Positions 1 to 34,088 of a stretch of 34,088 bases of DNA are shown here, piece after piece (within the stretch, counting starts at the first letter, position 1; the number at the start of each line of letters is the position of its first letter). The notes below the pieces were generated by a model. The model saw nothing but the letters and a program-made list of their open reading frames with translations, was not told where the DNA came from and did not search any database. This DNA is from Verrucomicrobia bacterium ADurb.Bin118 (lineage in GTDB: Bacteria; Verrucomicrobiota; Verrucomicrobiia; Limisphaerales; MWDV01). The stretch is taken from NCBI GenBank assembly GCA_002070715.1, contig MWDV01000129.1, positions 1 through 34,088 on the forward strand, given 5' to 3'. Position numbers and translations under genes: made by a program.

Positions 1-2
1 TT

Positions 3-278
3 GTTTTGGCGCGCATGGAAATGCAGCGCTCGGATTACAACCGCGAGCGGATCGAGGCCACGCGGCTCTCCCGCGCGTGTCTGGCGCAATGGGTGTCCCG
101 CTTGTGGACCTTACCGCGGGTCGCGCGCCAATCCTTGCCTGGGTTGCCGGCCGAACGCGCGGACATCATCCTGACTGGTGCGCTGATTTATCAGGCCGTG
201 ACGGAAACTCTGGATTTCCGCGAGTTGCGGGTCTGTACGCGGGGATTACGCTTTGCCGCCGTCGCCGGGGCGGAGTGA
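3..278 (+). CDS. Ppx/GppA family exopolyphosphatase, C-terminal end (5'-truncated by the window)
   Basis: The reading frame is open from the first bases and ends at a TGA at 276-278, so only the last 90 or so residues are present. The segment LPGLPAERADIILTGALIY followed by a short helix and LRVCTRGLRFA matches the C-terminal end of the Ppx/GppA fold (family consensus: LPGL..RAD.I..GA....., then V..RGLR.G). Members of this actin-like ATPase-fold family hydrolyse polyphosphate or the pppGpp 5'-phosphate in the cytoplasm. The start codon, the N-terminal nucleotide-binding motifs and any additional domain lie outside the window, so Ppx and GppA cannot be separated. Its stop lies 9 bp from the stop of the convergent small gene on the minus strand. 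Confidence 0.8.
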   Translation, partial: VLARMEMQRSDYNRERIEATRLSRACLAQWVSRLWTLPRVARQSLPGLPAERADIILTGALIYQAVTETLDFRELRVCTRGLRFAAVAGAE

Positions 279-287
279 CGCGCCCGA

Positions 288-551
288 TCAACGCTGGATT
301 TGCAGGGTGCGCTCGAATTCCCGGGTGAGGCGTTCCATGCGCTCAATGATCTTGCCGTTCTGCTCGACCAGCGTCCCCAGCCGCTGCTGCGCCTGCGCCG
401 GTTGCAGCCGCACCAATTCCACAGCGGCCAGAATAACGGAAAGATGACCGCGAATGTCGTGCCGCATTTTGGCCAGCTCGGCACTCAACGCCGCGACTTG
501 TTCGGGAGTCACAGTGACGGGTTGCTCCGGTAAAACCATGGATGGGAACAT
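288..551 (-). CDS. Small stand-alone histidine-kinase dimerisation (DHp)-like protein
   Basis: An 87-residue protein that is almost entirely predicted helix. Around residue 30 it carries MRHDIRGHLSVI, which resembles the H-box of histidine kinases (H-[DE]-[IL]-R-x-x-L), followed by a second amphipathic helix with many Leu and Gln. No HATPase (N/G box) domain follows, and the gene ends about 45 residues after the H-box. It could be a phosphotransfer or dimerisation partner of a separate kinase, or a degenerate kinase remnant. The function is inferred from the motif only. A GGAGG at 553-557 sits just 1 nt before the ATG at 551 and 13 nt before an alternative ATG at 539, so the start is uncertain. 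It converges on the Ppx-like gene. Confidence 0.55.
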   Translation of the reverse strand: MFPSMVLPEQPVTVTPEQVAALSAELAKMRHDIRGHLSVILAAVELVRLQPAQAQQRLGTLVEQNGKIIERMERLTREFERTLQIQR

Positions 552-730
552 GCCTCCGCAAAGCGGGAGAAAGCAAGCCGCTTGTGCGCTTCCCTCTTTC
601 CTGCCGCCGCGTCTTCAACCACTCGCGGATAACTTGCGAGCGCTGCGTCAGCAGGTAACAAAACCAACAACAGTTTCCTTTACAATTGCCGTTGCCTCCA
701 ATCTCCGCCTCGAGGCCAAATGAGGGCAGA

Positions 731-750
731 TGCCGCCCCGAACGGGGCTG
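731..750 (+). repeat. Short palindromic repeat, copy 1 (GCCCCG-aa-CGGGGC core)
   Basis: The sequence TGCCGCCCCGAACGGGGCTG contains a 6-bp inverted repeat around AA (735-748). The reverse complement of 1211-1230 matches it with two differences, so the two form an inverted pair about 460 bp apart. Confidence 0.55.
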
Positions 751-769
751 GCGAGGCGATGGCTGGAGA

Positions 770-813
770 TTTCTACAAAAAGGCCGCGCCTCCGGCGCTC
801 GGGAAGTAGAAGA
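770..813 (+). repeat. TTTCTACAA-initiated repeat unit
   Basis: This begins TTTCTACAA and runs into a GC-rich stretch with GGCCGC and CGGCGCTCGGG. Read on the minus strand from 1242, a second unit begins with the same nine bases and agrees at most of the following 20 positions. The two therefore look like diverged members of one repeat family in opposite orientation. Confidence 0.45.
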
Positions 814-820
814 AGGAATG

Positions 821-847
821 GGGACAGGGTGGAACCTGTCCCTCCCA
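821..847. repeat. 27-bp palindromic repeat, intergenic copy
   Basis: The 27 bases are identical to 3235-3261. The core is a hairpin with arms GGGACAGG and CCTGTCCC around a 6-nt loop GTGGAA, followed by TCCCA. This copy lies in non-coding sequence; the other lies inside the Rhs reading frame. Confidence 0.8.
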
Positions 848-956
848 CTGGGACTGGGGAACATACGCGCCTCGCGTGTGCTGGCGGACGCCTCGTCCGG
901 CAGAAAAACCGACAAAGCGGGCATTTCTACGCTTCACTCTGTTCGCCCGAGCCAGC

Positions 957-979
957 GTTCGACGCGAGGCGCGTCGAAC
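957..979. repeat. Perfect 10-bp stem hairpin
   Basis: The arms GTTCGACGCG and CGCGTCGAAC are exact reverse complements around a 3-nt AGG loop. There is no T-run on either side and no adjacent gene end, so a terminator is unlikely. It fits better as part of the intergenic repeat cluster. Confidence 0.65.
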
Positions 980-1210
980 CGCACCCGGGGCGGGGGCGCT
1001 CCCCTACTCTGCCTGACGTTGCTTGCAGAAAGCGGCAGGGGACGGCCGCACTCCATGACGCTTCGCGTTTGCCCGTGCGCCAGATTCATGCGCCAGCTTT
1101 TGGACTGCGCCAGCCCTCTGGCGCTTTCGACCAGCAGAAACAACCTCGCCCAGGGCAATGTCTGGGTCACGCCAGTGCTCGATGACGCACCACCCGCCGA
1201 AGCGGAAGCC

Positions 1211-1242
1211 CAGCCCCGTCAGGGGCGGCATCGTTGTAGAAA
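1211..1242 (-). repeat. Short palindromic repeat, copy 2, with TTTCTACAA leader
   Basis: On the minus strand this reads TTTCTACAACGA and then TGCCGCCCCTGACGGGGCTG, with a GCCCC/GGGGC stem. The 20-mer part differs from 731-750 at two positions, and the leader matches the segment at 770. Confidence 0.55.
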
Positions 1243-1386
1243 CAGGCGCAGACAATTCCCCAGTTCCGTCAGAAGCGGCCCAAGGAGCAAACTGCGGGGC
1301 TATGGCGCGGGCGCGGGTGGCCGACCTGCTATCGCACTCGGACGACAGTGAGCTAGATTCTTTACACCGTTTGGCGGGGCACCGTA

Positions 1387-1623
1387 TTACTTGTGTGCAT
1401 TGGCTCGACCTTGAAATTCAAGGTCTTCATTGACCCACCGCCACACTTGAAGGTCTCCATCCTCAAACTTGAGCAGCAACCCGCCAGTTTCGAAGCAGGC
1501 AAAGTCCCGTGCCTCGCTAGTACGTTCAGGGAACACGCTTTCAACGGTAGCTCGTTTACCAACCACGGCAACAATGTCGCCTTCCTGAACCGCTTCACCG
1601 CTCTTGTAGTGAAAAGCTGTCAT
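1387..1623 (-). CDS. Small acidic protein directly downstream of the Rhs tail; candidate immunity protein
   Basis: This encodes 78 residues starting at the ATG at 1623 (MTAFHYKSG). An upstream in-frame ATG at 1647 would overlap the Rhs gene and add eight unlikely residues. The protein is acidic and mostly predicted beta: GEAVQEGDIVAVVG suggests a small barrel (SH3/KOW-like), followed by GGLLLKFEDGDLQVWRW and ending EDLEFQGR. The same order (GD.V, GG.L..F..GD, W..EDL.F.GR) occurs in small proteins I recall encoded next to Rhs or polymorphic-toxin tails. It begins 4 bp after the Rhs stop on the same strand, the usual place for a cognate immunity gene. The immunity role is inferred from position and general features; no activity can be read from the sequence. 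Confidence 0.6.
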   Translation of the reverse strand: MTAFHYKSGEAVQEGDIVAVVGKRATVESVFPERTSEARDFACFETGGLLLKFEDGDLQVWRWVNEDLEFQGRANAHK

Positions 1624-1627
1624 AAAA

Positions 1628-3385
1628 TTACGGAGCAACGCCGCCACCCTGAGCGGGCGTTATCGGTGGACCGAGGATACCAGGCAAAGGGTCTTTGAGT
1701 ATCTCAACCCAGAAACACCGACAACCGGCTGCCGGTGGGCTTTGGTTCATCATAAACATGTGTGAGTGCGGCGTTGGAATGTCGTTGTGAGGCGGTGAGG
1801 GCGGCCTATCAACCCGATACGCAATAGATCCGACCGCAGGATTACAGGGAAGGCATTTCTTTGGCTTCTCACACTTGTCATCCTTTGGCTTTTTGCAGAC
1901 ATCACTAATTATATCTGCCGCTATCCAAACGACAATGCCGCCTACGATGATGCCAACGCCCACACCAATAGCCGTTCCGATCCCTGGGCAGATCACTGTG
2001 CCTACCCCTCCACCGATTACTCCACCGGCAGCCGGATTCTGTCCCGTAGGATCGAAGAAGTTGATCGGATTGTTGTGAACGAATCCGCAAAGATTCAATC
2101 CACCTTTTTCTTGGATAGGGTCTCGGTTTAGCCACCGTCCCGTGCTCGCGTTGTAATACCGATAACCGTAGTAGAGCAGGTCGGTTTCCTCATCCTGATA
2201 TTTGGTTGAGAACCGGAACGGATTGGCCTTGGCCATGGGGCCGGTGGCGCGGAGGACTTCCCCGAACGGGCCATACTCGTATTGCGCGGTCAGCCCGGCG
2301 CCATCCGCTTTCAGCAAGGCGGTCACATTGCCATTGCCGTCATACGCGCAGAAGCGCGAACCCTGGCTGGTGTCGGTGATGGCCAGCAACCCACCCACGC
2401 CGCCCGCGCCTTGCATCGTCCCACTCAAATCCAAGCCCCACAGGTAAGCCTGGCGGACCGACGATGCCGGATTGAGGCTGGCGAGCAAGTTCCAGCCGTC
2501 ATACACGAAGCGATTCGTGTATTGGGCCACGTAAACCGAGCCGTTATTCGTGGACACCAGCTTCTGCATGCGCCGACCCTGGGAATCATACTGAAATTCC
2601 AGCTTCAACTTCGACGCCGTCGGCGCTCCGCTCAGGCTTTCCTGTTTCACCAGCCGGTTCTCCGCGTCCCACGTATAATCCCACAGCCCGTCGCGGATCA
2701 AGTTGCCATCGGCGTCATAGATGAAGGTTTCCGGATTCTGCGCCAGCAACAGACTGCCCGCGATGTTGGTCACGATGTCCGCCCCGGTGTAGTTGCTCAG
2801 CGCGGCCACGCTCGTGATGGTCAACCACACCGCGCCCGTGTTGTTGTTGACCAACATTTCCCCCCGGAAATAATCCCCCTGGCGCGTCGTGGGCGTGTAG
2901 AGCGCAAGATTGTCCTGGCTCCACAAGCTGACGGTGGCGGTGTTCGTGGCCGTGCCCAGCACGTTCACAAACCCCGGCACGGTGCGGCTGGTGTATTGGT
3001 TCAGGCTGTTCACCGAATAGGAAGCCTGCCGCAGGTCCCGCGCGGTGGTCTGCCGGTTGCCAATGTCGTCGAACGCATAATCAAACTGCTGCCCGGCAAC
3101 GGGTGTGCCATCGCTCCAATACTTCTTCCCGCTCGTGACCTGGCCCATACTGTCATAACCATACACCCAATAGCTGCCGTCCAGGTTCGTCACGCTTGTG
3201 CGCTGGCCGGCGGGGTTGTATTGGTTATCAAATTGGGACAGGGTGGAACCTGTCCCTCCCAACGACGAGGTGTTCGTGAGGCGGTTCAGACGATCGTAAC
3301 CGTTGGTCGTGGTCATCACGGTCGTGCCGTTCGTGGCGAAGGTAATCTGTCCCACCAGAGGCGAATGGTCAAGATAATCGCACAT
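1628..3385 (-). CDS. Rhs/YD-repeat protein, N-terminally truncated, with a distinct C-terminal tail
   Basis: The frame is open to 4042, but the part beyond 3385 has no Rhs character and is antisense to the glycosyltransferase at 3512. I therefore start at the ATG at 3385 (MCDYLDHSPLVGQ), giving 585 residues. YD-type repeats follow (YDRLNRL, YNPAGQRTS, YGYDSMGQVTSG, FDDIGNR, YDADGNL, YDSQGRR), then the Rhs core end YGPFGEVLR...KYQDEETDLLYYGYRYYNASTGRW.NRDP and FFDPTG near 2040. The last 135 or so residues are different: a Gly/Val/Ile-rich membrane-like stretch, a Cys/Lys-rich patch (CKKPKDDKCEKPKKCLPC) and a conserved-looking tail with VGSIAYR, H.....PHSH, NQSPP and CRCFW. Full-length Rhs proteins are much longer and carry secretion signals, so this is a 3' fragment or a displaced tail. 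The tail may be a toxin or a structural end module. Confidence 0.75.
   Translation of the reverse strand: MCDYLDHSPLVGQITFATNGTTVMTTTNGYDRLNRLTNTSSLGGTGSTLSQFDNQYNPAGQRTSVTNLDGSYWVYGYDSMGQVTSGKKYWSDGTPVAGQQFDYAFDDIGNRQTTARDLRQASYSVNSLNQYTSRTVPGFVNVLGTATNTATVSLWSQDNLALYTPTTRQGDYFRGEMLVNNNTGAVWLTITSVAALSNYTGADIVTNIAGSLLLAQNPETFIYDADGNLIRDGLWDYTWDAENRLVKQESLSGAPTASKLKLEFQYDSQGRRMQKLVSTNNGSVYVAQYTNRFVYDGWNLLASLNPASSVRQAYLWGLDLSGTMQGAGGVGGLLAITDTSQGSRFCAYDGNGNVTALLKADGAGLTAQYEYGPFGEVLRATGPMAKANPFRFSTKYQDEETDLLYYGYRYYNASTGRWLNRDPIQEKGGLNLCGFVHNNPINFFDPTGQNPAAGGVIGGGVGTVICPGIGTAIGVGVGIIVGGIVVWIAADIISDVCKKPKDDKCEKPKKCLPCNPAVGSIAYRVDRPPSPPHNDIPTPHSHMFMMNQSPPAAGCRCFWVEILKDPLPGILGPPITPAQGGGVAP
3235..3261. 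repeat. 27-bp palindromic repeat, copy inside the Rhs coding sequence
   Basis: Identical over 27 bases to 821-847. Here it is read in frame on the minus strand and encodes LGGTGST within SSLGGTGSTLSQF, between two YD repeats. It keeps the reading frame. Confidence 0.8.
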
Positions 3386-3511
3386 GGCGCGAGGCGTACG
3401 CTTCCAGATTCCTTGGGCGGCGGGAAAGGGCGTGCGTTTTCGTCCGGGTTTCCGTAGCGTGGCGCCCATGAAATTGGCGGATTCCATGGCGGCGACCCGC
3501 GGGGTGCGCGC

Positions 3512-4288
3512 ATGAAAACCCTGTATGTGCTTGGGGCGCCGCTGCTCGTCACCACGTATGACGAACTGGCCGCGCAATGTCTGGCGTGGGCGCGCGCACC
3601 GCGTTGTTTCACGCTGGAATTCGTCAATACGCACATCGTGACCGCCATGCGCCATGACCCGGCGTTCCGCGCCATCATCGCCACTTACGACCATTTGCTG
3701 CCGGACGGTATGCCGCTCGTGTGGTGTCTCAACCGTGCCGGCGCCGGCTTGCGGGACCGGGTCTATGGCCCGACCTTCATGCGCCGGTTTCTGGAAACCG
3801 CGCCGGCCGGCACGACGCATTATCTGCTGGGCGGATCGGCGGAATGCGGCGCGCGGTTGCGGGAAATTTTTCAACAGCGCAATCCCGGATTGCGCTTCGT
3901 GGGCGCGTTCCACGGCTGGTGCGAGGAGGATGGTCAATTGGAGGCGGAAGTCCGGGTGATGGAGGAGCTGCACACCCTGGCGCCCGATTTTATCTGGGTC
4001 GGTTTCGGCACGCCCAAACAACAAACCTGGGCGGCGCGGCACAAGGCGGCGCTGCGGCGGGGTGTGGTGTTGACGGTGGGCTTTGCCTTTGACGCGAACG
4101 CGGGGTTAAAACCCGACGCGCCGATCGGGTGGCAACGCGCGGGGTTGACGTGGTTGTTTCGGCTGATTTCAGAGCCGCGACGCCTGGGACCGCGCTACCT
4201 GCGCTTTAACACCTTGTTTCTCTATTACCTGCTGGCCGACGGACTGCGCGGGCGGGCTTGGGGCAAAGAGCGACCTTCCGCCGCGTAA
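3512..4288 (+). CDS. WecG/TagA/CpsF family glycosyltransferase
   Basis: This 258-residue protein has the usual length for the family (about 240-260). Members transfer N-acetylmannosamine(uronate) or related sugars to undecaprenyl-linked intermediates at the inner face of the membrane during teichoic acid, ECA or exopolysaccharide synthesis. Visible family features are FVNTHIV at 37-43, the DGMPLVW motif at 65-71 with the conserved Asp65, VYGPTFM, VGFGTPKQQTW near 170, and the C-terminal block QRAGL.WLFRL..EPRRL..RYLRFN. It precedes the exosortase by 156 bp and faces the same way as the sugar transferase at 6155, which supports a role in building a lipid-linked surface polysaccharide. The donor sugar cannot be told from sequence. 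The start ATG has only a weak purine-rich stretch upstream. Confidence 0.9.
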   Translation: MKTLYVLGAPLLVTTYDELAAQCLAWARAPRCFTLEFVNTHIVTAMRHDPAFRAIIATYDHLLPDGMPLVWCLNRAGAGLRDRVYGPTFMRRFLETAPAGTTHYLLGGSAECGARLREIFQQRNPGLRFVGAFHGWCEEDGQLEAEVRVMEELHTLAPDFIWVGFGTPKQQTWAARHKAALRRGVVLTVGFAFDANAGLKPDAPIGWQRAGLTWLFRLISEPRRLGPRYLRFNTLFLYYLLADGLRGRAWGKERPSAA

Positions 4289-4444
4289 ACGTCGCGCGAC
4301 GAATCCCTCATCCAACCGGGTTGCCGCTTGCCAATAAAGGTGTCTCTTCAACGACTCAGTGAGTTCTCCAGATGCGCTCCATCGGTAAATTCTATTGAGT
4401 AAAATCGGGAATTCAGGTATCCAATTCGGCGCGGATAATTTCAC

Positions 4445-5422
4445 ATGAGCGACCAACCACAAACCGGCTGGGTTGAGGAATTCCGGGTGGAATTTCACGA
4501 TTACTGGCGGCAACTGCCCAACAAAGGGTTGTTTTTCGCCTTACTGGCGGTTTGGCTCGGGCTCTTCCATTTTCTCGGCAACTCGACGTTCGGTTACGTG
4601 AACACGCCGTCCCTGCCGGGCTGGATGTGGAACGCGTGGAGCGCCAATGATTGGGACGAAGGCCACGGGGCGTTGATGCCGGTGGTGGTGCTGGCGTTGC
4701 TGTGGTGGAAACGCCGGGAGTTGATGGCTCTGCCATTGGGATTGTGGTGGCCGGGATTGGTCCTGGTGGCCGTTGCCTTGGGCCTGCATCTGATTGGTTA
4801 CATGATCCAGCAACCGCGGCTTTCGATCATTGGATTGTTTGGCGGAATCTACGGATTGATGGGCCTGGCGTGGGGCTGGCGTTTTTTGCGGGCCAGTTTC
4901 TTTCCCTTTTTTCTGTTCGTGTTTTGTATTCCGTTCGGTTCGCTGGCGGAAAAAGTGACGTTCCCGCTCCGCATGCTGGTCAGCTACATCTCCGTAGGCA
5001 TCAGCCAGGCGGCGGGGTTTGACGTGATCCGGGACGGCTCGTTGATTTACGATATGCAGCGGACTTTCCAATTCGATGTGGCGCCCGCCTGCAGTGGCAT
5101 CCGCAGTCTCGTGGCCCTGCTGGCCTTGACAACGATTTTCGGTTTCCTGGTGTTCCGGTCGCCCTGGCGACGGGCGGTCATGGTGCTCTCAGCCTTTCCG
5201 CTCGCGGTGCTGGGGAATGTAATCCGCATCACCTTCACGATTTTTGTCACAGAACTGTTCGGCCAGAAATACGGGCTGGCGGTGGAACAGAAGTTTGGGT
5301 TTGTGACGTTTGCGGTGGCGCTGGTGTGCGTGCTGCTGCTGGAACGATGGCTGCGGGAGCCGTCTCCGGCGCGACGGGAGGAGGGCCCGCCCACCACGGC
5401 CACGGAGGGAACGATCCCGTGA
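4445..5422 (+). CDS. Exosortase (membrane-embedded cysteine protease/transpeptidase family)
   Basis: This 325-residue multi-spanning membrane protein has about eight hydrophobic segments. It carries the exosortase signature VAPACSGIRSL, with the presumed catalytic Cys216, and a second conserved residue, Arg261, in LGNVIRIT. Exosortases process C-terminal PEP-CTERM-like signals and attach or release proteins at the envelope, usually beside EPS genes as here. In the third conserved block, where other family members have a His a few residues before the last helix, this protein reads LAVEQKFGF. My alignment by eye puts Glu281 at the His position. The gene overlaps the next by 4 bp (GTGA), typical of translational coupling with an EpsI partner. 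No PEP-CTERM substrate is encoded in the window. Confidence 0.92.
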   Translation: MSDQPQTGWVEEFRVEFHDYWRQLPNKGLFFALLAVWLGLFHFLGNSTFGYVNTPSLPGWMWNAWSANDWDEGHGALMPVVVLALLWWKRRELMALPLGLWWPGLVLVAVALGLHLIGYMIQQPRLSIIGLFGGIYGLMGLAWGWRFLRASFFPFFLFVFCIPFGSLAEKVTFPLRMLVSYISVGISQAAGFDVIRDGSLIYDMQRTFQFDVAPACSGIRSLVALLALTTIFGFLVFRSPWRRAVMVLSAFPLAVLGNVIRITFTIFVTELFGQKYGLAVEQKFGFVTFAVALVCVLLLERWLREPSPARREEGPPTTATEGTIP

Positions 5423-6135
5423 AACGCGCGCAATGGATCGTGGCCGGTGTCGCTCTCGCGTTGATGGCGGGTGGGGCGGGGGCTTTGGTGCGAATGAAGG
5501 CCGGACATCGGTTGGGCGCGCCCGGCGTGAAAACCCAGCCCATTCCCGACAGTGTCCGCTTGGAAGTTCTGTTGCCGGAACGGGTGGCGGACTTCGATTC
5601 CCAACCGGTCGAAACCACGGCGGAAGTTCTGAACACGTTGCCGCCGGACACCAGCTTTGGGCAGCGCCGCTACCAGGCGCCGGATGGCTTTGAGACGTTG
5701 CTCAATGTGGTGCTCATGGGCACCGACCGGACCAGCCTGCATCAGCCGCAGTTTTGTCTGACAGGCGGCGGGTGGCACATTGACCGGGAGGAAGTCACCC
5801 AGGTGCGCATCAACGGACGCCCACCCTACGATCTGCCGGTGATGAAGTTGACCACCTCGCGCGAAGCCACGGTGAACGGCCAGACCGTGCCGTTGCGGGG
5901 GCTTTATGTGTATTGGTTCGTCTGCGACGGCGCCTACACCGCCCGTCACGGAGAACGCATGTGGTGGATGGCCCGGGAACTCTTGCGCTCCGGGATGCTG
6001 CAACGCTGGGCTTATGTGACCTGTTTCAGCGTCTGCGCCCCAGGCGGGGAGGAGGCCACGTACCGGCGGATGGAACAGTTTTTGAGCGCCGCCGTGCCAG
6101 AATTTCAATTGACACCGCCCGCCGCCAGTCCCTGA
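5419..6135 (+). CDS. EpsI-like exosortase-associated protein
   Basis: A 238-residue protein starting at a GTG (5419) that overlaps the exosortase stop. The longer in-frame ATG at 5326 would bury the start deep in the exosortase gene. It has one N-terminal signal-anchor helix (IVAGVALALMAGGAGALV) followed by an extracytoplasmic domain. The motif HQPQFCLTGGGW near residue 110 corresponds to the H.P..C....GW signature of EpsI proteins, where the conserved Cys sits in the periplasmic domain. EpsI proteins occur fused to or next to exosortases and are needed for EPS/PEP-CTERM function, but their biochemical role is not settled. The gene is followed after 19 bp by a sugar transferase, consistent with one transcript. 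Confidence 0.85.
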   Translation: MKRAQWIVAGVALALMAGGAGALVRMKAGHRLGAPGVKTQPIPDSVRLEVLLPERVADFDSQPVETTAEVLNTLPPDTSFGQRRYQAPDGFETLLNVVLMGTDRTSLHQPQFCLTGGGWHIDREEVTQVRINGRPPYDLPVMKLTTSREATVNGQTVPLRGLYVYWFVCDGAYTARHGERMWWMARELLRSGMLQRWAYVTCFSVCAPGGEEATYRRMEQFLSAAVPEFQLTPPAASP

Positions 6136-6154
6136 ATAGATCCGCAACCCCGCC

Positions 6155-7549
6155 ATGCCCCGCCGCGACCGACAGATTCGCACCGCAATCCATCAATGGA
6201 TGGATGCGGGGTTGTTTGCCCTGAGTTTCTGGCTGGCCTACGCCTTGCGGGCGAATCCCGACATCATTCGCTGGCTGGAACTGCCGCCGCCGCCGCGTCC
6301 GTTTGAGAGCTATTTGTGGTTGTATCTCATCCTGATTCCCGCAGCCCCGCTGGTTCTGGAAGCCAGCGGTTTTTACCGGCGCCCCTTGCTCGGCCCGCGA
6401 TGGCGCAAGGTCTGGCCTTTAATCCAAGGCTGCGTGATCATCTGCATGGGCGTGACGTTGATGCTCTTCTTTGCCCGGCTGGACATGGCGCGGTGGACCA
6501 TCATCTGGTTTGGCGGCATTGCCTTGGTGTTGGTCCTGACGAAAGAGGAAATCATCCGTTTGGTGTTTCGCAGCCGCCTCGGCCAGGCCCAGTATCGCAA
6601 ACGGTTCATTCTGGTGGGCGTGCCCAGTGAGATTGCGCAACTGCGCCAATTGTTGGCGGCGCATCCCGACGAGGGATTGGATGTGGTGGCACGGGTGGAC
6701 TTGTCACGGGAACCCGTCGAACACCTGGTGGAACAACTCCACGAGCATTCCGTGAACGGAGTCATCATCAGCGCCGAACATTCGCACTTTGAACAAATTG
6801 AAGCCGCCATCCGGGCCTGCGAGATTGAAGGCGTCGAAGCCTGGCTGGTGGCGGACTTTTTCCGCACGCAGATTTCGCGCACTTCCTTGGATGAATTTTA
6901 CGGCCGGCCCGTCCTGGTGTTCCGGGCCACCCCCGAGTTCTCCTGGCAAAGCGTGGTCAAACAGGTGCTCGACTTCGCGGGCGCGGCGGTGCTGTTGTTG
7001 GTGCTGTCTCCGCTTCTGCTGGCCGTGGCCGCGCTGATCAAGTTGACCTCGCCCGGGCCGGTGTTTTTCCGGCAACAACGGGCCGGGTTGAACGGTCATC
7101 CGTTCATGATGTACAAGTTCCGTTCCATGGTGACCAACGCGGAGCAGTTGAAACACGAACTGGAAGCGCTCAATGAAATGACCGGTCCCGTCTTCAAGGT
7201 TACCAATGATCCGCGAATCACCCCGCTGGGCCGGTTCATCCGGCGTTTCAGCATTGATGAACTGCCCCAACTGCTCAATGTGTTGTGCGGCGAAATGAGT
7301 CTCGTCGGTCCGCGGCCGCTGCCGGTGGACGAAGTTCAGCGGTTTGATGATGTCGCCCACCGGCGCCGCCTCAGCGTGCGGCCCGGTCTGACCTGCCTCT
7401 GGCAGATCAGCGGTCGCAACGAAGTCACTGATTTCGCAGAATGGGTGCGGCTGGATCTCGAATACATTGACAACTGGTCCCTCTGGCTGGACTTGAAAAT
7501 CCTGTTGCGCACCATCCCGGTGGTGTTGATGGCCAAAGGCGCCAAATGA
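6155..7549 (+). CDS. Exopolysaccharide polyprenyl glycosylphosphotransferase (initiating sugar transferase)
   Basis: This 464-residue protein has the WbaP/WcaJ architecture: four N-terminal membrane segments (within residues 12-150), a soluble Rossmann-like middle domain (about 150-260) starting RFILVGVPSE, a further membrane helix (about 268-292) and a C-terminal bacterial sugar transferase domain. That domain shows SPGPVFFRQQRAG, YKFRSM, DPRITPLGRFIRR, the catalytic-type Asp368-Glu369 in SIDELPQ, and MSLVGPRPLP. The family moves a sugar-1-phosphate from UDP-sugar to undecaprenyl phosphate, the first membrane step of EPS synthesis. It is the likely first enzyme for the pathway in which the WecG-like enzyme acts. 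Which sugar it loads is unknown. Confidence 0.93.
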   Translation: MPRRDRQIRTAIHQWMDAGLFALSFWLAYALRANPDIIRWLELPPPPRPFESYLWLYLILIPAAPLVLEASGFYRRPLLGPRWRKVWPLIQGCVIICMGVTLMLFFARLDMARWTIIWFGGIALVLVLTKEEIIRLVFRSRLGQAQYRKRFILVGVPSEIAQLRQLLAAHPDEGLDVVARVDLSREPVEHLVEQLHEHSVNGVIISAEHSHFEQIEAAIRACEIEGVEAWLVADFFRTQISRTSLDEFYGRPVLVFRATPEFSWQSVVKQVLDFAGAAVLLLVLSPLLLAVAALIKLTSPGPVFFRQQRAGLNGHPFMMYKFRSMVTNAEQLKHELEALNEMTGPVFKVTNDPRITPLGRFIRRFSIDELPQLLNVLCGEMSLVGPRPLPVDEVQRFDDVAHRRRLSVRPGLTCLWQISGRNEVTDFAEWVRLDLEYIDNWSLWLDLKILLRTIPVVLMAKGAK

Positions 7550-7615
7550 TTCCCTGCCGTTCTCACGCCGGTTCCTGAACCCTGCTCCCTCCAACGCCTC
7601 ACCGTAATCCCCGCC

Positions 7616-8584
7616 ATGTCCCCGCCCCGCCGCCGCGCCGCCGCTCGTCGTTCCCCGGTCTCGGTTGTCACCGGTGCCGCCGGTTTCCTCGGCTCGCATC
7701 TCACCGATTTACTTCTGGCCCGAGGCCACCGGGTGATCGGTCTGGACAATTTCATCACCGGTCGCATCGAGAACATCGCCCACCTCGCAGGACATCGGCA
7801 GTTCAAGTTTGTTGAACAGGACGTGACCGAATTCCTGTTTCTCGAGGAACCGGTGGATTACATCTGGCATTTCGCTTCCCCGGCCAGTCCGGTGGATTAC
7901 CTCGAATACCCGATTCAGACCCTGAAAGTCGGCTCCTTGGGCACCCACAAGGCGCTGGGATTGGCCCGGCACAAAGGCGCGCGTTTTCTCCTCGCTTCCA
8001 CCTCCGAAGTTTACGGCGACCCGCAGGTGCATCCGCAGACAGAGGATTATTGGGGTCACGTGAATCCCATCGGCCCGCGCGGTTGTTATGATGAGGCGAA
8101 ACGGTTTGCCGAGGCATTGACGATGGCCTACCACCGCGAGCATGGAGTGGCCACCCGCATCGTGCGCATCTTCAACACTTACGGTCCGCGGATGCGCCTC
8201 CAGGACGGCCGGGTTGTGCCGGCCTTCATCAGCCAGGCACTCCGGAACAAGCCGCTCACCGTCTTCGGCGACGGCACCCAGACCCGCAGCTTTTGTTACG
8301 TTGCCGATCTCGTCGAGGGCATTTACCGCCTGATGCTAAGCGCGGAACCGTTGCCAGTGAACATCGGGAATCCAACGGAATTGACGATGCTTCAGTTTGC
8401 CGAGGAAATCATCCGGCTCACCGGCGCGCGCAGCCGGGTGGTTTATCGTCCGTTGCCGCAGGATGATCCCAAGCAGCGGCGACCGGACATCACCCGGGCG
8501 CGCACGCTGTTGAAATGGAAACCCCGGGTCGCCCTCGCCGACGGTCTGGCGCGAACCATTGAATACTTCCGAAACCAACCTTGA
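7616..8584 (+). CDS. UDP-glucuronate decarboxylase-like NAD-dependent epimerase/dehydratase
   Basis: An extended short-chain dehydrogenase of 322 residues. It has the glycine-rich NAD motif GAAGFLGSH near residue 21, the catalytic Tyr158...Lys162 in YDEAK, and STSEVYGDP. The set [16 protein letters not shown]...[14 protein letters not shown] is characteristic of UDP-xylose synthases, which turn UDP-glucuronate into UDP-xylose in the cytoplasm. The protein has the normal single-domain length and a slightly Arg-rich N-terminus; a start a few codons later is possible. It lies 66 bp after the sugar transferase on the same strand and most likely supplies UDP-xylose or a related donor for the polysaccharide made by this locus. 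Confidence 0.88.
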
Positions 8585-8757
8585 ACCGCGCCCAAAATCC
8601 TTGGTTCTGAGTTTCGGCTGCGGCGCGGCGGACGGCCGGGTTTGAGAGCCCGCGCCGTTTTTGCTCGTCACCGCGCGGCGGAGGGGATTAAACCTTCCCT
8701 TGGATTTCCTTGCCGGTCGGGAACGGTCCGGGAGAAAGTCCACCGCAGGCCATACCG

Positions 8758-10455
8758 ATGAAATCGTTTATCGCCAACCTGATGGGATTTCTGCACCGCA
8801 AGGCGGCGCTCCGCAACCTCACGCTGTTGGGGCGTTTTCTGGCGCTGTGGGTGATCATCGTCCTGATCTTCAGCCTCCTGTTCCAACTGCTGATGCACCG
8901 GGAAGGCCAGCAGCATAGCTGGGTCACCGGCTTTTACTGGACGCTGACCGTCATGTCCACGCTGGGGTTTGGCGACATCACCTTCCAAGGCGATGCGGGC
9001 CGCATTTTCTCCATGGTCGTCCTGTTGTCCGGCATGATTTTTTTGCTGGTGCTGTTGCCCTTCACCTTCATCCAATTCTGTTACGCGCCGTGGATGGAAG
9101 CCCAGACTGCCGCCCGCGCGCCGCGTCAGGTGCCGGCCCATACGGCCGGGCACGTCATCCTCACCCATTTCGATCCGGTCACCCGCGCCTTGATCGCCAA
9201 ACTCAATCAATTCGGATACGGCTACGCGTTGGTGGTGGCCGAGTTATCCGAGGCGTTGTCCCTACACGATCTGGGCATCAACGTTTATCTCGGCGAACCC
9301 GATCTGCCCGACACCTACGCGCGTCTCAACGTCGAGCGCGCCGCCCTCGTGGCCTCCACCAGCACCGAGGTTCACAATACCAACATCGCCTTCACCGTCC
9401 GGGAGCTCTCCAAAACGGTTCCCATCCTCACTACTGCGGAGTCGGACGCCGCAGTGGATATCCTCAAGCTGGCCGGCAGTTCGCATGTGATCCGGATGGG
9501 CGAACTCATGGGCCGCTCCCTGGCCCGCCGCACCATTGGTGGCGACGCCGTGGCGCATGTCATTGGCACGTTCGACAAGTTGTTCATCGCCGAGGCCGCC
9601 GCCGCCGGCACCCCGCTCGTGGGCAAAACCCTGGCCGAATCACGGCTCCGGGAAAATGCGGGCACCAATGTCATCGGCGTCTGGGAACGCGGCGGCTTTC
9701 AACCCGCCCGATCGGACACCCTGATCGGGCCCCACACGGTTCTGGTGCTGGCGGGTTCGTTGGAACAGATGCGGACCTACAACGAACTGTTCTGCATTTA
9801 TCACCGCGCCACCACCCCGGTGCTGATCATTGGCGGGGGCCGGGTGGGCCGCGCCACGGGCCGCGCGCTGCGCGAACGACAACTGGATTACCGCATCATC
9901 GAGCGCGATCCCGCGCAGATTCCCGCGGCGGACGCGGCGCATTTCCTGCTCGGCGACGCCGGGCAGATGGAAGTGCTGGAGAAAGCCGGATTGAAGGAAG
10001 CGCCCGCGGTGATTGTCACGACCAACGACGACGACATCAGCGTTTACATCACCCTCCTCTGCCGGCGACTGCGTCCGGACATCCAGATCATCAGCCGCGC
10101 CACCCAGGAACGGAATGTCTCCACCCTGCACCGGGCGGGCGCGGATTTTGTCATGAGTTACGCCTCAATGGGTGCGAACATCATTTTCAATCTGCTCAAG
10201 CGCAGCGACATTCTCATGCTGGCCGAGGGGTTGAACGCCTTTCGAATCCGGACGCCGGAGGCGTTGGCGGGCAAGACCCTGGCGGAAACCGGCGTGCGCC
10301 GCAAAACCGGTTGCAGTGTGATTGCCTTGAACGAAGGGAAAAACTTCGAGGTCAATCCCGATCCGTTCCGCCCCCTGTCGGCGGACGCGGAGATCGTGCT
10401 CATCGGCAGTCTGGAGGCCGAACAAAAATTCTTCCAACTCTACGGCAATGTGTAA
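8758..10455 (+). CDS. Potassium channel with two cytoplasmic RCK (TrkA-N/TrkA-C) modules
   Basis: A 565-residue protein. I start at the ATG at 8758 (MKSFIANLMGF); the ATG at 8710 would add a non-membrane leader. The N-terminal part has two membrane helices around a pore loop with selectivity filter T68-LGFGD73 (compare TVGYGD). Two tandem RCK modules follow, each a Rossmann domain plus a TrkA-C-like domain. The second has a clear nucleotide motif, IGGGRVGRA (G359-G364), and a later acidic strand end (IIERDP). The first begins AGHVILTHFDPVTRA, where the GxGxxG glycines are missing. The family gates K+ flow in response to Ca2+, NAD(H) or nucleotides. It ends 23 bp from a convergent gene and is not obviously part of the EPS locus. 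Confidence 0.93.
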   Translation: MKSFIANLMGFLHRKAALRNLTLLGRFLALWVIIVLIFSLLFQLLMHREGQQHSWVTGFYWTLTVMSTLGFGDITFQGDAGRIFSMVVLLSGMIFLLVLLPFTFIQFCYAPWMEAQTAARAPRQVPAHTAGHVILTHFDPVTRALIAKLNQFGYGYALVVAELSEALSLHDLGINVYLGEPDLPDTYARLNVERAALVASTSTEVHNTNIAFTVRELSKTVPILTTAESDAAVDILKLAGSSHVIRMGELMGRSLARRTIGGDAVAHVIGTFDKLFIAEAAAAGTPLVGKTLAESRLRENAGTNVIGVWERGGFQPARSDTLIGPHTVLVLAGSLEQMRTYNELFCIYHRATTPVLIIGGGRVGRATGRALRERQLDYRIIERDPAQIPAADAAHFLLGDAGQMEVLEKAGLKEAPAVIVTTNDDDISVYITLLCRRLRPDIQIISRATQERNVSTLHRAGADFVMSYASMGANIIFNLLKRSDILMLAEGLNAFRIRTPEALAGKTLAETGVRRKTGCSVIALNEGKNFEVNPDPFRPLSADAEIVLIGSLEAEQKFFQLYGNV

Positions 10456-10478
10456 CCGCCGTCCCGCGCCGCTGCGGC

Positions 10479-11813
10479 TCAACGGCCCATCAACTCCAGC
10501 ACGACCAGCGTCGTCGCCATGATCCCGGTTTTGAGTGTGGGTTCGGGCGCCGGCGCGAAACGCGGGGAATGCAACCCCGGCAAACTTTGACCGGTGCGTT
10601 GACTGGCGGCGTAAACTTCGGGAGCCACCGCGCCCAAATTGAACATGCAGATGGGCACCCGCTCCGCCGTCCGGCCGTATTCGCTGAAGTCCTCGCCGCC
10701 CATGCGAGGCAGGCGCCGGATCACGTTCGTCTCGCCAAAATGGGTCCGAAACACGCCGGCCACCCGCTCGGCCAGTTCCGGATCGTTGTAAACGGCCGGA
10801 GTGTATTCTTGGTGGATGTTCACCAGCGGCATCCGGTCTTCCGGCAGACCGGCGGCCAGCGCCTGGCCGCGCACGATCCGGGGAATGGCCGCCAACACCT
10901 GTTGCCGGGCTGTGTCCGTATGGGAACGGACGGTCACCTGCAGCTTCACTTCATCCGGGATAATGTTGTGTTTGGTGCCGCCTTGGATTGAGCCGACGGT
11001 AACGACTGCGGGATCGCCGGCCTCGATTTCGCGGCTGACGATGGTTTGCAAGGCCAGCACGATTTGCGCGGCCAAGACCACCGGATCCTTGGTTCGGTGC
11101 GGATACGCTCCGTGGCCGCCCAGGCCGCGCACGGTGATGTCCACGGAATCCACGTTAGCGGTGGAGAACCCGGGGGTGTACCCGAGCTGGCCGGCGGGCA
11201 TTTCGGCGTTGTCATGCAGGGCAAGGCAAAAGTCCGGCCGGGGAAACCGGGTGAACAAGCCGTCCGCCAACATGCGGGCCGCGCCGCCGCCGGCTTCCTC
11301 TGCCGGCTGGCCGATCAAGATCAGGGTGCCCGCCCAGTGCGTCCGCAGTTGCGCCAGCGCGCGGGCGGTGCCCACCAGCGACGTCATGTGAATGTCGTGG
11401 CCGCAGGCGTGCATGACGCCGACTTCGTTACCGGCACTATCGCGGGCGGTCACGGTGCTCGCATACGGCAGGCCGGTCTGTTCCCTCACCGGCAGGGCGT
11501 CCATGTCGGCGCGCACCAGCACGGTCGGACCGGCGCCGTTTTTCAGAACCGCGACCACGCCCCATCCGCCCACGCGTTCGGTGACCTCGTAACCCGCCCG
11601 GCGCAGTTCCTCCGCCAGTCGGGCCGAAGTTTTTTCCTCATTCAACGACAATTCCGGATGGGCATGAAAATGCCGGTACAACTCGAAGAGCGAAGGATAT
11701 TCCCGGTCGGCCAGGGCGCGAACGGTGTCACGGAGCGTGGTGTCCTGCGCCCAAACAATTGAACCCAGCAAGCTGGCTCCCAGCGTGAACAACAACCAAC
11801 GGTGCGTCTTCAT
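10479..11813 (-). CDS. Secreted M20D-family amidohydrolase/peptidase
   Basis: A 444-residue protein from the ATG at 11813 (MKTHRWLLFTLGASLLGSIVWAQ), which gives a clean signal peptide with likely cleavage after Ala22; the ATG at 11849 would mask it. The metal-binding set of the M20D family is visible: HACGHD at 135-140, the GQPAEE motif near 178, HD in LALHDNAE, and the C-terminal GGEDFSEY. A dimerisation-domain motif, GGHGAYPH, is also present. Homologues hydrolyse N-acyl or N-acetyl amino acids (hippurate hydrolase, IAA-amino acid hydrolase and related enzymes) with two metal ions. The signal peptide implies action outside the cytoplasm, so the substrate may be an extracellular amide or peptide. 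The protein ends converging on the K+ channel gene. Confidence 0.93.
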   Translation of the reverse strand: MKTHRWLLFTLGASLLGSIVWAQDTTLRDTVRALADREYPSLFELYRHFHAHPELSLNEEKTSARLAEELRRAGYEVTERVGGWGVVAVLKNGAGPTVLVRADMDALPVREQTGLPYASTVTARDSAGNEVGVMHACGHDIHMTSLVGTARALAQLRTHWAGTLILIGQPAEEAGGGAARMLADGLFTRFPRPDFCLALHDNAEMPAGQLGYTPGFSTANVDSVDITVRGLGGHGAYPHRTKDPVVLAAQIVLALQTIVSREIEAGDPAVVTVGSIQGGTKHNIIPDEVKLQVTVRSHTDTARQQVLAAIPRIVRGQALAAGLPEDRMPLVNIHQEYTPAVYNDPELAERVAGVFRTHFGETNVIRRLPRMGGEDFSEYGRTAERVPICMFNLGAVAPEVYAASQRTGQSLPGLHSPRFAPAPEPTLKTGIMATTLVVLELMGR

Positions 11814-11894
11814 GCCGCCGATGTTGGCCCGGTTTGACGGATGCGACAATGCCGCAATCGCAAAGATTGCAGGGGCAGCCCGCTTGAATGCAGA

Positions 11895-12404
11895 TCAATC
11901 AACCGGCGGAGTCTGCGCCGGCGCATCCGGGGCCGCAGTGCCCCGTCCGGACAGGACGAAGTCCATTTCAAAAACTTCGTAGCCGGAATGTTTCATGCCC
12001 AGTTGCGTGTAGGCGCGTCGGGCGCGCTGGTTCGCTCGGTGCATGTAGAGCCGCAGGCCGGCAATGCCGGGGCGGGTGCGGGCCAGCCGGGCCACCTGTT
12101 CGAACAGAGTACGGAATACGCCTTGTCCGCGGAACGCCGGCCGCACATACACGCTCTGAATCCACCACCAGTTGCCGTTGCGCCAGTCGCTCCATTCGTA
12201 GGTGATCAACAGTTGACCCGCGATTTCGCCGTCCACTTCGGCGAGGAAGTAGAGGCCCTTGGCCGCATCCGCCAGGACGGCGGCGACTCCGGCGTCAAGA
12301 ACGGCCGGGTCCAGGCGGAACTGTTCGGTTTCCAGCGCCATGCAGCGGTTGAACTCCGCCACCACTGGCGCGTCCGATAACGTGGCTTGACGAATTGTGA
12401 TCAT
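11895..12404 (-). CDS. GNAT-family N-acetyltransferase
   Basis: A 169-residue protein beginning ITIRQATLSDAP, the usual first strand of GNAT proteins. The acetyl-CoA pyrophosphate-binding loop is in VYVRPAFRGQGVFRTLFEQV (R-G-Q-G-V), preceded by the beta4 strand (WWWIQSVYV) and followed by LRLYMHRANQRARRAYTQLGM, the typical motif B with the N..A...Y...GF/M pattern. It transfers an acetyl group from acetyl-CoA to an unknown amine. The last 20 residues (GTAAPDAPAQTPPVD) are a low-complexity tail. It lies upstream of the amidohydrolase on the same strand, separated by about 80 bp, with no evidence that they act together. Confidence 0.88.
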   Translation of the reverse strand: MITIRQATLSDAPVVAEFNRCMALETEQFRLDPAVLDAGVAAVLADAAKGLYFLAEVDGEIAGQLLITYEWSDWRNGNWWWIQSVYVRPAFRGQGVFRTLFEQVARLARTRPGIAGLRLYMHRANQRARRAYTQLGMKHSGYEVFEMDFVLSGRGTAAPDAPAQTPPVD

Positions 12405-12493
12405 GAGACGAAATCCTCTGTCGAACTACCGCATGCCGGCGCGCGGCGCAGGAATTCGTGGGCAGCCGCGCGACGGCGTGGTTTAATCAAGGC

Positions 12494-12811
12494 ATGGACG
12501 ACGAACCGGTTCAACTGCCGATTGACGGGGTGCTGGACCTGCACACTTTCAAGCCGCGCGAGGTGAAAGACCTCGTGTTGGACTATCTGGCCGAATGCCG
12601 CCGGCAAGGCATTCTGACAGTGCGCATCATTCATGGCAAAGGGATCGGCAACCTGCGCCGCACGGTCCATGCCGTGTTGGAAAAGCATCCCGCCGTTCTC
12701 GGTTTCACGCTGGATCATCCGCAGTTGGGCGGGTGGGGGGCGACCTTGGTGAAATTGCGGCCCCCGACCCCGGACGACCCGCCGCTGGCGGAAAGCGCCT
12801 CCACTGGTTAG
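12494..12811 (+). CDS. Smr-domain protein
   Basis: A 105-residue protein consisting almost wholly of one Smr domain. I start at the ATG at 12494 ([12 protein letters not shown]); a frame-extending start at 12458 adds only unlikely residues. The family motifs are in order: LDLHTF near residue 17, the [11 protein letters not shown] signature near 53, and [11 protein letters not shown] at the end (family G..G.T.V.L). Smr domains from MutS2 and stand-alone proteins bind or nick branched nucleic acids or act on mRNA in ribosome rescue; which applies here is unknown. It sits divergently next to the GNAT gene, about 90 bp away, and ends in a 188-bp region before the convergent lysA. Confidence 0.9.
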
Positions 12812-12999
12812 CGTGTTCGCAAAAAAGTTGTTGTTTCGCGAGATGCCAATCTCCTTCTCTGGCTTGGCGCCCAATTGATTCGGTGTGCCCGAGTCGCTGG
12901 ACAGGTTGTCGCGGGAGACACCCGTGATGATGAACCCTGCCGCTGCGCTGGCACGAGCGGGCCCGGACTGTTTCGCCAAACGGGCGTGACGTCCTTTAA

Positions 13000-14298
13000 T
13001 CACTGGAGCCACGGGGCGATCCGTTCGCCCGCCCAGATTTCTTTCAGCGGCTGGCGTTCGCGCACCAATGCGGCCTGCCGGTCCCGGACCAGGACCTCCG
13101 CCGTGAGGGCGCGCGAGTTGTAGTTGGACGCCATCACAAAGCCATACGCGCCGGCGCTCATCAGCGCGAGGTAATCCCCTTCGGCCACATGCGGCAGCAG
13201 TCGGTCTTTGCAGAAGAAATCTCCGGATTCGCAGACCCCGCCCACGACGTCGGCCTTCATCATGCGGCTGCGCCGCCGGGTGAGCGGCACGATTTCATGG
13301 TAGGCATCGTAAAAGGCCGGACGGATCAAATCATTCATGGCCGCGTCCACGATGACGAAGTTTTTTCGACCGGTCCGTTTCACATATTCCACGCGGGTGA
13401 TCAGCACGCCGGAGTTGCCGGAAATGAACCGTCCCGGCTCCAAAAGAATCCGCAGTCCCAACGGCTTCAGCAACGGCAACAACCGCGCGGCATAGGCGGC
13501 CGGGGTGATGATCCCGCGGGCGGCGGCGGAGCGCCACCACTGCGCCGGACCGCTTACCAGGGCGAATTGGTAAAGTATGCCCAGGCCGCCGCCGATGCTG
13601 AAGAACTCCAGTCCGTGCCGCTCGGTCAACCGGCGCACCAGCGGCAGCATCTTGCGCACGGCGTTTTCGAACGGCCCGGTCTTCGTGATCTGCGAGCCGA
13701 TGTGCATCTGGACGCCGCGCAGCCGCAGATGCTTCAACTTCGCCGCCCGCGCGTAAACGCCTTCGATGAGGTCAAACGCAATGCCGAATTTGTCCTCGTA
13801 CGTGCCCGTGGTGATTTTGGCGTGGGTATCCACCGCCACGTTGGGATTCACGCGCACGGCCACCGGCGCGATGGTTTTGCGTCGGGCCGCGATCCGGTTG
13901 ATGCGTTCCAGTTCCGGTTCGCTCTCCGCGTTGAGGCAATACACCTTCTGCCGCAGGGCAAATTCAATTTCCGCCGCGGTTTTTCCCGCCCCAGCGAAAA
14001 CGCATTTCCGCGGATCGCCCCCCGCCTGGATCACGCGGTGCAATTCGCCCTCGCTCACGATGTCGAATCCGCTGCCCAAATTCGCCAGCGTCCGCAGAAC
14101 GGACTGGTTGGAATTGGATTTCACGGCATAGCAAATCAGGTGATCCACCGGCGCCATGGCGCGGCCCAGCTTTTGGAAATGGTTCACCAGCGTGCGGTGG
14201 GAATACACATAGAGCGGCGTGCCGAAACGCTTCGCGAGCGATTCAAGCCGGACCGCTTCGCAATACAACCGATCGCCCCGGTAATGGAATTGGTGCAT
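13000..14298 (-). CDS. lysA: Diaminopimelate decarboxylase
   Basis: A 432-residue PLP enzyme of the alanine racemase/ornithine decarboxylase fold, which decarboxylates meso-diaminopimelate to lysine, the last step of lysine synthesis. The PLP Schiff-base lysine is Lys60 in CYAVKSNSNQS. The SGFDIVSEGEL block, the HIGSQI motif, the IGGGLGI phosphate-binding loop, LEPGRF, and the substrate-side CESGDFF plus SAGAYGF...YNSR motifs are all present. Length and motif order are normal. The MHQFHYRGDRLYCE start fits the family N-terminus. It is co-directional with the helicase (94 bp upstream), but the two have no functional link I can see. Confidence 0.97.
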   Translation of the reverse strand: MHQFHYRGDRLYCEAVRLESLAKRFGTPLYVYSHRTLVNHFQKLGRAMAPVDHLICYAVKSNSNQSVLRTLANLGSGFDIVSEGELHRVIQAGGDPRKCVFAGAGKTAAEIEFALRQKVYCLNAESEPELERINRIAARRKTIAPVAVRVNPNVAVDTHAKITTGTYEDKFGIAFDLIEGVYARAAKLKHLRLRGVQMHIGSQITKTGPFENAVRKMLPLVRRLTERHGLEFFSIGGGLGILYQFALVSGPAQWWRSAAARGIITPAAYAARLLPLLKPLGLRILLEPGRFISGNSGVLITRVEYVKRTGRKNFVIVDAAMNDLIRPAFYDAYHEIVPLTRRRSRMMKADVVGGVCESGDFFCKDRLLPHVAEGDYLALMSAGAYGFVMASNYNSRALTAEVLVRDRQAALVRERQPLKEIWAGERIAPWLQ

Positions 14299-14392
14299 AG
14301 GACGGCAAGAGTAGGCGTCCGCGGCCCAAGTTCAAGACCGGGATTTTCCGTCGCATGACCCGGCCGGCGCTCCGCAAAGGCCATCCCCGGGA

Positions 14393-16978
14393 TCAAACCA
14401 GACTTCCCAAGCGCCGCAGTTGCAACACGGGTTCGGCGCGTTGCCGGGATGCCGCGAGGTCCACGCTAAACTCGGCGACCCAATCGTTGTGCCCTTCCGG
14501 ATCCACCAACATCTGTTGCACCCGCCAGGAGCGCCGGTCTTCCGCGGGGATGACATAGGTGTGGCGTCGGTTGCGCGCCTCGGGAGTCAGCAGCAGTTGC
14601 TGGTGTTCGGTCAGATAATCGTCCAGGGCCGCGCGCCAGCGTTCGGGGGTCCAAGGTTGTCCCTCGGCATCGTACGGCGAATCCAGACCGGCCAGGGCTT
14701 GCTCGAAATCGCCGGCCGCCAAGCTGCGCAGGAAGGTAAAAATGCGGTGACGGATGGCGGCGGTAAAAGCCTCGGCGTCCCGGGTGATGTCCGCGGCGGC
14801 CTCCTCCGCGCCCGGGGGCCGCCAATCCACGCCCGCATCCTTGGCCCGTTCGGCGGCGATGCGACGCTCGTAATCCGGATCGCGCAGTTTTTCCCATTCA
14901 TCGAGCAGGCTGCTGTCCACCTGCCGGATCATCGTGCCCAGGTAAAGTTCCATCTCCCGCACCGCCTCGTTCTTGGCGGCGGGGGGCACGGTTTGCACCA
15001 GCACCTTGAAGACGCTGTTGAGATGGCGCAGCAATAAACCCTCGGAACGCTGAAGGTCGTAATCGCGGATGTAATCGGCGAACGAGCGGAAGGTTTCGAA
15101 CATTTCGCGCGCGATGGATTTGGGCCGGATATTCTCCTGCCCCACCCACGGATGTTTGTCGGCGAAGGCGTTGAAAGTGGCGTAGATGAATTCGCGGTTC
15201 GGCTTCGGATATTCCAGTTCCTCCAGTTTGGCCATGCGCTCCTCGTATTCGATGCCCTCGGCTTTCATCTGCGCGACGGCCCGCGCTTTCACCTTGTCCA
15301 ATTGCCGCCGCAGGATGATCTCCGGATCTTCGAGGATGGATTCCACGAGCGAGAGCAACACGAGCGCGTAATCCTCCTGCTCCGGATTCACCAGCGGGAT
15401 GGTCTCCAGCAGATAGAGCGACAACGTCTGGTCCATGGAGAAATCGTCCTGCAACTCGACGTTGACGCGCAGCTTGCGTCCCATCGCCGCCGCCGGGGGC
15501 AGGATTTCGATGATCTTCCGTTCCACCAGCGCGCGGAACAATTGCCACGCGCGTTGGCGATGCGCCTGTTTGGCCTTGTCCGACTCATGGCAATCGCGCA
15601 GCAATTGTTGCATCGCCCGGCACCCGTCACCGTCCCGGCTTAGCACATGAAGCAACATGCCGTGCGACACTTGGAAACGCGAGGCGAGCCGTTCGGGGGG
15701 CGCGGCGATCAACCGTTGAAACGTGTTCCGGTCCCAGTTCACAAAATTGTGTTCCGGCGGCCGGCGCTTGACGAATTTCTTGCCGCCCTTGGCCGATTTT
15801 TCCTCGAGTTTGAGGTTTTCCACAATGTGCTCGGGCGCCTGCGCCACCACCCAACCCTGCTCGTCAAAGCCTTTCCGGCCCGCGCGCCCGCTGATCTGAT
15901 GAAAATCGCGCGCACTCAGGATCGTCGTCTTCTGGCCGTCAAACTTGCACAGGCGCGTGAACAGCACGGTGCGGATCGGGACGTTGATTCCCACGCCGAG
16001 CGTATCCGTGCCGCAGATGACCTTGAGCAAGCCCTGCTGCGCGAGTTGCTCGATCAGCACGCGATACTTCGGCAGCAACCCGGCGTGATGCACGCCAATG
16101 CCGTGCTTCAACCACTTGCGGATTTCCGGGCCGTAGGGACTGGTGAACTTGAACCGTTCAATGGCGTTAGCGATGCGGTTTTTTTCCTCCCGCGAACAAA
16201 CCTTGAGGCTGGTAAAATCCTGCGCGCTCTGGGCCGCCTCGGCCTGGGTGAAATGGACGACGTACACCGGCGACTTGCCCTCCGCCGCCAGGGTTTCGAG
16301 GGCCCGGGCCAGCGGCAGTTCCGAGTAGGTGAACGCCAGCGGGACGGGGCGTTCCCGCGAGGCCACCGTCACTGTCGGGCGGCCGTTCAACTTCGTGAGC
16401 GCCCGCTCGAAAAATTCGGTCTCGCCGAGGGTGGCGGACATCAGGAGGAAACGCGCCTGCGGCAGGGTCAACAGCGGCACCTGCCACGCCACGCCGCGGT
16501 CGCGGTCGGCATACCAATGGAACTCGTCCATGACCACGTCCCGCACGGCGGCGTCCGGACCTTCGCGCAAGGCGAGGTTCGCCAGAATTTCCGCAGTGCA
16601 ACAGAGGATGGGCGCGTCCCGGTTCACGGTGGCGTCTCCGGTGCTGAGACCGACGTTTTCCGGGCCGAACTCGCGGCAGAGCGAGAGCCATTTCTCGTTC
16701 ACCAACGCCTTGATCGGGCAGGTGTAAACCGAGTGCCGGCCCTGGGCGAGCGCCTTGAAATGCAGCGCGGCGGCCACCAAGGATTTGCCCGACCCGGTGG
16801 GGGTGTTCAGGATGACGTTCTTTTCGCCATACAACTCCAGCAAGGCCTCCTCCTGCGCCGGGTAGAGCGTGAGGCTGCGGCTTGCGGTGTAATCCAGAAA
16901 GCGTTCGAGCAAGAGATCGTTGCCGGGCCGCTCATCGCGCGGAATCAAATCATAAAGGGTCGTGCCCACCGACGGCAT
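14393..16978 (-). CDS. Ski2-like DEAD/DEAH-box superfamily 2 helicase
   Basis: An 861-residue protein from the ATG at 16978 ([11 protein letters not shown]); an upstream ATG at 17020 adds 14 residues. Motifs in order are a Q-like LYPAQEEAL, Walker A TPTGSGKS at 59-66, [12 protein letters not shown] (motif Ia), DEFH at 152-155 (motif II), SATL at 182-185 (motif III), VHFTQAEA in the second RecA domain, [15 protein letters not shown] (motif V) and [15 protein letters not shown] (motif VI). The long C-terminal half resembles the DUF3516-type extension of bacterial Ski2-like helicases. The family unwinds RNA or structured nucleic acids with ATP in the cytoplasm. The specific substrate is unknown. 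It is divergent from the PLP enzyme at 17131. Confidence 0.92.
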
Positions 16979-17130
16979 TGTAGAACCGGGCTGCTCCCAT
17001 GAGAAGGCCAATCGCCGCACCAGTTACCCCCTGCTTGTTGCGGTCGCATCCCGGCGCGTCCGTGGGCGGGGTGTGCCGGTGGACTTTCCCGCGGGAGCCG
17101 TTATCTTTCGCGCCATAACCGCGCTTTACG

Positions 17131-18594
17131 ATGAACGCTGACAGTTTGTTACGCCAACCCCGGTGGCAGGGCGAGGCCCTTGGTCAACCGCTGCCCGCCT
17201 CCCCGCACGCCGTGTCGGTTGCGCTGCCCCGCTGGCAGGATGTCGTCGGCTACGAAGAAAAACGTCCGGAGGTGATGTCACGGTTGCAAGGCGGCTATCC
17301 GCGGTTTGTGATTCATCCATTGGTGGCAGAACTCGCCCAACGGGTGGCCTCCGATCAGCCCTGTCTGCCCTTTCCCTCGGGGCGTTGCGCGGAGTTGTGC
17401 GTGGCGTTTATCGCGCGGCAGGGCGGTGGCCCGACGACCATTCACGAGCACAACGGCATCTGGGCGGTGGCGACTGCCGCCTCCGGACAGGCGGCCTTGC
17501 GCGCCTTCTGGCAGCACACCGGGTTGATTGTCTCCACGCGCCATGCGGAGGCGGTGTTGGCCGGACAAAACGGCCGGCCGAACGCCGAGTCGGCGTCCGG
17601 GCTCCGGCAGCGATTGGCCCGGCTTTATCACTGCGCTGAGGATGATGTCTTTTTGCAACCCACCGGCATGGCCGCGCAGTTTGCGGCGTTGCGCGCGGTG
17701 CTGGCCCGCACGCCGGGTCGTGCCACGGCCCAACTCGGTTTTCCCTATGTGGACACCCTCAAGCTGCAACAAAAATTAGGTTACGATGGCATCCTGCTGC
17801 ATCGCCTCGACTCCATGGCCGACGATTTACGCGCCCTGCTGGCACAGCAACCGTTGGCGGGATGTTTCTGTGAGATTCCAGGTAATCCGTTGCTGGGCTC
17901 GGCGGATGTCCGGCAAATCACGCCGATTTTGCGTCCGCGCCGGGTGCCGTTGATTGTGGACGACGTGGTGGCCACGCCGGTGAATGTGGACCTGGCCCCC
18001 TTTGCCGATCTGATCGCCACCAGCCTGACCAAATACCCCGCCGGCAACTGCGAAGTCATGGGCGGCGCGCTCATCTGCAATCCACGCTCCCCCTTGCATG
18101 CCGAATTGAAAGCCCTTCTCCGCGCGCAACACGAGGACCTGCTGTGGGATGCCGACGCCGCCATGTTGGAAGCGCGCATCCGCACTTTTCCGCACCGGAT
18201 GATGCGCCACAACGAGAACGGCCAGTTCATTGCCGAACGTCTGCGGCGGCATCCGGCCATTGAACGGGTCTGGTATCCGAAATGGGAATTCCGCGACGCC
18301 TACGAGGCCGTGCGCAAACCGCAGGGCGGCTGGGGCGCGTTGGTCACGTTTTTACCGCGGCACGCGGAAACCACCGCCCCCCGCATTTACGACCGGTTGG
18401 AGGTCTGCAAAGGCCCGAGCCTGGGCACGGTGTTCACGCTCGCCTGTCCCTTCACCCTGCTGGCGCACTATACCGAACTGGATTGGGCGGAATCCTGCGG
18501 GGTGTCGCGGCATTTGATCCGCCTGTCGGTCGGGTTGGAGGACCCGGAGGAATTATGGCAGCGGCTCGAACGGGCGCTGGCGGGGCTGGAATGA
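17131..18594 (+). CDS. Trans-sulfuration family PLP enzyme, cystathionine gamma-synthase-like with N-terminal extension
   Basis: A 487-residue member of the Cys/Met metabolism PLP family (usual bacterial length about 380-400). The first 110 residues are an extra region with ALPRWQDVVGYEE and GYPRFVIH, which resembles the fungal-type cystathionine gamma-synthase N-terminal domain. The catalytic core shows FLQPTGMAA, the aldimine-supporting IVDDVVATP, and the PLP lysine Lys301 in TSLTKYPAG. The C-terminal sequence includes LVTFLP, CKGPSLGTVFTLACPF and RLSVGLEDPEEL, all typical of the family. It probably condenses an activated homoserine with cysteine (or uses sulfide) in methionine synthesis. 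Gamma-synthase versus lyase cannot be decided from sequence alone. No methionine genes adjoin it. Confidence 0.88.
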   Translation: MNADSLLRQPRWQGEALGQPLPASPHAVSVALPRWQDVVGYEEKRPEVMSRLQGGYPRFVIHPLVAELAQRVASDQPCLPFPSGRCAELCVAFIARQGGGPTTIHEHNGIWAVATAASGQAALRAFWQHTGLIVSTRHAEAVLAGQNGRPNAESASGLRQRLARLYHCAEDDVFLQPTGMAAQFAALRAVLARTPGRATAQLGFPYVDTLKLQQKLGYDGILLHRLDSMADDLRALLAQQPLAGCFCEIPGNPLLGSADVRQITPILRPRRVPLIVDDVVATPVNVDLAPFADLIATSLTKYPAGNCEVMGGALICNPRSPLHAELKALLRAQHEDLLWDADAAMLEARIRTFPHRMMRHNENGQFIAERLRRHPAIERVWYPKWEFRDAYEAVRKPQGGWGALVTFLPRHAETTAPRIYDRLEVCKGPSLGTVFTLACPFTLLAHYTELDWAESCGVSRHLIRLSVGLEDPEELWQRLERALAGLE

Positions 18595-18816
18595 CCGGGC
18601 GACAGAGTGGGCAAGGGGCTTGGTGCGGGCGTTTCGGCGGTCAACCCGCCCGGGAGACGGCAATTTTTGCCCAATATTTTTTCTCGCCAAACCGCCCGGC
18701 GCCCCCTATTTCTCCTCCGTGCTTGCCTCAAATCCCGACGTGCGCCACACCACGCCCCGTCCCTCGCGGCGGGCGGGTTTCCCCGTCGGAGCGGCAGCCG
18801 GACAATTGAATTTAAG

Positions 18817-20640
18817 ATGAGCGGACACGCGATAACAGCCCCCACACGCAACGCCCGGCTTCTCGCCTGGGTCGAGGAAATGACGCGGCTTTGCCAGCCG
18901 GCCCAGGTTCACTGGTGCGACGGCTCGGATCAGGAATACCAACAGCTTTGCGACCTGATGGTCGCCTCGGGCACCTTCATCAAGCTCGATCCCCAACGCC
19001 GCCCGAACAGCTACCTGGCGCGTTCCCATCCCAGCGACGTGGCCCGCGTGGAGGATCGCACGTTCATTTGCGCGGATACCCCGGAGGAAGCCGGCCCGAC
19101 CAATCATTGGGCCGATCCGGAGGAAATGCGGCGGACCCTGCTGACGCTCTTCAAAGGCTGTATGACGGGCCGCACGCTCTACGTGATCCCGTTTGCGATG
19201 GGCCCGCTGAATTCGCCGCTCTGCAAGATCGGCATCGAAATCACCGACTCCCCCTACGTGGTGGCCAACATGCGCATCATGACGCGCATGGGCCAGGCCG
19301 TGTTGGACAAGCTCGGCCCCGACGGGACGTTCATTCCCTGCATGCATTCGGTGGGCGCGCCGCTTCAGCCTGGCCAAGCCGATGTGCCGTGGCCGTGCGA
19401 ACCCGACCCGAAAAAGAAATACATCGTCCATTTTCCGCAGGATTACTCCATCTGGTCCTACGGCTCGGGTTACGGCGGCAACGCGTTGCTCGGCAAAAAA
19501 TGTCTGGCGCTGCGCATCGCGTCGCTGGTTGCGCACAAGGAAGGCTGGCTGGCCGAGCACATGCTCATCCTGGCGCTGACCGCGCCGTCCGGTCGGAAAC
19601 ATTACGTGGCGGCGGCGTTCCCCAGCGCATGCGGCAAAACCAACCTCGCCATGATGCTGCCCTCGTTGCCGGGTTGGCAGGTGCATTGTCTCGGGGACGA
19701 TATAGCGTGGATCCGACTGGGCAAAGATGGCCGGCTCTACGCCATGAATCCGGAAACCGGCTTTTTTGGCGTCGCGCCGGGCACGTCGCAACATTCGAAT
19801 CCCAACGCCCTGGCGGCGGCTTCCCGGAATACGATTTTCACCAACGTCCTGCTCACGCCCGACCGCGACGTGTGGTGGGAAGACATGGGGGTGCCGGCGC
19901 CGGCGCATGGTTGGGATTGGCAGGGGCAGGAATGGACGCCCGATTGCGGACGCAAAGGCGCGCATCCGAACGCCCGCTTTACCGCCCCCGCCGCGCAATG
20001 CCCGGTGATTGATCCCGATTGGGAAAACCCGGAGGGCGTGCCGCTCTCGGCCATCCTCTTTGGCGGCCGCCGGCCCTCGACCATTCCGCTGGTGAACGAG
20101 GCGTTTGGTTGGGAACACGGTGTTTTTATGGGGTCCGCCTGCGGCTCGGAAACCACCGCCGCCGCGTTGCACACCGCCGGGGTGCTGCGCCGCGATCCTT
20201 TTGCCATGCTCCCCTTCTGCGCCTATCACATGGGGGATTATTTTGCGCACTGGCTGGAGCTGCCTCAGCGCACGGATCGCGATAAACTACCCAAAATTTT
20301 CTTCGTCAACTGGTTCCGGAAAAACGACAACGGCCGCTGGCTGTGGCCCGGTTTTGGCGAAAACAGCCGTGTTTTGAAGTGGATTTGCGAGCGCGTGGAC
20401 GGCACCGGCCGGGCGCGGCAAACGGCCATCGGCTGGCTGCCCACGCCGGAGGCCTTGGACCTCAACGGCCTGCGGATCAGCCCGGAAGATGTCAACGAAT
20501 TGCTCTCTGTGGATGTGCCCGGCTGGAAAAACGAAATCGCGGATGTGGCGGCGAACTACCGAAAGCTCGACTCGCATCTGCCGGCCGCGTTGTCCCAGGA
20601 ACTTGAGGCGTTGGACCAGCGGCTGTCCGCCGCCCGTTAG
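18817..20640 (+). CDS. pckG: Phosphoenolpyruvate carboxykinase (GTP)
   Basis: A 607-residue protein of the normal GTP-PEPCK length. The frame is open from 18607, but the ATG at 18817 ([12 protein letters not shown]) gives the family N-terminus, [11 protein letters not shown]. Key sites are the PEP/oxaloacetate-binding [10 protein letters not shown], the mobile active-site loop and P-loop FPSACGKTN at 268-276 with the reactive Cys272, the metal-binding GDDIAWI, and the GTP-binding NWFRKN segment. It interconverts oxaloacetate and PEP with GTP/GDP and CO2 in the cytoplasm, linking the TCA cycle and gluconeogenesis. No clear Shine-Dalgarno precedes the ATG. A spacer of about 220 bp separates it from the upstream PLP enzyme, so it probably has its own promoter. 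Confidence 0.97.
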
Positions 20641-20727
20641 TTTTCCGATCCAGCGTGTTCGGCGACGGGGACTTCCCGCCCATTTTAAGCCTGTCCCGCC
20701 GGACCTTCCGGGTTACGCTTCCGGCAC

Positions 20728-21141
20728 ATGCGCATACTGGCCTTGGATCATGGCACCGTCCGCATCGGCGTGGCGGTGAGCGATGAAATGAAACTGTTCG
20801 CGGCGCCGCTGGAATTTATTCCGGCCACGCCCCCGGCCGGCGTGATGGAACGCCTGCGGCAATTGATTCGGGAAAAGGACGTGGAACTGATCGTGCTGGG
20901 CCTGCCGCGCAACATGGACGGCAGCTACGGCCCGGCGGCGGAAAAGGTGCGCGCGTTCGCCGACCACCTGCGCGCCGAGGTCACCGTGCCGTTGGTGCTG
21001 TGGGATGAGCGGCTGAGTTCCGTGCAGGCGCAGCGCATGCTCCGCGAGGCCGGCCACAAAGCCCGGCGACAGAAAGGCAAAGTGGACGCCTCCGCCGCGG
21101 CAATTCTTTTGCAGAGCTACCTGGATTCGATTCAAAGTTGA
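20728..21141 (+). CDS. ruvX: Putative pre-16S rRNA nuclease / Holliday junction resolvase homologue (YqgF)
   Basis: A 137-residue RNase H-fold protein at the family length. LALDHGTVRIGVAVSD at 4-19 holds the first catalytic Asp and the DxGxxRIGVA motif. It is followed by VLGLPRNMDGSYGP (the GLP.NMDG..G signature), LWDERLSS with a conserved Asp-Glu, and a C-terminal DASAAAILLQSYL helix with another acidic residue. YqgF is essential in many bacteria and is implicated in maturing 16S rRNA 5' ends; the resolvase name is historical. It precedes truA by 41 bp, and both lie in a run of plus-strand RNA-processing genes. Confidence 0.95.
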   Translation: MRILALDHGTVRIGVAVSDEMKLFAAPLEFIPATPPAGVMERLRQLIREKDVELIVLGLPRNMDGSYGPAAEKVRAFADHLRAEVTVPLVLWDERLSSVQAQRMLREAGHKARRQKGKVDASAAAILLQSYLDSIQS

Positions 21142-21182
21142 CCCGGATTACCCCGGGGTGCCCGGATGCCACGACGCCAACC

Positions 21183-21962
21183 ATGACCCGGTTCATCCTC
21201 AGCATTGCTTACGACGGCACCGGTTACGCCGGCTGGCAGGTGCAAAAGATCGGCACGGGCGTGCAGGAAAAAGTCGAGGCGGCGCTGGCGCAATTGTTTC
21301 CCCGCCGGCCCCGGCTCCACAGTTCCAGTCGCACGGATACGGGCGTTCACGCGCTCGGTCTGGTGGCGCACTTTGACATCCCGATTGCCGCCTGGCGCCC
21401 GGCGGCGCGAAAACTGGTGCTCGCGCTCAACGCCCATCTGCCCGAGGACATCCGGGTGTGCGCCGCCCGCCGCGTGCCGGCCCCGTTCCACGCCCGGTTC
21501 GATGCCACGGGCAAGCAGTATCGTTACTTCGTCTGGAATCATCCGGCGATGAATCCGTTGCGGCGCGGCACGGCGTGGCATGTGCCGCGGCCATTGGATG
21601 TCCCCGCCATGCGCGCCGCCGCGCGGGTGTTGGTGGGCCGGCACGATTTCCGGTCCTTCACCGCGAACGCGGGTTACCGGCCGCAATCCACGGTGCGGAC
21701 GTTGACGCGCTGCGATCTCAAACGCAACGGGCCGCTGTTGACGTTCATCCTCGAAGCCGATGGTTTTCTCTACAAGATGTGCCGGGGCATCGTAGGCACG
21801 CTGGTGCAGGTCGGGCTGGGCAAGTTCGCCGTTGAAGAGATGGAAACCATGCTGGCGCGGCGGGATCGCCGGGGGGCGGGCATGACCGCGCCAGCGCATG
21901 GGTTGGTGCTGTGGAAAGTGTTTTACCCGGCGAAAATCCGGCAGCGGAAACCCACCGGTTGA
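21183..21962 (+). CDS. truA: tRNA pseudouridine(38-40) synthase
   Basis: A 259-residue protein from the ATG at 21183 (MTRFILSIAYDGTGYAGWQ), the canonical TruA start; a longer open frame begins at 21138. The catalytic aspartate is Asp52 in SSRTDTGVHALG. FRSFTANAG, SDGFLYKMCRGIVGTL-like text (EADGFLYKMCRGIVGTL) and the C-terminal APAHGLVLWKVFYP complete the family pattern. The enzyme isomerises uridines 38-40 in the tRNA anticodon arm. The stop is followed after one base by the trmL ATG, so the two tRNA-modification genes are very likely translated from one mRNA. Confidence 0.97.
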   Translation: MTRFILSIAYDGTGYAGWQVQKIGTGVQEKVEAALAQLFPRRPRLHSSSRTDTGVHALGLVAHFDIPIAAWRPAARKLVLALNAHLPEDIRVCAARRVPAPFHARFDATGKQYRYFVWNHPAMNPLRRGTAWHVPRPLDVPAMRAAARVLVGRHDFRSFTANAGYRPQSTVRTLTRCDLKRNGPLLTFILEADGFLYKMCRGIVGTLVQVGLGKFAVEEMETMLARRDRRGAGMTAPAHGLVLWKVFYPAKIRQRKPTG

Positions 21963-21963
21963 G

Positions 21964-22428
21964 ATGCACGTCGTCCTGGTTGAACCGGAGATTCCGCCCA
22001 ACACCGGCAATGTGGCCCGGTTATGCGCGGCCACCCGCTCGACGCTGCATCTCATCGAGCCTTTTGGGTTCAAGCTGGATGACGCGCAACTGAAACGGGC
22101 GGGCATGGATTACTGGCGGCAGTTGACGTGGCGTCGGTGGCCGGGGTGGACCGCCTTCCAACAGCATCTGCCCCCGACGGCGCGTTTGTGGTTCATCGAA
22201 TCCCGCGGGCCGCGGCGTTATACCGACGCGCAATTTGCGCCGGACGATTATCTGGTGTTCGGGCGGGAGACCGCCGGACTGCCGCCGCCCCTGTTGACGG
22301 CGCATTCCGGGCACTGGTTGCGCATCCCGATGTTCAATCCGCAGGCGCGTTCGCTGAATCTGGCCAACTGCGTGGCGCTGGTCTTGTTTGAGGCGTTGCG
22401 TCAGCAGGGGTTTCCCAATGAAACCTGA
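21964..22428 (+). CDS. trmL: tRNA (cytidine/uridine-34-2'-O)-methyltransferase
   Basis: A 154-residue SPOUT methyltransferase, the usual minimal TrmL length. It starts HVVLVEPEIPPNTGNVARL, with the family N-x-G-N signature at about 15-18. The trefoil-knot SAM-binding segments are LVFGRETAGLP and IPMFNPQARSLNLANCVALVLFEALRQ, where SLN-x-xN-x-VA is diagnostic. It methylates the ribose of the wobble base in certain leucine tRNAs in E. coli; the same target is assumed here. The gene begins 1 bp after truA, and the next gene may overlap its last codons if the upstream ATG at 22418 is used. Confidence 0.95.
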   Translation: MHVVLVEPEIPPNTGNVARLCAATRSTLHLIEPFGFKLDDAQLKRAGMDYWRQLTWRRWPGWTAFQQHLPPTARLWFIESRGPRRYTDAQFAPDDYLVFGRETAGLPPPLLTAHSGHWLRIPMFNPQARSLNLANCVALVLFEALRQQGFPNET

Positions 22429-22483
22429 GGCGCCGCGCGCCGCCCGCTTGCCGCGGCGGGAACGCCCCGGTAGCGTTTCCGGC

Positions 22484-23728
22484 ATGCGAGTTTTTGGGTT
22501 GAACCTCTGGGGCCCGGGCGTCGTCGCCATCGTCGCATTGCGGTGCGCGCTCGCGGGCGGCCTCGCGCAAACGCCGATGCTGACGGTGGCTGACTGGCCG
22601 GCATCGGTGGCGGCCGGGCGGACGGCACCGTTTCAACTGGTCGCTTTGAATACCTCCGCGGCTCCGGTGACGTGGCATTTCCCCCATCCCATCGTCGGGC
22701 GCTGGACGGCCGGCACGGCCACGGGAACTGTGGTGGCGGAATTGCAGGATCCGATGTCCGCTGCTGCCGTGACCATTGCTCCCGGACATTTCGCGCGCCG
22801 GGAATACGTGTGGTCGGTGCCGTTGACGTTGACCGGCGCCGTTACGGTTACGTTCGGAGATTTACCCGTGCCCCGGTTGGTGCTCGACATCCAGGCGCCC
22901 GCAGCGGAAGTCTCGCTGCCGCCCGAGGAAGAAACCGCTTGGCAAAAGCGGTTGCACGACGCCGAACCCGCCGAAGCGGGAACCGGCCTGGAACCCGGCC
23001 GGTTTTTCAAGGAACACATTTCTGGATACGAACCGTTTTACTTTGTGGCCGGCACCCGCTCGCCCAATGCCAAATTCCAAGTCAGCTTCAAATACCGTCT
23101 GTTGAACGACGACGGCGCGCTCGCGGCCCGGGCGCCGGCGTTGCGGGGTTTGCATCTGGCCTACACGCAAACGTCCTTGTGGGATTGGAACGCGCCTTCC
23201 GCACCGTTTCATGACAGCAGTTACCAACCGGAACTGCTTCACCATTGGGAACGGGTCATCGGCGGCGACCGCACGAACGCCTTCCGGCTTGATCTCCAGA
23301 CCGGACTACTACACGAATCCAACGGCAAAGGCGGGGCGGATTCGCGCAGTTTGAACTTCCTGTATGTGCGGCCCACCCTGGTGTTCGGACGCGACGATTC
23401 TCTGCAACTCAAGCTGCTTCCCCGGATCGGGGCTTACGTGGGCGACTTGAGTGACAACCCGGACCTGGCTGCCTACCGCGGCTATGGCGATTTGCGCGCC
23501 GTGCTGGGTTGGCAACGAGGTCTGCAGGTGTCCGCGCTGGGCCGCGTGGGCGACCGGGGCGAGCACGGCAGTCTGCAATTGGACGCGACCTATCCGATGA
23601 TGCGCTTCTTGCACGGCAGCTTCAGCCTCTATCTGCACGCCCAATACTTCACCGGTTACGGGGACAGCCTGCTGGATTACCGGGAGCGCAGTTCCCAGTT
23701 TCGCGTTGGCGTTTCCCTCTATCGCTGA
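22484..23728 (+). CDS. Outer-membrane phospholipase A with an N-terminal extra domain
   Basis: A 414-residue protein from the ATG at 22484; a co-directional ATG at 22418 overlaps trmL and is less likely, since 22484 leads straight into a signal peptide (MRVFGLNLWGPGVVAIVALRCALAGGLAQ region). Residues of about 30-175 form an unrecognised beta-rich region. From about 180 the text is OMPLA-like: GYEPFYFVAGTRSPNAKFQVSFKYR, then H277-E-S279-N-G, the catalytic His/Ser motif, followed by SRSLNFLYVRPTL and barrel strands with aromatic ends. The last residue is Arg after LYR rather than Phe. OMPLA hydrolyses phospholipids in the outer membrane as a calcium-dependent dimer. E. coli PldA is about 290 residues, so the N-terminal extension is a notable addition. 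Confidence 0.88.
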   Translation: MRVFGLNLWGPGVVAIVALRCALAGGLAQTPMLTVADWPASVAAGRTAPFQLVALNTSAAPVTWHFPHPIVGRWTAGTATGTVVAELQDPMSAAAVTIAPGHFARREYVWSVPLTLTGAVTVTFGDLPVPRLVLDIQAPAAEVSLPPEEETAWQKRLHDAEPAEAGTGLEPGRFFKEHISGYEPFYFVAGTRSPNAKFQVSFKYRLLNDDGALAARAPALRGLHLAYTQTSLWDWNAPSAPFHDSSYQPELLHHWERVIGGDRTNAFRLDLQTGLLHESNGKGGADSRSLNFLYVRPTLVFGRDDSLQLKLLPRIGAYVGDLSDNPDLAAYRGYGDLRAVLGWQRGLQVSALGRVGDRGEHGSLQLDATYPMMRFLHGSFSLYLHAQYFTGYGDSLLDYRERSSQFRVGVSLYR

Positions 23729-23765
23729 ACCGCCCTCGCGCCGCGCATTTCCCTGTTTTCTTCCC

Positions 23766-24515
23766 ATGGACACCTGGCAAACTTGGACCGTCGCCTCGCT
23801 GGCGGTGTTGTTCATCGGTCTCTCTAAGGCGGGATTCGGCGGCGGGCTGGGCATGTTGACCACGCCGCTGTGCGCGCTGGCCTTTCCGCCCAAGGAAGCC
23901 ATCGGCATTCTGCTGCCGTTGTTGTGCGCCGGAGACATCTTCTCGCTCTACTATTACTGGGGAAAATGGGAACGCCCCAATCTCAAATTTCTGTTGCCCG
24001 GCGTCGTGGTCGGCGTGGTGGTGGGGGTGCATTTCATCGGGCGTTTTTCCTCGCGGGAATTGAACATTGCCATTGGGGTCATTGCGGTGGTGTTTGTGGC
24101 TTTTCAAGTGTTTCGCGAGCGGATTTTCCGGGCGACCGGCCGGTTCCAGCCGAACCACACCGTCGGCGTGCCGTGTGGAATCGCGGCGGGGGTGACGTCG
24201 AGTTTTGCCCACGGCGCCGGTCCGGTGGTGAGCATGTTTCTCGTGCCGCAACAATTGCCCAAGGAAATCTACGTGGGCACGACGGTCCTGGTGTTCACCT
24301 GGATCAACTGGATCAAGGTCCCGTTCTTCGTCGCCAATGAAGTCATCACCGCCGGCACGGTCCTCAAGAGCCTTTATTTCCTGCCGCTGGTGCCGTTGGG
24401 CGTGTGGGCGGGCGTGCGGCTGAACCGGTTGTTTTCGGAACAGGGTTTCATGCGGTTTGTGCTGGCAGCCATTTTCCTGACGGGGTTGCAATTGATTTTC
24501 AATTTCCGCTTTTGA
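23766..24515 (+). CDS. TauE/SafE-family (sulfite exporter-type) permease
   Basis: A 249-residue inner-membrane protein with about seven to eight hydrophobic helices. It starts at the ATG at 23766 ([31 protein letters not shown]), which carries the first repeat's G-GGxxG-like motif; a longer frame from 23706 overlaps the phospholipase end. The second half repeats the pattern with [20 protein letters not shown], the typical internal duplication of the family. TauE/SafE proteins move sulfite, sulfoacetate or other small anions. The substrate here is not indicated, since neighbours are not sulfur genes. It lies 37 bp after the phospholipase stop. Confidence 0.88.
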
Positions 24516-24600
24516 GCGGCCGCCGCGCGCGCCGGCGGAACGGCGGTTGCGCGGAACGCGGGTTCGACGTTATCCTGCCGCCGGAAAAGCAAACCAATCT

Positions 24601-24903
24601 ATGCTTGTCGTTCATGTTCATGTTCACGTGAAGCCGGAATGGGTGACGGCTTTCAAAACCGCCACGCTCGCCAACGCGCGCGCCAGCCTGCAGGAACCCG
24701 GCGTCGCCCGGTTCGACGTGCAGCAGCAGCAGGAGGATCCGACGCGGTTCGTGTTGGTGGAGGCGTATCGCACCCCGGACGCCCCCGCCGCGCACAAGGC
24801 CACCGCGCATTACGCGGTCTGGCGCGACACGGTGGCTCCAATGATGGCCGAACCGCGCAGCGCGGTGAAGTTCACCCATCTTTTCCCGCCGGACGATCAA
24901 TGA
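24601..24903 (+). CDS. ABM-domain (antibiotic biosynthesis monooxygenase-like) small protein
   Basis: A 100-residue dimeric alpha/beta ferredoxin-like protein. The first strand is [17 protein letters not shown], then [39 protein letters not shown], closely following the ABM/YgiN/LsrG pattern (v.v.v.pg....f..a........PG...f.......d...f...E.w.d..a...H). The conserved His in AAHKAT is visible. Relatives include quinol monooxygenases and LsrG isomerase; the real substrate is unknown. The ATG at 24601 is preferred over the upstream frame start at 24547. It is on the same strand as, and about 85 bp after, the TauE-like gene. Confidence 0.88.
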
Positions 24904-24997
24904 TCGCCGTCCGGCGCGCGAAATAAACCTGTTCAACCCGTGGCTTTTCTCTCGTCCCTCCGCTTGACTGGCGGCGTTGCCGCGCAGCGTATTGCCC

Positions 24998-26161
24998 ATG
25001 AACCCTTCGCATCCTAATTCTCCCGCCCCGCTTTCGGCGGCGCCCGACGGCTTGGAATCCCTCCGGCAAGGCATTGACGCCCTGGACCAGCAATTGGTGG
25101 ATTTACTGGCGCGCCGTCATCAGTTGATCGAGGAAGTGGCGCGGGTCAAACACCAGCAAAACCTGGCCACGTTCCATCCCGCGCGGGAGGAGAACCTCAT
25201 CTCCGCCCGGCGCGCACAGGCGATGGCGGCGGGGTTGAATCCGGATTATATCGAAGACCTGTTCCGCACCGTGCTGCGACATTCGCGCGTGGGCCAGTTG
25301 GAAACCCTTGGCCGGCGCGGCGTCCGCCCGGGTGCGCGGGTGCTGCTGGTTGGCGGCCACGGCAGCATGGGCCGGTTTTTCCACCGCTGGTTCGCCCAGT
25401 CCGAATGTCAGGTGCGGATTTTGGACCGCGAGGATTGGGACCACGTGGAATCCCTGACCCGCGGGATTGATTTATGCCTGCTGGCGGTGCCGATTGATGT
25501 CACCGAATCGGTTGCGGCCCGGATTGGCCCGCATCTGCCGCGCGCTTGTGTCCTCGCCGATATTACCAGTTTGAAACAAGCGCCGTTGGCCGCCATGCTG
25601 GCGGCGCACCAAGGGCCCGTGCTGGGTTTGCACCCTTTGTTCGGTCCGGCGACAACGAGCATGGACAAACAAATCGTGGTGGTCACGTCCGGCCGCGAAC
25701 CGGCGGCGAGCCAGTGGTTGCTGGACCAGCTCATGGTCTGGGGTAACGTGCTCGTCGAAACCACCGCCGCCGAGCATGACGAAGTCATGGGTGTCGTGCA
25801 GGCCTTGCGGCACTTTGCGACCTTCGCCTTCGGCCAGTTCATGTATGCGCGTGGCGTGCCCATCGCCCGCACGTTGGAATTGTCGAGTCCCATCTATCGT
25901 TTGGAACTGGCCATGGTGGGCCGGCTGTTTGCCCAGGACCCGATGCTCTACGCGGAAATCGTCTTCGCCACGCCGGAGCGGCGGGCGCTGTTGAAAGAGT
26001 TCCTCGAATCGCTGCAAGGGAACTTGGAGATGATCGAAGCCGGCGACCGGGCACAGTTTACCACGCGCTTCCGCGAGATCGCCGATTGGTTCGGTCCCTT
26101 TGCCGAGCAGGCCCTGCGCGAAAGCACGTTCCTCGTCGAAAAACTCGTGCACCGGTTCTGA
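24998..26161 (+). CDS. tyrA: Bifunctional chorismate mutase / prephenate dehydrogenase (T-protein type)
   Basis: A 387-residue fused enzyme from the ATG at 24998. Residues of about 20-105 are an AroQ-type chorismate mutase ([31 protein letters not shown]). From about 110 to the end is prephenate dehydrogenase, with the NAD motif [14 protein letters not shown] and the strings [21 protein letters not shown] and [20 protein letters not shown]. These last stretches are nearly the same as in the E. coli T-protein ([26 protein letters not shown]), including order and spacing. It converts chorismate to 4-hydroxyphenylpyruvate for tyrosine synthesis. The fused CM-TyrA arrangement is best known from Gammaproteobacteria, so this gene may be a transferred one (inference). 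Confidence 0.95.
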   Translation: [387 protein letters not shown]

Positions 26162-26176
26162 GCGGCAAACCGAGAA

Positions 26177-26207
26177 GTGCGGAATGCAGAGTGCGGAGTG
26201 CGGAGTG
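26177..26207 (+). repeat. Heptanucleotide tandem repeat
   Basis: Four full units of 7 bp plus a partial one: GTGCGGA, ATGCAGA, GTGCGGA, GTGCGGA, GTG. It lies just after the tyrA stop in a 156-bp spacer before the convergent DUF11 gene. Confidence 0.7.
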
Positions 26208-26317
26208 GGTTGCCGATGAGCTGTGCAGAACTTCGGGCTACGGGCAAACGACAGAGGATGGCCGCTTGCCGGGACATTGGCGCGTGGGGGGATCGTCAAT
26301 CCGCCCGGCGCGCCGCC

Positions 26318-27490
26318 TCAATAAAGCTGGGTGGATTCGTCTTCCACGATGGCCCGCTCGAACTGGTCGCTGCGGACGCTGACCTTGAAGCGGGCATCGT
26401 CTTCCCGTAACGCCTTCGTGACCACCCGCCAGGTCGCCACCGCTTTCGCATCCAAACCGGCTAAGGGACTCATGGTCACCGTGTCACCGGCCCCCTGAAC
26501 CGGCATGGGGCCCGTGCCGGAAACAAATTCCATCGAGGACGGCAGCGTGCAGGTCACGCGGACGTTGGTGGCAGGGGCGGAGCCTTGATTGGTGACTTTG
26601 ATTTCGTAGGTGATTTCATGCCCGACTTCGATCGGGTCTTCCAAGTCCACCAATTCCAATAAAATCGCGGGAATCCCGGCGATGCGGGTGGCGCACGCCG
26701 TGGTGGCGGACGCGGCGCCCGGACTGTCCGCCGTCGCCCGGAAGGACAACACACCCGGTTGGCGCATGGCCAGGTTGGCGCAGACTTGGCGCGGAGAGCC
26801 GGGTTGAAGATTGGCCAATTCCCAGATCGCGCGTCCCTCCGCCGCGTTTCCGCCCTCAGTGGTTCGCACCAGCGTCGCGCCTTCAGGGATGTCCAAAACC
26901 ACTTGGGCCTTGCGCAAGGGAACATCGCCGGTGTTCCGGACGGTCAGACAGACCGGCACGGGACGGCCCGCAATGACTTCATCGGGCGTGGTGCATTCCA
27001 AGGCGAGTCCAAACCGGGGTTCCGCGCCCAGTTCTTCCAGGAAGAAATTGCTGCACGCCTTGGGCGTGATGCACCGATAACGTTGTCCGAGCGAGGTAAA
27101 GGAGAACGCGTAGGCGGGCGCGGGTTCTTTGCCCGCCCAGAGGACATTGCGCAGACAGATGGGACGGCCGTTCTTGCGGGAGGACATAAACGGCATGACG
27201 GTGCCGATGGGAATTTTGATGTCGGCAATCTCCGCGGTCGCGGCGGCGGCGAACAGATCGTCCAGCCGGCCGGTCCAGCCCCATTGTTGCAGCACGGCGC
27301 CGAAATCCGGACGCAACTTCTCGTTGCGAAACAAGGCGCGCAAATCCTCCGGCGTGGCGAGTGGCGGCGCGAAGCGCGTGGCCGGATTTCCGAGATGGGT
27401 GGCGCGATGGCTCTCGGCATACGCCGGCCCCGTGATCCCAGCGGACCACACGGTGACAATCGTCAGGCAGACAACCACCAAATTTTTCAT
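26318..27490 (-). CDS. Secreted protein with two DUF11/OmcB-like repeats
   Basis: A 390-residue protein from the ATG at 27490, giving a signal peptide (MKNLVVVCLTIVTVWSAGITGPAYA, cleavage near residue 25); an upstream ATG at 27514 would precede it with 8 residues. The N-terminal third has no family I recognise and includes FMSSRKNGRPICLRNVLWAGKE and a few Cys. Two Ig-like DUF11-type repeats follow: VCLTVRNTGDVPLRKAQVVLDIPEGA near 200 and YEIKVTNQGSAPATNVRVTCTLP near 300. The V.N.G...A..V.V...LP pattern is shared with chlamydial OmcB and other surface proteins. The role is probably structural or adhesive at the envelope, but no partner is indicated. It is divergent from the prepilin-like gene by about 200 bp. 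Confidence 0.85.
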   Translation of the reverse strand: MKNLVVVCLTIVTVWSAGITGPAYAESHRATHLGNPATRFAPPLATPEDLRALFRNEKLRPDFGAVLQQWGWTGRLDDLFAAAATAEIADIKIPIGTVMPFMSSRKNGRPICLRNVLWAGKEPAPAYAFSFTSLGQRYRCITPKACSNFFLEELGAEPRFGLALECTTPDEVIAGRPVPVCLTVRNTGDVPLRKAQVVLDIPEGATLVRTTEGGNAAEGRAIWELANLQPGSPRQVCANLAMRQPGVLSFRATADSPGAASATTACATRIAGIPAILLELVDLEDPIEVGHEITYEIKVTNQGSAPATNVRVTCTLPSSMEFVSGTGPMPVQGAGDTVTMSPLAGLDAKAVATWRVVTKALREDDARFKVSVRSDQFERAIVEDESTQLY

Positions 27491-27696
27491 ACCGGCCAAC
27501 CTTGGCCAAAACACCCGGCAAAAGCCAGACCGGATTCACGGGAGGCAATCGTTTTGCTGCCGGGACAATGGGGACCGGAACACGCGGTAAACGTCGGATC
27601 CACTCCTAAATTTTCTACCACAACCTGGCTTTGGTTAACGGGCTTCAGCGTGACCTCCCCCGCGGTGGCTTGCCTTGGGCCGCCGCGCCGGGTACA

Positions 27697-28410
27697 ATGC
27701 GGCACATCCAATCCAAAGCCCTTGTGAAACGGCAACGGCACTATTTTTCCGCGGGACGCCGGGCGTTCACCTTGATTGAACTCCTGGTGGTGATTGCCAT
27801 TATTGCGATCCTCGCCGGGCTGTTGTTGCCGGCGCTGGCCAAGGCGAAGGCCAAGGCGCACGGGGCGTCGTGTCTGAACAACCTGCGGCAATGGGGCACC
27901 GCCACCCAGCTTTACGCGCTCGAGAACCACGATTTTCTGCCGCCGGACGGCACGCCGAACCCCTCGGATTCCGCCACTAACGTCGGCTGGTATATCCAGT
28001 TGCCCGCGATCCTGGGGCTGCCGCGGTACCACGATCAGGCTTGGCGTAAGAACGCCGAAGTGGATCCGGGCCGTTCGGTGTGGATTTGCCCCGCAAACCC
28101 CCGGCGCAGCAACGGGAACAATCTATTCCATTACTGCTTGAACCAGCACGTCAACGGTACCGGCGCGGATAATCGGCCCCGCCGGCTGGCCTCCGTTCCG
28201 CAACCCGCCCGGGTGGTGTGGTTGTTCGATTCGAAGAACCTGCCCGCTGTGGGGTTTTGGAACTATGTCCACACCAACCTGCACAGTCGCGGCGCGAACT
28301 TTACCTTTCTGGACGGCCACGCCACCCGGTTCCCCGCCCCGGCGTACTGGGATTTCTCCATCAACAAAGCCCACACCAACCACACGGAAATCCGCTGGAT
28401 TCCGGATTGA
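27697..28410 (+). CDS. Prepilin-type N-terminal cleavage/methylation, H-X9-DG type secreted protein
   Basis: A 237-residue protein if started at the ATG at 27697; a GTG at 27724 gives a shorter leader. The type IV pilin/pseudopilin signature is [27 protein letters not shown], with processing expected before Phe and a long hydrophobic helix. The soluble part contains [28 protein letters not shown], four Cys in total, and near the end [12 protein letters not shown], the H-X9-DG style ending (FxDGHA) found in great numbers in Planctomycetes and Verrucomicrobia. Such proteins are exported through a type II secretion/pilin-like system. Function beyond that is unknown. It ends 64 bp from the convergent aldose epimerase. 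Confidence 0.92.
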
Positions 28411-28416
28411 GCTGCC

Positions 28417-28471
28417 CGCGGTTTCACACCGCGACCCGGTCGGCGATGGGGCCACGCGCTGGGGGCCGACC
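28417..28471. terminator. Stem-loops in a convergent spacer (possible bidirectional terminator)
   Basis: Between the prepilin-like gene and the aldose epimerase are a 6-bp hairpin (CGCGGT-ttcac-ACCGCG, 28417-28433) and a 7-bp pair GGTCGGC/GCCGACC at 28438-28471 around a longer GC-rich loop. The position suits termination from both sides, but no T-run follows. Confidence 0.3.
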
Positions 28472-28474
28472 CGT

Positions 28475-29614
28475 TTACTTCTGTACCGAGAATTTGTAGA
28501 TGATGGTGTTCCGGTAGGTCTGATCCGGCTTGAGCACCACGGAGGGGAAATCCGGTTGGTTGGGGGAATTCGGGAAGTGCTGCGGTTCCATGCAGAACCC
28601 GTTCCGATGCTGATAAACCCAGCCGCCCTTGCCCTTCAGGGTGCCATCCAGGAAGTTGCCGCAGTAGAATTGCAGGCCCGGTTCGGTGGAGAGCACTTCC
28701 AGCACCCGGCCGGTGGTCGGTTCGGTCACGCGCGCGGCCACGCCCAGTTCTCCCGCTGGTTTGTTGATGACCCAATTGTGATCGTAGCCGCCGCCAAACC
28801 GGATCTGTTCGTCATCCGCGTTCACCCGCGCGCCAATCGCTGTGGGGGTGCGGAAATCAAATGGCGTTCCCGCCACCGGACGCAGTTCGCCGGTGGGGAT
28901 CAGCGTGCTGTCCACCGGGGTGAACCGGTCGGCATTGAGATAAACAATGTGGCCGAGGATATCGCCCTGACCCGCAAGGTTGAAATAGGAATGCTGGGTG
29001 AGATTAACCACGGTGTCCCGGTCCGTGCGGGCCATATATTCCAACTGTAACGCGTTGTCCGCCGTGAGGGTGTAAACCGCGGTGACCTGCAGGTTGCCGG
29101 GGTAGCCTTCCTCGCCGTCTTTGCTCAGGTAACGGAGTTCAAGCTGCGGCCCGTGGCGCCCGACTTCCGCGCTCGCCACGTCCCACACGACCTTGTCGAA
29201 ACCCTTTTTGCCGCCGTGCAAATGGTTGGGCCCGTTGTTGACCGCCAGTTCGTAGGTCTGGTTGTTCAACGCAAACCGGCCCCGGGCGATCCGGTTGCCA
29301 TAACGCCCCACCAAGCACCCAAAATAGGGCGAATCTTTCTCATAATCCGCCAGCGTGTCGTAGCCCAGCACCACGTCGCCCAACTGACCGTTTTTGTCCG
29401 GTACCCGCAGGGAGAGCACGATGCCTCCGTAATTGATGATCCGGGCTTCCATGCCGTTGGCGTTGCGCAAGGTGTACACCGTCACGGCCTGGCCATCCCG
29501 TGTCTGGCCAAACGGAGCGGAGGTGATCGTGCCCTTTCGGGCCGCCGGGTTGCAGCCCAACAGGAAGGCCGCCATGCCGGCGGCGCAAAGGCTCATCCAG
29601 TAATTCGGTTTCAT
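28475..29614 (-). CDS. Lipoprotein aldose 1-epimerase (GalM-like)
   Basis: A 379-residue protein. I start at the ATG at 29614 because it gives a lipoprotein signal, MKPNYWMSLCAAGMAAFLLGC, with lipobox LLGC and lipidation at Cys21; an ATG at 29665 would add 17 residues. The mature part is a galactose mutarotase fold: NYGGIVLSLRVPDK, GCLVGRYGNRIARGRF, NHLHGGKKGFDKV (substrate-binding His), LTQHSYFNLAG with the catalytic-type His, and the C-terminal TEPGLQFYCGNFLDG containing the catalytic Glu. It interconverts alpha and beta anomers of aldoses such as glucose or galactose. A lipid anchor puts it in the periplasm or on the outer membrane, where released sugars would be met. Confidence 0.95.
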   Translation of the reverse strand: MKPNYWMSLCAAGMAAFLLGCNPAARKGTITSAPFGQTRDGQAVTVYTLRNANGMEARIINYGGIVLSLRVPDKNGQLGDVVLGYDTLADYEKDSPYFGCLVGRYGNRIARGRFALNNQTYELAVNNGPNHLHGGKKGFDKVVWDVASAEVGRHGPQLELRYLSKDGEEGYPGNLQVTAVYTLTADNALQLEYMARTDRDTVVNLTQHSYFNLAGQGDILGHIVYLNADRFTPVDSTLIPTGELRPVAGTPFDFRTPTAIGARVNADDEQIRFGGGYDHNWVINKPAGELGVAARVTEPTTGRVLEVLSTEPGLQFYCGNFLDGTLKGKGGWVYQHRNGFCMEPQHFPNSPNQPDFPSVVLKPDQTYRNTIIYKFSVQK

Positions 29615-29813
29615 GTGTCGTGTTGTTCGATATGATTTGTCCTGGGTTTCAACGTGTTGTGTCACGCTTTCTGCCTTCGTTAATACGCCGGGACCCCGGG
29701 GCGGAGCAAGTAATGTTTGCGGAGAATAGGCCCGCGCGGTCCCGAGAAAATCCGGAGTTCAGGGCGACGGGCGGCACGGTTGCTTTTCCTCCGGAACCCT
29801 CTAGGCTACGCCA

Positions 29814-30854
29814 ATGCCAAAACCTGAGAAGAATGACAAAGTTCCCGCCGACCCGGAACTGACCCGCCGCATTGAAGAATTGATCCGTTACAAAGGCGGG
29901 GGGTACAACGAGGAAAATGTAGCCGACATTATTGAGAACGCCCTCAAATTGTTGACCGATGTCCAGGACCGGGGCGATGTGCGGGTCATTCAAACCGCCA
30001 ACCGCGAGTTGCGGTACGCCTTCCGCCTCTTTGCCCCGTACGCCAGCACGCGCAAGGTGGCGATCTTCGGGTCGGCCCGCACGGCGGCGACGAAGAAGGA
30101 ATACGCCTACGCCACGGAATTCGGACGCAAGATGGCCGCCGCCGGGTACATGGTCATTACCGGTGCGGGCCCGGGAATCATGCAGGCCGGTCATGAGGGC
30201 GCGGGCCCGGAGATGAGTTTCGGCGCGAACATCCGTCTGCCTTGGGAGCAAAGCGCCAACCCGGTGATTCGCGAGGATAAAAAGCTGGTCACGTTCAAAT
30301 ACTTTTTCACCCGCAAACTGATTTTCGTCCGGCACGCGGATGCGATCGCCCTGTTCCCCGGCGGTTTTGGCACCATGGACGAGGGCTACGAAACCTTGAC
30401 GCTCATGCAAACCGGGAAGAGCCAGCTCATGCCGTTGGTGCTGATTGACCGGCCCGGCGGCACGTATTGGAAAACGTGGGACAAACACGTCCGCGAACAC
30501 CTGCTGCGCGACGAATTGATCTCCCCCGACGATCTCAATCTCTATCGGATCACCGACAACACGGACGAAGCGGTGAAGTTGATCACCCGTTTCTACCGCA
30601 ATTTTCACTCCACCCGGTTTGTGCGCGATTTGTTTGTCATCCGGCTCAAGCATGCCCCCACCGATTCCGCCCTCGAAGCGATGAACGAGGATTTCGAGGA
30701 CATCATCATCGGGCCGCCCATCCAGCGTATCGAACCCACGCCCGAGGAGCGGGAGGATCGCGAGCACCTGGACCTCCAGCGCATCGCGTTTGGCTTTAAC
30801 CGGCGCGATTATGGCCGGCTGCGCCAGTTGATTGATGTGTTGAACAGTTTGTAA
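29814..30854 (+). CDS. LOG-family (TIGR00730-like) nucleotide phosphoribohydrolase-fold protein, long form
   Basis: A 346-residue protein. The central 140 residues are the LOG Rossmann core: KVAIFGSART at 81-90, VITGAGPGIMQAGHEGA near 115-130 and the family PGGFGTMDE at 182-190 (PGGxGTxxE). LOG proteins hydrolyse nucleoside 5'-monophosphates, including cytokinin precursors, releasing the base. Usual members are 180-230 residues. This one adds about 75 N-terminal residues and about 120 C-terminal residues with an acidic stretch (PTPEEREDREHLDL). Such long versions occur in several phyla, and their extra parts have no role I can name. It is convergent with the ThuA-like gene. Confidence 0.9.
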   Translation: MPKPEKNDKVPADPELTRRIEELIRYKGGGYNEENVADIIENALKLLTDVQDRGDVRVIQTANRELRYAFRLFAPYASTRKVAIFGSARTAATKKEYAYATEFGRKMAAAGYMVITGAGPGIMQAGHEGAGPEMSFGANIRLPWEQSANPVIREDKKLVTFKYFFTRKLIFVRHADAIALFPGGFGTMDEGYETLTLMQTGKSQLMPLVLIDRPGGTYWKTWDKHVREHLLRDELISPDDLNLYRITDNTDEAVKLITRFYRNFHSTRFVRDLFVIRLKHAPTDSALEAMNEDFEDIIIGPPIQRIEPTPEEREDREHLDLQRIAFGFNRRDYGRLRQLIDVLNSL

Positions 30855-30911
30855 TCGGATAAAGCCGGCCTGCGGCTGGAAAGCAGTCGGCCTGCGCAGG
30901 TCCCTGTCCGC

Positions 30912-31817
30912 TTATTTTCCAGAAGAGGGACGCGGGCGCTGCGGTCCTTTGAAGTCCAGATTCTGTTCCAGTTGGGTGGGCGTGACGGTGGAAGCCACGC
31001 CGTTGGCGGGCACTTCCACTTTTGCCACCCAGAGAATGCCGTTTAACACCAGCTTGCGGAAATCATCGTGGCCCCAGTTTTTGTGGTAATGGCCGCCGGT
31101 GAAACCGAAGCCGCGTCCGCCCTGGGCGCGTTCCGCCGCCCAAGCCACGATTTGCGGGACCTGGCGCTCGACCGCCTCACGCACCGCGGGATTGCCCGTG
31201 TGCGGCCCATCCGGCCGCGCCATGGTGCTCGCGGGCGCCACGGTGGTCAGCAGCGGCACCACCCGGTCCAGACCTTCCCGAAAGCGCAGATGGAAATACC
31301 ACTCGTCATAGAGTTGGAAAGGATTCACGCCGCGGGTGATCGGATGCGCGGGCAACGTCTTGAACTCAGCGGTCCAGAGGGGATTGACCGACCAGTGTTG
31401 CTCGTAACAACCGCCGAGCCAGTCGAGAAACTCGCGCTGGCCGTAATCTTTTGCCACGTCGCAAGCCCAATGCAGCACGGCCAGGCCCACGCCCCGATCC
31501 ATCAGCTTCCCCAAGGTGGTCAGCCGGTCGCCTTGCAGCAACGGATGCAGCCGTCCGCCGTCACTGTAAAGCACCACTGCATCCGCGCCCGTGAACACCT
31601 CCGGCGCCGCCGGCCAGCCGTTGCTGTAAACCACCGTGGTCACGTCTGCCATTCCCTCCAGACAGGATTGCAGCAGCAGACAGCCGGCGCGGTGTTCGTG
31701 TTCGCCGGGCGGATGACTGGGGCCGCCGGCGAGGAAGACGATGCGCGTGGCTCCGGACACCGTCAGCGCGCCCGCCGCCAACAGCATCACCAGCCACCAT
31801 TTTTGCTTTGCGGTCAT
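30912..31817 (-). CDS. Secreted ThuA-like domain protein
   Basis: A 301-residue protein from the ATG at 31817 with a signal peptide (MTAKQKWWLVMLLAAGALTVSGA). The ATG at 31910 would overlap the upstream DUF1080 gene. The sequence follows the ThuA-like glutamine amidotransferase-type fold: IVFLAGGPSHPPGEHEH, ADAVVLYSDGG, LMDRGVGLAVLHWACD, and near the C-terminus GRGFGFTGGHYHKNWGHDDFRKLVLNGILWVAK. These GGHYH...W....R..LNG..W features are typical of ThuA-like proteins in carbohydrate-degrading bacteria. Family members act on sugars (trehalose/3-keto-sugar use in rhizobia), but the exact reaction is not established. It starts 40 bp downstream of the DUF1080 gene, indicating an operon. Confidence 0.9.
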   Translation of the reverse strand: MTAKQKWWLVMLLAAGALTVSGATRIVFLAGGPSHPPGEHEHRAGCLLLQSCLEGMADVTTVVYSNGWPAAPEVFTGADAVVLYSDGGRLHPLLQGDRLTTLGKLMDRGVGLAVLHWACDVAKDYGQREFLDWLGGCYEQHWSVNPLWTAEFKTLPAHPITRGVNPFQLYDEWYFHLRFREGLDRVVPLLTTVAPASTMARPDGPHTGNPAVREAVERQVPQIVAWAAERAQGGRGFGFTGGHYHKNWGHDDFRKLVLNGILWVAKVEVPANGVASTVTPTQLEQNLDFKGPQRPRPSSGK

Positions 31818-31857
31818 GGAATGTGGGGTGGGATCGCGCGGCGGGCAGTTGCCCCAC

Positions 31858-32601
31858 TCAGGGAGCGGCCGCTTTCCGCAGCGGTTTGAGCCGGATGTTC
31901 TTGAACTCAACCGTCATCGGTTCCCCGGCGTGCAGTTGCAGGGCAATTACGCCGGATTGCGCGCCACGCGTGGATTCATCGGTGACGTCCACGGTCAGGT
32001 GGCCGTTGATGAAATGCCGGAGATGCGGGCCTTGCGCGATGATGGTGTAATCATTCCAATCGTTCGTCTTGATGGCCGCCTGCATCGCCGCCGCATCGCC
32101 CACCGTGCCGACGATGGTTTTCTGGTTGTCCGGGCTGAACGTCACCCGTTGACCGCGCAACGCCATGATACCGCGTCCGCGTTCCTCATACAGGATGCCG
32201 GAGTAATTCGGGCCGGCCTCCAAATCCGCCTGATAACCGGCGACGACGAGATGCGTCCGGTCCACAACCTTGCTGCGATATTGAATCCCGGAGTTGGCGA
32301 ATCCCTGCGGGTTGTTCGCCGTGATGCGATAGGCGAGGCGCAATTCAAAGTCGCGCACCGTGCCATTCGTCCAGATCAGAAAGGTATTCCTCGGCGTGGG
32401 TTGTTCCGGTGTGGTGCGGCCCGTGATGACGCCATCCTTGACCGACCAGAATTCCGGTTTGCCCCACCAACCCGCCAGGTTGATCCCGTTAAACAACGGA
32501 CGGAAACCAGCTTCCCCTTCCGCAGTTGCCCGCGTTCCCGCCAGCAGTAACAGCGCGCCCGCCGCGCCCAGTAAAATTCGCGTTTGCCATCGTTGCATCA
32601 T
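31858..32601 (-). CDS. Secreted DUF1080 protein (3-keto-disaccharide hydrolase family)
   Basis: A 247-residue protein with tandem ATGs at 32601 and 32598 and a signal peptide (MMQRWQTRILLGAAGALLLLAGTRATA). The jelly-roll domain shows the family text FRPLFNGINLAGWWGKPEFWSVKDGVITG, NTFLIWTNGTVRDFELRL.YRI, NSGIQYRS, GYQADLEAGPNYSGILYEERGRGIMA, and WNDYTIIAQGPHLRHFINGHLTVDVTD. DUF1080 proteins include enzymes that cleave 3-keto-disaccharides and are abundant in Verrucomicrobia and Planctomycetes. With the adjacent ThuA-like gene and the TIM-barrel epimerase, it suggests extracellular or periplasmic processing of oxidised sugars; the substrate is an inference. It is the first gene of the two-gene unit with ThuA. 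Confidence 0.93.
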   Translation of the reverse strand: MMQRWQTRILLGAAGALLLLAGTRATAEGEAGFRPLFNGINLAGWWGKPEFWSVKDGVITGRTTPEQPTPRNTFLIWTNGTVRDFELRLAYRITANNPQGFANSGIQYRSKVVDRTHLVVAGYQADLEAGPNYSGILYEERGRGIMALRGQRVTFSPDNQKTIVGTVGDAAAMQAAIKTNDWNDYTIIAQGPHLRHFINGHLTVDVTDESTRGAQSGVIALQLHAGEPMTVEFKNIRLKPLRKAAAP

Positions 32602-32628
32602 GGTATTTCCGGTTTGGAGCATTTCTCT

Positions 32629-32634
32629 ATCATA
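32629..32634 (-). promoter_or_regulatory. Possible -10 element upstream of the DUF1080 gene
   Basis: On the minus strand, TATGAT lies 27 bp before the first ATG of the DUF1080 gene. No good -35 box is spaced correctly, so this is only a weak candidate. Confidence 0.22.
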
Positions 32635-32803
32635 TCGGCGTCGTTTCAGTAAACCGCCCCCCGCTTTTCCTCCCTCAACGAGGAGGAGGTGGCCGGCAGG
32701 CCGGGAACCGAGGGCGGGATTCGACGGTGCGACGCCATTTCGGTTAATGTTCTAGTGCCGGCCATCGTTTTCGTAAAGGCCTGACTCCTGCGCGCTGCAA
32801 GGG

Positions 32804-33685
32804 TTAATCCCCGCCACTACAACAGGATCCATCCGCAGGCACCCCGAGTTGCCGGCGCAGGAACTGGAGTCCCTTGACGGCGATCTCATCGCGCGTCGGC
32901 TCGATGCGCCGCCAGATGGCCGCCGCCTTGGCAATCACTTTCACCTCGGTGGTGAAGGATTCGATCACCACGTCGCCGGTGTAGCCGATCTGGTGCAACG
33001 CCCGGGTGATGCAATCCCAGTTGATATGGTCGTTGCCCGGAGTGCCTCGGTCACTGCCGCAGGCGTGGAAATGACCCAGCCGCTTGCCCGCCCGGCGGAT
33101 GGCTTCTCCCTGGCATTTCTCCTCGATGTTCATGTGGAACGTGTCGAGATGCAGTTTCAGCGCCGGACTGCCCACTGCCCGGATCAACTTCAACGCCTGA
33201 TCGCAGGTGTTGATGAAGTCGGTTTCAAAACGGTTCAAGGGTTCGACGCAGATTTGGACGCCACGTTTTTCGGCGTATTGACCGAGGGTTTTCAGATGTT
33301 GCACCACGGTGGCCCATTGTCGCCGGTAGGCCGCGGCGGGCACTGCTTCGGCGCGTCCCACGGCGGAATAAACGGGCCCGACCACGGATTTCGCCCCCAA
33401 CACCGCCGCGTGATCCACCAGTTGTCGCAAATAACGCAATCCCGTCCTTTGCGCCTGGAGCGTGCCGCGCAAGTCGCGGTCCGGTCCCATGCAGGCGCAA
33501 ACCGAGCCACACACCAATCCGTGCGCGTCCAGCGCGCGCTTCACACGGACCGGATCAATATGCGCCGGGTCTTCCACCGGGATTTCCACCGATTGAAACC
33601 CCCATTTCTTGAAGCGCGGAAAGAGCCGCGTGCTCTGATTGGTGAAGGGTGAGGTAAAGAGAAATGTGTTGATGCCGTAGCGCAT
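32804..33685 (-). CDS. TIM-barrel sugar (phosphate) isomerase/epimerase, ketose 3-epimerase-like
   Basis: A 293-residue AP-endonuclease-2-fold (TIM barrel) protein from the ATG at 33685 (MRYGINTFLFTSPF). The four metal ligands of the ketose 3-epimerase group are visible in order: Glu in CVEPLNRFET, Asp in LHLDTFHMNIEE, His in GHFHACGSDRG, and Glu in VVIESF. The text NDHINWDCI and the GSDRGTPG segment resemble D-psicose/D-tagatose 3-epimerases, which interconvert ketoses at C3 with Mn2+ or Co2+. There is no signal peptide, so it is cytoplasmic, unlike its two downstream neighbours. The last residues (GVPADGSCCSGGD) are low in hydrophobic character. It shares strand with the DUF1080/ThuA pair after a 202-bp spacer. 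Confidence 0.9.
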   Translation of the reverse strand: MRYGINTFLFTSPFTNQSTRLFPRFKKWGFQSVEIPVEDPAHIDPVRVKRALDAHGLVCGSVCACMGPDRDLRGTLQAQRTGLRYLRQLVDHAAVLGAKSVVGPVYSAVGRAEAVPAAAYRRQWATVVQHLKTLGQYAEKRGVQICVEPLNRFETDFINTCDQALKLIRAVGSPALKLHLDTFHMNIEEKCQGEAIRRAGKRLGHFHACGSDRGTPGNDHINWDCITRALHQIGYTGDVVIESFTTEVKVIAKAAAIWRRIEPTRDEIAVKGLQFLRRQLGVPADGSCCSGGD

Positions 33686-33806
33686 AATGTGCCTTTCCAC
33701 CGGCAGCCTAGTGCGCCGCACGGGAAAGAGTCAAAAGCAAATACGAACTTTCTGGGAAAGACTGGGGACATCGTGATTCCCCTTCGCCTTGGTTTAGCGT
33801 GGCGAA

Positions 33807-33971
33807 ATGTTGGGTGGGTTTCTTGGTAGCCTAGCCGGCGCTTTTGGCGTGAGCGCACCTCGCCTTCATTCATGGGGACTTTACGCCAGATACGCTTGGA
33901 TGCTTGGCAACGGCACCGACTCATCCGGGGCACAACAAACTTTGTTGCACCTGCAACAAAGTTTTGTGTGA
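33807..33971 (+). CDS. Possible mini-ORF of 54 residues (weak)
   Basis: ATG at 33807 to TGA at 33969-33971. The translation starts MLGGFLGSLAGAFGVSAP and ends QQTLLHLQQSFV. No family is recognised and no ribosome-binding site is clear. It contains the 12-bp inverted repeat near its 3' end, so the frame could be incidental. The surrounding 33686-34070 stretch holds no other gene. Confidence 0.2.
   Translation: MLGGFLGSLAGAFGVSAPRLHSWGLYARYAWMLGNGTDSSGAQQTLLHLQQSFV
33937..33964. repeat. Perfect 12-bp inverted repeat with a 4-nt loop
   Basis: AAACTTTGTTGC and GCAACAAAGTTT flank ACCT. The symmetry is exact. It lies about 60 bp upstream of a promoter-like sequence and 107 bp before the last start codon. 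It could be an operator for a dimeric regulator or the stem of an mRNA/repeat hairpin; no T-run follows, so a terminator is unlikely. Confidence 0.6.
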
Positions 33972-34021
33972 CGGTGGAAAAGGCTGAGGGCAGCGTGATC
34001 CCCTTTTTTGTGATGTTAAAT

Positions 34022-34049
34022 TTGAATGATTTTGATCTTGAGGTATTCT
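34022..34049 (+). promoter_or_regulatory. Sigma70-like promoter candidate
   Basis: TTGAAT (34022-34027), a 16-bp spacer and TATTCT (34044-34049) in a locally AT-rich stretch, 21 bp before the ATG at 34071. Verrucomicrobial promoter consensus is not well known to me, so this is a pattern match only. Confidence 0.35.
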
Positions 34050-34070
34050 AAGGTCAGAAACAGAGGCAAT

Positions 34071-34088
34071 ATGAAAATGCTGAAGATC
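34071..34088 (+). CDS. Start of a gene cut by the window end (MKMLKI...)
   Basis: An ATG at 34071 opens a frame that is still open at the window edge after six codons. AGAGG at 34062-34066 is a plausible ribosome-binding site 4 nt before it, and a promoter-like pair sits upstream. Only the Lys-rich first residues can be seen; the K-hydrophobic start could be a signal peptide, but no product can be named. Confidence 0.5.

Follow-up and report, generated by a model that had tools for sequence, protein, structure and literature searches.

A candidate orphan Rhs toxin-immunity module with a conserved Cys/His tail in a Verrucomicrobia genome

The window analysed in this study, namely the whole stretch of 34,088 nucleotides of contig MWDV01000129.1 from Verrucomicrobia bacterium ADurb.Bin118, carries on its minus strand a 5'-truncated Rhs gene fragment (1628..3385) composed of YD repeats, an Rhs core and a variable tail, which encodes 585 aa from the ATG at 3385 and ends with the stop codon at 1628-1630. 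Four nucleotides after this stop codon, on the same strand, starts a small gene of 78 aa (1387..1623), which we presume to encode an immunity protein and refer to as the partner. The Rhs fragment is matched by Pfam RHS_repeat (PF05593) with E 1.5e-13 and by NCBIfam Rhs_assc_core (TIGR03696) with E 1.3e-25. Its recognisable Rhs part begins at about residue 216 of the long open reading frame (ORF), near the ATG at 3385, and the match to paralogues of the same genome begins at about residues 216-235, i.e. at about 3400-3340. Since the frame upstream of 3385 is not Rhs-like, whereas the paralogous copies in loci L054 and L057 stay Rhs-like further upstream, the N-terminal delivery half is missing from the window copy, so that a delivery domain, be it PAAR, a signal peptide or another, is absent; long Rhs frames are found in the relatives L003 (1851 aa) and L030. 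Being 5'-truncated, the window copy is classed here as an orphan module and not as a complete Rhs toxin. Neither the strand nor the truncation of the gene was given in the earlier note on this DNA. The neighbourhood of the window copy showed no full-length rhs gene, and a gene on the opposite strand, starting at 3512, abuts it; by eye this looks like a WecG/TagA-type glycosyltransferase, followed on the plus strand (3512-6135) by exosortase-like and EpsI-like genes. Two repeats were also observed in this region. A 31-nt near-identical repeat (97%), which contains the palindrome GGGACAGG/CCTGTCCC, lies at 817-847 (intergenic) and at 3231-3261, where it codes for GGTGSTLSQF inside the Rhs frame, and a 23-nt inverted repeat (729-751 / 1210-1232, 91% complementary, 458 nt apart) lies where no clear gene is seen.

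At the end of the core, FFDPTG starts at 2059 and is followed by the Gly/Val-rich QNPAAGGVIGGGVGTVICPGIGTAIGVGVGIIVGGIVVWIAADIISD on the minus strand, and then in order by CKKPKDDKCEKPKKCLPC (from 1897), VGSIAYR (1834), PHSH (1771), NQSPP and CRCFW (1723). All the elements of the switch described in the earlier note, i.e. the Gly/Val-rich segment, the Cys patch and the motifs of the tail, are thus present as it had read them. We divide the tail into a Gly/Val-rich hydrophobic linker (1898..2041), which differs among relatives in its Kyte-Doolittle hydropathy, and a Cys/His module (1631..1897), the presumed toxin domain, which is supported by the alignment of seven relatives. The module makes up the last ~75 residues and reads C-x-P-C…VG[ST]…H-x-H-x-F…NQ-x-P…C-x-C-[FN]-W, with a Pro/Gly-rich C-terminus; the codons of the first Cys pair lie at 1855-1853 and 1846-1844, that of the invariant His at 1768-1766, and those of the second Cys pair at 1723-1721 and 1717-1715.

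The junction between core and tail is formed by a C-terminal plug (2042..2122) with the sequence DPIQ-X19-DPTG, which corresponds to DPXG-X18/19-DPXG, the aspartyl autoprotease motif by which Rhs C-termini are released (PMC10684867); autocleavage of Rhs proteins has also been reported elsewhere (PMC8636562). The spacing in the window is that of the known motif, but Q replaces G in the first half; by analogy, the plug is likely the release point of the tail. The genome of the window (G000; 3.8 Mb, 81% complete) holds 24 Rhs core matches, i.e. 23 besides the window copy, and the window protein is 85% identical to the copy in L055 over 355 residues, 73% to that in L057 and 67% to that in L060. 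The alignments with these three and with L049, L050, L051, L061, L066 and L067 end at ORF residues 667-677, that is, at or just past DPTG, beyond which the Rhs paralogues of G000 diverge, with ten or more distinct tails and with other ORFs downstream. Judged from sequence, the cores of this genome are joined to differing tails at DPxG, the behaviour by which Rhs polymorphic toxins are defined. Cys-rich tails were seen among the G000 copies (L048-L067) in L049, L051, L055, L057 and L067.

Beyond this genome, the module was found on Rhs proteins of three phyla, namely Verrucomicrobiota in the broad sense, Planctomycetota and that of Burkholderia. It occurs on the 1851-aa frame of L003 (genome G053, the same class as the window) and on Rhs proteins of Oligosphaera ethanolica (L025/L031), of genome G095 (L027), of a Planctomycetota metagenome-assembled genome (L032) and of Burkholderia arboris (L028/L030), together with broken copies in L026, where the frame is interrupted, and in the degraded cassettes L036 and L037. 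The closest relative of the window module is that of L032, which shares 63% identity and belongs to another phylum. Seven sequences share the signature C-x-P-C...[VIA]-G-[ST]...H-x-[HNK]-x-[FWY]...[NH]-Q-x-P...C-x-C-[FN], with the first Cys pair missing in L036 because the frame is broken just upstream. The earlier note had mentioned endings of the type VG.I.YR...H......NQ.P....C.CFW from other Rhs proteins, and such endings indeed exist, as L036 has IGTIGYRIDHVPPSKPHSPFTGTHVHLYRMNQNPNNCQCFW. In leave-one-out profile searches every member was recovered at 37-72 bits, compared with at most 10.1 for shuffled sequences; the window tail scored 65.9 bits against the profile of six relatives (best of 500 shuffles 7.0), with E 2.1e-22 for a single comparison, so that the pattern lies well outside what chance would give. 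The nucleotide differences from the closest relative are enriched at third codon positions (26, 21 and 47 at the first, second and third), as would be expected of a selected protein. Queried alone, the window tail found no match in the genome contigs, while the alignment as query recovered three loci there. Most hits of a first class-wide search appeared to arise by chance in unrelated sequence or in a wrong frame, and L003 alone was kept; L038 and L039 were likewise dropped as apparent chance matches. The search of plasmids for relatives of the tail gave B. arboris only, and none was found in viral contigs and phage records. No published description of the module was found in the open-licence text that was searched.

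The two parts of the tail are not equally conserved, which bears on how it might act. The best 19-residue Kyte-Doolittle mean of the Gly/Val-rich stretch is 2.42 in the window, and the corresponding maxima are 1.92 in L025, 1.83 in L028, 1.76 in L003, 1.20 in L027 and 0.72 in L032. In L032 (333-1220) the place of the stretch is taken by Cys-rich sequence that has additional CxC and CC motifs. One could suppose a membrane-active toxin, in which the stretch forms a pore, as does the C-terminal part of Tse5 from Pseudomonas aeruginosa, and the Cys/His part is accessory; pore-forming Rhs toxins do exist (PMC10684867), the window stretch is very hydrophobic, and B. arboris has a Gly-zipper-like counterpart in the same place. 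However, the stretch is weak in L027 and missing in L032, although the latter is the closest relative and keeps the partner. Its loss there shows the stretch to be a linker that varies and lies outside the conserved module, rather than the toxin. The antidotes of pore-forming toxins are frequently membrane proteins, whereas the partner has by eye no membrane segment. Pore formation is thus quite unlikely, the hydrophobic part not being conserved.

What accompanies the module throughout is the partner. In all relatives, including L036, L037 and L026, the tail is immediately followed by a small homologous ORF, usually within ~30 nt: the gap is 4 nt in the window, 1 in L025, 20 in L027 and 25 in both L003 and L036, while the partner of L028 overlaps the tail gene and the partner start in L032 is uncertain. 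The window partner carries Y-x-SG-x-x-V-x-x-GD-x-V, for which the family signature is Y-x-x-G-x-x-[VI]-x-x-GD-x-[VI]. Leave-one-out profiles recovered the window partner at 48.1 bits (best shuffle 7.7) and the family at 10.7-51 bits against shuffles of at most 8.8, the weakest member being L027 (10.7 versus 5.5). BLASTP of the window partner with that of L003 alone is not significant, so their kinship rests on the profiles. Together with the switch of core and tail at DPxG within one genome and the recurrence on unrelated Rhs cores, this conserved downstream partner gives good comparative support to the earlier suggestion of a reusable C-terminal module, perhaps a toxin. The AlphaFold2 model of the partner is mostly beta (pLDDT 68); since Foldseek gave no match with E < 0.1 in PDB and BFVD and VIA-align gave Z of at most 3.7, we claim no fold for it.

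Homologues of the partner also occur without the tail. Three stand-alone ones (L042, L043 and L045) belong to three genomes of one genus, and further ones were found in Cupriavidus, in Caballeronia and in three Pf phages of Pseudomonas. In both Pf phages inspected the homologue adjoins the integrase; it is unannotated in these phages of Pseudomonas aeruginosa (L068:2504-2722, and also L069), where it possibly serves as immunity cargo. Another homologue, 43% identical to the L036 partner, lies at L070:2501-2734 (MG879028.1 33519-33752) and opens the cassette array of a class 1 integron. On this conjugative IncP plasmid, pEG1-1, it is flanked by the integrase gene and aadA9, with an attC-like hairpin predicted downstream of the cassette gene (z -4.4); a search of E. 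coli genomes gave no copy of this integron homologue. T6SS arrays are known to include orphan immunity genes (PMC5361080). Two homologues in settings other than Rhs are counted as evidence against a toxin-immunity pair, namely the one in L046, beside hemF/hemE-like genes by eye, and the one in L044, within a long ORF.

With regard to known families, neither the window tail nor the window partner has a match above cut-off in Pfam, NCBIfam, PADLOC or PHROGs, and neither family has one in PDB. No Pfam Imm family matches the partners, up to E 1 for all those scanned and up to E 10 for that of the window. The conserved set of the tail (C, C, H, Q, C, C), when compared with active sites, gave no recognised counterpart. 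The AlphaFold2 model of the tail, built on an alignment of only 4 sequences, is unusable (pLDDT 39.9); both Cys pairs, as candidate metal ligands, are conserved in the seven-sequence alignment, and a model at pLDDT 40 shows nothing of a clustered metal site. Might the module then belong, as a divergent branch, to Ntox24, a toxin that Zhang et al. 2012 predicted to be an RNase? The L036 tail matches the C-terminal half of PF15529 with E 0.01, and the published description of Ntox24 gives an all-beta protein in which Y, H and H are conserved (PMC3482391). This match of 16.6 bits nevertheless falls below the curated cut-off of 24 bits, and the other five tails are unmatched (E limit 10 for the window and 1 for the rest). 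Cys pairs are not among the listed features of Ntox24, and its listed immunity families, Imm50 and Imm53, gave no match to the partner. A search of 324 genomes found no Ntox24 members. We regard this descent as unlikely.

Taken together, these observations argue that the tail and its downstream gene are probably an Rhs polymorphic toxin-immunity pair, present here as an orphan, displaced module. We hold this reading with good confidence on the anatomy of the genes: tails are switched at DPxG, the module recurs with one conserved family of downstream partners, and partner genes stand alone as orphan immunity genes do. It is further supported in B. arboris, where a gene resembling by sequence PAAR, a part of type VI secretion, follows shortly after the pair. 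Alternatively, the module could be a structural, processing or anchoring piece of the Rhs protein, with the downstream gene as its chaperone or modifier. The tail is short, its Pro/Gly-rich C-terminus is conserved, and no known toxin profile matches it; the profile search for a non-toxic structural Rhs end, a match to which would have spoken against the toxin proposed earlier, likewise gave no family above cut-off. On the other hand, switching of tails at DPxG, a diversifying partner and free-standing partners on mobile elements typify toxin-immunity pairs, which makes a non-toxic end very improbable. A different matter is whether the window copy still functions, whatever the family does elsewhere. 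It may be a decaying relic, as its 5' half is lost, the opposite-strand gene abuts it and a full-length rhs gene is not seen alongside; yet the frames of tail and partner are intact, close together and conserved, and other Rhs cores abound in the same genome (the 23 matches above). Orphan rhs-CT/rhsI fragments of Salmonella Typhimurium LT2, moreover, can recombine onto the main rhs gene and be deployed (PMC3967940). A relic is accordingly a possibility to be taken seriously, while we lean towards the other side.

If the toxin-immunity pair is real, its action may be pictured from studied Rhs proteins. In the intact protein the Rhs shell would enclose the tail, the aspartyl protease plug would cut the tail free at DPTG, and the freed tail would enter a neighbouring cell and act there. 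The two Cys pairs and the invariant His might coordinate a metal with a structural or catalytic part in the active site; such metal binding is plausible from the residues conserved. The activity might be that of a small cytoplasmic nuclease, an RNase or a DNase, which is a guess falling somewhat short of even chances and leaning on the one sub-threshold Ntox24 match from one relative. The size of ~75 aa, the Pro/Gly-rich end and the failure of AlphaFold2 to fold the tail are counted against a compact enzyme. The partner, small, soluble and beta-rich, would bind the tail and block it in the producer and its kin. More tentatively still, the tail may represent a toxin fold that depends on metal, has as yet no name and comes with an immunity family of its own; the switching of Rhs tails would have carried it to three phyla or more, and its immunity genes would also be mobile alone. 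Partner genes on integron cassettes and filamentous phages would then make their recipients resistant in advance to a class of Rhs weapons. Should the toxin-immunity pair be borne out, the Rhs arsenal would gain an unnamed family of toxin and antidote in Verrucomicrobiota and Planctomycetota, where antagonism is little studied, and a role would be gained for a family of small proteins without known function in an integron and Pf phages.

Compared with known systems, the module resembles Ntox24 (PF15529) by the weak sub-threshold similarity of L036 over ~45 residues, but differs in its Cys pairs and its other partner family, with no significant match. The partner of L036 matches PHROG 9171, a phage-derived family of unassigned function, with E 3.8e-6, whereas the partner in the window falls short of a match. 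With Tse5 the tail shares a hydrophobic stretch directly after the Rhs plug, though it is the Cys/His module, and not the stretch, that is conserved in the window family. No main rhs gene is seen adjoining the window copy, in which it differs from the orphan modules of Salmonella LT2, while it resembles them as an Rhs fragment with part of the core, a tail and a partner gene (PMC3967940). Finally, the Rhs core, the DPxG-type plug, the variable tail, the small downstream gene and the displaced orphan fragments are all those of Rhs-CT/RhsI systems, from which the window differs in that its tail and partner families have no model in Pfam, NCBIfam or PADLOC; as no model of any searched library names them, they would constitute an undescribed family of a well-known kind.
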